From: Thauera sp.
Lineage (GTDB): Bacteria; Pseudomonadota; Gammaproteobacteria; Burkholderiales; Rhodocyclaceae
DNA length: 50,358 nt
Assembly (NCBI GenBank): GCA_024235615.1
Contig: JACKMB010000011.1
Location: forward strand, 1-50,358
Direction of reading: 5' to 3'
Shown in pieces: positions 1-50,358 of the stretch. Within the stretch, counting starts at the first letter, position 1, and each line of letters opens with the position of its first letter. The position numbers and the translations under genes are program-made. The notes under the pieces are model-generated. The model had not been told where the DNA came from. It ran no database searches and was given only the letters and a program-made list of their open reading frames with translations.

Positions 1-1
1 G

Positions 2-1507
2 AACTCGACCAAGAACCAGTCGCCAACCTACTCGAACAATCACGAATATGTGGAGGTCTTTGCGCGCGACCTGGAGAAGGTCAAGGCCGCGCCGACGATG
101 TTTCGAGAAACCAAGCCCGGCTATGCGGAGTTGATGGAGCTGCTGGAGACTTTGAACCCGGAATACCCCTCGATTGACGAGATCGAAGCCGCAGTAAGCC
201 GCTTGTTCGATGAGCACCGCGAGGCTTTTCGGCTTGAGCTGGAAGAGAATGGAATCGAGTACGATCGGGCGCTCGATCCGTGGAAGGGAACTTACCAGTA
301 CAAGAGTGCCGAGTACCGGGACGCACGGGGATGTTGGGTGGATGCGGAGAAAGCCGAGGATTCCAGAGCGTGTATCTGGCTGTGGCAGTCGGATAACGCC
401 GCTATTCCGAAAGGAGGCGGTACGGACAACAAGACGGGGGTCCACACGCCTGGTGATCCCGATTTCCGTTTTTACAAGCCTTTGCATCCAATCACCGGGA
501 GGCCGTGCCCGCATCCCAAGAGCGGCTGGCGCTTTCCCGAGCAGCCAATTGGTCTGAGTACCTCATTTGAGGAGATGGAGAGGGATCGGCGAATTGTTTG
601 GGGTGACACCGAAAGGAGTGTCCCGCGCGTTAAGCGCTTTCTGCACGAGGTTGATACTGCGGTCGCGAAATCGGTAATTGCCGATTACACCGACGGGGAG
701 AAGGAGCTGACTGCAATTTCGGGAAAACAACGCAGCTTCCCGAACCCCAAACCCACGACTCTGATCGGCCGCTTCATCGAGCAGACCACCGAGCCGCGTG
801 ACTGGGTGATGGATTTCTTCGTCGGTAGCGGCACGACCGGCCACGCAGTGCTTGCCTTGGAACAGCCGCGCCGTTTCGTGTTGTCCGAGATGGGTGCGTA
901 CTTCGACGCGGTAACCAAACCCCGCATTGCCCGCCTCATGTTCAGCCCGCACTGGAAGAACGGGGAACCTGGCGCCCTGCATCGGCGCCGGCATATCGTC
1001 AAAGTCCAGCGCTTCGAGCAATACGAAGACGTGGTCAATAACCTCGAAACCGCCTGGGATGAAGCCGCGATGCCGCCGGGCGTGCCCTTGCGCTACCTGT
1101 TCCGCCCGGAAGAGAACCGCGTGCGCCAGTCGCTGAACCTGGCGCAGCCGTTTTCCAACGTGCTGCGTGCGGGCAAGCAGGGCGAGGATTGTGCGGTGGA
1201 CCTGCTGGAGACATGGGCCCTGCTGCAAGGCTACTGGGTGCGCTCACGCAAGGGGCTGTGGCAGGACGGCAAGCGCTACGCGGCGCTCGAAACCGAGTGC
1301 GGCTGTCTGGTATTGCTGCGCGACATCACGCTGGAGGAAGACGACAGCGCGGCGGTCAACGCCATCGCGCAGAGCTATGCCAACGCCGACGGCAGCCCGC
1401 GCATCCAGCGTCTGGAGCTGAACCACTGGGCCGACCTGCGCAGGGTCGCCTTGCCCTGCACGCTGCTGATGCCCACCGATTTCGACCGGGGCGCGGACTG
1501 GAGCTGA
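2..1507 (+). CDS. mod: Type III restriction-modification DNA methyltransferase (Mod), 5' end outside window
   Basis: This is the C-terminal part of an adenine-specific DNA methyltransferase, the modification and target-recognition subunit of a type III system. The frame is open to the left edge, so the GTG at 50 is internal and the real start lies outside. The visible AdoMet-binding motif I (FFVGSGTTGHAV, codons near 815-850) lies late in the protein. That fits the beta class, in which the catalytic DPPY motif comes first; it would be upstream of the window. The stop at 1505-1507 is one base before the res start, so the two are translationally linked. Function is inferred from motif order and the res partner; target sequence cannot be read. 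Confidence 0.88.
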   Translation, partial: NSTKNQSPTYSNNHEYVEVFARDLEKVKAAPTMFRETKPGYAELMELLETLNPEYPSIDEIEAAVSRLFDEHREAFRLELEENGIEYDRALDPWKGTYQYKSAEYRDARGCWVDAEKAEDSRACIWLWQSDNAAIPKGGGTDNKTGVHTPGDPDFRFYKPLHPITGRPCPHPKSGWRFPEQPIGLSTSFEEMERDRRIVWGDTERSVPRVKRFLHEVDTAVAKSVIADYTDGEKELTAISGKQRSFPNPKPTTLIGRFIEQTTEPRDWVMDFFVGSGTTGHAVLALEQPRRFVLSEMGAYFDAVTKPRIARLMFSPHWKNGEPGALHRRRHIVKVQRFEQYEDVVNNLETAWDEAAMPPGVPLRYLFRPEENRVRQSLNLAQPFSNVLRAGKQGEDCAVDLLETWALLQGYWVRSRKGLWQDGKRYAALETECGCLVLLRDITLEEDDSAAVNAIAQSYANADGSPRIQRLELNHWADLRRVALPCTLLMPTDFDRGADWS

Positions 1508-1508
1508 C

Positions 1509-4500
1509 ATGGAACTCAAGCTCTACGACCGCCTCAAGCGCGAACTCCTGGGCAGCCTGGCGGCGGCCAGCGAATGCCACGACCCCGCCTACCAGAAGGC
1601 GGTGGAAGCCTACGGCGCCGAGTCGGAGACCGGCCTCAAGCGCTGGGCGCGCGAGGCCATTTCCGGCTGGCTGGAGCGCTATAACCTGCTGGTGAGCCGC
1701 CCGGTGCGGCTGCGCTATTACCAGATCCTCGCGCTCTACTTCACCGAAGGCCTGCTGCGCGAGTTGCGCGACGAGGCCGCCGGCCCGCGCCGCAACATGC
1801 TCGCTTACTGGATGGCGACCGGTAGCGGCAAGACGCTGCTGATGCACCTGAACATCCTGCAGTACATCGACCACATCGGCGGCATGCAGGCCTTTGACGA
1901 ACTGCAGATCATCCTCACCACGCCGGGCGTCAACCTGATCGACCAGCACCGGCGCGAGCTGACACCGCTGGTCAATGCCCTGAACCGCCAATGCGCCAGG
2001 CGCATCAAGCTGATGGTGGAATCCACCGGCAGCCTGCTCAACCACGAGCGCGGCTATTTCAAGCTGCCACCCTCGAGCCGGGTGTTCCGCCTGGTGCTGG
2101 TGGACGAAGGTCATATCGGGCTCGCCGGTGGCGGGCAGACTGCCGGCGCCTTCAAGCGCTTGCGCCACGAGCTGGCCGATTTTCCCAATGCCTTCCTGTT
2201 CGAGTATTCCGCCACCTATCACGGTATTGGCGAGAAGTACGTCGAGGAGTACGGCGACCAGATCGTCTACGACTACAACTATTACCGCTTCTACAAGGAC
2301 GGCTACGGCAAGGACTACGACATCCAGCGTCTCGCCGCCGACGAGATCGCGCGGGGCGAAGAGGCCTGGGCGAACTTCCAGTCCGCCTTCGAGACCCTGG
2401 CCGACAAGCTCGCCGTCCACGACGCGCTGCGCATGAAGGACGAGGGGCTGGGTTTTGTCGATGCCTTTGCCGACAAACCCCTGATCGCCTTCATGGGCAA
2501 TACGGTCGAGGACAAGAAGGACGAGGGCAAGGTCACCAAGTCGGGCGCGACCGACGAGGTCTCCGACATCCGCAAGCTGCTCGCCTACCTGGCCAAGCTG
2601 GCCCCCGCAGATCGCGCACGCCTGGCGCCGGTGTTCAACGGCGACCACGCCGGCACGCTCACCCTGACGCGCTGCGCCGCCGTGGCGGACGAGATCTACC
2701 TGTCGTGGGGCGACGGCGGCTATTGGGGCATCGTTAACGTCGGCAACGGCGACAAGTTCTTCAACGACTGCGAGGGCCACCCGGAGCTGATGGATGCGCA
2801 CAAGCAGCCGCTGGTGCTGCTGCGCAAGGTGCCGATCGTGGAGCGGCGTTTCCAGTTCGGCGACATCGACCTGCCTGGCTCGCCGATCAACGTGCTGGTG
2901 GGCAGCCGAAAATTCGCCGAAGGTTGGAACTGTTTCCGCGTGTCGGTCATCGGGCTGATCAACCTGGGTTCGAGCAAGGGCAACAAGATCATCCAGATCT
3001 TTGGCCGCGGCGTGCGCCTGAAGGGTCTGAAGGGCGACGGCAAGCGCCGCTTTGTCGAGCATGTCGAGGACTATGCCGCGCTGGCGACCGACGACACGCC
3101 GGACAATCGGCTGCGTCGGCTGGAGACGCTCAATGTGTTCAGCCTGAAGGCGTCCTACCTCGAAGTCTTCCTGAAAGGGCTGGAGCAGGAGATGCCGCCC
3201 TATGTCTTGCGCAGGGTGGAGGTGCAGGCTCAGACACTGAAGTTCGGGCGGGCGAACGAGTCCTTTGCCGAATACGCCCCCAAGCTGCCGATCTTCAAGG
3301 TGGGCCGCGACGACTCCGAGCCGCGCCTGCTGGCGACCCTCGTGTTCAAGGCGGGCAAACCGCTGTGGCAATGGGCCTATCTTGCCGAGGGCAACGAGGC
3401 GCGCGGTGAGGTGGCGCGTGCGCCGCTGTGCATGGACTACCGTCCCGACGCGGTCGCACCGGAGTTCAACCTGGCGCAAGACCTGCGCGATGCGGTGCTC
3501 GGGCACGCATGCTTTGCGGGCTTCCTGTCGCTCACCGATCTGCAGCGTCGTCTCGAGCGCATGCAGGGCGTTCGCCAGCTGCAACTGCGGGTTCAGGACG
3601 ACGCACAGGTGCGCCCGCTGCGTGTGGCCGATCTCTTCGGCTTGCTGGACGAGGTGCTGTATCACCGCCGTTGGGCGGAGCTGGGCTTTGCGGTGCGCGA
3701 GCAACTCTTGGCCCATACCTTGGCGGACGCGCTGGCAAGGCTGCACGGCAGGCTGATCTACGACCTCAACAAGCGCCGCTACCGTTTCGACGAACCCTTG
3801 CGTCAGGCTGCGCCCGGCCAGCCGGGTGATTTCATCAGCCACTACGACGTGCGCATCGAGTTCGACAAGCCGGCCGAAAAAGTGGCCTTCGAGGCCGCGT
3901 ATCCGTCACCGCAGCTACCCGCTCAACTGTCGCTGGACCTTCAGGAGCCGCGCCATATTTACGCGCCTTTGCTGCAGGGTGGCGACAACAAAGGGGTCAA
4001 AGAAGGTTTGCGTTTGCGCGCGCTATCGATCAGCCCGGATGCGCTGAACGCGGGCGAACGCAAGTTCGTGCAGGATCTGCACCATTTTCTCGACAGTCCA
4101 GTTAACCAGGGCCGGCTTCGCAAGTTCGACTTCTATCTGATGCGCAACGTCGAGAGCCTGCGCTCGGTGGGGGTGTATCTGGACACCGAGACCCGCGCCT
4201 ACTTCCCCGATTTTGTGTTGTGGGCCGTCAGCGACCGCAAGACGCATGTGCTGTTGGTGGACCCCAAGGGGCAGTCCGGTATCCAGGATCGGGATTCGCT
4301 CAGTGCCTTCAATGCCAAGGTCGCGCTGGCGAAAAGCCAGGACTTGCGCGACCTGGCGGCGAAGCTGTCGGCGAACTCAGGCAAGGCTTTTCAGGTGGAT
4401 TCCTTCATCCTGCTGCGCAAGTCCTCGCCGCTCGGCAGGGCGCAGGGGGGACACCACGACCTGAAGCTGGTGCAGGAGATGCAGGCGCGGCATGTGCTGC

Positions 4501-4643
4501 ATCTGGATTGGGCGCCCGCCGATATGGATGGCAAGCGTGTCGACGAGAGCGGGGATTCTGTCCCGCAGCCGCCCGATCAGCGCTGCTATGTGACGCGGAT
4601 GTTCGAGTGCGCGGGCCTGCTGCGGTCGGCGGACGCGGCGTAA
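1509..4643 (+). CDS. res: Type III restriction endonuclease subunit (Res), DEAD/DEAH helicase plus nuclease
   Basis: 1044 residues. It is the ATP-dependent translocase and nuclease that cuts unmodified DNA together with Mod. Visible in order: a Q-motif-like RYYQ near residue 80, Walker A ATGSGKT near 102-108, a DEGH box near 199, helicase motif VI GRGVRLKG near 500, and a C-terminal PD-(D/E)xK nuclease signature (PDFVLW near 900, then VDPKG near 917). Length is normal for type III Res subunits. It starts one base after mod. All key residues appear intact, so the system could be functional. Together with mod it is a phage-defence island at the left edge of otherwise housekeeping chromosome. 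Confidence 0.9.
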   Translation: MELKLYDRLKRELLGSLAAASECHDPAYQKAVEAYGAESETGLKRWAREAISGWLERYNLLVSRPVRLRYYQILALYFTEGLLRELRDEAAGPRRNMLAYWMATGSGKTLLMHLNILQYIDHIGGMQAFDELQIILTTPGVNLIDQHRRELTPLVNALNRQCARRIKLMVESTGSLLNHERGYFKLPPSSRVFRLVLVDEGHIGLAGGGQTAGAFKRLRHELADFPNAFLFEYSATYHGIGEKYVEEYGDQIVYDYNYYRFYKDGYGKDYDIQRLAADEIARGEEAWANFQSAFETLADKLAVHDALRMKDEGLGFVDAFADKPLIAFMGNTVEDKKDEGKVTKSGATDEVSDIRKLLAYLAKLAPADRARLAPVFNGDHAGTLTLTRCAAVADEIYLSWGDGGYWGIVNVGNGDKFFNDCEGHPELMDAHKQPLVLLRKVPIVERRFQFGDIDLPGSPINVLVGSRKFAEGWNCFRVSVIGLINLGSSKGNKIIQIFGRGVRLKGLKGDGKRRFVEHVEDYAALATDDTPDNRLRRLETLNVFSLKASYLEVFLKGLEQEMPPYVLRRVEVQAQTLKFGRANESFAEYAPKLPIFKVGRDDSEPRLLATLVFKAGKPLWQWAYLAEGNEARGEVARAPLCMDYRPDAVAPEFNLAQDLRDAVLGHACFAGFLSLTDLQRRLERMQGVRQLQLRVQDDAQVRPLRVADLFGLLDEVLYHRRWAELGFAVREQLLAHTLADALARLHGRLIYDLNKRRYRFDEPLRQAAPGQPGDFISHYDVRIEFDKPAEKVAFEAAYPSPQLPAQLSLDLQEPRHIYAPLLQGGDNKGVKEGLRLRALSISPDALNAGERKFVQDLHHFLDSPVNQGRLRKFDFYLMRNVESLRSVGVYLDTETRAYFPDFVLWAVSDRKTHVLLVDPKGQSGIQDRDSLSAFNAKVALAKSQDLRDLAAKLSANSGKAFQVDSFILLRKSSPLGRAQGGHHDLKLVQEMQARHVLHLDWAPADMDGKRVDESGDSVPQPPDQRCYVTRMFECAGLLRSADAA

Positions 4644-4817
4644 TTTACGCGCATGTGGGCTCCGCGGCTGGCGACGAGGCGTTGGGCGTCGGGTAGAGGA
4701 GGGCCGCGGGCCTGCTGTGACGGGCGTTGATCCTGTTGCGATCATGGCGCCAAGCGGCGCGCAGTTGCCGCGCAAGAGGGTGCTCGGGATGGCTCCCCGG
4801 GGGGTGTAGCCTCGCGC

Positions 4818-6041
4818 TCAGTCCCGCAAGAACCCCTGCAGCAACTCGTTCAGGAAGCGCCGCCCCTGCAACGTTGGCCGCAACTGTCCGTCCGCCATCT
4901 CCAGCAGCCCGCGTTCGCGCGCCTGCGCCAGCTCGTCGGTGATGGCCTCGAGCGGCACCCCGGTGCGCGCGGCGAACAGCTTGGCCGGCACGCCCTCGGT
5001 GAGGCGCAGCGCGTTCATCATGAACTCGAAGGGCAGCTCGGCCACCGCGACCTCGCGCGCTTCCTGGATGAAGTCGCCGCGCGCGGCGCCTTCGAGGTAG
5101 CGCCCGGGGTGCTTGTGGCGCATCTCGCGGCGGATGCCTTCATGGCTCGAGAGCTTGCCGTGGGCGCCGGGGCCGAGGCCGAGGTAGTCGCCGAAGGTCC
5201 AGTAGTTGAGGTTGTGGCGGCTCTGCTCGTGCGGGCGGGCGAAGGCGGAGGTCTCGTAGTGCTCGAAGCCGGCTTCGGCCAGGCGGGCCTCGATGGCTTC
5301 CTGCATGTCGGCGGCGGTGTCGTCGTCGGGCAGCGCTGGCGGGTTGTGCGCGAAGGGCGTGTTGGGCTCGAGGGTGAGGTGGTAGCACGACAGGTGCTGT
5401 ACGCCGAAGCCGATCGCGGTTTCGAGGTCGGCAAGCGCCATGTCCAGGGTCTGGCCGGGCAGGGCGTACATCAGGTCGAGGTTGACGCGCTCGAAGTGGG
5501 TGCGTGCGGCGTCGATCGCGCGCCGCGCCTCCTCGCCGCCGTGGATGCGGCCGATCTTCGCCAGCATGGCGTCGTCGAAGCTCTGGATGCCGAGCGACAG
5601 GCGATTGACGCCGGCGGCGCGGTAGTCGCGGAAGCGCCCGGCTTCGACCGTGCCCGGGTTGGCCTCGAGCGTGATCTCGGCGAGCGGGTCGAGCGGCAGC
5701 AGCATGCGGAGGCCGGTGAGCAGGCCGTCGAGCGTGGCCGCCGACATCAGGCTGGGGGTGCCGCCGCCGATGAACACGCTATGCACCCGCCGGCCCCAGA
5801 CCTGGGGCAGGGCGTGCTGCAGGTCGGCGAGCACGGCGTCCAGCCAGGCCTGCTGGGGGATGCCGCCCTCGCGCGGGGCGTGGGAGTTGAAGTCGCAGTA
5901 GGGGCACTTCTTCACGCACCACGGGAAGTGCACGTACACCGACAGCGGGGGCGGGGCCTCGAGCCGGGGGCGCTCGGGCAGCGCCAGGGCGCGCGCCGGC
6001 GTGGCGGCGGGGGCGAGGGGGATGATGCGGCGGGTGGTCAC
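4818..6041 (-). CDS. hemW: Radical SAM haem chaperone HemW
   Basis: 407 residues from a GTG start. HemW is a HemN-like radical SAM protein that binds haem and is proposed to deliver it to respiratory enzymes; it is usually not a true coproporphyrinogen oxidase. The radical SAM CxxxCxxC motif is visible as CVKKCPYCDF near residue 42, followed by the GGGTPS glycine motif near 93. Last gene of the minus-strand run kinase, phosphatase, rph, rdgB, hemW; 58 bp separate it from rdgB. It converges with res across a 174-bp gap in which I see no gene. The rdgB-hemW neighbourhood supports HemW over HemN. Confidence 0.9.
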   Translation of the reverse strand: MTTRRIIPLAPAATPARALALPERPRLEAPPPLSVYVHFPWCVKKCPYCDFNSHAPREGGIPQQAWLDAVLADLQHALPQVWGRRVHSVFIGGGTPSLMSAATLDGLLTGLRMLLPLDPLAEITLEANPGTVEAGRFRDYRAAGVNRLSLGIQSFDDAMLAKIGRIHGGEEARRAIDAARTHFERVNLDLMYALPGQTLDMALADLETAIGFGVQHLSCYHLTLEPNTPFAHNPPALPDDDTAADMQEAIEARLAEAGFEHYETSAFARPHEQSRHNLNYWTFGDYLGLGPGAHGKLSSHEGIRREMRHKHPGRYLEGAARGDFIQEAREVAVAELPFEFMMNALRLTEGVPAKLFAARTGVPLEAITDELAQARERGLLEMADGQLRPTLQGRRFLNELLQGFLRD

Positions 6042-6099
6042 GAGGGGCGGTGGTCCGGTGCGGGCTGTCCGTGTTGGCGCGGTCGCGGTGGGAGCGGGG

Positions 6100-6705
6100 T
6101 CAGAGCGGGTGCTCGGCGAGGCGGTCGAGCAGGTGGCGCATCGCCGCGCCGCGGTGGCTGAGGGTGTTCTTCAGCGCGGGTTCGAGCTCGGCGGCGGTCT
6201 GCTCCAGCTCGGGAAGCCAGAACAGCGGGTCGTAGCCGAAGCCGCCCTCGCCGCGCGCCGCGGGCAGGATCTCGCCATGCCATTCGCCGTCGGCGATCAG
6301 CGGGCGCGGGTCTTCGGCGTGGCGCACCAGCACCACGGCCGAATAGAAGTAGGCGCGGCGTTGTGCGGGCTCGGTGAGGTGGGCGAGCTTTTCCAGCAGC
6401 AGGGCGTTGTTGCGCGCGTCGGACCTGGGCTCGCCGGCGAAGCGGGCGGAGATGACCCCCGGCGCGCCACCGAGCGCCTCGACGCATAGGCCGGAATCAT
6501 CCGCCACCGCCGGCAGCCCGGTGGCGGCTGCGGCGTGGCGGGCCTTGGCGAGCGCGTTCTCGACGAAGCTCGGGTGCGGCTCCTCGGCTTCGCCGACGCC
6601 GAACACGGATTGCGGGATGACCTCGATGCCGAGCGGGGCGAGCAGGGCCTGCATCTCGGCGGCCTTCTTGGCATTGTTGCTGGCGAGGACGAGTCGTTTG
6701 CTCAT
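6100..6705 (-). CDS. rdgB: RdgB/HAM1 non-canonical purine NTP pyrophosphatase
   Basis: 201 residues. It hydrolyses dITP, dUTP-like and XTP nucleotides to monophosphates and keeps deaminated purines out of DNA and RNA. The N-terminus LVLASNNAKKAAEM matches the family substrate-binding segment (typically ASxNxGKxxE), and VADDSGLCVEAL carries the conserved catalytic acidic residues. The later FGYDPLF motif is also present. Length is normal. It sits 27 bp after rph, an arrangement common in proteobacteria. Confidence 0.93.
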   Translation of the reverse strand: MSKRLVLASNNAKKAAEMQALLAPLGIEVIPQSVFGVGEAEEPHPSFVENALAKARHAAAATGLPAVADDSGLCVEALGGAPGVISARFAGEPRSDARNNALLLEKLAHLTEPAQRRAYFYSAVVLVRHAEDPRPLIADGEWHGEILPAARGEGGFGYDPLFWLPELEQTAAELEPALKNTLSHRGAAMRHLLDRLAEHPL

Positions 6706-6732
6706 GGTGCGGGGGCTCCTGGCGGACGGGCT

Positions 6733-7464
<732 letters not shown>

Positions 7465-7473
7465 CGTGAGGTC

Positions 7474-8397
7474 CTATGTGCGGGAGTCGATCTTGTGGAT
7501 GGCGGCGTTGATCTCGCGGATGGCGCGCTCGATCTCGTCCTCGTCGAATTCGGCGGTGGCACCCGGAGCGGTGCCGGAGAGGTCGAGACGGGACTCGAAG
7601 CCGTCGAGTTCCATGGTGCGGGTGGAGATCGATTCGACGGTCGCGGCGCCGACGGCGTGCTCGTCGTGCCAGCACATCGCCACCATCGACAGGTTGTCTG
7701 CGGTCGGGCCGGCCTTGCGCTCGGAGATGTCGAGCAGCCTCGGTACCGCCTGGCTGAGCACCCCGGCGGTGAGATTGACCACCAGGCCGTCGTCGTCGAT
7801 CGGGCCCCACACGCCGTCGGTGCATAGCGCGAGGAGGTCGCCGTCGCGCAGCGGGGTGCGCGGAGAATACTCCACCTGCGGGTTGAAGTTGCCGCCGAGG
7901 CAGGAATAGATGCGGTTGCGCCCGGGGTGGAGGTGGGCCTCTTCGGCCTTGATCACGCCCTGGTCGATCATGAGCTGGGTGCGCGAATGGTCGCGCGTGC
8001 GCGTGACCAGGTGGCCGCGGCGCAGCAGGTAGAGGCGCGAGTCGCCGGCGTGCGCCCAGTAGGCCGCGCCGCGCTGGATCACGCAGGCCACCAGCGTCGT
8101 GCGCGGCGCTTCCGGGAAATGGTGGTCGAGCGCATGGTCGAGGATGGCCTGGTGGGCGCGCTCGATGGCGCGTGCGAGGAAGAGCTGGGGGTCGGGCAGC
8201 AGCGGCCGCGCCTCGGCCTGGAAGCGTTCCGCGATGCGCTGTACGGCGATCTGCGCCGCCACCTCGCCGTGCAGGTGGCCGCCCATGCCGTCGGCGACCA
8301 GCATCAGCAGCGCGTCGCGCGAGTAGCAGTGGGCGATGCGGTCCTGGTTGTCGCGCCGCTTGCCGGGGCGGCTTTCCTGATAGATGGTGAAGCGCAT
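7474..8397 (-). CDS. PP2C-family Ser/Thr protein phosphatase
   Basis: 307 residues. Metal-dependent phosphatase expected to reverse phosphorylation by the kinase encoded 9 bp upstream. Family motifs in order: RRDNQDR (metal ligand Asp), VADGMGGH, AHAGDSRLYLLR, CTDGVWG and TADNLSM. No signal peptide or membrane segment is seen, so it is probably cytoplasmic. The last 60 or so residues are acidic and lie beyond the catalytic core. The substrate is unknown. The kinase-phosphatase pair directly precedes rph in what looks like one transcript. Confidence 0.9.
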   Translation of the reverse strand: MRFTIYQESRPGKRRDNQDRIAHCYSRDALLMLVADGMGGHLHGEVAAQIAVQRIAERFQAEARPLLPDPQLFLARAIERAHQAILDHALDHHFPEAPRTTLVACVIQRGAAYWAHAGDSRLYLLRRGHLVTRTRDHSRTQLMIDQGVIKAEEAHLHPGRNRIYSCLGGNFNPQVEYSPRTPLRDGDLLALCTDGVWGPIDDDGLVVNLTAGVLSQAVPRLLDISERKAGPTADNLSMVAMCWHDEHAVGAATVESISTRTMELDGFESRLDLSGTAPGATAEFDEDEIERAIREINAAIHKIDSRT

Positions 8398-8406
8398 GAG
8401 GGGTCC

Positions 8407-9354
8407 TCAACTGCGGCCGATGAACGAGCGCAGCCGGCTGCCCAGGTCCGAGAACCAGTGCTCCGGACGCTCGGGGGCGTTGTCTTGATGGATCAGCGCC
8501 TTCTGCAGCGCATATACGCTGGGCGGGCGTTGCTGGGGGTCGAGGTGCAGGCACCAGTCGGTGAGCTCGAGCAGCTGCCGGCTGTAGCGCCCGGCCTGGG
8601 TCTTCACCACGGGCTGCAGGGTGTCCTGCTGGGTGCGCTCGTCGGCGCGCGGCGGCGGGCTGCCGACGATGCAGGCGTGCAGGCTGGCGCCCACGCTGTA
8701 GATGTCGGTCCATGGGCCGATCTGGGCACCCTTCTCGTACTGCTCGGGGGCGGCGTAGCCGGGGGTGTACATCGGCTTGAGCACCGGCTGGTCGCTCATC
8801 AGGGTCTGGCGCGCGGCGCCGAAATCGAGCAGCACCGGGGTGCCGTCATTGCGCAGGTAGATGTTGGAGGGCTTGATGTCGAGGTGCATGAGCTTGTGTG
8901 CGTGCACTTCGCGCAGGCCGTTGAGCATGCGCGCGAACACCGCACGGATCAGCAACTCCTTGACCTCGCCGCGGTGCTTGCGGATGTAGTCGTGCAGGGT
9001 GCGGCCGCGCTCGAACTGCATGACCATGTACACCGTGCCGTTGGCACGGAAGAAGTTGAGCACGCGCACCACGTTCGGGTGCATCAGCTTGGCGAGCGAG
9101 CGGCCCTCCTCGAAGAAACACTTCATGCCGTAGCGGAAGGCGAGGCGGTGCTCCTCGCTGACTTGCGGTTCGGTCTCGCCCTCCTTGCGCAGGGCGAGCG
9201 AGTTGGGCAGGTATTCCTTGATCGCCACGGCCTGGCCGTGCGCGTCGCGCGCGAGGTAGACGATCGAGAACCCGCCCAGCGACAGTTGCCGCTCGATGCG
9301 GTACTGGTCGAGCTGGAACCCTGGTGGCAGCGCGCAGTTGGCTTGAGACGGCAT
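8407..9354 (-). CDS. Soluble Hanks-type Ser/Thr protein kinase
   Basis: 315 residues from ATG 9354. A longer frame runs to 9459, but its extra 35 codons would overlap the start of the divergent yicC gene and contain no family sequence. Kinase features: glycine loop LSLGGFSIVYLA, ATP lysine in VAIKEYLP (about residue 46), catalytic loop HLDIKPSN (Asp159, Lys161, Asn164), DFG at 177-179, and YAAPEQ activation-segment end. Unlike PknB-type kinases it lacks a transmembrane segment and PASTA domains. It heads the minus-strand group and is paired with the PP2C phosphatase. Substrates are unknown. Confidence 0.88.
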   Translation of the reverse strand: MPSQANCALPPGFQLDQYRIERQLSLGGFSIVYLARDAHGQAVAIKEYLPNSLALRKEGETEPQVSEEHRLAFRYGMKCFFEEGRSLAKLMHPNVVRVLNFFRANGTVYMVMQFERGRTLHDYIRKHRGEVKELLIRAVFARMLNGLREVHAHKLMHLDIKPSNIYLRNDGTPVLLDFGAARQTLMSDQPVLKPMYTPGYAAPEQYEKGAQIGPWTDIYSVGASLHACIVGSPPPRADERTQQDTLQPVVKTQAGRYSRQLLELTDWCLHLDPQQRPPSVYALQKALIHQDNAPERPEHWFSDLGSRLRSFIGRS

Positions 9355-9372
9355 CTTCGAGGGCGCTAGAAT
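9343..9372 (+). promoter_or_regulatory. Predicted sigma70 promoter for yicC
   Basis: TTGAGA at 9343-9348, an 18-bp gap and TAGAAT at 9367-9372, each matching five of six consensus bases. It would start transcription near 9379, about 67 bases before yicC. The -35 box lies just upstream of the kinase initiation codon on the other strand, so the two genes share this control region. Confidence 0.5.
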
Positions 9373-9445
9373 CCCGGTTTTCGCGGTTTCCTTCCTGATC
9401 CAGGCGCCCAGTTTACTCGATCGGGCGCGGCCCCCGGAGCGCCCA

Positions 9446-10312
9446 ATGGTCCAGAGCATGACAGGTTTCGCGGTACAGACGCGAGACCTGGGTAGTATCA
9501 GCCTTCACCTCGAGCTGCGCAGCGTCAATTCGCGCTATCTCGATCTCGGTTTCCGCATCGTCGACGACCTGCGCGCGGCCGAACCCGCGATCCGCGAGCG
9601 CATCTCCGCGCGCCTCGGTCGTGGCAAGGTCGAATGTCGCCTGAACCTGCAGGCCGGCCATGCCGCGCCGCGCAGCATGGCGCTCAACGGCGCGCTGCTC
9701 GACCAGCTCGCCGCTGCGCAGGACGGGCTGCGTGCGCGCTTCCCCGACGCGCCGCCGCTGTCGGTCAGCGAGCTGCTGCGCTGGCCGGGCATGCTCGCCG
9801 ACGACAGCCTCGGCTTCGACGAGATGCTGCCGGCGATCGTCGCGCTCGTGGATACCGCGCTCGAAGAGCTCGTCGCCACCCGCCAGCGCGAGGGCGACAA
9901 GCTCGCCGACATGATCCGCGAGCGCGTCGCACGCATGCGCGAGCTCGTCGCCCAGGCCGCGCCGCGCATGCCGGCGGTGGTGCTCGAATACCAGGAGCGC
10001 CTCACCGCCAAGCTGCGCGACGCCGTCGCCAGCCTGGACGAGGACCGCATCCGCCAGGAGGTCGCGCTCTACGCCCAGCGCATCGATGTCGACGAGGAGC
10101 TCACCCGCCTGTCCACCCACCTCGACGAGGTCGAGCGCATCCTCAAGAGCGCCGGCGCCGCCGGCAAGCGGCTGGATTTCCTGATGCAGGAGCTCAACCG
10201 CGAGGCCAACACCCTGGCCTCCAAGTCGCCCGCCACCGACATCACTGCGATCGCGATGGAGATGAAGGTGCTGATCGAGCAGATGCGCGAGCAGGTGCAG
10301 AACCTGGAATGA
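9446..10312 (+). CDS. yicC: YicC/YloC-family endoribonuclease
   Basis: 288 residues. Members are endoribonucleases implicated in RNA turnover and stress survival. The N-terminus MVQSMTGFA is the diagnostic YicC start and fixes the initiation codon. The C-terminal DUF1732-like part contains FLMQELNREANTLASK, highly conserved in the family. It lies divergent from the kinase gene and 49 bp upstream of gmk, a neighbourhood repeated in many proteobacteria. Confidence 0.93.
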   Translation: MVQSMTGFAVQTRDLGSISLHLELRSVNSRYLDLGFRIVDDLRAAEPAIRERISARLGRGKVECRLNLQAGHAAPRSMALNGALLDQLAAAQDGLRARFPDAPPLSVSELLRWPGMLADDSLGFDEMLPAIVALVDTALEELVATRQREGDKLADMIRERVARMRELVAQAAPRMPAVVLEYQERLTAKLRDAVASLDEDRIRQEVALYAQRIDVDEELTRLSTHLDEVERILKSAGAAGKRLDFLMQELNREANTLASKSPATDITAIAMEMKVLIEQMREQVQNLE

Positions 10313-10361
10313 GCCGCGCGGCGCCGCGCGCGCCCGCGAACCCCGAACACGAGGACGCCCC

Positions 10362-10976
10362 ATGGCCGGAACCCTTTTCATCGTCACCGCGCCCTCGGGC
10401 GCCGGCAAGACCACCCTGGTGCGCGGCCTGCTGCAGCGCGACCCGCGCGTGCAGCTGTCGATCTCCTACACCACGCGCGCGCCGCGCCCCGGCGAGCAGG
10501 ACGGGCGCGAGTACAACTTCGTCGACGTGCCCACCTTCCGCGCACTGCGCGACCGTGGCGAGTTCCTCGAGTGGGCGGAGGTGCACGGCAACTACTACGC
10601 CACCTCGCGCGTGTGGCTCAAGCAGCAGGTCGACGCCGGGCGCGACACCCTGCTCGAGATCGACTGGCAGGGCGCGCAGCAGGTGCGCAAGCACTTCCCG
10701 GACGCGGTCGGGGTCTTCATCCTGCCGCCCTCGATGGAAGAACTCGAGGCCCGCCTGCGTGGTCGCAATACCGACAGCGACGAGGTCATCAGCCGCCGCC
10801 TGCTGGGCGCGCGCGGGGAAATGCGCCATGTCGCGGAATTCGACTACGTTATAATCAACGACGAGATCGATGCCGCGCTCGACGACCTGGTCGCCGTAGT
10901 GCGCGCCGCGCGTTTGCGCTGCGCCAAGCAGCACCAGCGGCATCCCGAATACTTCGCCTTTCTCGAACAGGATTGA
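10362..10976 (+). CDS. gmk: Guanylate kinase
   Basis: 204 residues. Phosphorylates GMP to GDP with ATP. P-loop [10 protein letters not shown] at residues 10-19; GMP-binding segment [17 protein letters not shown]; the DWQGAQQV motif is also typical. It is two bases upstream of rpoZ and in the same group as spoT, linking guanine nucleotide supply with (p)ppGpp metabolism. A TATAAT string at 10850-10855 inside the 3' end encodes the conserved YVIIND region and has no convincing -35 partner. Confidence 0.96.
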
Positions 10977-10978
10977 AC

Positions 10979-11194
10979 ATGGCCCGCATCACCGTAGAAG
11001 ACTGCCTGAAGAAGATTCCGAACCGCTTCCAGCTCACCCTGGCGGCGACCTATCGCGCCCGCCAGCTCACCGCGGGCGGCACGCCGCAGATCGATGTCGA
11101 CCCGCTCGACCGTGACAAGCCCACCGTGATCGCGCTGCGCGAGATCGAAGCGGGCAAGGTCGGCCTCGAGATGCTCAACCGCGGCCAGGCCTGA
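10979..11194 (+). CDS. rpoZ: RNA polymerase omega subunit
   Basis: 71 residues. Omega binds the beta' subunit, helps RNA polymerase assembly and forms part of a ppGpp site. [19 protein letters not shown] is the standard start, and the RARQL and [13 protein letters not shown] segments are conserved. The start is two bases after the gmk stop, and spoT follows 17 bp downstream. Confidence 0.96.
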
Positions 11195-11211
11195 TACCGC
11201 CCGGGGGTTGC

Positions 11212-13419
11212 ATGAAAGCCGCTGAAGCAGGCCCAGCCCCCCAAGTCTTCCGCCCGCCGGTGTCGAGCGTGCTCGCGCTCGACTTCCAGCAGCTCAAGGC
11301 CAAGCTGCAGACCTACCTCAAGCCCGAGGACGTGGGCCGCGTCGAGGCGGCCTACCACTTCTCCGCCGATGCCCACGCCGGGCAGTTCCGCGTCAGCGGC
11401 GAGCCCTACGTCAGCCACCCGGTGGCGGTGTGCTCGCTGGTCGCCGACTGGCACCTCGACCCGCAGGCGCTGATCGCCGCGCTCCTCCACGACGTGATGG
11501 AGGACACCCACATCACCAAGGCGGAGATCGCCGAACGCTTCGGCAAGGTCTCCGCCGAGCTGGTCGACGGCCTCTCCAAGCTCGACAAGATCGAGTTCCG
11601 CTCGCAGGAAGAGGCCCAGGCCGAGAATTTCCGCAAGATGCTGCTGGCGATGGCGAGCGACCTGCGCGTCATCCTCATCAAGCTCGCCGACCGCCTGCAC
11701 AACATGCGCACGCTGGACCACATGCGTCCGGCCAAGCGCCGCCGCATCGCCAACGAGACGCTCGAGATCTACGCGCCGATCGCCAACCGCCTCGGCCTCA
11801 ACGACCTCTTCCGCGAGCTGCAGGAGCTGTCCTTCCGCAACAAGTACCCGCTGCGCTTCGAGGTGCTCGCCAAGGCGATCCGCAGCGCGCGCGGCAATCG
11901 CCGCGAGGTCGTCGGCAAGATCCTCGCCAGCATCGAGGAGCGCCTGCCGCAGTGGGGCATCGGCGCCGAGGTGCAGGGGCGCGAGAAGCACCTCTACGGC
12001 ATCTACCGCAAGATGGCCGAGAAGCGCCTGTCCTTCTCGCAGGTGCTCGACATCTACGGCTTTCGCGTCATCGTCAAGGACGTGCCGAGCTGCTACCTCG
12101 CGCTCGGTGCGCTGCACTCGATGTACAAGCCGGTGCCGGGCAAGTTCAAGGACTACCTCGCCATCCCCAAGGCCAACGGCTACCAGAGCCTGCACACCAC
12201 GCTGATCGGCCCCTTCGGCATGCCGGTCGAAGTGCAGATCCGCACCCGCGAGATGCACCACATCGCCGAGACCGGCGTGGCCTCGCACTGGCTGTACAAG
12301 GAAGACGAGAAGACGCTCACCGAGCTGCAGCAGAAGACGCACTCCTGGTTGCAGTCCCTGCTCGAGCTGCAGTCGGCCTCGGGCGAGGCCACCGAGTTCC
12401 TCGAGCACGTCAAGATCGACCTCTTCCCGGGCGAGGTCTATGTGTTCTCGCCCAAGGGCAAGATCTTCTCCATGCCCAAGGGCTCGACCCCGGTGGACTT
12501 CGCCTACGCGGTGCACACCGACATCGGCAACCGCTGCGTGGCGTGCCGCATCAACGGCGACCTGATGCCGCTGCGCAGCGAGCTGCGTAACGGCGACCAG
12601 GTCGAGATCATCACCGCCGCGCAGGCCAACCCCAACCCGGCCTGGCTGTCCTACGCGCGCACCGGCAAGGCGCGCGCGCAGATCCGCCACTTCATGAAGA
12701 ACGCGCAGCAGGACGAGTCGGTCACGCTCGGCGAGCGCCTGCTCAACCAGGCATTGCGCCCGCACGGGCTCACCCTCGGGCAGATCTCCAGCTTCGCGTG
12801 GGACCGCTTCCTGCGCGACCGTGGCGTACGCAACAAGAAGGAGGTCTTCTCCGACCTCGGCCTCGGCAAGCGCCTGCCGGTCATCGTCGCGCGCCGCCTC
12901 GCCGAGGCGCAGGATCTCGAGTCCGGGCGTCCGGACGTGGTCAAGCCCAAGCCCGCGGGGGCGATCAGCATCCGCGGCTCGGAGGGTGTGGCGGTGCAGC
13001 TGGCGCGCTGCTGCCATCCCATCCCGGGCGACCCGATCATCGGCACGCTGCGCAAGGGCCAGGGCCTCGAGGTGCACACCCACGACTGTCCCAACGTGGC
13101 CAAGCTGCGTGGCGACCGCGGGCGCTGGGTCGATGTGGAATGGGAACACATGGTCGACGACCGCCTGTTCGACGTCGGCATCCGCGTGCTCAGCCACAAC
13201 GCGCGCGGCGTGCTGGCGCGGGTGGCGAGCGCGATCGCCGAGGAAGACAGCAACATCCAGAGCGTCAGCATGGACGGCGGGCAGGGCGAGTACACCGCGC
13301 TCAACTTCACCGTGCAGGTGCGCGACCGCATGCACCTCGCGCGCGTGATGCGCGGCGTGCGCCGGGTGCAGGAGGTCGTGCGCATCGGCCGCGTCAAGGC
13401 CGACGGCCGTGTCGGCTGA
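11212..13419 (+). CDS. spoT: Bifunctional (p)ppGpp synthetase/hydrolase
   Basis: 735 residues. It makes and degrades the stringent-response alarmone. Domains in order: HD hydrolase (ALLHDVMEDT, about residues 90-100, with the metal-binding HD intact), synthetase (GREKHLYGIYRKM and YQSLHTTLIGPFG), TGS (VYVFSPKGKIFSMPKGSTP), a conserved C-terminal CCHPIPGD region and a final ACT domain. The intact HD motif argues for SpoT/Rel rather than a hydrolase-dead RelA. Genomic order gmk-rpoZ-spoT agrees. Confidence 0.95.
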   Translation: MKAAEAGPAPQVFRPPVSSVLALDFQQLKAKLQTYLKPEDVGRVEAAYHFSADAHAGQFRVSGEPYVSHPVAVCSLVADWHLDPQALIAALLHDVMEDTHITKAEIAERFGKVSAELVDGLSKLDKIEFRSQEEAQAENFRKMLLAMASDLRVILIKLADRLHNMRTLDHMRPAKRRRIANETLEIYAPIANRLGLNDLFRELQELSFRNKYPLRFEVLAKAIRSARGNRREVVGKILASIEERLPQWGIGAEVQGREKHLYGIYRKMAEKRLSFSQVLDIYGFRVIVKDVPSCYLALGALHSMYKPVPGKFKDYLAIPKANGYQSLHTTLIGPFGMPVEVQIRTREMHHIAETGVASHWLYKEDEKTLTELQQKTHSWLQSLLELQSASGEATEFLEHVKIDLFPGEVYVFSPKGKIFSMPKGSTPVDFAYAVHTDIGNRCVACRINGDLMPLRSELRNGDQVEIITAAQANPNPAWLSYARTGKARAQIRHFMKNAQQDESVTLGERLLNQALRPHGLTLGQISSFAWDRFLRDRGVRNKKEVFSDLGLGKRLPVIVARRLAEAQDLESGRPDVVKPKPAGAISIRGSEGVAVQLARCCHPIPGDPIIGTLRKGQGLEVHTHDCPNVAKLRGDRGRWVDVEWEHMVDDRLFDVGIRVLSHNARGVLARVASAIAEEDSNIQSVSMDGGQGEYTALNFTVQVRDRMHLARVMRGVRRVQEVVRIGRVKADGRVG

Positions 13420-13506
13420 GGGCCCCGCGGCGCGCCGACGCTGCTAGAATGCGCGCCGACCGCGGCGCTTCGGTGGCGCCGCACGTGAACCCACCGGGGA
13501 CCCGAC

Positions 13507-13695
13507 ATGGCGATGTACGAATCCGATCACACCAAGTTCATGCGCGAGTGGATGGAGAAGCATCCGGAGCAGCGCGACGAGCAGAAGAAGGGTCGCGCCC
13601 TGTGGTGGGACAAGCCGCAGAGCGTCGAGGAGCAGAAGCGCGTCGCCACCGCCCGCGTGCCGGTCAAGCCCTACTACTACGACATCAACAACTGA
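13507..13695 (+). CDS. DUF3460 family small protein
   Basis: 62 residues, charged and without membrane segments. The sequence (MYESDHTKFMREWMEKHPE at the start, tyrosine-rich VKPYYYDINN at the end) matches the DUF3460 family, mostly found in betaproteobacteria; function is not known. A TAGAAT at 13445-13450 could be its -10 box, but I see no good -35. A strong stem-loop begins one base after its stop. Confidence 0.85.
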   Translation: MAMYESDHTKFMREWMEKHPEQRDEQKKGRALWWDKPQSVEEQKRVATARVPVKPYYYDINN

Positions 13696-13714
13696 TCCGG
13701 CGCACCGCGCCGGA
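13696..13714 (+). terminator. Stem-loop after the DUF3460 gene, possible terminator
   Basis: Perfect 8-bp stem TCCGGCGC/GCGCCGGA around a 3-base ACC loop, beginning right after the stop codon. No run of T follows, so an intrinsic terminator is uncertain; it may only protect the 3' end of the transcript. Confidence 0.35.
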
Positions 13715-13807
13715 GCCGGCGCGGCCGTCCCAACGGCGCCGCCCGTTCCGGCTGCGGCGCCGCATGCATCCGTTGAAACCTCGCCTCCGGCGTTGCGGCA
13801 GGCCCGC

Positions 13808-15259
13808 ATGAGCCTGCCGAGTCGTCTCGCCTTCATCGATGTCGAGAGCACCGGCGCGCATCCGGTGCGCGACCGCATCACCGAGATCGCCATCCTGCGC
13901 GTCGAGGACGGCGAGGTGGTCGCGCGCTGGGAGAGCCTGGTGGCCCCCGGCCAGCCCATCCCGCCGCTGATCGAGGAGGTCACCGGCATCTCCGACGCCA
14001 TGGTCGCCGACGCGCCCGCCTTCGAGGCGGTGGCCGACACGGTCGCCGCGCTGCTCGAGGGCTGCGTCTTCGTCGCCCACAGCGCGCGCTTCGACTACGG
14101 CTTCATCCGCAACGCCTTTACCCGCATCGGGCGCGAGTTCGAGGCGCCGGTGCTGTGCACCGTCAAGCTGTCACGCGCGCTTTATCCGGAACACCACCGC
14201 CACGGCCTCGATGCGCTGATCGAGCGCCACGGCCTGGTCTGCTCCGCGCGTCACCGTGCGATGGGCGACGTCGAGGCGTTGTGGCAGTTCGTGCGCGTGC
14301 TGGAGGCCGGCTTCGAGCCCGAGGTGCTGGCGCGCGCCGCCACGCGCGCGATGAAGGCGCCCGCGCAGCCGCCCGGGCTGCCCGAAGGCTTGCTCGAGGC
14401 GCTGCCCGACGCCCCCGGGCTGTATCTCTTCCACGCCCAGCCCGAGCCGCCGCCGCTGGGCGCGCGCGACCCGGCGCTCTTCGTCGGGCGCGCACAGAGC
14501 CTGCGCGCGCGGGTGCGCGAGCACTTCGGCGCGGGCGCGCGCAAGGGCCGCGACGCCGAACTGGCGGCGCGGGTGAAGCGGGTGGAGTGGGTCGAGACCG
14601 CCGGCGAACTCGACACTTCGCTGCGCGAGAACGCCCTGCTGCGTGCGCTGGCGCCGCCCTACAACCGCCCGCAGGAGCCCGCCGGGGCCGCCTTCGCGCT
14701 GCGCCTGCTGCCCAACCGGAGGCGTGCGCCGATTTACGAGACGGTGGCGATCGCCGGCACCGACCCGGCGGATTGGCACGGGCTCCACGGCGTCTTCCGC
14801 AACCGTCGCGAGGCCGACAACCTGCTGCGCGAGCTGGCGCTGCTGTACCGGCTGTGCCCGCGCCGGCTCGGCCTGGAGGGCGGCAACGGCCCGTGCACCG
14901 CGTACGCCTCGCGACGCTGCGCGGGCGTGTGCGCCCGCCGCGAGACACCCGAGGAGCACGACGCCCGCCTCGCCGGCGCGCTCGCCGGCGTGGGGGTGCG
15001 GCCGTGGCCGTGGGCGGGGCCGGTGGTGGTGGAAGAGGCGCGCGCGCACGGTCCGCGCCGGCTGCAGGTGTTCGACCGCTGGTGCCACCTGGGCAGCGCG
15101 CAGGACGAGGCCGGCGCGCTCGCCCTCGCCACGGCGCCGCGCGCCTTCGACGCGGACGTCTGGCGCATCCTTGCGCGCTGGCTGGCGGTCCCGGCCCATC
15201 TCGCGCAGGTGCGCGAACTCGCGGCGCAGGCCGACGAGGAGGCGCCCGGCGCGGCCTAG
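13808..15259 (+). CDS. DEDDh 3'-5' exonuclease fused to a GIY-YIG-like domain
   Basis: 483 residues from ATG 13808; an in-frame TTG at 13793 is less likely. N-terminal about 170 residues form a DnaQ-like exonuclease: FIDVESTG (ExoI), VAHSARFDYGFI (ExoII) and HRAMGDVEA (ExoIII, DEDDh type). A UvrC/Cho-like segment follows with a degenerate GIY-YIG signature (PGLYLF then LFVGRA near residues 200-225) and a cysteine stretch around residues 350-380 that recalls UvrC. The expected role is DNA repair nuclease; it resembles DnaQ/Cho fusion proteins known in bacteria. The stop shares a CTAG tetranucleotide with the convergent regulator gene. Confidence 0.82.
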   Translation: MSLPSRLAFIDVESTGAHPVRDRITEIAILRVEDGEVVARWESLVAPGQPIPPLIEEVTGISDAMVADAPAFEAVADTVAALLEGCVFVAHSARFDYGFIRNAFTRIGREFEAPVLCTVKLSRALYPEHHRHGLDALIERHGLVCSARHRAMGDVEALWQFVRVLEAGFEPEVLARAATRAMKAPAQPPGLPEGLLEALPDAPGLYLFHAQPEPPPLGARDPALFVGRAQSLRARVREHFGAGARKGRDAELAARVKRVEWVETAGELDTSLRENALLRALAPPYNRPQEPAGAAFALRLLPNRRRAPIYETVAIAGTDPADWHGLHGVFRNRREADNLLRELALLYRLCPRRLGLEGGNGPCTAYASRRCAGVCARRETPEEHDARLAGALAGVGVRPWPWAGPVVVEEARAHGPRRLQVFDRWCHLGSAQDEAGALALATAPRAFDADVWRILARWLAVPAHLAQVRELAAQADEEAPGAA

Positions 15260-15957
15260 TGCGCTGCGCAGTCGCGCAGCTGCGACAGCTTGCTCAGCAC
15301 CATGCCGCGGCGGCCGCGCGGCTGGATCATGCCGTCGCGGGTGAGCTGCGAGAGGATGCGCGACAGCGTCTCCGGGGTCAGGTTGAGCTGGGCGGCGATG
15401 GTCTGCTTGTCGATGTCGAGGCGGATCTCCCAGCGCTCGGCATCGTCCGGCGCGAGCCGCGTCAGGTAGTGGGCGACGCGCTGCGTGCCGCTGAGCTGGA
15501 ACTGAACCTGCATGGTCGACATCAGATCGTAGCTGGCTTCCGCAAGCCGGTTGCTCATCGACACCGAAAAGGCGGTTGAGCTCACCATGGCGTTGCGCAG
15601 CGCGGCGGTCGGCACCAGCAGCAGCTCGGTCGCGCTGATCGCCTGGGCGTTGGCGACGTGGGGGCGGTTGATCAGCGCGGCCTCCTCGCCGAAGAAGCTG
15701 CCGGGCTCGGCGAGACGGACGATCTTCTCGCCGCCCGAGGGCGAGAGCACGAAGCATTTCACCCGTCCGTCGAGCACCAGGTAGATGCCGCGCGGACAGT
15801 CCTCCTGCTGGACGAGGAGTTCGCCGCGGGCGGCGTGGATCGGTCGTGCGGCAGCGAGCACGCGCTCGCGGGCGCAGGCGTCGAGCATGTCGAAGGGAGC
15901 GAAGCGGGCGAGCAGGTCGCTGGCGTCGGGGGCGAGGGAGGGGGGCCTGCAGCTCAT
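15256..15957 (-). CDS. Crp/Fnr-family transcriptional regulator, DNR-like
   Basis: 233 residues: N-terminal cyclic-nucleotide-type beta barrel (PRGIYLVLDGRVKCF, PGSFFGEEAALINRP), dimerisation helix, C-terminal winged helix. The recognition helix reads PETLSRILSQL, keeping the Glu, Ser and Arg that in FNR-type proteins contact TTGAT half-sites. Cysteines are few (positions 3, 28, 54 and one near the C-terminus) and not in the FNR iron-sulfur arrangement, so it is more like the DNR/NNR group that responds to NO, usually via haem. A perfect TTGAT-N4-ATCAA site lies 2.8 kb away before napF. Its own regulation is not evident. Confidence 0.85.
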   Translation of the reverse strand: MSCRPPSLAPDASDLLARFAPFDMLDACARERVLAAARPIHAARGELLVQQEDCPRGIYLVLDGRVKCFVLSPSGGEKIVRLAEPGSFFGEEAALINRPHVANAQAISATELLLVPTAALRNAMVSSTAFSVSMSNRLAEASYDLMSTMQVQFQLSGTQRVAHYLTRLAPDDAERWEIRLDIDKQTIAAQLNLTPETLSRILSQLTRDGMIQPRGRRGMVLSKLSQLRDCAAH

Positions 15958-16101
15958 GCGGATCTCCTGCGGACGTCGGCGTGGTCTTCCAGTCGCTAGA
16001 CTAGCCGCTGGTTTTCACCCTGCATGGCATCGCGGAGCGCGTGCGTGCCTGCGGAATACCTCCGAAGTGGTACTTACGGATTTCTGCAAGGCACTGAAAG
16101 A

Positions 16102-16107
16102 TATATT
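16102..16107 (+). promoter_or_regulatory. Candidate -10 element before the NarX-like gene
   Basis: TATATT in a short AT-rich patch, 52 bases upstream of the preferred ATG at 16159. No good -35 box is present at the right distance, as expected if an activator is needed. If used, it excludes an in-frame start at 16024. Confidence 0.25.
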
Positions 16108-16158
16108 CAAAGGGCTGGATCCGGAGGCGCTCCGGCCCTCGATCGAAGTGGAAGGGGT

Positions 16159-18117
16159 ATGTCCACGTTGTTGTCCCGGATTCTTTCCGGATGGAGATTC
16201 GACATGCACCTGGCGGTTCCCCGCCGGCTCGTGAGGCGCTCGATCATGCTGCTGGTGTCGGTCGCCCTGGTAGCGATGACGCTGATCGGGCTGGCCGGCA
16301 TGAGCGCGTCCTTCCTGGTGGTCGATCGCAGCCGCGACAGCGTGCGGGCGATCGATGTCGCCGGAAGCTTGCGCAGCCACACCCGGCGCATCGCCAACCT
16401 CATCGCCATCGACGCGCTCAAGGGCCGCGTCGGCGTGTCCGAGCGCACGCGCGCGGCGATGGCCGACATCGAGCGCGAGCTCCAGGAGCCGGCGCTGCGC
16501 CGCTTCGGGGACGCGGCGCCGGGCGAGCTCTTCGCGGCCACCTACCGCGGCGTGCAGGCGGGCTGGGAGCGCACGGTGAGGCCGCGGATCGAGGCGCTCG
16601 ACGGGCATGGGCCGCCCGACGCACGCGAGATCGAGGCGCTGCTCGCAGGGGTGGACGACTTCGTCGGCCAGGTCGATAGCCTGGTCGCGGTGCTCGGGCA
16701 GGAGAACGAGCGCCGCATCGACGAGCTGCGCCGCATCCTCGCGCTCGCCGCCGCGGTCACGCTGGGGGTGGTGCTGGTGGTGATCGTGCTCTTGCAGCGC
16801 GCGCTGCTGCGCCCGCTCGGCGGCCTGCTCGACGCCGCGCGCCGCATCGCCGGCGGCGACTTCGGCGTGCGCGTGCGTTACACCGGCGAGGACGAGCTCG
16901 GCCAGGTCGGCAGCGCCTTCAACCTGATGGCCGACGAGCTCGCCCGCCACTACCATCTGCTCGAGCAGCGCGTCACCGAGAAGACCGCCGAGCTGCAGCG
17001 CAGCAACCGCTCGCTGGAGCTGCTCTACCACGCCATTGCCCGCCTCTACCAGGCGCCGAGCGCGCCCGATGCCTACGATGCGACCCTGCGCGACATCGAC
17101 CGCGTCGCCGGACTGGAGGGTTCCTTCGTCTGCATCGAGCCGCGCCCCGGGGCCCCGGCGGCGGTCATCGCTTCGTCCATGGGACCGTGTCCGGACCGAG
17201 CCGAGCGTGGCGAGGATGCCTGCGCCGCCTGCCGGGCGGGCTCGGAGGGGCAGGCGCTGGCGCTGCTGTCGCCGACCCTGCTGCGCTTTCCGCTGCGCGA
17301 CCGCGAGCACCATTACGGCATGCTGCGCCTTTCGCTGCCCGACGGCGCGCGCCTGGAGGACTGGCAGCGCCAGCTCGTCGAGGCCTTGTCGCGCCACATG
17401 GGCATGGCGCTCGGCGCGGCGCGGCGTACGGAGCAGGAGCGCCTGCTCGCGCTCCAGGAGGAGCGCTCGGTGATCGCGCGCGAGCTGCACGACTCGCTCG
17501 CCCAGGCGCTGTCCTACATGAAGATCCAGGTCAGCCTGCTGCAGCGCGCGCTCGCCGACCCGGCGCGCGCGGCCGAGGCGGAGCCGATCCTGGCCGACCT
17601 GCGCGAGGGCATCAGCGCCGCCTACCGCCAGCTGCGCGAGCTGCTGGTGTCCTTCCGCCTCGGCCTGTCGGCCGACCTCGCCACCCTGATGGAGGACGCC
17701 GCGCGCGAATACGGCACCCGCGGCGGGCTGGAGGTGGCGCTCGCGGTGGAGCTCGGCGCCTGCCAGCTCGGCCCGAACCAGGAGGTGCACGTGCTGCAGA
17801 TCGTGCGCGAGGCCTTGTCGAACATGGTGCGCCACGCTGCGGCGCGGCATGCCTGGGTGGAGCTGCGCGGCGGCGCGGACGGCGAGGTGCGGCTGGAGGT
17901 GCGCGACGACGGCTGCGGCATCGGCGCGCCGCCGGCGGATGCGCGCAACCACCACGGGCTGGCGATCATGCGCGAGCGCGCGCGCAGCATGGGCGGGGAG
18001 ATCGAGATCGGGCCGGCGTTGCCTAGCGGCACGCGGGTGTGCGTGCGCTTCCGGGCCGCCAACGCGGGCGTGGCGGCGATGGTGCAGGGGGATGCGAAGA
18101 AGGAAATGGAGCCATGA
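16159..18117 (+). CDS. narX: Nitrate/nitrite sensor histidine kinase, NarX-like
   Basis: 652 residues from ATG 16159, which has a GGAAGGGG ribosome site; a frame open to 16024 adds 45 residues without family character. Order: transmembrane helix near residues 24-50, periplasmic part with a P-box-like stretch (AIDVAGSLRSHTRRIANLI) that resembles the nitrate-binding helix of NarX/NarQ, second transmembrane helix near 195-215, HAMP, a central module with a cysteine cluster (GPCPD... then CAACRAG), HisKA_3 dimerisation helix with phospho-accepting His about residue 444 (RELHDSLAQALSYMK), and HATPase (VRDDGCGIG). The stop overlaps the response regulator start by ATGA. It probably senses nitrate to control the downstream nap operon. 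Confidence 0.85.
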   Translation: MSTLLSRILSGWRFDMHLAVPRRLVRRSIMLLVSVALVAMTLIGLAGMSASFLVVDRSRDSVRAIDVAGSLRSHTRRIANLIAIDALKGRVGVSERTRAAMADIERELQEPALRRFGDAAPGELFAATYRGVQAGWERTVRPRIEALDGHGPPDAREIEALLAGVDDFVGQVDSLVAVLGQENERRIDELRRILALAAAVTLGVVLVVIVLLQRALLRPLGGLLDAARRIAGGDFGVRVRYTGEDELGQVGSAFNLMADELARHYHLLEQRVTEKTAELQRSNRSLELLYHAIARLYQAPSAPDAYDATLRDIDRVAGLEGSFVCIEPRPGAPAAVIASSMGPCPDRAERGEDACAACRAGSEGQALALLSPTLLRFPLRDREHHYGMLRLSLPDGARLEDWQRQLVEALSRHMGMALGAARRTEQERLLALQEERSVIARELHDSLAQALSYMKIQVSLLQRALADPARAAEAEPILADLREGISAAYRQLRELLVSFRLGLSADLATLMEDAAREYGTRGGLEVALAVELGACQLGPNQEVHVLQIVREALSNMVRHAAARHAWVELRGGADGEVRLEVRDDGCGIGAPPADARNHHGLAIMRERARSMGGEIEIGPALPSGTRVCVRFRAANAGVAAMVQGDAKKEMEP

Positions 18118-18758
18118 ACGAGAGCTGTCGCGTGCTGATCGTGGACGACCACCCGCTGTTCCGTCGCGGGCTGGTGCAGCTGCTGCGCACGATTCCCGCC
18201 TTCGTCCTCGTCGGCGAGGCCGCCAGCGGCGCCGAAGGGCTTGTGCTCGCGCGCGAGCTGCGCCCCGACCTGATCCTGCTCGACCTCAACATGCGCGACG
18301 GCGACGGGCTCGACATGCTGCGCGGCCTGCGCACGGCGCGCAGCGAGGCGCGCGTGGTGATGGTCACGGTGTCGGACTCGGGCGAGGACGTGGTGGCGGC
18401 GCTGCGCGGCGGGGTCGAGGGCTATCTGCTCAAGGACATGGAGCCCGAGGCCATGCTCGAGGCGCTGCAGGACGTGGCCGCCGGGCGGGTGGTGATCCCG
18501 CCGCAGCTCAACCACCTGCTCGCTGCGGCGCTGCGCGGCGAGTCGCGGCCGCAGTCTGCGGGCGCCGCCGGACTCACCGAGCAGGAGCTGCGCATCCTCG
18601 AGAAGATCGCCGCCGGGCTCTCCAACAAGCAGATCGGGCGCGAGCTCGACATCGCCGAGGGCACGGTCAAGGTGCACGTCAAGCACATCCTGCGCAAGCT
18701 CGAGCTGCGCTCGCGCGTCGAGGCCGCGGTGTGGGCGGTGGAGCACCTGCGGATGTGA
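18114..18758 (+). CDS. narL: NarL/FixJ-family response regulator
   Basis: 214 residues. Receiver domain with acidic pair VDDHPLF, phosphorylation Asp near residue 57 (LLDLNMRDG) and Lys in YLLKDM; C-terminal LuxR-type helix-turn-helix (LTEQELRILEKIAAGLSNKQIG). The ATG overlaps the kinase stop by four bases, so the pair is translationally coupled. It ends 81 bp before napF and is the obvious candidate to bind that control region. Confidence 0.9.
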   Translation: MNESCRVLIVDDHPLFRRGLVQLLRTIPAFVLVGEAASGAEGLVLARELRPDLILLDLNMRDGDGLDMLRGLRTARSEARVVMVTVSDSGEDVVAALRGGVEGYLLKDMEPEAMLEALQDVAAGRVVIPPQLNHLLAAALRGESRPQSAGAAGLTEQELRILEKIAAGLSNKQIGRELDIAEGTVKVHVKHILRKLELRSRVEAAVWAVEHLRM

Positions 18759-18799
18759 GCAACTCCGTCGGCCATGTTGTAATGAGATAAGTTCGTAAG

Positions 18800-18841
18800 T
18801 TGATCGAGATCAACAAATCGCGCCTTTAGCTGGGCTGTAAT
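18800..18841 (+). promoter_or_regulatory. FNR/DNR-type operator and -10 box of the nap operon
   Basis: TTGATCGAGATCAA at 18800-18813 is a perfect match to the FNR/DNR consensus TTGAT-N4-ATCAA. If it is centred at -41.5, transcription starts at about 18848 and the -10 hexamer falls exactly on TGTAAT (18836-18841), five of six consensus bases. This is a textbook class II activator layout for anaerobic induction. The annotated napF ATG at 18840 overlaps this -10 box. Confidence 0.85.
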
Positions 18842-19403
18842 GTCCGCTGCGCAATTTGCTGGATCGTCCTTGGCTTCCTCCGCATCTCCGCGCGCGGCGA
18901 GTTCCCGCCGGAACTTCTTCTTCGGACGCACGCGCGCAGTCGAACCCGCACTCCGCCCGCCCTGGGCGCTGGAGGAGGACGATTTTGTCGCACGCTGCAC
19001 GCGCTGCGACCGCTGCATCGAGGCCTGTCCCACGAGCATCCTGGTACGCATGGACGGCGGCTTTCCGGGAGTGGACTTCGGTCGCGGTGAGTGCACCTTC
19101 TGCGGCGACTGCGTCGCGGCCTGCGAACCCCGCGCGCTGCAACGCGACGCCACCACCGCGCCCTGGGACCGCGTCGCGGTCATCGGCGAGGCTTGCCTGG
19201 CCGCGCGCGGCGTCGAGTGCCGCGTGTGCGGCGAGTCCTGCCCCGAAGGCGCCATCCGCTTCCGTCCCCGCCTCGGGGGCGTTGCCCATCCCCAGCTCGA
19301 CGCCGCCGCGTGCACCGCCTGCGGCGCCTGCATCGGCCCGTGCCCGACGCGTGCGATCGACACGCGCGCGCGCGAATCCCTCCCCACGGAGAGCGAAACA
19401 TGA
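18840..19403 (+). CDS. napF: Ferredoxin-type protein NapF
   Basis: 187 residues if the ATG at 18840 is used. Cytoplasmic accessory protein that helps mature or supply the periplasmic nitrate reductase NapA. Four cysteine clusters for [4Fe-4S] centres are visible: CTRCDRCIEACP, CTFCGDCVAACEP, a cluster ending CRVCGESCP, and CTACGACIGPCP. The ATG overlaps the predicted -10 box, so the in-frame TTG at 18870 may be the real start; it still leaves the conserved SRRNFFFGR segment intact. The stop overlaps napD by ATGA. Confidence 0.9.
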   Translation: MSAAQFAGSSLASSASPRAASSRRNFFFGRTRAVEPALRPPWALEEDDFVARCTRCDRCIEACPTSILVRMDGGFPGVDFGRGECTFCGDCVAACEPRALQRDATTAPWDRVAVIGEACLAARGVECRVCGESCPEGAIRFRPRLGGVAHPQLDAAACTACGACIGPCPTRAIDTRARESLPTESET

Positions 19404-19654
19404 ACATTGCAAGTCTGGTCGTGCGGGCCTTTCCCGCGGATTTCCCCGAAGTCGTCGAGGGCCTGAAGAAGGTGCCCGGTGTCGAGTTGCACGGGCAGTC
19501 CGCAGAGAAGGGCAACATCGTCATCACCATCGAGGACGGCGCGGGCTGGTCGGTGACCGACTCGATCCTGGCGGTGAACCTGCTGCCCAAGGTGCAGGGG
19601 CTGACGATCGCCTACGAATACACCGATGAAGGTCTGGAATTGACGGAGGTCTGA
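19400..19654 (+). CDS. napD: NapD chaperone for NapA
   Basis: 84 residues. NapD binds the twin-arginine signal peptide of NapA and holds it back until the molybdenum cofactor is inserted. The small ferredoxin-like fold fits the family ([11 protein letters not shown] start, [16 protein letters not shown] end). Overlaps napF by four bases and ends one base before napA. Confidence 0.9.
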
Positions 19655-19655
19655 C

Positions 19656-22202
19656 ATGAGCATGAATCGACGCGAATTCATCAAGAACAACGCGATCGCC
19701 GCGGCGGCCGCCACCGCCGGCATCGGCATCCCGGTCGTCGCCGAGGCGCAGCAGCCCGGCGCGGGCAGCACCAAGGTGCGCTGGGACAAGGCCGCCTGCC
19801 GCTTCTGCGGCACCGGCTGTTCGGTGCTGGTGGGCGTGCAGGACGGGCGCGTGGTCGCCACCCAGGGCGACCCCGACTCGCCGGTCAACCGCGGCCTGAA
19901 CTGCATCAAGGGCTACTTCCTCTCCAAGATCATGTACGGCGAGGACCGCCTGACCAAGCCGCTGCTGCGCATGAAGAACGGCCAGTACGACAAGAACGGC
20001 GAGTTCACGCCGATCTCGTGGGACCAGGCCTTCGACATCATGGAGCAGAAGTGGAAGAAGGCGATCAAGGAGCACGGCCCGGATTCCGTCGCCATGTTCG
20101 GCTCCGGCCAGTGGACGGTGTGGGAGGGCTACGCCGCCTCCAAGCTCATGAAGGCGGGCTTCCGCACCAACAACCTCGACCCCAACGCGCGCCACTGCAT
20201 GGCCTCGGCGGTGGCCGGCTTCATGCGGACCTTCGGCATCGACGAGCCGATGGGCTGCTACGACGACATCGAGAACACCGACACGGTCGTGCTGTGGGGC
20301 TCGAACATGGCCGAGATGCACCCCATCCTGTGGAGCCGCATCACCGACCGCCGCCTGTCCAAGGAAGGCTGCCAGGTCCACGTGCTGTCGACCTTCGAGC
20401 ATCGCTCCTACGAGCTCGCCGACAACCCGATGATCTTCGTGCCGCAGACCGACCTGGCGATCCTCAACTACATCTGCAACCACATCATCCAGGCCGGCAA
20501 GGTCAACAAGGCCTTCGTCGAGCGCAACGTCAAGTTCAAGATCGGCGAAGGTGACATCGGCTTCGGCCTGCGCCCCAACCACCCGCTCGAGGCCAAGGCC
20601 ACCAGCAACGGCTATCCGGGCGCGGACGGCAAGCCCAAGGGCGACACTGGCGCGGCGAAGGACTGCAGCTTCGACGATTTCGCCAAGTTCGTCTCGGAAT
20701 ACACTCTGGAGAAGGTCTCCAAGCTCTCCGGCGTGCCGCAGGATCGCCTGCTCAAGCTCGCCGAGCAGTACGCCGACCCCAACCGCAAGGTGACGTCGTT
20801 CTGGACCATGGGCTTCAACCAGCACACCCGCGGCACCTGGGTGAACAACATGATCTACAACGTCCACCTGCTGGTGGGCAAGATCAGCGAGCCCGGCAAC
20901 AGCCCGTTCTCGCTCACCGGCCAGCCCTCGGCCTGCGGCACCGCGCGCGAGGTCGGCACCTTCGCCCACCGCCTGCCCGCCGACATGGTGGTGATGAACC
21001 CGATGCACCGCGCGCTCAGCGAGGAGATCTGGAAGCTGCCCGAGGGCACGATCTCGCCCAAGATCGGCTATCACGCGGTGGCGCAGAGCCGCGCGCTCAA
21101 GGACGGCAAGCTCAAGTGCTACTGGACCTCGACCACCAACAACATGCAGGCCGGTCCCAACGTCAATGACGAGATCTACCCGGGCTGGCGCAATCCGGAA
21201 GCCTTCGTGGTGGTGTCCGACGTCTATCCGACCGTCTCCGCGCTGTCGGCCGACCTGATCCTGCCGTGCGCGATGTGGGCCGAGAAGGAGGGCGCCTTCG
21301 GCAACGCCGAGCGCCGCACCCAGTTCTGGCGCCAGCAGGTGTCGGCGCCGGGCGAGGCCAAGTCCGACCTGTGGCAGTACATCCAGTTCGCCAAGCGCTT
21401 CAAGGTCGAGGACGTGTGGCCGGAGGAGCTCATCGCCAAGAAGCCCGAGTACCGCGGCAAGACCCTGTACGACGTGCTGTACGCCAACGGCCAGGTGAAC
21501 AAGTTCCCGCTCGAGGACGTCGAGAAGGCCAACGGCCACGCCTGGGCCGGCTACATGAACGACGAGTCGAAGGAGCTCGGCTTCTACCTGCAGAAGGGCC
21601 TGTTCGAGGAATACGCCGCCTTCGGCCGCGGCCACGCCCACGACCTCGCCGACTTCGACGTCTATCACAAGGCGCGCGGCCTGCGCTGGCCGGTGGTCGA
21701 CAACAAGGAGACCCTGTGGCGCTTCCGCGAGGGCTACGACCCGTACGTGAAGGCCGGCGAGGGCGTGAAGTTCTACGGCTACAAGGACAACAAGGCGATC
21801 ATCTTCGCGCTGCCCTACCAGGATCCGCCCGAGATGCCCGATGCCGAGTTCGACATGTGGCTGTGCACCGGCCGCGTGCTGGAGCACTGGCACACCGGCT
21901 CGATGACCCGGCGCGTGCCCGAGCTGCACCGCTCGGTGCCCGACGCGCAGATCTTCATGCACCCGGAGGACGCGCAGAAGCGCGGCCTGCAGCGCGGCAT
22001 GGCGGTCAAGGTGGTGTCGCGGCGCGGCGAGATCGTCGCCCGCCTGGAGACCCGCGGCCGCAACAAGCCGCCGGTCGGGTTGATCTTCGTGCCCTTCTTC
22101 GACGAGGGGCGGCTGGTGAACAAGCTCACGCTCGACGCCACCTGCCCGATCTCGAAGGAGACCGACTACAAGAAGTGCGCGGTGAAGGTCCTTAAGGCTT
22201 GA
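19656..22202 (+). CDS. napA: Periplasmic nitrate reductase catalytic subunit NapA
   Basis: 848 residues. Reduces nitrate to nitrite in the periplasm with a Mo-bis-MGD cofactor and one [4Fe-4S] cluster. Twin-arginine signal [17 protein letters not shown] at the start. Cluster cysteines in CRFCGTGC near residue 48; molybdenum-ligand Cys near residue 181 in [12 protein letters not shown]. Other family blocks include [15 protein letters not shown] and the C-terminal [20 protein letters not shown]. Length is normal and no lesion is seen. Confidence 0.97.
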
Positions 22203-22265
22203 TGAGAGGAGGCGCGAGTCCCGCCCCCCGCCGACCGGGGGGACGTGCGGAGGGCGGGGCTCGCG

Positions 22266-23165
22266 ATGGCGATGAACGACAAGGTGCAATCGAGCGGACG
22301 CGCTGAACCCGTCGCTCCGGCTTCGCGCCGCCGCTTCCTCAAGGATGCGGCGGGCGTTGCCGGGGGTGCGGGCCTGCTCGCGCTCGGTGCCGGGATGTAC
22401 GCGAAGCAGGCGTCGGCGCTGCCGGCCACTGCCATCCGTCCGCCCGGTGCTCTCCCCGAAGACGATTTCCTCGCGGCCTGCGTGCGCTGTGGCCTGTGCG
22501 TGCGCGACTGCCCCTACAAGACCCTCAAGCTGGCCGAGCTCGGCGACGGGGTGGCGACGGGCACGCCGTATTTCGAGGCCCGCGACATCCCCTGCGAGAT
22601 GTGCGAGGACATCCCCTGCGTGGTGGCCTGTCCGACCGGCGCGCTCGACCGCGCGCTGGTCGACATCGCCAAGGCGAAGATGGGGCTGGCGGTCCTGATC
22701 GATCAGGAGAACTGCCTCAACTTCCTCGGCCTGCGCTGCGACGTGTGCTACCGGGTGTGCCCGGTCATCGACCAGGCGATCACCCTCGAGCGCATCCACA
22801 ACCCACGCTCCGACCGTCACGCGATGCTGCTGCCGACGGTGCATTCCGAGTACTGCACCGGCTGCGGCAAGTGCGAGAAGGCCTGCGTGCTGCCCGGCGA
22901 GTCGGCGATCAAGGTGCTGCCGATCAAGCTGGCGCAGGGCTCGAAGGCCGAGCATTACCTGCGCGGCTGGGAGGAGAAGGAAGCCGCCGGCAAGTCGCTG
23001 ATCGGCGACCAGGTCGAGCTGCCGGTGCGCGGCCTCGAGGGCAAGGCCTACGGCGACACCCGGGTCGAGCCCGGGCAGGGGCCGGTCCAGGGGGGCACCC
23101 AGGTGCCGGATTACGCGCCCGCGAAGCCGGCGGGCGGCGGTCTCGATTCGGGGTGGAAGCCATGA
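22266..23165 (+). CDS. napG: Ferredoxin-type quinol dehydrogenase subunit NapG
   Basis: 299 residues from ATG 22266; an in-frame GTG at 22245 and ATG at 22272 are alternatives. Periplasmic iron-sulfur protein that, with NapH, passes quinol electrons toward NapC/NapB. Twin-arginine signal [11 protein letters not shown]. Four [4Fe-4S] cysteine clusters: [26 protein letters not shown], a cluster ending CDVCYRVCP, and [11 protein letters not shown]. The stop overlaps napH by four bases. Confidence 0.92.
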
Positions 23166-24097
23166 GCGCACATGCGAGCTCCGGCGCCGCGCCGGAACGC
23201 AAGGTCCCGCCCACCAGCGTGCGCGGCGCCGCGATGCGCGGCGTGGTCGCGCGTCCCGGGCGCGAGGCGGTGGAGGCCAAGGGCTGGCTGCGCGCGCACA
23301 AGTGGCTGCTGCTGCGGCGCGCGTCGCAGCTCGGCATCCTCGCGCTCTTCCTCGTCGGGCCGTGGCTGGGCTGGTGGATCGTCAAGGGCAACCTGTCGTC
23401 CAGTCTCACCCTCGGCGTGCTGCCGCTCACCGACCCCTTCCTGGTCGCGCAGCAGCTCGCCGCCGGGCAGTGGCCCTACCAGGAGGCGCTGCTCGGTGCC
23501 GGCATCGTGCTCGCCTTCTACCTGCTCTTCGGCGGGCGGCTGTTCTGCTCGTGGGTGTGCCCGGTCAACCTCGTCACCGATGCCGCTGCCTGGCTGCGCC
23601 GGCGCCTGGGCCTCAAGGGCGGCAAGGCGCCCTCGGGCAGCACGCGCTACTGGCTGCTCGGCTTCGTGCTGGTGATCGCGGCGGCGACCGGTTCGCTGGC
23701 GTGGGAGTGGGTGAATCCGGTGTCGATGTTCCACCGCGGCCTGATCTTCGGTTTCGGCCTGGCCTGGGGCATCGTCGGCGGCATCTTCTTCTACGACCTG
23801 CTCATCGCCCCGCGCGGCTGGTGCGGCCACCTGTGCCCGCAGGGCGCCTTCTACGCCCTGATCGGACGCGCCGCCGTCGTCAAGGTGTCGGCGGACAAGC
23901 GCAGCGCGTGCAACGACTGCATGGACTGCTTCGCCGTGTGCCCCGAACCCCAGGTCATCCGGCCCGCGCTCAAGGGCGTCGGCCAGGACCATCCCCTCAT
24001 TCTGGATGCCGACTGCACCACCTGCGGACGCTGCGTGGATGTGTGCGGCAAGGACGTTTTCCGCATTACGACCCGATTCAACAGGAGCGAGTCATGA
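23162..24097 (+). CDS. napH: Membrane quinol dehydrogenase subunit NapH
   Basis: 311 residues. Inner-membrane partner of NapG. About four hydrophobic helices (for example near [16 protein letters not shown] and [15 protein letters not shown]), two cytoplasmic CxxxCP-type motifs (WVCPVN; GHLCPQG) and two C-terminal ferredoxin clusters ([14 protein letters not shown] and [12 protein letters not shown]). Overlaps both napG and napB by ATGA, indicating tight translational coupling. Confidence 0.93.
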
Positions 24098-24546
24098 AAA
24101 AACAAACCCGAAATCTGGTGCTCGCGCTCGTCGCCGCTGTCGGCTTCGGTGCCGTGGTACCGCCTGCGGCGATGGCGCAGGCGGTGAAGAGCATCCGCGG
24201 CGCCGACGTGGCCGAGCAGGAACTGCAGGTCGGCAACTACAAGCCGATTCCCGACCAGGCCCCGATCGATCGCGACTACGTGCAGCAACCGCCGCTGATC
24301 CCGCACAAGGTGGAGGGTTACGAGGTCACGCTCAACTTCAACAAGTGCATGGACTGTCACGCCTGGAGCCGCTACAAGGAGTCCGGCGCCACCAAGGTCA
24401 GCCTGACGCACTTCAAGGATCGTGACGGTGGTGAACTGTCGAACATCTCGCCGCGCCGCTATTTCTGCATGCAGTGCCATGTGCCCCAGACCGACGCCAA
24501 GCCGCTGGTCGCCAACAAGTTCCAGCGCGCGGAAGGCCTGCGCTGA
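24094..24546 (+). CDS. napB: Dihaem cytochrome c NapB
   Basis: 150 residues. Periplasmic electron-transfer subunit of NapA. Cleavable signal peptide (hydrophobic [15 protein letters not shown] then AMAQA). Two haem-attachment motifs, CMDCH and CMQCH, in the spacing expected of NapB. An AGGAG ribosome site lies just before the ATG. Haem attachment would depend on the ccm cluster that follows. Confidence 0.95.
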
Positions 24547-24569
24547 AGAATCGACACACGGGGATCGTC

Positions 24570-25190
24570 ATGACCGACAACAACAAGAGCCTGATGCAGC
24601 GCATCCGCGGTGCGGGCTGGGGCGCCATCGTCCTGCTCGTCGCCGCGGGCGTGGTGTTCTGGGGTGGCTTCAACTGGGCCCTGGAGATGACCAACACGGA
24701 GAAGTTCTGCATCTCCTGCCACGAGATGGAGGACAACGTCTTCAAGGAGTACCGCAACACCATCCACTACCAGAACCGCACCGGCGTGCGCGCGACCTGC
24801 CCGGACTGCCACGTGCCCAAGGAGTGGGGGCCGAAGATGATCCGCAAGATCAAGGCCTCGCGCGAGCTCTACGGCAAGGTGATGGGCACCATCGACACGC
24901 CGGAGAAGTTCGCCGCCGAGCGCCTGCGCCTGGCACAGAACGAGTGGACCCGCATGAAGGCGAACAACTCGCAGGAGTGCCGCAACTGCCACAACTACGA
25001 GTACTTCGACTACTCGGTGCAGGGGCGTCGCTCCAACCAGATGCACCAGGCCGGCTTCGCCGAGGGCAAGACCTGCATCGATTGCCACAAGGGCATCGCG
25101 CACTCGCTGCCGCCGGTCGACCAGCACATCGGTGCGCCGCGTGAAGGCGTCGCCCCCGAGGTGATGCATCCGCCGGTGAAGAAGGACTGA
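24570..25190 (+). CDS. napC: Tetrahaem cytochrome c NapC
   Basis: 206 residues from ATG 24570. Membrane-anchored quinol dehydrogenase of the NapC/NirT family that feeds NapB. One N-terminal anchor helix ([17 protein letters not shown]), then four CxxCH sites: CISCH, CPDCH, CRNCH and CIDCH. Last gene of napFDAGHBC. Having both NapC and NapGH gives two quinol routes to NapA. A 118-bp gap separates it from ccmA. Confidence 0.95.
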
Positions 25191-25308
25191 GTCCTCCCGC
25201 GGCCTTCGCCCCGCGCCATGCCGCCCGGAGCGGCGTGCCGTGGGGCGCGCCTTGCCGGGATGCGCCGGGATGGCGCATCCCGTGCCGTCTGTGTTCCAAT
25301 CCGTCCCC

Positions 25309-25935
25309 ATGCTCGAAGTCGAAAGTCTCGCCTGCCTGAAAGGCGATCGCCTGCTTTTCCGCGACCTCGCCTTCCGCCTGCAGGCGGGCGGTCTGTTGCG
25401 CGTCGCCGGGCCCAACGGGGTGGGCAAGACCAGCCTGCTGCGCCTGGTCACCGGGCTGGCGCTGCCCGAGGCCGGCGAGATCCGCTGGCGCGGCGAGTCG
25501 ATCCGGCGCGCGCGCGAGGCCTTCCACGGCGACCTGCTCTACCTCGGCCACGCCGCCGCGCTCAACGACCTGCTCAGCCCGCTCGAGAACCTGCGCTTCG
25601 CCTGTGCCGCCGCCGGCGACGCGGTGGATGAGGACGACTGCGTGCAGGCCCTGCAGCGCATCGGCCTGGCCGACCAGCTCGACCTGCCGGCGCGCGTGCT
25701 GTCGCAGGGCCAGCGCCGCCGCGTCGGGCTGGCCCGGCTGTTCCTGTCGAATGCGCGCCCGCTGTGGGTGCTCGACGAACCCTTCACCGCGCTCGACGTG
25801 CGCGCGGTCGCCGATCTCGCCGCCACCCTGTCGCAGCATTGCGACGCGGGCGGCATGGTGATGCTCACCACCCACCAGGACGCGCCCTTCGCGCGCCCGC
25901 CCGAGGTGCTCGACGTCGGAGTCTTCGCATGCTGA
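25309..25935 (+). CDS. ccmA: Haem exporter ATP-binding protein CcmA
   Basis: 208 residues from ATG 25309; longer in-frame starts at 25270 and 25240 lack family sequence. ABC ATPase that with CcmB releases holo-CcmE from CcmCD. Walker A GPNGVGKTSLLR, a signature-like LSQGQRRRVGLARL, and Walker B PLWVLDEPFTALD are present. Overlaps ccmB by seven bases. Confidence 0.94.
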   Translation: MLEVESLACLKGDRLLFRDLAFRLQAGGLLRVAGPNGVGKTSLLRLVTGLALPEAGEIRWRGESIRRAREAFHGDLLYLGHAAALNDLLSPLENLRFACAAAGDAVDEDDCVQALQRIGLADQLDLPARVLSQGQRRRVGLARLFLSNARPLWVLDEPFTALDVRAVADLAATLSQHCDAGGMVMLTTHQDAPFARPPEVLDVGVFAC

Positions 25936-26597
25936 GCACCTTCCTCGCCGTGCTGCGGCGCGACCTGCTGCTGGCCTGGCGCGGGCGCGCCGACGTGCTC
26001 GTCACGCTCGCCTTCTTCATCATCGTGGTGTGCCTGTTCCCCTTCGGCGTCGGCGCCGAGCCCAACCAGCTGCGCGCGATCGCCCCCGGCGTGCTGTGGG
26101 TCGCGGCCCTGCTCGCCTGCCTGCTGTCGCTGCACCGCCTGTTCGCGCAGGACTACAGCGACGGAACTCTCGAGCAGCTTCTCCTGTCTAGCGAGCCGGC
26201 TGCGCTGTGGGTGATGGCCAAGGTGCTGGCGTTCTGGCTCAGCACCGGCCTGCCAGTGGTCGCGGTGGCGCCGGCCATGGGCCTGCTGCTTGACCTCGAA
26301 CAAGGCGGCCTGCCCGTGCTGATACTAAGTTTGCTGCTCGGCACGCCCATCCTCGCGCTGCTCGGTGCGGTCGGTGCGGCACTGACCCTCGGCCTGCGTG
26401 GTGGTGGCATGTTGCTGGCCCTGCTGGTGCTGCCGCTGTTCGTGCCGGTGCTGATCTTCGGTGCCGGCGCGGTGGAGGCCGAGCTGTCGGGCAGCGGCGC
26501 CGCGGCCCACCTCCTGCTGCTCGGTGGCGGCCTGGCGGGGGCGCTCGCGCTGGCGCCGGTGGCGTGCGCGGCGGCCCTCAGAATTTCAACCGATTGA
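25929..26597 (+). CDS. ccmB: Haem exporter permease CcmB
   Basis: 222 residues with about six hydrophobic helices, for example VLVTLAFFIIVVCLFPF and the C-terminal LLLLGGGLAGALALAPVAC. Membrane partner of CcmA. The DYSDGTLEQLLLS motif is highly conserved in CcmB. Overlaps ccmA; 56 bp to ccmC. Confidence 0.94.
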   Translation: MLSTFLAVLRRDLLLAWRGRADVLVTLAFFIIVVCLFPFGVGAEPNQLRAIAPGVLWVAALLACLLSLHRLFAQDYSDGTLEQLLLSSEPAALWVMAKVLAFWLSTGLPVVAVAPAMGLLLDLEQGGLPVLILSLLLGTPILALLGAVGAALTLGLRGGGMLLALLVLPLFVPVLIFGAGAVEAELSGSGAAAHLLLLGGGLAGALALAPVACAAALRISTD

Positions 26598-26653
26598 CGA
26601 CGTTGCCGCGCCCCGTGCGGGTGCGGCGGACCGAGAAGGCGAAGCCTCGAAGC

Positions 26654-27439
26654 ATGACGAATCCCGAACGCGGCCGCAGCCTGCTGCGGTTTGCTGCACC
26701 GCAGAACTTCTATCCCCTCGCCGGCCGTCTCGCACCCTGGTTCGCGGCGCTCGCCGTCCTCCTCACCGCGGCCGGCCTGTGGCTCGGCTTCTTCGTCGCC
26801 CCCACCGACGCCACCCAGGGCCAGGTCTATCGGGTGATCTTCATCCACGTCCCGGCAGCCTGGATGTCGATGTTCATCTACGTGGTCATGGCCTTCTGGT
26901 CGGCGGTCGGGCTGATCATGAACACGCGCCTGTCCTTCGTGATGAGCCAGGCGCTCGCGCCCACGGGGGCGATGTTCTGCTTCGTCGCGCTATGGACCGG
27001 CGCGCTGTGGGGCAAGCCCACCTGGGGCGCCTACTGGGTGTGGGACGCGCGCCTGACCTCGCAGCTGCTGCTTCTCTTCCTTTACTTCGGCTTCATCGCG
27101 CTCACCCGCGCGATCGAGGATCCGCGCCGCGCCGACCGCGCTGGCGCCATCATCGCGCTGGTGGGCGCGGTCAACGTGCCGATCATCTACTTTTCGGTGC
27201 AGTGGTGGAACACCCTGCACCAGGGCGCCTCCGTGAGCCTCACCAAGGCGCCGTCGATGGCGACCACCATGCTCACCGGCATGCTGGTGATGGCGCTGGC
27301 GTCGTGGGCCTACACCCTCGCGGTGGTGCTGTGGCGGGTGCGGCCGATGATCCTCGAGCGCGAGCGCCACACCGAGTGGGTCGGCGCCGAGCTCGAGCGC
27401 GCCGGGAAGCTTTCGCAAACCGCCGGAGGTCGTGCCTGA
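26654..27439 (+). CDS. ccmC: Haem-handling membrane protein CcmC
   Basis: 261 residues from ATG 26654, about six transmembrane helices. CcmC loads haem onto CcmE. The tryptophan-rich WWD-type periplasmic motif reads GAYWVWDARLTS, and conserved histidines are in FIHVPAAWMS and in WWNTLHQGAS. The stop and the ccmD start share one base (TGATG). Confidence 0.94.
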   Translation: MTNPERGRSLLRFAAPQNFYPLAGRLAPWFAALAVLLTAAGLWLGFFVAPTDATQGQVYRVIFIHVPAAWMSMFIYVVMAFWSAVGLIMNTRLSFVMSQALAPTGAMFCFVALWTGALWGKPTWGAYWVWDARLTSQLLLLFLYFGFIALTRAIEDPRRADRAGAIIALVGAVNVPIIYFSVQWWNTLHQGASVSLTKAPSMATTMLTGMLVMALASWAYTLAVVLWRVRPMILERERHTEWVGAELERAGKLSQTAGGRA

Positions 27440-27669
27440 TGCAGCAGTGGGAGAGCTGGTCCGCGTTCTGGGACATGGGCGGCGCCGCCTTTTACGTGTG
27501 GGGCAGCTACGGCCTCACCTTCGCGTTGATCGCGCTGGAACTCGTGCTCGTGTTCCAGCGTCGGAAGGACACCACCCGCCGCCTGCTGCGCTGGCGCCGC
27601 GCGGTGGGCAAGGATGCAGGCAAGCGTAACGGCGAAGGCACGATGCCCGCCATGGAGTCGGAAACATGA
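27439..27669 (+). CDS. ccmD: CcmD, small membrane protein of haem maturation
   Basis: 76 residues with one membrane helix ([16 protein letters not shown]) followed by a basic RR-rich tail, the usual CcmD plan. CcmD helps release holo-CcmE from CcmC. It is somewhat longer at the C-terminus than the short family members. It overlaps ccmC by one base and ccmE by ATGA, which supports the call despite low sequence conservation. Confidence 0.88.
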
Positions 27670-28109
27670 AAGCCCGTAGCAAACGTCTGATGCTGGTCGG
27701 CGGCGGGGTGGCCCTGCTGTTCGCCGCGGTCGCCCTGGTGCTGAGCGCCTTCCAGCAGAACCTGGTGTTCTTCCACACCCCGACCGAGGTCTCCGAGGGC
27801 AAGGCGCCCACCGGGAAGACCTTCCGCATCGGCGGCATGGTCGAGGACGGCTCGATCCAGCGCGAAGCCGACGGTGTCACGGTGCGCTTTGCGATCACCG
27901 ACACCGCCAAGGTCATCCCGGTGACCTACAAGGGCACGCTGCCCGACCTCTTCAAGGAGGGCAAGGGTGCGGTGGTGCAGGGCAAGCTCGAGGGCGGCGT
28001 GTTCCGCGCCACCGAGGTGCTCGCCAAGCACGACGAGAACTACATGCCGCCCGAGGCCGCGCACGCGGTGGAACAGGCCCAGAAGGCCGCACAGACGCTG
28101 AGCCAGTGA
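27666..28109 (+). CDS. ccmE: Periplasmic haem chaperone CcmE
   Basis: 147 residues. Binds haem covalently through the His of [12 protein letters not shown] (about residue 124) and hands it to CcmF/H. N-terminal anchor helix ([19 protein letters not shown]), then an OB-fold. The conserved Tyr of the same motif is present. One base separates it from ccmF. Confidence 0.96.
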
Positions 28110-28110
28110 C

Positions 28111-30093
28111 ATGATCCCCGAACTCGGACACTTCGCCCTCATCCTCGCCCTTGTGCTGTCGCTGGTGCAGGCGGTGGTGCCGCTGGTCGGCGCGCACCGC
28201 AACAGCTCCGCGCTGATGGCGGTCGGCCGCCCGGCCGCGCAGGGGCAGTTCTTCTTCATCCTGTTCAGCTACGTCTGCCTGACCTGGGCCTTCATCCAGA
28301 GCGACTTCTCGGTCCAGCTCGCGGCCACCAACTCGCACAGCGCCACCCCGCTGATGTACAAGATCACCGGCGTGTGGGGCAACCACGAGGGCTCGCTGCT
28401 GCTGTGGGCGATGTCGCTGTCGCTGTGGACGGTGGCGGTGACGGTGTTCTCGCGCCACCTGCCGGACGCCTTCCTCGCCCGCGTGCTGGGCGTGCTCGGG
28501 CTGGTCAGTGCCGGCTTCATCTCCTTCACCCTGGTCACCTCCAACCCCTTCGACCGCCTGCTGCCGGCCGTCGCCGAGGGGCGCGACCTCAACCCGCTGT
28601 TGCAGGACCCGGGGATGATCATCCACCCGCCGCTGCTCTACATGGGCTACGTCGGCTTCTCGGTGGCCTTCGCGTTCGCAATCGCGGCACTGCTCTCGGG
28701 CCGGCTCGACGCCGCCTGGGCGCGCTGGTCGCGGCCGTGGACCACGATCGCCTGGGTCTTCCTCACCGCCGGCATCGCGGTCGGCTCGGGCTGGGCCTAC
28801 TACGAGCTCGGCTGGGGCGGCTGGTGGTTCTGGGATCCGGTGGAGAACGCCTCGTTCATGCCCTGGCTGCTCGGCACCGCGCTGATGCACTCGCTCGCCG
28901 TCACCGAGAAGCGCGGTGCCTTCCGCAGCTGGACGGTGCTGCTGGCGATCGGCGCCTTCTCGCTGTCCCTGCTCGGCACCTTCCTCGTACGCTCGGGCGT
29001 CATCACCAGCGTGCACGCCTTCGCCACCGACCCCAAGCGCGGCCTCTACATCCTTGCCCTGCTCGTGATCGTGATCGGCTTCTCGCTGCTGCTGTACGCG
29101 ATGCGCGCCAACAAGCTCATGGGCGGCGGCAGCTTCGGGCTGGTGTCGCGCGAGACCTCGCTGCTCGCCAACAACGTGCTGCTCACCGTGGCCTCGGCCT
29201 CGGTGCTGCTCGGCACGCTGTATCCGCTCTTCCTCGACGCCCTCGGCCTCGGCAAGATCTCGGTCGGCCCGCCCTACTTCGAGGCGGTGTTCGTGCCGCT
29301 GATGACCCCGGTGGTGGTGCTGATGATGTTCGGCCCCTTCCTGCGCTGGAAGGACGACGACCTCCTCGCCGAGGTGCGCCGCGTCGCGCCGGCCTTCGTC
29401 GCCAGCGTGGCGATCGGTGTCGGCGGCGCGTGGGCGGTGGATCACCTCACCTGGCGAACCGCGCTCGGCCTGTCGCTCGCCGCCTGGGTGGTGCTCGCCA
29501 GCCTGCAGCTGCTCGCCCGCCGCCTCGGCGAGCGCGCCGGCGCCTCGGCCGGCTCGCGCCTGCGCTCGATCACCGCGTCGTGGTGGGGCATGTGGCTCGC
29601 CCACTTCGGCATCGGCATCTTCATCATCGGCGTCACCATGGTGGGCAGCCTGGACCGCCACCTCGACGTCAAGATGAAGGAAGGCCAGCACGCGGAGCTC
29701 GCCGGCTACACCTTCGTGTTCCGCGGCGCGGTGGATGCCGACGGCCCCAACTACGACGCCGCGCGCGGCAACATCGAGCTCCTGCGCGACGGCCGCTCGC
29801 TCGACATGCTCACCCCGGAGAAGCGCGTCTATCTCGCCCAGGGCATGCCGATGACCGAGGCCTCGCTCGACATCGGCCTGTTCCGCGACGTCTATGTCTC
29901 GCTCGGCGAACAGCTCGAGGACGGCGCCTGGATCGTCAGCCTCTACTACAAGCCCTTCATCAGCTGGATCTGGGCTGGTTGCGTGCTGATGGGCCTGGGG
30001 GGCGTTTTCGCCGCCGCCGACCGCCGCTACCGCCGCCTCGCTGCGCGCGACGCCGCTGCGGCGGTGGATGGCCGTGCCGGCGCTGCCGCCTGA
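28111..30093 (+). CDS. ccmF: Cytochrome c haem lyase subunit CcmF
   Basis: 660 residues, more than ten hydrophobic segments. Core of the haem ligation complex. WWD signature WGGWWFWDPVENASFMPW near residues 230-250; conserved histidines in the GVWGNHEGSLLLW and DPGMIIHPPLLYMGY regions. Length is normal. 18 bp to ccmG. Confidence 0.96.
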   Translation: MIPELGHFALILALVLSLVQAVVPLVGAHRNSSALMAVGRPAAQGQFFFILFSYVCLTWAFIQSDFSVQLAATNSHSATPLMYKITGVWGNHEGSLLLWAMSLSLWTVAVTVFSRHLPDAFLARVLGVLGLVSAGFISFTLVTSNPFDRLLPAVAEGRDLNPLLQDPGMIIHPPLLYMGYVGFSVAFAFAIAALLSGRLDAAWARWSRPWTTIAWVFLTAGIAVGSGWAYYELGWGGWWFWDPVENASFMPWLLGTALMHSLAVTEKRGAFRSWTVLLAIGAFSLSLLGTFLVRSGVITSVHAFATDPKRGLYILALLVIVIGFSLLLYAMRANKLMGGGSFGLVSRETSLLANNVLLTVASASVLLGTLYPLFLDALGLGKISVGPPYFEAVFVPLMTPVVVLMMFGPFLRWKDDDLLAEVRRVAPAFVASVAIGVGGAWAVDHLTWRTALGLSLAAWVVLASLQLLARRLGERAGASAGSRLRSITASWWGMWLAHFGIGIFIIGVTMVGSLDRHLDVKMKEGQHAELAGYTFVFRGAVDADGPNYDAARGNIELLRDGRSLDMLTPEKRVYLAQGMPMTEASLDIGLFRDVYVSLGEQLEDGAWIVSLYYKPFISWIWAGCVLMGLGGVFAAADRRYRRLAARDAAAAVDGRAGAAA

Positions 30094-30111
30094 GTTCCGC
30101 CTGGGAAAACC

Positions 30112-30705
30112 ATGAAAGCCAAGTTCCTCGTTCCGCTGCTGCTGTTCTTCGGCCTCGCCGGCTTCCTCGCCTTCGGCCTCACCCTCAATCCGCGCGAGGT
30201 ACCCTCGCCGCTGATCGACAAGCCGGCGCCGAACTTCCGCCTCGCCCGCCTCGACCAGCCCGAGCAGACCTTCACGCTCGAAGACATGCGCGGCCAGGTC
30301 TGGCTGCTCAACGTGTGGGCCTCGTGGTGCGTCGCCTGCCGCCAGGAGCATCCGCTGCTGGTGCGCATGGCCGAGCAGAAGCTGGTGCCGGTGGTCGGGC
30401 TTGCCTACAAGGAGGTGCGCGGCGACGGTGCGATCAGTACGCGTGGCATGAGCCTCGAGGCCGAGACCGCGATGGCGGTGGAGCGCGGCCGGCGCTGGCT
30501 GGCCGATCACGGCAACCCCTACGTGGTGTCGGTGATGGACATCGACGGCCGCGTCGGCATCGACTTCGGCGTGTATGGCGTTCCCGAGACCTTCCTGATC
30601 GACCGCGAGGGCCGCATCCGCTACAAGCATATCGGCCCGATCACCCCTGAGTCGCTGCAGACCCAGATCATGCCCAAGGTCGAGGAGCTGCGCCGTGCCG
30701 GTTGA
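30112..30705 (+). CDS. ccmG: Thiol:disulfide oxidoreductase CcmG (DsbE)
   Basis: 197 residues. Membrane-anchored periplasmic thioredoxin that keeps apocytochrome cysteines reduced. N-terminal helix (FLVPLLLFFGLAGFLAFGL), active site WASWCVACRQEH, and VYGVPETFLIDREGRI with the cis-proline. Its 3' end overlaps ccmH by 11 bases. Confidence 0.95.
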   Translation: MKAKFLVPLLLFFGLAGFLAFGLTLNPREVPSPLIDKPAPNFRLARLDQPEQTFTLEDMRGQVWLLNVWASWCVACRQEHPLLVRMAEQKLVPVVGLAYKEVRGDGAISTRGMSLEAETAMAVERGRRWLADHGNPYVVSVMDIDGRVGIDFGVYGVPETFLIDREGRIRYKHIGPITPESLQTQIMPKVEELRRAG

Positions 30706-31300
30706 TCCGAAGCGTTCCCGCTCCATCCTCTCCTCGCTGCGTCGCACGCTTGGCGTCGGCGCGCTTGCCGTGCTGATGGCCTCCCCGCTCCACGCCGCCA
30801 CCGCCGACGCCGGGCCGGCCACCGTGCCCGCTGGCATCGCCACGGCGAGCGATCCCGGCGTCGCTCCTGCGGTCGCCGCCGATCCCAGGCTCGAAGCCGA
30901 CATGATGGAGCTGTCGCACAAGCTGCGCTGCCTCGTCTGCCAGAACCAGTCGATCGCCGAATCCAACGCGCCGCTGGCGGTGGACCTGCGCAATCAGGTG
31001 CGCGAGCAGCTCGCCGCGGGCAAGGACAAGGACGACGTGATCGACTACCTGGTCGAGCGCTACGGCGACTTCGTGCTCTACGAGCCGCCCTTCAACGCCG
31101 CGACCGGGCTGCTCTGGGTCGGGCCGTTCGCCCTGCTGCTGGCGGGCGCCGGCTGGCTGGCCTGGCGCCTGCGCAGGCGCCGCCGCGAGATCGCCGCCGA
31201 TGGCGCGCTCAGCGCCGCAGACCGCGAGCGCGCGCGTGCGCTGCTCGCCGGCGGCGGGGACGCCGCCTCGAATCCCGCTTCCCCGGAGTCCCGCAAGTGA
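30695..31300 (+). CDS. ccmH: Cytochrome c maturation protein CcmH
   Basis: 201 residues from GTG 30695. Periplasmic CxxC protein that presents apocytochrome to CcmF. Signal or anchor at the N-terminus, LRCLVCQNQSIAESNA active-site block, and a C-terminal membrane helix (LLWVGPFALLLAGAGWLAW). The N-terminal part has an extra Ala/Pro-rich stretch (about residues 25-60). The stop overlaps ccmI by GTGA. Confidence 0.94.
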   Translation: MPVDPKRSRSILSSLRRTLGVGALAVLMASPLHAATADAGPATVPAGIATASDPGVAPAVAADPRLEADMMELSHKLRCLVCQNQSIAESNAPLAVDLRNQVREQLAAGKDKDDVIDYLVERYGDFVLYEPPFNAATGLLWVGPFALLLAGAGWLAWRLRRRRREIAADGALSAADRERARALLAGGGDAASNPASPESRK

Positions 31301-32520
31301 CCGCCTTCATCGTCTTCGCCGGCCTGCTCGTGGCCGGCGCGCTGCTATTGATCCTGCCTCCGCTGCTCGGCTACGGCCGCCGCAGCCAGGCCCAGGCGCG
31401 CCAGAGCGCCATGGTGCTCAGCGTGCTGCGCGAGCAGCTCGCCGAGCTCGATGGCGAACTCGCCGAGGGCCGCATCGACGCCGCCGCCCACGCCAGGAGC
31501 CGCGAGGAGCTCGAGCGCCGTGCCCTCGACGAGGCCGAGGTGGCCGCCGAGACGGCCGACAGCGCCGACCGCCGGCCGCGCAAGGCCTGGGCGCTCGCCA
31601 CCGGCCTCACCATCCCCGCGCTCGCCGTCGGCACCTACCTGATGATCGGCGAGCCCGCCGCGCTCGACCCCAAGAACGTCGAGGGCCAGCAGGGCTTCAC
31701 CCAGGAGCAGGTCACCGAGATGGTGGGCAGCCTCGAGAAGCACCTCGTCGACAACCCCGACAACGCCGAGGGCTGGGCGATGCTGGCACGCACCTACATG
31801 GTGCTGAAGGATTTCCCCAAGGCCGCGGCCGCCTACGCGCGCCTCGACAAGCTGGTCCCCAACAACGCCGACGTGCTGTCCGACTGGGCCGACGTCGTCG
31901 CCGCGCAGACCGGCAAGGTGAGCGGCGACGCCGAGGCGCTGGTGCTGCGCGCGCTCGAGGCCGAACCGAAGCATCCCAAGGCGCTGGCGCTGGCCGGCAC
32001 CGCTGCCTACCAGCGCGACGACTTCGCCGCCGCTGCCGGCTACTGGGAACGCATCCTCGCCCAGATTCCCCCGGGCGACGACGTCGGGCGCGGCGTGCGC
32101 GCGAGCATCGACGAGGCGCGCGCCAAGGCCGGCATGGCCCCGCTCGCGGCCGCCGAAGGCAACGCCGCACCGGCACCGTCCTCCCCGCTCAAGGTCGCCG
32201 GCCGCCTGCAGGTCGACGGCGCGCTCGCCGGCCAGGTCGCGGCCGAGGACGCCGTGTTCGTGTTCGTGCGCGGCGAGGCCGGCGGTCCCCCGCTCGCGGC
32301 GCTGCGCTTCAAGGGCAGCGAGCTGCCGGTGAGCTTCGACTTCGACGGCGCGATGCTGATGATGGGCGACGCCCCCGTGCCCGAGCGCATCGTCGTCGCG
32401 GCGCGCGTCTCCAAGGGCGGCGACGCCACCGCGCGCGCGGGCGACCTGGAGGGCGTCAGCGCCCCGGTTGCCCCCGACGCCGACGGCGTGACGGTGACCA
32501 TCGATCGAGTGCGGCAGTGA
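31297..32520 (+). CDS. ccmI: Apocytochrome c chaperone CcmI
   Basis: 407 residues from GTG 31297. N-terminal membrane part with two helices (FIVFAGLLVAGALLLILPPL; ALATGLTIPALAVGTYLMI) and a central TPR region (NPDNAEGWAMLARTYMVLKDFPKAAAAY). The C-terminal beta-rich half fits the long CcmI form. It holds apocytochromes for the ligase. Last gene of the ccm run. Confidence 0.9.
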   Translation: MTAFIVFAGLLVAGALLLILPPLLGYGRRSQAQARQSAMVLSVLREQLAELDGELAEGRIDAAAHARSREELERRALDEAEVAAETADSADRRPRKAWALATGLTIPALAVGTYLMIGEPAALDPKNVEGQQGFTQEQVTEMVGSLEKHLVDNPDNAEGWAMLARTYMVLKDFPKAAAAYARLDKLVPNNADVLSDWADVVAAQTGKVSGDAEALVLRALEAEPKHPKALALAGTAAYQRDDFAAAAGYWERILAQIPPGDDVGRGVRASIDEARAKAGMAPLAAAEGNAAPAPSSPLKVAGRLQVDGALAGQVAAEDAVFVFVRGEAGGPPLAALRFKGSELPVSFDFDGAMLMMGDAPVPERIVVAARVSKGGDATARAGDLEGVSAPVAPDADGVTVTIDRVRQ

Positions 32521-32614
32521 GGGCGTGAGCAGTGAGGCGTGAGGGATGAGGTGCGGATCGCACCCGAACGCACACGCCCCAGGGAACGCAGGCGGTTCGG
32601 TGTCGCAGTCTCTT

Positions 32615-32637
32615 GCGCCTGACGCCTAACGCCTCAC
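32615..32637. repeat. Tandem CGCCTNA heptamers at the dadX 3' end
   Basis: Three tandem heptamers CGCCTGA, CGCCTAA, CGCCTCA; the last two overlap the dadX stop. Opposite-strand versions (GTGAGGCGT at 32532-32540) lie just after ccmI. The two arms are complementary but 88 bases apart, so this is not an ordinary terminator. Between the convergent ccmI and dadX genes (105 bp) nothing else is seen. Confidence 0.4.
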
Positions 32638-33690
32638 GTACTCCACGCCCACCCGCTTCACGTTGCACAGCAGCTCGTAGGCGATCGTGCCGGCGGCCTG
32701 GGCGATGCGGTTGACCGGCACTTGAGCGCCCCACAGCTCCACCCGGCTGCCGAGGCCGGCGTCGGGCAGCTCGGTGAGGTCGATCGTCAGCATGTCCATC
32801 GACACCCGGCCGATGATGCGGCTGGCGCGACCTTCGACCGCCACCGCCGTGCCGTCGGGCACCACGCGCGGGTAGCCGTCGGCGTAGCCCATCGCCACCA
32901 GGCCGACCCGGGTCGGGCGTTCGGCGACGAAGCGGCCGCCGTAGCCGACGGGTTCGCCGGGCGCGATCTCGCGCACCGCCATCACCGCGCTCTCCAGCGT
33001 CATCACCGCGCGCAGGCCGTTGCCCTCGCCCGGCATCGGATCGGCGCCGTAGAGCAGGATGCCCGGGCGCGCCCAGTCGCGGCGTGCCTGCGGCCAGCCC
33101 AGGATCGCGGCGGAGTTGGCTACGCTGCGTGCGCCGGGCAGGCCGGCGGTGGCGGCTTCGAAGCGCTGCAACTGCTCCAGCGTGGTCTCCATATCGGGCT
33201 CGTCGGCGCGCGCAAAGTGCGTCATCAGCACGATGCGGCCGACCTTGCCGCTCGCCTGCAGGCGCTGCCAGGCCCGCGCCACCGCGTCGCCGACGAAGCC
33301 GGCGCGGTTCATGCCGCTGTTGACCTTCAGCCACACGTCCATCGGCGCGGCGAGCGGCGTGCGCTCCAGCATGCGCACCTGTTCCTCGTGGTGGACGACC
33401 ATCCACAGCCGCTGGCGCGCCGCCTCGGCCAGCTCCGCCGCGTCGAACACGCCCTCGAGCAGCAGGATGGGGGCATCGATGCCGCCCGCGCGCAGCTCCA
33501 GCGCCTCGCCGAGGAAGGCCACCGCGAAGCCGTCCACCTCGTCGCACAGCGCTTGCGCACAGCGCAACGCGCCGTGGCCGTAGGCGTTGGCCTTGACCAC
33601 CGCGAGCGCCCGCCCGCCGTGGCGCTCGCGGGCGAGGCGGTAGTTGTGACGAAGGGCGGCAAGGTCGATGAGGGCGCGGGCGGGACGCAT
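32626..33690 (-). CDS. dadX: Alanine racemase, probably catabolic DadX
   Basis: 354 residues. PLP enzyme interconverting L- and D-alanine. PLP lysine in VVKANAYGHG (residue 33); second catalytic residue in GYADGYPR; RVSMDMLTIDLT block is typical. The next minus-strand gene upstream is dadA with a divergent Lrp-type gene beyond, which argues for the catabolic DadX role (L-Ala to D-Ala to pyruvate). A biosynthetic Alr role cannot be excluded from sequence alone. Unlike compact dadAX operons, 679 bp of repeat-rich DNA separates it from dadA. Confidence 0.9.
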   Translation of the reverse strand: MRPARALIDLAALRHNYRLARERHGGRALAVVKANAYGHGALRCAQALCDEVDGFAVAFLGEALELRAGGIDAPILLLEGVFDAAELAEAARQRLWMVVHHEEQVRMLERTPLAAPMDVWLKVNSGMNRAGFVGDAVARAWQRLQASGKVGRIVLMTHFARADEPDMETTLEQLQRFEAATAGLPGARSVANSAAILGWPQARRDWARPGILLYGADPMPGEGNGLRAVMTLESAVMAVREIAPGEPVGYGGRFVAERPTRVGLVAMGYADGYPRVVPDGTAVAVEGRASRIIGRVSMDMLTIDLTELPDAGLGSRVELWGAQVPVNRIAQAAGTIAYELLCNVKRVGVEYVRR

Positions 33691-33903
33691 GGTCGTGATC
33701 AGAGGCGGTTAAAGGACAAAATGGTGCGTTGATTTCCTCGGCACCGCAATCCGCCCCACGGGCGCTCCTGCTCCGGTGCGGCGAGGCGGACGATGGGCCG
33801 GCGGCGTGCGTTCATGCATGCACCCGGCGCCGGCCCGGGCGCAAACGAGGCGATGGTCCATCGACGCGCGGCCGTGTCGCCCGCAGCGCTTGCACCCGTA
33901 CCG

Positions 33904-33996
33904 GTAGGAGCGCCGGCAGGCGCGAAGCGGGCGGTCGGACGGTCCGACGCGCGTCGCAATCTCCGCCGCCGCATTCGCGCCTGCCGGCGCTCCTAC
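33904..33996. repeat. REPIN-like inverted repeat, copy 1
   Basis: Perfect 23-bp inverted arms (33904-33926 and 33974-33996) beginning GTAGGAGCGCC and ending GGCGCTCCTAC, with a 47-bp middle. The GTAGGAG edge recalls REP elements mobilised by RAYT (TnpA-REP) proteins in other proteobacteria. No RAYT gene is in the window. Confidence 0.75.
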
Positions 33997-34141
33997 ATGA
34001 ACCGGCGCGGGTCCGGGCGCGAGGTGGGTATCGGGCCGGCGGCGTGCGGCCATGGATGCACCCGGCGTGGGTTTGGGCGTAAGCGGGGCGACGGGTCGTC
34101 GACGCGCGGCCGTGTCGCCCGTAGCGCTTCCGCCTGCACCT

Positions 34142-34234
34142 GTAGCAGCGCCGGCAGGCGCGAAGCGGGCGCTCGGACGGTCCCACGCGCGTCCCAATCT
34201 CCGCCGCCGCATTCGCGCCTGCCGGCGCTCCTAC
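34142..34234. repeat. REPIN-like inverted repeat, copy 2
   Basis: Same 93-bp structure as the first copy, 238 bp downstream; the left arm starts GTAGCAGCGCC, one mismatch to its right arm (34212-34234). Evidently copied as part of the larger tandem unit rather than inserted independently. Confidence 0.75.
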
Positions 34235-34369
34235 ATGAACCGGCGCGGGTCCGGGCGCGAGGTGGTGTCGGGCCGGCGGCGTGCGGTCATGGATGCACCC
34301 GGCGTGGGTTTGGGCGCGGAGTGGGTGTCGGGCCGGCGGTGTGCACTCATGCATGCACCCGCCGCGGGC

Positions 34370-35695
34370 TCAGGCGGTGCCGAGCGGATGCTGGCGGGGG
34401 CCGGCGGTCGGCATGCTGCGGCGCTCGGCGCCGTAGCGCGCCAGGGCGAGGTCGTCGTGGCGGATCGCGGGCTGGCGGCCGGTGACGAGGTCGGCGACGA
34501 GCGCGCCGGCGCCGCAGGACATGGTCCACCCCAGGGTGCCGTGGCCGGTGTTGAGGAAGAGCTCGGGGAAGGGCGTGGCGCCGATGATCGGGGTGGAGTC
34601 CGGCGTCATCGGGCGCAGGCCGGTCCAGAACTCCGCCGCCTTCACGTCGCCGCCGCCGGGGAAGAGGTCGTTCACCACCATCTCCAGGGTCTCGCGCCGG
34701 CGCGGGTTCAGGCGCAGGTCGAAGCCGCCGAGCTCGGCCATGCCGCCGACGCGGATGCGCTCGTCGAAGCGCGTCACCGCCACCTTGTAGGTCTCGTCGA
34801 GCACGGTGGACACCGGCGCGCGTGCGGCGTCGATCAGCGGCACGGTGAGCGAGTAGCCCTTCACCGGATACACCGGCAGGTCCAGCCCGAGGCTGGCGGC
34901 GAGCGCGCGCGAGTAGCTGCCGAAGGCGAGCACGTAGCGGTCGGCGACCAGGGTCTGCTCGACGCCGTCGGCGCCGGCGATGCGCACGCCCTCGATGTGG
35001 CCGCCGCGGCGCACGAGCTCGCGCACCTCGGTGCCGAAGCGGAAGGTGACGCCGGCCGCCTCGGCCATCTGCGCCAGGCGGGTGGTGAAGAGCTGGCAGT
35101 CGCCGGTCTCGTCGTTGGGCAGGCGCAGGCCGCCGGCGAGCTTGCCGGGGCGATGGGCCAGCGCCGGCTCGGCGGCGGCGAGGGCGTCGCCATCGAGCAA
35201 CTCGTAGGGCACGCCGCACTCTTCCAGCACCGCGATGTCGCGCGCGGCGGCATCGAGCTGGGCCTGGGTGCGGAAGAGCTGCAACGTGCCGCGGCTGCGC
35301 TCCTCGTAGGCGATGCCGGTGTCGGCGCGCAGCGTGCGCAGGCAGTCGCGGGCGTACTCGGAGACGCGCATCATGCGTTCCTTGTTCACCGCGTAGCGCG
35401 CGCTCGAGCAGTTGGCGAGCATCTGCGCCATCCAGCGCAGCTGGAACAGGCTGCCGTCGGCGCGGATGGCGAGCGGGGCGTGGCGCTGGAACAGCCACTT
35501 CATCGCCTTCAGCGGAATGCCGGGCGCGGCCCAGGGCGTGGAGTAGCCGGGCGAGACCTGGCCGGCGTTGGCGTAGCTGGTCTCGAGCGCGGCGCCGGGC
35601 TGGCGGTCGATCACGGTGACGCGCGCACCGCGCTGGGCCAGATACCACGCGGTGGTGGTGCCGATCACGCCGCTGCCGAGTACGATCACGTTCAT
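34370..35695 (-). CDS. dadA: D-amino acid dehydrogenase small subunit DadA
   Basis: 441 residues. FAD enzyme that oxidises D-alanine to pyruvate and passes electrons to the respiratory chain. FAD-binding [20 protein letters not shown] at the N-terminus; the [21 protein letters not shown] region (split here as [11 protein letters not shown] and STPWAAPG) is typical of DadA. C-terminal [18 protein letters not shown] also matches. Divergent from the Lrp-type gene across 133 bp. Confidence 0.93.
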
Positions 35696-35766
35696 TTCGC
35701 GTCTCCTGCCTGTATTCGATGGAATTGCGGCAGTCTAATGAGGCTTTGCTAGCGAAAGTCACTAAA

Positions 35767-35783
35767 CTGATATCGTTAATCAG
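35767..35783. promoter_or_regulatory. Candidate Lrp-type operator between dadA and its regulator
   Basis: Inverted repeat CTGAT-N7-ATCAG in an AT-rich patch about 70 bp upstream of dadA and 46 bp upstream of the Lrp-type gene. Lrp/AsnC proteins bind such loosely palindromic AT-rich sites. Assignment is by position and symmetry only. Confidence 0.4.
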
Positions 35784-35828
35784 TGAAGAACACCAATCCG
35801 GAGCCTGCCTTCCCGGCGGCGTAGTGAA

Positions 35829-36296
35829 ATGCGCGACCTCGACCGTACAGACCTGAAAATACTGGATTTGTTGCAGAAGAACGGGCGCCTGACGATGACC
35901 GAACTGGCCCATCAGGTGGGGCTGTCGGCGACCCCGTGCACCGAGCGGGTGCGCCGCCTGGAGCGCGAGGGCGTGATCACCGGTTACCACGCCCGCGTCG
36001 ACCCGCGTGCGCTCGGCCGCCCGCTGCTGGTCTTCGTCGAGCTCAAGCTGGCCGCAAAGTCGAACGACGCCTTCGAGCGCGTGAAGAAGGAGCTCGCCTT
36101 CGTGCCCGAGGTCATGGAGTGCCACCTGGTGTCGGGCGACTTCGACTATCTGATCAAGGCACGCATCTCCGAGATGAGCGACTACCGGCGCCTGCTCGGC
36201 AACATTCTCCTCAAGCTGCCCTCGGCCACCGAGTCGCGCAGCTACGTGGTGATGGAGGAGGTGAAGGAGAGCCTCTATATTCCCTCCATGTCATGA
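35829..36296 (+). CDS. Lrp/AsnC-family regulator of the dad genes
   Basis: 155 residues. N-terminal winged helix (LDRTDLKILDLLQKNGRLT; VGLSATPCTERVRRLEREG) and C-terminal RAM ligand domain (VMECHLVSGDFDYLIKA). Divergent from dadA, so likely an alanine-responsive activator of dadA and dadX like DadR/Lrp in other proteobacteria. Target assignment is inferred from position. Confidence 0.88.
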   Translation: MRDLDRTDLKILDLLQKNGRLTMTELAHQVGLSATPCTERVRRLEREGVITGYHARVDPRALGRPLLVFVELKLAAKSNDAFERVKKELAFVPEVMECHLVSGDFDYLIKARISEMSDYRRLLGNILLKLPSATESRSYVVMEEVKESLYIPSMS

Positions 36297-36336
36297 GCCC
36301 AGCGAGGTCCGGGATGGACGACAGGAGACGGCGCGC

Positions 36337-37155
36337 ATGAGCGCGGAACGTGGCGCCCCGATCCGTGCGCTCGAGCGCGGCATCGAGGTGCTCCGCCTGC
36401 TCGGCCCCCAGGAGGGCAGCTCGCTGCGCGCGCTGCACGCTGCCAGCGCGCTGCCCAAGCCGACCCTGCTGCGCATCCTGCACACCCTGGAGCGCGGCGG
36501 GCTGGCGTGGCGGTCGATCGAGGACGGGCTGTGGCGGCGCTCGCAGGCGTGGGCCGCGGCGCCCAGCGGCAGCGCCATCGATCCGCGCCTGGTCGAGGCC
36601 TCGGCGCCGCACCTCGTCGCGCTGCAGCGCACCGTGCTGTGGCCGTCCGACCTGCTCGTGTACCGCGACTTCGCGATGGAGGTCGCGGAGAGCTCCCGCC
36701 GCCTCTCCGGGCTCGCGCTCAATCCGCGCTACGGCATCGGCTACCGCGTGGACATCCTGCTCTCCGCGCCCGGGCGGGCCTGGCTGGCCTTCTGCGACCC
36801 GGCCGAGCGTGCCGCCGTGATCGCCCACTGGCGCGCCGCGTCGCCGCCCAATCCGCGCACGGCGGCCGTCCTCGACGGCGAGCTCGACGCCATCCTGGAG
36901 GAGACGCGCCGGCGTGGCTACGCGGTGCGCGACGCGCTCTTCGGCGGCTCCTTCGAGGAGATGGCGGGCTTCGACGACGGCTTCGACGCCATTGCCGTGC
37001 CCATCCTGGCCGATGACGGGGTGCGCGCGGCGATCAACCTGGTGTGGCCGCGGCGCTACGACCTGCGCGCGAAGGTGGTGGAGGCGCACCTGGGCGACCT
37101 GCAGGCCTGCGCCGCGGCGATCGCGGCTGCGCTCGCGTCGCCGCGCCGGCCCTGA
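36337..37155 (+). CDS. IclR-family transcriptional regulator
   Basis: 272 residues. N-terminal helix-turn-helix (IRALERGIEVLRLLG; ALPKPTLLRILHTLERGG) and a C-terminal IclR effector domain (APGRAWLAFCDPAE; GGSFEEMAGFDDGFDAIAVPI). Closest in pattern to aromatic-acid pathway regulators such as MhpR/PcaR, but no catabolic genes are adjacent, so the target is unknown. Separated from the Lrp-type gene by 40 bp in the same direction. Confidence 0.82.
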   Translation: MSAERGAPIRALERGIEVLRLLGPQEGSSLRALHAASALPKPTLLRILHTLERGGLAWRSIEDGLWRRSQAWAAAPSGSAIDPRLVEASAPHLVALQRTVLWPSDLLVYRDFAMEVAESSRRLSGLALNPRYGIGYRVDILLSAPGRAWLAFCDPAERAAVIAHWRAASPPNPRTAAVLDGELDAILEETRRRGYAVRDALFGGSFEEMAGFDDGFDAIAVPILADDGVRAAINLVWPRRYDLRAKVVEAHLGDLQACAAAIAAALASPRRP

Positions 37156-37161
37156 GCCTTC

Positions 37162-37188
37162 GCCCGCGCCGTCGCGCGGGCCTTCCTT
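37162..37188 (+). terminator. Intrinsic-type terminator between convergent genes
   Basis: Stem GCCCGCGC/GCGCGGGC with a CGTC loop (37162-37181) followed by CTTCCTT. It begins six bases after the IclR-type stop and ends at the convergent cytochrome stop. The T tract is broken by cytosines. Confidence 0.6.
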
Positions 37189-39236
37189 CAGCGTGGGCGG
37201 GTGCGTTCCAGGTAGCGCTCCACCGCGTCGAGGTTGCGGCGCACGCGCGCATGGCCGGGCAGCAGCGCGTCGGCGGCACGCAGCTCGCGCGCGGCCTCTT
37301 CCCAGCGCTGGCGCTGGCCGGCGAGCAGGCCGAGGGCGAGGTGGAGCTCGCCGGGACTGGCGGCGCGCGCCAGCCCGTCGCGCAGGACGCGTTCGGCCTC
37401 GTCCTCGCGCCGGGTCTGCGCGAGCAGCGTGGCCAGCCCCAGGCGGGCCGCGTCGAGCGCGGGCTCGCGCTGCAGCGCGCGGCGCAAGCGCTGCTCTGCG
37501 GCGGGCGCATCGCCTTGCGCGAGCGCGAGCCCGGCGAGGTTGAGCTGGGCGCTGGGCATGTCGGCCATTGCCTGCTGTGCCGCGACGAACTCGGCCAGCG
37601 CGGCGCGCTGCCGATCCTGCAGCGTGGGCGCGAGCGCAGCCACGGGCAGGTCGGCGAGCGCGCGCGCCGCGGTGATGCGCACCGCGCGCAAGGGGTCGGC
37701 GAGCAGGGGGGAGAGCTGCGCGACGCGCTCTTCGGCGGGGCGCAGCGCGAAGGCGGCTGCGGCGCTCGTGCGCACCGCCGGGTCGGGGTCGCGCAGGGCG
37801 GCGGCCGGTAGCGCACCGGGGTCGAGCTGGGCAAGCTGCTCGATCGCGCTCGCACGCACGATCGCGGGCAGGGCAGCATCGCCGGCGAGCGCGGCCAGGC
37901 CCGCCGCGGCGCCGGGGGTGCCCGCGCGCGCGGCGGCGAGGCGCTCGCCGTAATGGGGCGGATGCGTGCGCTTGCCATGGTGGCGCTCGATCGCCCCCGC
38001 GGCCCACTCCGCGCCGCGCTCGGCGTGGCAGCCGGTGCAGGCGTCGGGGGCGCCGGTGCGCGCGCTCAGGTCGGGGCGCGGAATGCGGATGGCGTGGTCG
38101 CGGCGCGGATGCACGACCATGTAGTTGCGGCTCGGCATGTGGCAGTCGACGCACTGGCTGCCGGCGCCGCCGCCGCGGTGGAAGTGATGCGCGGGCGCGT
38201 CGTAGTCCTTCGGCTGCAGGCCGGGAAAGCGTCCGCGGTCGGGCGTGGGGTTGTGACAGGCGGTGCACAGCGCGTTGCCGTCGGCGCGCAGGCGGCCGCG
38301 GTGGGGGTCGTGGCAGTCGGTGCAGGCCACGCCCGCCTGGTACATGCGGCTCTGGCGGTAGGAGCCGTACTCGAAGACCTCGTCGAGCTGCTGGCCGTCG
38401 GCGTGGTAGAGGCCGGGGCGCAGGTTGTCGGGGACGAACTGGTCGAACAGGGGGGCGCCGGCCACGGCGTCCTCGACCAGCCGGGTGCGGCGTGCGTGGC
38501 AGGCGGCGCACTGGTCGACCTGGGCGTGCGCGCCGGCCAGCGCCCGGTTCGGGGTCGGTACGGGCCGCTGCGCGCGCGCGCCCGTGGCGGCGAGCCTGCC
38601 GGCGCTCTCCGCGTGCGCGCGGCCGGCGCCGTGGCAGGCCTGGCAGCCCACATTCGGCTCGGCCCAGGTGGTGGCGTAGCGGTCGTGCTCGTCGTCGTAG
38701 CCCTTGCGGTAGGCGGTGGTGTGGCACTCGCCGCACATCAGGTTCCAGTTCTGGTAGCGCCCGCTCCAGTGCAGGTTGTCGCCCGGGGGCACCGGGCCAT
38801 CGGTGTGCAGCGAGAACCAGGTCTTGCGGGTGGTATCCCAGGCGATCGTGAAGGCCTGCAGGCGCCCGCCCTCCTGCGGCAGCAGCACCTGCTGCAGCGG
38901 CCGGATGCCGAAGACGTGGCTGGCCGCGAGCTCCTGCGTGCGGCCGTCGGCGCCCTGCGCGGCGACCACGAAGTCGCCGCCGCGGCGGAAGAAACGCGCT
39001 GCCGCCGCGCCCTCGCCGAAACGCACATCGCCGAAGTCGCCGAGTACGGTCTGCGCCGTCGCCGGCTGCATCGCATGGCGGTGCTTCGATTCCGCCCACG
39101 CGCCCGCCTGGTCCGGGTGGCAGGCAAGGCAGTCGCGGTCGGCGACGTGGTCGGGCCGCGCCCCCGCCTGCGGGACCGCCGCGAACGCGGCCGGCACCAT
39201 CAGGACGAGGGCGAGGAGCAGGGCGGCCAGGCGCAT
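37188..39236 (-). CDS. Octahaem c-type cytochrome with HEAT and TPR-like C-terminal region
   Basis: 682 residues. Cleavable signal peptide (LAALLLALVLMVPAAFAA). Eight CxxCH haem sites over about the first 400 residues: CLACH, CGECH, CQACH, CAACH, CTDCH, CTACH, CVDCH, CTGCH. The rest is Ala/Leu-rich helical repeat: HEAT-like (DPAVRTSAAAAFALRP) then TPR-like (LNLAGLALAQGDAPAAEQRL). The N-terminal part resembles the cytochrome c554/c' superfamily. A periplasmic electron carrier or reductase bound to a partner is plausible, but no activity can be read. It starts five bases after the sulfatase stop, so the two are probably one transcript. Confidence 0.85.
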   Translation of the reverse strand: MRLAALLLALVLMVPAAFAAVPQAGARPDHVADRDCLACHPDQAGAWAESKHRHAMQPATAQTVLGDFGDVRFGEGAAAARFFRRGGDFVVAAQGADGRTQELAASHVFGIRPLQQVLLPQEGGRLQAFTIAWDTTRKTWFSLHTDGPVPPGDNLHWSGRYQNWNLMCGECHTTAYRKGYDDEHDRYATTWAEPNVGCQACHGAGRAHAESAGRLAATGARAQRPVPTPNRALAGAHAQVDQCAACHARRTRLVEDAVAGAPLFDQFVPDNLRPGLYHADGQQLDEVFEYGSYRQSRMYQAGVACTDCHDPHRGRLRADGNALCTACHNPTPDRGRFPGLQPKDYDAPAHHFHRGGGAGSQCVDCHMPSRNYMVVHPRRDHAIRIPRPDLSARTGAPDACTGCHAERGAEWAAGAIERHHGKRTHPPHYGERLAAARAGTPGAAAGLAALAGDAALPAIVRASAIEQLAQLDPGALPAAALRDPDPAVRTSAAAAFALRPAEERVAQLSPLLADPLRAVRITAARALADLPVAALAPTLQDRQRAALAEFVAAQQAMADMPSAQLNLAGLALAQGDAPAAEQRLRRALQREPALDAARLGLATLLAQTRREDEAERVLRDGLARAASPGELHLALGLLAGQRQRWEEAARELRAADALLPGHARVRRNLDAVERYLERTRPR

Positions 39237-39240
39237 GCGC

Positions 39241-40989
39241 TCAGGGCTTGGCCGTGCGCGGGACGAGGGTGGCCTCGTACTTCAGGTCCTCGTAGTACTT
39301 GGCGCCGTTGCTGTAGCCGGGACGGTTGGCGAGGTTGGGGATCTCCAGCGTGCCGGTCTCGCGCACGTAGTCGCGCCAGGCCACCAGCATCTCGCCCAGC
39401 TTCTGCGGGTTGGAGGCGGCGAGGTTGCGGCCCTCGGTGCGGTCCTGGGCGACGTTGAACAGCTCCCAGTCGCCCGTGCCCCAGGGCTGGTTCGCGGACA
39501 CGATCTTCCAGTCGCCCTTGCGCAGCGCCTTGCGCCCGCCGAGTTCCCAGCCGATCGCCTTGTCGGCGCCATGCACGGCCTGCCCGCGGCCCTGCAGCAG
39601 CGGCAGCATCGAGGCGCCGCGCAGCGGCAGCACGGGCTTGCCCTGGTACTCGGTGCCCGGGTGCCGGGTGCCGGCGAGCTCGAACAGCGTCGGCGCGATG
39701 TCGGTCACGTGGGCCATGGCCGACTCGAGCTTGCCACCCTTGACGCCCGGGCCCCAGGCGATCGCCGGCACGGCGATGCCGCCCTCGTACATGAAGGACT
39801 TGAACATGCGGAACGGCGTCGAGCCCACCTGCGCCCAACCCGGGCCGTACTCGGCGTAGGAGCCGGACTTGCCGATGTGCGCGATGCTGTTGTCCATGTC
39901 CTTGTGGATCCACTCGCGGGTGCGCGCCACGTCGTACACCGAGTTGCCGTCGGCGCCGTTGTCGGACAGGAAGAAGATGAAGGTGTTGTCGAGCTGGCCG
40001 GTCTTCTTCAGGTAGTCGAGCATGCGGCCGACGTTCTGGTCCATGTTGTCGACCATCGCGGCGTACACCGCCATGCGCCTGGCTTCGGACTCCTTCTCCG
40101 CCGCGCTCAGGCTGTCCCACTTCGGCCACAGCGGATGGCCCTCGAACACGGGCGTGTCGGCGGCCACGAGGCCGAGCTTCTTCATGCGCTCGAGGCGGTC
40201 GCGGCGCAGCTTGTCGTAGCCGTCCTTGTAGCGACCTTCGTACTTGGCGATGTCCACATCATGGGCGTGCAGCGGCCAGTGCGGCGCGGTGAAGGCGAGG
40301 TAGGCGAAGAAGGGCTTGCCCGAATCCTTGCCGGCGTCGATGTACTGGATCAGCCGCGAGGTGAAGAAGTCGGACGAGAAGAAGTCCTTCGGCAGCGTCG
40401 CCTCCTTGCCGTTCTCGCGGTAGATGGCCTTGGGCGGCTTGGCCGGATCGGCGGCGACGATGCCTGCACCGTCGCTCCAGTGGCTGGAGCCGCCATGCAC
40501 CAGGGCGTAGGACTGGTCGAAGCCGCGCGCGGCCGGGCTGAACTGCTCGGGCACGCCGAGATGCCACTTGCCGGTCATCAGCGTGCGATAGCCGGCGTCG
40601 CGCAGCACCTGCGCCATCGGCACCACACGCTCGTTGAGGTAGCCCTCGTAGCCCGGCTTGCCGCGCTGCTCGGGCAGCATGAGCTCGGCCATGTCGCCGA
40701 AGCCGGCGAGATGGTTGTCGGTGCCGGACATCAGCATCGCCCGCGTCGGCGAGCAGAACGGCGAGGCGTAGAACTGGGTCATCTTGACCCCGGTGTCGGC
40801 CAGCTTGTCCAGATTGGGGGTGGCGATTTCGCTGCCGTAGCTGCCGAGGTCGGTGTAGCCGAGGTCGTCGGCCATGATCAGCAGGATGTTGGGGCGGTCC
40901 GCCTTGGCCGGTGGGGCGGCGTGGCCGGCCTGGATGCCGATGGTGAGCGTGGCCACCGGGATCAGCAGTGTCGCGAGCGCTGCTTTCAT
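39241..40989 (-). CDS. Secreted arylsulfatase-family enzyme
   Basis: 582 residues from ATG 40989, preceded by a GGAG ribosome site. Signal peptide LIPVATLTIGIQAGHAA. Metal site NILLIMADDLGYTDLGSYG; the formylglycine cysteine is Cys79 in FCSPTRAML (CxPxR type), needing a maturation enzyme not present in this window. Expected to hydrolyse sulfate esters in the periplasm; substrate unknown. Followed directly by the octahaem cytochrome gene, an unusual partner. Confidence 0.88.
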   Translation of the reverse strand: MKAALATLLIPVATLTIGIQAGHAAPPAKADRPNILLIMADDLGYTDLGSYGSEIATPNLDKLADTGVKMTQFYASPFCSPTRAMLMSGTDNHLAGFGDMAELMLPEQRGKPGYEGYLNERVVPMAQVLRDAGYRTLMTGKWHLGVPEQFSPAARGFDQSYALVHGGSSHWSDGAGIVAADPAKPPKAIYRENGKEATLPKDFFSSDFFTSRLIQYIDAGKDSGKPFFAYLAFTAPHWPLHAHDVDIAKYEGRYKDGYDKLRRDRLERMKKLGLVAADTPVFEGHPLWPKWDSLSAAEKESEARRMAVYAAMVDNMDQNVGRMLDYLKKTGQLDNTFIFFLSDNGADGNSVYDVARTREWIHKDMDNSIAHIGKSGSYAEYGPGWAQVGSTPFRMFKSFMYEGGIAVPAIAWGPGVKGGKLESAMAHVTDIAPTLFELAGTRHPGTEYQGKPVLPLRGASMLPLLQGRGQAVHGADKAIGWELGGRKALRKGDWKIVSANQPWGTGDWELFNVAQDRTEGRNLAASNPQKLGEMLVAWRDYVRETGTLEIPNLANRPGYSNGAKYYEDLKYEATLVPRTAKP

Positions 40990-41030
40990 TGTCTGTCTCC
41001 TGGAATAAATCCGGCTTGTATCCGGTTTCA

Positions 41031-41054
41031 TGAATTTAATTCAATTCTCGAGAA
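41031..41054. promoter_or_regulatory. AT-rich palindromes upstream of the sulfatase gene
   Basis: Two palindromes in an AT-rich island: TGAATTTAATTCA (41031-41043) and TTCTCGAGAA (41045-41054), 41-65 bp upstream of the sulfatase ATG. Possible operator or promoter for the sulfatase; the regulator is unknown. Confidence 0.35.
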
Positions 41055-41225
41055 ATTCAGCGCGATCTGAAGATGTTCCGCAGGGTGGAACGATAGCCTG
41101 CCTCCAGGCGGCGTGTGCCGATGCGGGCGGGGCGGACGGAAAGCGTGTCGGCAGTCTTTACACATGACCCCCGGCAAGCGTCCTGGCGACGGACAAGGTA
41201 TTGATCTGGAAGGGAAGGGAAGGGA

Positions 41226-41241
41226 AGGCATTGAACTTGCT
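41226..41241 (+). promoter_or_regulatory. Sigma54 (-24/-12) promoter of the PEP-CTERM gene
   Basis: AGGCATTGAACTTGCT carries GG-N10-GC with correct spacing (GG 41227-41228, GC 41239-41240) and agrees with TGGCACG-N4-TTGCW at all but three defined positions. Transcription would start near 41252, leaving a 21-base leader with AAGGAG. Sigma54 control by PrsK/PrsR is known for PEP-CTERM genes in Zoogloea-like bacteria. No PrsR gene is in the window. Confidence 0.65.
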
Positions 41242-41272
41242 CCGATGCGCTGACCTAACCAAGGAGCCAATC

Positions 41273-41977
41273 ATGAAGCTGCATGCACTCGCCCTCTCCC
41301 TTGCGCTCTCCGCCATGTCGATGGGGGCGCAGGCCGCCGTCGTCGGCGTGTATGGGGGCTATCCCTCGAGCGTGTCCGTATCCGGCGGTCTCACCGGCCT
41401 GGGGCATTCCGTGGTTGACGTGGCCACTGCCGACGCGGCCAGCCTGGCCGGCCTGGATGCGTTGGTCATCGGGCGCAGCCAAAGCGGCAATGCCGCCATC
41501 ACCAGCTTCATCAACGGCGGCGGCATGCTTTTCACCGAGTGGAGCACCGCCTCGTACGGCATGAGCCTGCTCGGCGGCAGCGCAAGCGACAACTACGGCT
41601 CCTCTATGACCAACGACAGCGTCGTCTTCACTGCAGCCGGCATTGCTGCGGGGCTTGGTAACGTCTTGGGGACGAGCTATGCGGATGGCGGGGCGAGCGA
41701 GTTCTTCCAGGACTTCGGGACCCTGGGCAGTGGCACCGTCTTCGCAACGCGCGGTTCGAGCGGCGCAGCTGCGATCGTGGGCGGTGCGTACGGTAGCGGC
41801 TACGTCTGGGTCAATGGTTTCGACTGGGCCGACGGTCCGGGGCCGAACACCTTCCGCCTGATCGACAACCAGATCGATGCGCAGATTGGAACCGGGACCG
41901 TCCCCGAGCCGGCTACCCTGCTGCTGATGGGCGCCGGCCTCCTTGGTGCCGGCTTCGTGCGCCGTCGTTCGGCCTGA
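41273..41977 (+). CDS. PEP-CTERM sorting domain protein
   Basis: 234 residues from ATG 41273 with a strong AAGGAG site. Signal peptide (LALSLALSAMSMGAQA), a Gly/Ser/Ala-rich body, and a C-terminal sorting tail VPEPATLLLMGAGLLGAG followed by basic FVRRRSA. The tail is recognised by exosortase (EpsH/XrtA), which links such proteins to exopolysaccharide and floc formation. The body has no clear catalytic motif. No exosortase gene in the window. Confidence 0.9.
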   Translation: MKLHALALSLALSAMSMGAQAAVVGVYGGYPSSVSVSGGLTGLGHSVVDVATADAASLAGLDALVIGRSQSGNAAITSFINGGGMLFTEWSTASYGMSLLGGSASDNYGSSMTNDSVVFTAAGIAAGLGNVLGTSYADGGASEFFQDFGTLGSGTVFATRGSSGAAAIVGGAYGSGYVWVNGFDWADGPGPNTFRLIDNQIDAQIGTGTVPEPATLLLMGAGLLGAGFVRRRSA

Positions 41978-42017
41978 GGGACCGAAGCCAGCGCCGGGCC
42001 AGCGTCCGGCGGCGCGA

Positions 42018-42260
42018 CCGCCGGCGAGCCCTTCACTCCGGGGCGAGGTCATCCGCCAGAGGCTGAGCCTGCTCTTCATCGAGGACGACGAGGCGCAGAA
42101 CCGGCCCGGCATCGTGCGCACCATCTACGACCTCACCGCGGGCACCGGCGGCATGGTGCTCAATGGCTCGTCGTATTCACCGGCGGTGCTGGCTCGGGCG
42201 AGTCCGAGATCCGCCGCCACCCGTTCGACAACGAGCTGGTCGCGGCCGCTGGCGGAGATC
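42018..42260 (+). pseudogene. Remnant of a type I restriction methylase gene (hsdM)
   Basis: Degenerate fragments of HsdM in two frames. AGE-P-FTP runs with a one-base shift into EVIRQRLSLLF and GIVRTIYDLTAGTGGM (AdoMet motif I); then after an internal deletion the frame changes to FTGGAGSGESEIRRHPFDNE, which resembles the HsdM region FTGxAGSGESxIRR. No intact reading frame, no hsdS or hsdR nearby. It marks the join between chromosome and ICE sequence. Confidence 0.7.
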
Positions 42261-42313
42261 GGCGCGGACCTCGAGCGTTCGATGGCCCGGAGCTGCCGAT
42301 CGCTTTCAACACC

Positions 42314-43174
42314 TTGTCCAGTGCGTCGAACGAGGCGATGCTTCAGAGCAAGACCACGACGGCCGCCAACCTGGGCGGCTTCATCGCCGATGCCGGGCTG
42401 CGTGTGCTGCTGCTGGACCTTGACGTGCAGCCCACACTGTCGAGCTACTTCACGCTGGACGTGCGCGCGCCCCGCGGCATTTACGAGATGCTGGCCTTCA
42501 ACGAGCGGCGCATCGAGCAACTGGTGTCGCGCACCGCGGTCGCGGGCCTGGACCTGGTGCTCTCCAACGACGACCGCGGCGAACTGAACACGCTGCTGCT
42601 GCACGCTCCGGATGGGCGCCTGCGACTGCGCCATCTGCTTCCCGTCTTCCGCACGCACTATGACTTGCTGTTGATCGACACGCAGGGCGCGCGCAGCGTG
42701 CTGCTGGAGATGGCGGTGCTGGCGTCCGACCTGGCGCTGTCGCCGGTGACGCCGGAAATCCTCGCGGCGCGCGAGCTGCGGCGCGGCACGCTGCAACTGA
42801 TCGAGGACATCGCGCCGTATCGGCACCTGGGCATCGAACCGCCGCCGCTGCGCCTGCTCATCAACCGTGTGCATCCGGTGTCGTCGAACGCGCGGCTGGT
42901 CCAGCAAGCGCTGCGACAGGTGTTCCAGGAACAGGCCGGCGTGCAGGTGCTGGACACCGACGTGCCGGCCATCGAAGCCTATCCGCGCGCTGCGACACGA
43001 GGATTGCCGGTGCATCGGGTGGAGTACCGGCGGCCGGCTGGGCGCACGGCGCCCGCGGCGCTGGACACCATGCGCACGCTGGCGGGCGAGCTGTTCCCCG
43101 CGTGGCGGGAGCGCTTCGCGCTGGTCACCGGCCGGGCCGATGCGGGAGGGGCCAGCCATGGCGAGCGCACATGA
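42314..43174 (+). pseudogene. parA: ICE ParA/Soj ATPase lacking the P-loop (5' truncated)
   Basis: 286 codons from ATG 42314. From TTTAANLGGFIADAGLRVLL onward it is a normal ICE-type ParA (LLDLDVQPTLSSYF Walker A' Asp; LLIDTQGARSVLLEM Walker B). The deviant Walker A of this family normally reads KGGxGKTT; here the preceding residues are EAMLQSKTTT, so the glycines and signature lysine are gone and only the terminal KTT remains. The frame is open upstream into the hsdM fragment, so the start is a chimera. Could be a pseudogene or a protein with altered ATP binding. Two genes later lies parB. Confidence 0.7.
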
Positions 43175-43394
43175 ACTGGCGCGCGGCCGTGAACGGCTGC
43201 GCGCGCTGATCGAGTTCGCGCTGGGCGAAGGCTGGCGCGTGGTGCGCACGTCCGGCGGGCACCTGAAATTCACGAAACCAGGCTGCGCGTCGATCTACAC
43301 CAGTTCGACTGCGAGCGACCACCGTGCCGACCGCAATGCCCGCGCGCAACTTCGCCGCGCCGACCGGCAGGCGCAGGAGAACGGCCGTGGCTGA
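43158..43394 (+). CDS. Small ICE protein between parA and parB (Shi position)
   Basis: 78 residues from ATG 43158 with a GGGAGGGG ribosome site, overlapping parA and parB. In ICEclc the gene at this place is shi, which with ParA stops division of transfer-competent cells; equivalence is by position and size. The middle, GWRVVRTSGGHLKFTKPG, resembles the HicA toxin pattern (GF, Arg, GSH, hydrophobic, Pro), including the His. Not proven to be HicA-like. Confidence 0.7.
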   Translation: MASAHELARGRERLRALIEFALGEGWRVVRTSGGHLKFTKPGCASIYTSSTASDHRADRNARAQLRRADRQAQENGRG

Positions 43395-45045
43395 GCTGAC
43401 GCCGCAGGACATGGCGGCCAAGCTGCTGGCCACCGGCTTCGAGCGCAGCGGCCCTTCGGCCGCGACCTTGAGCGACCCCATCGCCGACACGCCGATGGTG
43501 GTGACGCTGGACCAGTTGCGGCCCTACGACCACGACCCGCGCGTGACGCGCAACCCGGCCTATGCGGAGATCAAGGCGTCCATCCGCGAACGCGGGCTGG
43601 ACGCGCCCCCCGCGATCACGCGCAGGCCGGGCGAGGCGCACTACATCATTCGCAACGGCGGCAACACGCGGCTGGCGATCCTGCGCGAGTTGTGGAGCGA
43701 GACCAAGGAGGAACGCTTCTTCCGCATTGCGTGCCTGTTCCGCCCGTGGCCGGCGCGCGGCGAAATCGTGGCGCTGACCGGGCATCTGGCCGAGAACGAG
43801 CTGCGCGGCGGGCTGACCTTCATCGAGCGGGCCTTGGGCGTCGAGAAGGCGCGCGAGTTCTACGAGCAGGAAAGCGGCCAGGCGCTGTCACAGAGCGAAC
43901 TCGCGCGGCGGCTGACTGCCGACGGCTATCCGGTGCCGCAGTCACACATCAGCCGCATGAACGATGCGGTGCGCTATCTGCTCCCAGCGATCCCGACGCT
44001 GTTGTACGGCGGACTGGGCCGGCATCAGGTGGACCGGCTCGCGGTGCTGCGCAAGGCCTGCGAGCGCACCTGGGAGCGGCGTGCGCTGGGCCGCACCGTG
44101 ACCGTGGACTTCGCCACCTTGTTCCACGACGTGCTGACGCAGTTCGACACACAGCCGGACGACTTCTCGCCGCAGCGGGTGCAGGACGAGCTGGTGGGCC
44201 AGATGGCCGAGCTGCTGGAGGCGGACTACGACACGCTGGCGCTGGAGATCAACGACAGCGAAAGCCGCCAGCGTGCGCTGACCAGTGAACCAGCGGCACC
44301 GACGTCACCGGCGGCGCCTGTCGTGCCTGCTGCTCCTCCCCCGCCGGTCTCCGCGCCTCAGCAGCCACCCGCCTCGTCTGTGCCGCGCGACGCCACGCCC
44401 GTCGCGCGACCGGCGCCAGCAGCGACACCGCCTGCATCGCCCGAAGCGCCGGAGTACCAGCACGGGCAACGCGACGAGCGCTTGCAAGGGCACATCGTGA
44501 CACCGGCACCGACCACCGAGCGCCTGCAGTCCATCCAGAGGATGGTCGCGGACCAGCTCGGCGACAAGTTGCCCGACTTCGAGGCCGATGCGCTGCGTGC
44601 GATCCCCGTGCAGGTCGGCGGGCTCTATCCCATCTCGGACGTCTGGTACGTCGAGCCGGGGCTGGACGTGCCGGATCGCCTGCGCGTGCACATCGCGCAG
44701 TTCGCGCGCGAGATCGCCGGGGAAGCGGCGGTAGCCGATCACATCGAGGCCAGCGACGGCGGCATCGGCTTCCTCTGCGTGGCGCCGGCCGTGGGCCAGG
44801 CGAAGGCGCTGCCGGCGTTCGCGCGGGCGGTGCTGACCCTGCTGCATGCGCTGAGTGCGGCTCCGCCCTCCGCGAACGGATTGGACCGCGCGCGGCTGGC
44901 CGACGAGCTGGCGGCGCTGCTGCATGGCCACGGCGGCTCGGCCACACGCCTGAGCGATGCTGCGCTGGTGAAGCTGTTCCGTCTGCTGCGCCTGGCGCGC
45001 CGGCTGCTGGACCTGGAAGCCAGCGTAGCGGGCCAGGAATCCTGA
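43387..45045 (+). CDS. parB: ICE ParB-family protein
   Basis: 552 residues from GTG 43387, chosen because an AGGAG lies eight bases upstream and the product then starts MAELTPQDMAAKLLATGF; a frame extends to 43324. N-terminal ParB/Srx-like nuclease or CTP-binding region (LRPYDHDPRVTRNP; YIIRNGGNTRLAIL), helix-turn-helix (LSQSELARRLTADGYPVPQ), a Pro/Ala-rich linker near residues 295-360 and a conserved ICE C-terminal domain. Part of the parA-shi-parB cluster found at one end of ICEclc/PFGI-1-type elements. Confidence 0.88.
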   Translation: MAELTPQDMAAKLLATGFERSGPSAATLSDPIADTPMVVTLDQLRPYDHDPRVTRNPAYAEIKASIRERGLDAPPAITRRPGEAHYIIRNGGNTRLAILRELWSETKEERFFRIACLFRPWPARGEIVALTGHLAENELRGGLTFIERALGVEKAREFYEQESGQALSQSELARRLTADGYPVPQSHISRMNDAVRYLLPAIPTLLYGGLGRHQVDRLAVLRKACERTWERRALGRTVTVDFATLFHDVLTQFDTQPDDFSPQRVQDELVGQMAELLEADYDTLALEINDSESRQRALTSEPAAPTSPAAPVVPAAPPPPVSAPQQPPASSVPRDATPVARPAPAATPPASPEAPEYQHGQRDERLQGHIVTPAPTTERLQSIQRMVADQLGDKLPDFEADALRAIPVQVGGLYPISDVWYVEPGLDVPDRLRVHIAQFAREIAGEAAVADHIEASDGGIGFLCVAPAVGQAKALPAFARAVLTLLHALSAAPPSANGLDRARLADELAALLHGHGGSATRLSDAALVKLFRLLRLARRLLDLEASVAGQES

Positions 45046-45062
45046 GCGCAGGAGGCTCCCGT

Positions 45063-45623
45063 ATGTCGGCACCGCACCCGCTCAACCAGGCCGTGATCGC
45101 CCAGGCCCTGCATGACCTGCGCAACGGCCAGTTGCGCCGCTGCAAGGCCATGGGCTTCGGTGACGAGGAGCTGGATGCGCTGAAGCACCCCGAACTCGTG
45201 AGCATGCTGGTGAATGCCACGGTGTCGTGGTGTTCGGTGTCGGTGAACCGGGAAGTGTTGAAGCGGCTGCTGAGCCAGGTGCACGACGTGGAGCGGGAGA
45301 TCGCCACGGTGGACCGTATGCTGCGCCTGGGGGCGAGCACGGAGATGGTCAGCAAGTTCTACGGCCTCACGCATCAGGAAGTGGCGCTGCGCCGCGACAT
45401 CCTCGGGCTGCCCAAGCGCAAGGGCCGGCATCCGGTGCTCGCCGAGGCGCAGGAGGTGGCCTTGTGGGAACGCTGGAAGGCCGGCATCACGGAGCGGCAG
45501 ATCGCGCTGAACGACGACATGGCGATGGTGGCGCTGACCATGGATCTGGCCGAGGCCATGACCCTGCCCATGTCGGTGATCTGGTCGGCGATACGGAACT
45601 GGATCGACCATGGGTTGGTATAG
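45063..45623 (+). CDS. DUF2857 family ICE protein
   Basis: 186 residues. The sequence (LHDLRNGQLRRCKAMGFGDEEL; VNREVLKRLLSQ; LGASTEMVSKFYGLTHQEV) is the DUF2857 family that follows parB in this ICE group. It contains a possible helix-turn-helix (MVSKFYGLTHQEVALRRDIL), so DNA binding is plausible. Function unknown. 17 bp after parB, 3 bp before the replication gene. Confidence 0.85.
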   Translation: MSAPHPLNQAVIAQALHDLRNGQLRRCKAMGFGDEELDALKHPELVSMLVNATVSWCSVSVNREVLKRLLSQVHDVEREIATVDRMLRLGASTEMVSKFYGLTHQEVALRRDILGLPKRKGRHPVLAEAQEVALWERWKAGITERQIALNDDMAMVALTMDLAEAMTLPMSVIWSAIRNWIDHGLV

Positions 45624-45626
45624 GCC

Positions 45627-46820
45627 ATGACCACGGGCGGCGCACCACGGCGCGAAGGCCCCGTTGCGCTGTCCGCGCTCTTCGACGAGGCCCTGCAGCA
45701 CCTGCAGCCGGCGCAGGGAACGGCGCCGGCCGCCGACGGTTTCCTCTACAGCGGCAACCGCCATGAGAGCGTGCCGCGCAGGCTGTTCCTCGACCGGCGC
45801 CTGACGCCGCTGGAGCGAAACGCCTGGCAGGTGTTCCGCCTGCAGCTCAACGACGACGGCGTGACCGCCTTTCCCACCTACGACCAGCTCCGCCCCTATC
45901 TGGCGTCCATGCCCTGTGCGGCGCAAGCCTCGCACGAGACCGTGGCGCGCGCCTTGACGCTGCTGCGGCTGACGCGCTGGCTCAGCCTGGTGCGGCGGCG
46001 GCGCGATCCCAAGACCGGCCGTATCCAAGGCAACCTCTACGTGCTGCACGACGAACCGCTGTCGCCCTTCGAGGCGATGCAGCTCGACCCGGACTACCTG
46101 GGCCTGGTGAGTCAGGCGCTCACGCACGCGGCGAAGGCGGTGCAGGTCGTGGGCATGAACACGCTGCGAGAGATCGCCGAAGACCCGCTGCTCAGCGGGC
46201 GCACGCTGCCGACCCGTCTGCAAGTGCTGGCGCAGCGCATGGCGCGGCATGGCTGGACGACGCCAGGTTATCCACAGGAGGGTGCGGACCACGAATCCGA
46301 AGAAGGCCAGGAAGCCCTGCTTCGGAATGACGCGCGCCCGTCTTCGGAATCCGAAGCAGGGCCGAAACCCGCGCCGGACGGCTCTCTTCGGATTCCGAAG
46401 GAGGACCGTACAGTACGTAATGATCGTATAAATGAAGTACGTACAGTACCGCGCGCGAGGGCCTTGCAGAACCTGCGGCTGCCCGAGCGTTTCCTGCGCT
46501 TGAAGGACGAGCAGCAGGCCGGCGCGCTGGTGGCGCTGCAGCAGGTGGACGAGGCGCAGCGGCAGGCCGTGCTCGACGAGTGGGCGGCACGCTGTGGCGG
46601 CAGTACGGTGCGCAATCCCGCCGGCTACTTGTTCGGCATCATCCAGAAGGCGATCCGCGGGGAGTTCAAGGCGTGGGCGGGCAACGACGCAGCAGCGCCG
46701 CCCGCGCCGCGAGCTGCGGGGCCGGCGCCATCGTCGTCGCCTTCGGCTTCCCGCCCAGCCGACCCCGAGGTGGCGCGCGCCTACCTCGCACGGCTGCGTT
46801 CAGCCTTGCGCGATCCCTGA
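45627..46820 (+). CDS. STY4528-type ICE replication protein
   Basis: 397 residues. Belongs to the pathogenicity-island replication protein family of ICEclc/PFGI-1-like elements. N-terminal part has a winged-helix-like region (LTPLERNAWQVFRLQLNDDG; AQASHETVARALTLLRLTRW) and the C-terminal part contains LQQVDEAQRQAVLDEWAAR, typical of this family. Between them lies an acidic low-complexity linker whose DNA holds a DnaA box, iterons and an AT-rich run (46268-46449), listed separately. Initiator function is by family and by this arrangement. Confidence 0.85.
   Translation: MTTGGAPRREGPVALSALFDEALQHLQPAQGTAPAADGFLYSGNRHESVPRRLFLDRRLTPLERNAWQVFRLQLNDDGVTAFPTYDQLRPYLASMPCAAQASHETVARALTLLRLTRWLSLVRRRRDPKTGRIQGNLYVLHDEPLSPFEAMQLDPDYLGLVSQALTHAAKAVQVVGMNTLREIAEDPLLSGRTLPTRLQVLAQRMARHGWTTPGYPQEGADHESEEGQEALLRNDARPSSESEAGPKPAPDGSLRIPKEDRTVRNDRINEVRTVPRARALQNLRLPERFLRLKDEQQAGALVALQQVDEAQRQAVLDEWAARCGGSTVRNPAGYLFGIIQKAIRGEFKAWAGNDAAAPPAPRAAGPAPSSSPSASRPADPEVARAYLARLRSALRDP
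46268..46449 (+). other. Putative replication origin inside the rep gene
   Basis: Elements in order: a perfect DnaA box TTATCCACA (46268-46276); half-palindromes GAATCCGAAG (46293-46302) and CTTCGGAATG (46320-46329); full palindromes CTTCGGAATCCGAAG (46342-46356) and its reverse complement (46386-46400), with B, C and D centres at 22- and 44-bp steps; two exact direct repeats CGTACAGTAC (46407-46416 and 46440-46449), 33 bp apart, around an AT-rich stretch (46417-46440, 29% GC by count). Codons 46407-46448 are 14 in a row ending in A or T. The layout recalls lambda O, whose gene contains the origin. Confidence 0.55.
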
Positions 46821-46821
46821 G

Positions 46822-46838
46822 CGATCCCCAGGGGATAG
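46822..46838. repeat. ICE palindrome, copy 1
   Basis: CGATCCCCAGGGGATAG, one mismatch to the CTATCCCCAGGGGATAG form, immediately after the replication gene stop. Flanking bases continue to match the second copy for about 42 bp in all. Confidence 0.8.
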
Positions 46839-46876
46839 ACGGAACAGGTCGCCTTCCGGCTGGGGGAGCAGACCGC

Positions 46877-46906
46877 TTGGAACTGTGCTCAAACTGTGCG
46901 TATAAT
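46877..46906 (+). promoter_or_regulatory. Promoter with GTGC repeats before the toxin-antitoxin pair
   Basis: TTGGAA (46877-46882), 18-bp gap, perfect TATAAT (46901-46906). AACTGTGC occurs twice within it (46881-46888 and 46892-46899), and a third GTGC follows at 46907-46910, in about one helical turn each, as expected of an operator for autorepression by the antitoxin. Start near 46913, 28 bases before the ATG. Confidence 0.65.
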
Positions 46907-46940
46907 GTGCTCGTGATTCCTTGCCTTTGGGAGCAACGTC

Positions 46941-47312
46941 ATGGCCTCTACCGCTTTCGCGGATGTGCTCGAATCGGTGCGTGAAGCCGGCACGTCCCGC
47001 TTTTCCGCCACGAACGTCGCCGATGCCCTGGGCCTGCAGTACCAGGATCTGGCCACGCTGGCTGGCGTGCACCGCAACACCCTGCGCACCCACCCCGAGT
47101 CACCGCGACTCCAGGCCGCGCTGCGTGATCTGATGCGGGTGCTATCGGCCGCCTCGGCGGTGCAGCCGGATACCGCACGTGCGTTCTTCATGGTCAAGAA
47201 CGAGCCCATCCCGGCGTTCCACCACAAGACCCTGCTGCAGTTGGTGCAGGAAGGACGCACCGACGATGCGATCGACTACCTGGAGTCGATCAGTGCAGGG
47301 TTCACCGGATGA
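46941..47312 (+). CDS. Xre/MbcA/ParS-type antitoxin
   Basis: 123 residues. N-terminal helix-turn-helix-like part (FSATNVADALGLQYQDLATL; GVHRNTLRTHPES) and a C-terminal DUF2384-type toxin-binding segment (ARAFFMVKNEPIPAF; TDDAIDYLESISAGFTG). Pairs with RES toxins. It sits upstream of and overlaps the toxin by ATGA, the usual order for this type. Confidence 0.88.
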   Translation: MASTAFADVLESVREAGTSRFSATNVADALGLQYQDLATLAGVHRNTLRTHPESPRLQAALRDLMRVLSAASAVQPDTARAFFMVKNEPIPAFHHKTLLQLVQEGRTDDAIDYLESISAGFTG

Positions 47313-47836
47313 TCCTCCTCGACCTGCCGCCCGGCACCACGCTATTTCGCGCGCACACCCCGCAGTGGGCCAGCCGGCCCACCAGCGGCGCCGGTGCGGC
47401 GGCCAAGGGCGGGCGCTTCAACCGGGAGGGCGTCGAGGCGCTGTATCTGTCGCTGGAGGAAGCGACCGCGCTACGCGAATACCAGCAGACCTCGCCCTTC
47501 CTGCCGCCCTGCACGATGTGCTCGTACACCGTGGCATTGCGCGAGCTGGTCGATCTGCGGCAGCTCCACCGCGGCGAACCTTGGGACGAGCTGTGGCACG
47601 ACTGGCGCGAGGACTGGCGCCATCTGAAATTCGACCTTCACATCGAGCCGCCCACCTGGGTGCTGGGCGACATGGTGCTGGCCCAGGGCCATACCGGAAT
47701 CCTGTTCCCCAGCCAGGCGAACGATGGCGGCACCAATGTCGTGGTGTTCGTGGATCGGCTCAGGGATGGCAATTCGGTCGAGGCCAACGATCCCGACGGG
47801 CGACTGCCCCGCGACCAATCCAGTTGGACGCGCTGA
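47309..47836 (+). CDS. RES-family NAD-degrading toxin
   Basis: 175 residues. RES toxins (MbcT, ParT) attack NAD+ or ADP-ribosylate targets and stop growth. The family R, E and S are in GGRFNREG, the SLEEATALREYQQ region and a later Ser. The C-terminal ILFPSQANDGGTNVVVF block is also typical. Neutralised by the upstream antitoxin. Inserted between the replication gene and the TIGR03761 gene of the ICE, probably as an addiction module. No lesion seen. Confidence 0.88.
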   Translation: MILLDLPPGTTLFRAHTPQWASRPTSGAGAAAKGGRFNREGVEALYLSLEEATALREYQQTSPFLPPCTMCSYTVALRELVDLRQLHRGEPWDELWHDWREDWRHLKFDLHIEPPTWVLGDMVLAQGHTGILFPSQANDGGTNVVVFVDRLRDGNSVEANDPDGRLPRDQSSWTR

Positions 47837-47881
47837 CTCCACGGCGCGGATTCGCACTCCACCCTTCGGCCCGCCGCTGAG

Positions 47882-47898
47882 CTATCCCCAGGGGATAG
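47882..47898. repeat. ICE palindrome, copy 2
   Basis: CTATCCCCAGGGGATAG, extended by G and C on the two sides to 19 bp (47881-47899). Lies 45 bp after the RES toxin stop and 121 bp before the TIGR03761 gene. The gap contains nothing else I can name. Confidence 0.85.
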
Positions 47899-48019
47899 CC
47901 GGCACACACAGCCTTCCGTGCGGAACAAACCGGGCGCGCATGGGCTGCGGTTTGTTGACTGAAAGCCTTCCGGCCGATGCCGATGCTGGCGACTCGCTTC
48001 TTCACCACGAGTCGCTCCG

Positions 48020-48796
48020 ATGGCCAACGAACGCACAGAACCCCTGCAACTGAATCTCGGATCGCTGCGCAGCGCGATGTCGCTGACGCTGCACACCCAC
48101 CATGCTTCGCGCATTTGGCATGGCCGCGCGCCGACAGAGGAACGCCCCGGCATCGTCGGCCTCAACGGTTTCATCAGCGTGATGAACAAGATGAAGCGTG
48201 GCGCCGAGCAGGACGATCCCTACTCGGACTGGTGGATGCTGCGCGTCGAGGACAAGCTGGCCGATACCAAGACCCGCTTGCAGACGTTGCGCGAACAGGT
48301 GGATCAGGCCCTGTCCGACGTGCCGCCCGCGCTGTCTCTGGGCGAAAACATGAACGTGCAGCCGGTGAAGCTGCCGCTGTTCGTCAACGCGCAGCTCGGC
48401 TTCAGGGCGGTGTACCTGCTGGCCGACTACGACGACCTGGCGCGCAAGCTGATCCTGGCGCACCACACGGCGCTGATCGACCGCAGCACGCTGGAGCGCT
48501 GGCTCAACGACGGGGCGCATGCGCTGCGCAGCCTGTTCTCCCTGGCCCAGCAGTACCGCTACTCCGGCACGACGCGCGACGACTTCGCGGCGAAGAACGC
48601 CGCGGCGCGGGCGGCGCTGGAGAAGTTCGGCGAGCTGCCGCAGGATGTGCTCGAAGGCACGCGCCGTTCGCGCTTTGCGCCACCTATCGTGCGGCGGGGG
48701 AATCGGTCCGAGGCACCGGCGGCTGACGCCTCGGAACCAGGAATCGCCGATGGTGCCGCCGACGTCGCCGTGCAAGACGAGGGTACCAAGGCATGA
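48020..48796 (+). CDS. TIGR03761 (PFL_4669) family ICE protein
   Basis: 258 residues. Recognised by RIWHGRAP, FISVMNKMKRGAEQDDPYSD and LPLFVNAQLGFRAVYLLADY blocks. This family is a standard member of the ICEclc/PFGI-1 backbone between rep and the single-strand binding protein. Function is not known. The last 40 residues are Ala/Asp-rich and variable. Overlaps the DUF3158 gene by ATGA. Confidence 0.87.
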   Translation: MANERTEPLQLNLGSLRSAMSLTLHTHHASRIWHGRAPTEERPGIVGLNGFISVMNKMKRGAEQDDPYSDWWMLRVEDKLADTKTRLQTLREQVDQALSDVPPALSLGENMNVQPVKLPLFVNAQLGFRAVYLLADYDDLARKLILAHHTALIDRSTLERWLNDGAHALRSLFSLAQQYRYSGTTRDDFAAKNAAARAALEKFGELPQDVLEGTRRSRFAPPIVRRGNRSEAPAADASEPGIADGAADVAVQDEGTKA

Positions 48797-49341
48797 CGGC
48801 AGCGTCTCCTTCCGGTCGTCCAGCACGCTTCATTCCGCTGGGACAGGCGGACTTCCAGCGGCTGGAACATGCAGGCTACCTAAAAGGCCTTTTACAGCCT
48901 TTTAAAGGTAAGGGGAGTCTGGAGACCTGGGCCAGCCAGTGCACGGCGCTGCGCGACGAGCTGATCGCCCTGGCACAACGGCAGGTGTTGCCACAGGCGC
49001 GGGCCTATCCCTTCAGCCTCCTCGATGTGCAACTGGCCCAGCAGACGACTGGCGCAGGGACGACCTTTCTGCGCTGGCGCAACCTCGACCGTTCGGTCAT
49101 GGGCGTGGCCTTGTGGGAATCGCTGCTCGATCGCCCCGCGACACCGGCTGCGCTGATCGACGACCTGTATGCGATGGAACTGCAGCGCATCGCGCTGAAC
49201 ATGCAGATCAGCCTGACCCATGGCATCGCCCGCCACGCCCTGGAATGCGCCAGCAGGATGGCACAGGCCGAGGCGACCTATCTGCGGCGTGTCCACGGGC
49301 ATGTCGCTTCCATTCCCACCACCCCCAAGAAGTCACCATGA
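48793..49341 (+). CDS. DUF3158 family ICE protein
   Basis: 182 residues. Typical start (FIPLGQADFQRLEHAGYLKG; PFKGKGSLETWASQC). Backbone gene between TIGR03761 and ssb; function unknown. Codons for YLKGLLQPFKGKG (about 48878-48916) are mostly A/T-ending and form palindromes, in contrast to the rest of the gene. Overlaps ssb by ATGA. Confidence 0.85.
   Translation: MTAASPSGRPARFIPLGQADFQRLEHAGYLKGLLQPFKGKGSLETWASQCTALRDELIALAQRQVLPQARAYPFSLLDVQLAQQTTGAGTTFLRWRNLDRSVMGVALWESLLDRPATPAALIDDLYAMELQRIALNMQISLTHGIARHALECASRMAQAEATYLRRVHGHVASIPTTPKKSP
48881..48908. repeat. Palindrome cluster inside the DUF3158 gene
   Basis: TAAAAGGCCTTTTA (48881-48894) is a perfect 14-bp palindrome. CCTTTTACAG and CCTTTTAAAG follow as tandem 10-mers (48888-48907). 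Rare-codon use here suggests the DNA rather than the protein is constrained. Confidence 0.6.
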
Positions 49342-49721
49342 GCACCCACTTCGTCGGCGAGGGCAACATCGGTTCTGCGCCGGAGTACCGCGAATTCCCC
49401 AACGGCAACGACGAGCCACGCAGGTTGCTGCGCCTGAACGTCTACTTCGACAATCCGATCCCGAAGAAGGATGGCGAATATGAGGACCGCGGCGGCTTCT
49501 GGGCGCCGGTGGAACTGTGGCATCGCGATGCCGGGCACTGGCAGTCGCTGTACCAGAAGGGCATGCGCGTACTGGTCGAAGGACGCACCGTGCGCGACGA
49601 ATGGGAGGACGCCGACGAGAACGAGCGGGTTACCTTCAAGATCGAAGCCCGGCGCGTCGGCATCCTGCCATACCGCATCGAGGCGGTGAGGCTCAGTTCC
49701 AAGCCGACCGGGGGCCAGTGA
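49338..49721 (+). CDS. ssb: ICE single-stranded DNA-binding protein
   Basis: 127 residues from ATG 49338. OB-fold with FVGEGNIGSAPEYREFPNG, LNVYFDNPIPKKDG and FWAPVELWHR; conserved VLVEGRTVRDEW. Shorter than chromosomal SSB and without the acidic DDDIPF-type tail, as usual for ICE copies. Likely coats DNA during ICE replication or transfer. Confidence 0.85.
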   Translation: MSTHFVGEGNIGSAPEYREFPNGNDEPRRLLRLNVYFDNPIPKKDGEYEDRGGFWAPVELWHRDAGHWQSLYQKGMRVLVEGRTVRDEWEDADENERVTFKIEARRVGILPYRIEAVRLSSKPTGGQ

Positions 49722-49776
49722 CCAAGCATAGTGGGCGGCTGTAGCAACCGTCAGACGCCCGCCATGCACCAGTGGG

Positions 49777-49793
49777 CTATCCCCCGGGGATAG
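49777..49793. repeat. ICE palindrome, copy 3
   Basis: CTATCCCCCGGGGATAG, differing from copy 2 only at the central base. Lies 55 bp after ssb, at the start of a 425-bp stretch without a protein gene. Confidence 0.85.
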
Positions 49794-49849
49794 TTTCACT
49801 GCGTTCCACCGGGTTCCAGGCCGCCCTCCCGATACCAATCTCCCGCCCC

Positions 49850-49995
49850 TTGTAGATTCCAGATTGATCTTTATAAGAATGATTGGTGCGCTGTGGAGCT
49901 TGTGGACGAAGGGCCGCGCGGTGGGGAAGTCGTCAGACTTTTCCACGGCGAGCGGCCCGGTGGCCGACAGGCCATCGTCCACAAATCCACAGCGC
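49850..49995 (+). ncRNA. Candidate structured RNA with its own promoter
   Basis: Promoter-like TTGTAG (49850-49855), 16-bp gap, TATAAG (49872-49877). Transcription would begin near 49884, four bases before a nested hairpin. Outer stem: 49888-49909 pairs with 49975-49995 in two blocks of 10 and 9 bp around a small bulge. Middle stem GGGCCGC (49911-49917) with GCGGCCC (49952-49958). Apical stem GTGGGGAAGTC (49921-49931) with GACTTTTCCAC (49936-49946), loop GTCA, using two G-U pairs that exist only on the plus-strand RNA. No T tract follows. Could be an IS110 bridge-type RNA, or an ICE hairpin such as a single-strand origin. Confidence 0.5.
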
Positions 49996-50146
49996 GAGTC
50001 GTTTCGGGCACGGCGGCGCAGCCTGTACGCCCTCTGGGCCTCGAAGCCCGCGTGTGAGCAGATGGCGCGCCGTCGCGACCGTTCCTCCGGAGCCCGAACA
50101 GTTGCTGGACTGAACATCGCATTTGCAAGGATGGGAGGGTAGGAAC

Positions 50147-50358
50147 ATGCCCGAACCGATCGTTGTGGGCATCGACATCGCCAAGCTGACTTTCGATGCC
50201 GCATAGGCGTGACGGCGGAAGTGCGGACGTTTCCAAACGACGACGCCGGTCACGAAGCGCTGATCACGGTCTTGGCCGGGCAGACGGTCGAACTGATCGC
50301 GATGGAGGCCACCGGTGGCCCCAAGCGGGATCTGGCCTGTGTGCTGCAGGCGGCCGAT
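50147..50358 (+). pseudogene. IS110-family transposase, frameshifted and cut by the right edge
   Basis: ATG 50147 encodes EPIVVGIDIAKLTFDAA, the start of an IS110-type DEDD (RuvC-like) transposase with its first Asp in GIDIAK. A stop follows at 50204-50206. The homologous sequence continues in the -1 frame as GVTAEVRTFPNDDAGHEA and VELIAMEATGGPKRDLAC, which holds the Glu of the EATG motif. A single frame change therefore breaks the gene, unless it is a sequencing error. The element extends past the window. Confidence 0.75.

Follow-up and report, generated by a model that had tools for sequence, protein, structure and literature searches.

In phage lambda the replication origin lies within gene O, where palindromic iterons followed by an AT-rich part occupy the coding sequence of the linker. 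Plasmids provide related arrangements. The oriV of Rhizobium etli p42d is located inside the initiator gene repC, and silent mutations in its AT-rich region abolish replication, although by the account cited repC has neither iterons nor DnaA boxes (PMC3155836); that of the IncU plasmid RA3 is at the 3′ end of an initiator gene, but with a different initiator and different control (PMC9455977).

For the ICEs related to pKLC102, ICEclc and SPI-7, members of the group are reported to replicate (PMC4489591; see also PMC6812849 and PMC6761156). A putative oriV was predicted for PFGI-1 at the locus described here, with the same palindrome core, in an element said to encode no Rep (PMC2647930), and that of ICEHin1056 is said to agree with the ones in pKLC102, SPI-7 and PAPI (PMC2258188). 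The section of PMC2647930 on the putative oriV of PFGI-1 and pKLC102 describes neither its embedding in a rep gene nor any synonymous constraint. ICEclc belongs to the same ICE family, but the replication described for it is relaxase-based: in transfer-competent cells its copy number drops when traI or oriT1 is missing, and the residual foci in such mutants leave room for a second mode of replication (PMC6561031). We found no description of an origin inside a STY4528 gene in the literature searched, a search with most subscription journals outside its scope, and viral contigs gave no exact match to the PFGI-1 palindrome. Origins embedded in rep genes and a putative oriV at this locus are already known; new, as far as we have seen, are the constraint at base resolution, the turnover of palindromes from clade to clade, and a widely kept AT-rich dyad.

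A STY4528-family gene in a truncated ICE copy

The window (the whole 50,358-nucleotide stretch of Thauera sp. DNA analysed) contains a gene of the STY4528 family, referred to here as rep. Its product matches NF040582 (STY4528_fam) at E 3.2e-123 and 412 bits, above the curated cut-off of 130, over positions 1–323 of 323; the replication function of this pathogenicity-island replication protein family is an annotation name only. The ICE parB gene and the DUF2857 gene, which together correspond to BisDC (PMC9286271, PMC7423338), lie upstream, and PFL_4669 and DUF3158 genes lie downstream. In ICEclc, orf96323, the presumed rep homologue, seems from deletion names to be located between bisC and inrR (PMC7423338). 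The ICEHin1056 gene at the STY4528 place (L150:2477-3700) seems from its size and place to be orf5, which is listed as ssb and was not mutated; mutants in orf3 and orf4 show transfer reduced by up to 100,000-fold (PMC3739013).

The ICE copy in the window is truncated. In all six of the longer relatives aligned, homology to the window begins at the same base, 42348 (a shorter locus, L007, stops short of it). This base is within the Walker A region of parA, so that neither alpA nor the ICE end next to it is present here. The rep gene and its linker are intact, and the contig ends at 50358. The claim of the preliminary description that this ICE replicates cannot be made for this truncated copy. 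Two observations concern the flanks. An ORF upstream of the junction (41201-41977) has, by eye, a PEP-CTERM-like sorting signal at its end. On the other side, the palindrome ATCCCCAGGGGAT is present twice (46824 and 47884), on either side of an Xre/RES toxin-antitoxin pair that separates rep from PFL_4669; across 24 relatives this gap ranges from about 173 bp (L091, from rep to the first PFL_4669 motif, with one palindrome) to about 3.9 kb (L096), some lack ATCCCCAGGGGAT, and the region looks like a cargo-exchange spot.

The preliminary description had listed a DnaA box, palindromes and half copies of them, 10-bp repeats, an AT-rich stretch and a run of A/T-ending codons in the linker of this gene, and all are present exactly where it placed them (Table 1). 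The 10-bp repeat CGTACAGTAC is present at 46407 and again 33 bp further on, at 46440, and the 14 consecutive A/T-ending codons span 46407-46448 in a gene whose GC3 outside the run is 0.85.

Table 1. Window coordinates of the linker features, of the gene that contains them and of its upstream neighbours
Feature	Position	Strand	Observation
parA remnant	42348..43174	+	Relatives align from 42348 onward, within the Walker A region
ICE ParB gene, homologous to bisD; its product might read the palindromes instead of Rep	43324..45045	+	TIGR03764, E 4.8e-120
DUF2857 gene (BisC homologue)	45063..45623	+	PF11198, E 6.7e-63
STY4528-family replication-protein gene, host of the element	45627..46820	+	397 aa; NF040582 match and ORF
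Linker codons 214-275, synonymously constrained	46266..46451	+	Synonymous identity and indel counts
DnaA box TTATCCACA	46268..46276	+	Identical in 54/55 representatives
Half palindrome TCCGAAG	46296..46302	-	Third bases of codons 224 and 225 invariant
Half palindrome CTTCGGAAT	46320..46328	+	22 bp before palindrome 1; codons 232-234 with synonymous identity 1.0, 1.0 and 0.93
Palindrome 1 CTTCGGAATCCGAAG, candidate iteron	46342..46356	.	Exact palindrome; conserved
Palindrome 2 CTTCGGATTCCGAAG, candidate iteron	46386..46400	.	Exact; 44 bp from palindrome 1; conserved
Left arm GTACAGTACGTA of AT-rich module	46408..46419	+	11/12 complementary to right arm; free centre base is in codon 262
AT-rich core, candidate unwinding element	46417..46437	+	GC 0.286
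Right arm TACGTACAGTAC of AT-rich module	46438..46449	-	Conserved; free centre base is in codon 273

Individually these motifs differ in how far they depart from chance. A single DnaA box is unremarkable by itself, since 24 of 100 shuffled windows contain at least one. The palindrome, when matched loosely, is weak evidence by chance alone: two matches with up to three mismatches occur in 28 of 100 shuffles, and with up to two mismatches it is found at 5 places genome-wide, against 9 for a control pattern. Only the two linker copies are exact, the other three places having two mismatches and being on other contigs. Among 60 synonymous-codon shuffles of rep, none reached the 15-bp inverted pair and four reached the count of short palindromes, and none of 20,000 codon shuffles gave such a 14-codon run. 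Folded alone as DNA, the AT-rich module is not remarkable (z -1.6). It is conservation that takes the set of motifs well beyond chance.

Constraint in close relatives and the plan of distant linkers

We collected 110 homologous loci: 30 were the best from the 63 of 297 family genomes that matched (46 over the cut-off), and 80 were the best of 304 relatives. Together with the window these give 111 genes, 88 of them distinct; after the short L035, L036 and L108 were dropped, the 86 distinct genes retained were reduced to 55 representatives below 97% nucleotide identity.

The comparison shows several features. First, among the representatives the same amino acid is encoded by the same codon in 0.897 of pairs across codons 215-275 and in 0.713 elsewhere (Mann-Whitney p 1.7e-14, taking codons as independent and ignoring shared ancestry), and of all 60-codon windows the most conserved begins at codon 213. 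Conservation of the repeats and of the A/T-ending codons, on which the preliminary description had staked its reading, is thus clear in close relatives. Second, the constraint is concentrated on the motifs: synonymous identity is 0.969 for codons of the DnaA box, palindromes and GTAC arms, 0.848 for the other linker codons and 0.710 for the remainder of the gene. The motif value is the mean over 26 third positions, 85% of them fully invariant, and it was reached by none of 20,000 amino-acid-matched resamplings, with sites compared on the same set of sequences. Third, the only two clearly variable motif codons, 262 and 273, both contain the centre base of GTACnGTAC. Fourth, the 5′ T of the DnaA box, in codon 214, is kept in 55 of 55 representatives across Gly, Ser, Asp, Thr and Asn codons, and the first base outside, the third base of a Gln codon, varies in 4 of 55. 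Fifth, insertions and deletions relative to the window are absent from codons 214-261 (0 of 85 genes) and rare in codons 214-275 (3 of 85); the counts are none for codons 40-150, 6 for 150-213 and 3 for 276-345, whereas codons 2-40 have them in 70 of 85 genes and codons 346-396 in 77 of 85, so that the linker behaves like the folded parts of the protein and not like its loose ends. Finally, in 84 of the 86 clc-like genes the 36-bp window with the lowest GC content is located in the AT-rich module.

The almost frozen motif codons together with the free centre base of GTACnGTAC identify a cis-acting DNA element, and in close relatives the linker is almost certainly under selection as DNA, within the coding sequence of the initiator.

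Beyond this group, 40 distant loci were fetched and 39 gave an ORF (L145 did not). The linker peptides vary widely from clade to clade, and many of the genes share a common plan, recognised by inspection of 24 linkers (one of them, L111, mis-cut), in which palindromic repeats are followed by an AT-rich core between inverted arms. The palindrome itself differs: it is CTTCGGAWTCCGAAG in clc-like genes, GTTCGGnnnCCGAAC in Pantoea, Erwinia and Salmonella pSGI4, AGTTCCnnnnnGGAACT in ICEHin1056, and AAGTTCAAAATTTGAACTT or GTGTGCAAATATTGCACAC in others, and the pKLC102 linker has GTTCGGATGCCGAAC three times and GTTCGGCATCCGAAC, giving four phased copies inside the STY4528 ORF. In 15 members of the TTCGG type the steps between palindrome centres are 33, 44–45 or 54 bp, with 22 and 32 bp to the half sites of the window, and the last step is 44–45 bp in all 15. 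Phased palindromes are a property of the window and of many distant members, not of all. Three matches with two mismatches (in the window, in L120 and 177 bp downstream in L149) were set aside as spurious.

Tests against shuffled genes vary in outcome with their stringency. In 22 of the 39 distant genes, 9-mers are repeated more than in any of 100 synonymous shuffles, an excess that in some (e.g. L139 and L130) comes partly from simple or C-terminal repeats, and a generic inverted-repeat test gave at most 1 of 60 shuffles in 17 of 39. A stricter test for families of like palindromes gave at most 1 of 40 in five of 39 (L112, L144, L148, L149 and L150); L112 and L144 passed it through GC-rich matches unrelated to the array, and its power is low, the visible arrays of L119 and L152 being missed. 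For the AT-rich part, 29 of 39 distant genes have their 36-bp window of lowest GC in contact with an arm motif. The top-scoring AT-looped inverted repeat, determined for 33 of them, has GTAC-/GTAGTAGT-type arms in 19, consists of the palindromes themselves in 10 and is neither in 4; the 19 with GTAC-/GTAG-type arms include genes without ICE ParB, and as a control the first half of the gene also gave an AT-looped repeat in 8 of 33. The peptide SSYINKTTTT recurs because the GTAGTAGT...ACTACTAC dyad surrounds the AT core. The help from host DnaA envisaged in the preliminary description is at most suggested: the box is intact in 54 of 55 close representatives, but of the 39 distant genes no more than 11 have a consensus box, and six of those 11 are clc-like.

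The linker as a candidate replication origin

We propose that in this ICE the linker of the STY4528-type initiator gene serves at the same time as an origin of vegetative replication, to which we assign a probability of about 0.6, and a Rep-driven origin is the best reading of the element. The N-terminal helix-turn-helix domain of Rep would bind the palindromes, which lie about two, three or four helical turns apart and would present one face of the helix, and host DnaA would, in this lineage, dock at the one box upstream of them. Flanked by the GTACnGTAC arms, the AT-rich core would then open, and the C-terminal domain of Rep would help to load a DnaB helicase. Initiator and origin would be inherited as one gene, and replication would be transient and plasmid-like after excision, beside that from relaxase and oriT.

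Several lines of evidence suggest this. The synonymous constraint acts at base resolution on the motifs, whose spacing is fixed, and distant members have different palindromes in the same linker, with the 9-mer excess and the GTAC-/GTAG-type arms described above. The protein matches point the same way in part. Among 24 members scanned, distant ones match HTH_36 (5 of 24, best 1.3e-10), and a few match PHROGs families for O-like or other replication initiation; for the window protein, Pfam gave nothing up to E 1 and PHROGs a single weak match, of unknown function. The analogy to lambda O drawn in the preliminary description extends to the iteron-then-AT-rich layout in a linker and gains some support from the distant members, though none from the window protein itself; the palindromes here are others, a DnaA box is present, and the element is one that integrates and conjugates. 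Set beside repC, the members show only weak matches to RP-C_C (6 of 24, best E 0.045). A structure prediction for the window protein from a 29-sequence alignment had a pLDDT of 45.6 and no Foldseek match in PDB at E <= 0.001, and we therefore make no claim about its fold. A profile of the 24 members gave a single match among PDB sequences (E 0.021), to a ribosomal protein, taken as chance.

Relatives of the Rep protein are also present on 33 of 72,556 plasmid records, and some carry their own dnaB. The 95.5-kb circular plasmid of Stutzerimonas stutzeri XX1 has dnaB, ssb, topoisomerase, parA and parB genes, and mobH about 43 kb from rep; no other initiator is among its listed genes, in a gene table that is incomplete. 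This plasmid, the PFGI-1 oriV prediction (PMC2647930) and the reported replication within the ICE group (PMC4489591) all favor an origin. Two records of rep stand apart by their hosts: a 74%-identical copy is on an alphaproteobacterial Tistrella megaplasmid (L154), and a 92%-identical one is in a record labelled Phycisphaerae (L054), perhaps a binning error.

Other observations count against an origin. Pantoea pNBBC01-4 has a second annotated initiator, and the GC-skew minimum is near rep in one of three plasmids (Stutzerimonas A252, about 1.4 kb from the centre of rep). To these we add the few genes passing the strict palindrome-family test, the low pLDDT and the missing Pfam match, the truncated ICE copy, the dependence of ICEclc copy number on traI and oriT1 (PMC6561031), and the patchy distribution of the palindromes considered below. 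As a whole, the interpretation offered in the preliminary description is partly supported.

Alternative readings and implications

The main rival reads the palindromes as a parS-like centromere of the ICE ParB (BisD), placed two genes downstream of parB, and assigns the AT-rich module alone to Rep. We consider this improbable, though it deserves serious weight. The sites of other ParB proteins are palindromes, and all eight plasmid records checked contain both rep and ParB genes. A TIGR03764 search of 28 genomes found no match in 10 (6 of 20 and 4 of 8; two of the ten are 52% and 87% complete). Nine STY4528-like genes (L111-L117, L123 and L124) have neither a neighboring ICE ParB nor like palindromes, seven of them from genomes without TIGR03764 and two (L112 and L115) from genomes with ParB elsewhere. 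These nine show no excess repeats and no palindromes of the clade types, the three GC-rich dyads of L112 not being counted, but they keep the AT-rich dyad, as an exact GTACGTA...TACGTAC in seven, with codon identity in the dyad of 0.97–1.00, among the highest in the gene. L140, which is of the fuller Rep type with the N-terminal GNxHxxxP motif and a AGTAGTAGT...ACTACTACT pair, also has no like palindromes, and its genome (95% complete) has no ParB. The AT-rich module thus follows Rep, the palindromes tend to follow ParB, and their absence from the nine genes and L140 is what keeps parS the main rival.

The match to ParB is incomplete, however. Six genes (L132-L137) adjoin ParB yet lack like palindromes, L132 and L134 showing only degenerate repeats when read by eye, and the N-terminal GNxHxxxP motif of Rep is also missing in the six of the nine palindrome-less genes that could be aligned. 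L143 keeps its repeats without a ParB match, but in a genome 87% complete, and its near-twin L144 has ParB. Helical phasing (22, 33, 44 and 54 bp) with a last step of 44–45 bp beside an AT-rich core is commoner in initiator arrays than in parS. The helix-turn-helix regions of ParB and Rep both vary on comparison and do not distinguish the reader of the palindromes. Separately, STY4528-like genes from genomes without ICE ParB (L176:5500-6372 and L177:11836-12348) sit near a shared ORF that we take to be integrase-like, possibly a different element class using the same initiator.

Rep could instead bind the element to control copy number or its own expression, and the true origin would then be elsewhere, such as in the array downstream of pKLC102 rep, where 15.2 copies of a 57-bp unit directly follow the stop codon (L149:2870-3735). 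The predicted PFGI-1 oriV includes 46-bp repeats at that same downstream place (PMC2647930). We think this unlikely, as no repeats of at least 12 bp occur within either of the window's two intergenic stretches or in L091, whereas the linker motifs change little across the 55 close representatives.

A still less probable role is in the control of transfer genes further downstream, either as an operator bound by the BisDC activator or as an internal promoter. The bisD and bisC homologues are directly upstream of rep, but there is no further copy of the palindrome within two mismatches on the contig, and no further significant match in ICEclc is reported for the 27-bp motif of its transfer-competence promoters (PMC9286271, in which BisDC binding is unconfirmed); the BisDC operator was rejected as a main reading on these grounds. 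Finally, constraint on the linker at the protein or codon level, or an RNA structure, with no origin involved, is scarcely credible: palindromes 1 and 2 can pair as one strand (folding with DNA parameters, z -4.1), but the third (box) base of codon 214 is invariant across different amino acids, the free bases sit exactly at the GTACnGTAC centres, and linker residues change by clade while the palindromes or the AT core persist.

If the linker is a Rep-driven origin, a broader picture can be put forward, tentatively and with rather less confidence than the origin itself. The whole pKLC102/ICEclc/SPI-7 superfamily may be plasmid-like replicons with their origin in the STY4528 linker, whose amino acids would be largely a by-product of origin DNA, SSYINKTTTT being simply how the dyad and its AT core are read. 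Iteron type and Rep would turn over jointly from clade to clade, so that incompatibility groups would be built in, and there would be two modes of replication, one driven by Rep and one by the relaxase. The ICE family is widespread, and its cargo includes catabolic, resistance and virulence genes. Multiplication of ICEclc after excision has so far been ascribed to the relaxase (PMC6561031), and a defined 182-bp element in a named gene makes a second, Rep-driven mode testable by one synonymous recoding. The STY4528-type protein would also be a candidate Rep for an element said to have none (PFGI-1, PMC2647930), and linker DNA would predict the incompatibility groups to which these elements belong.
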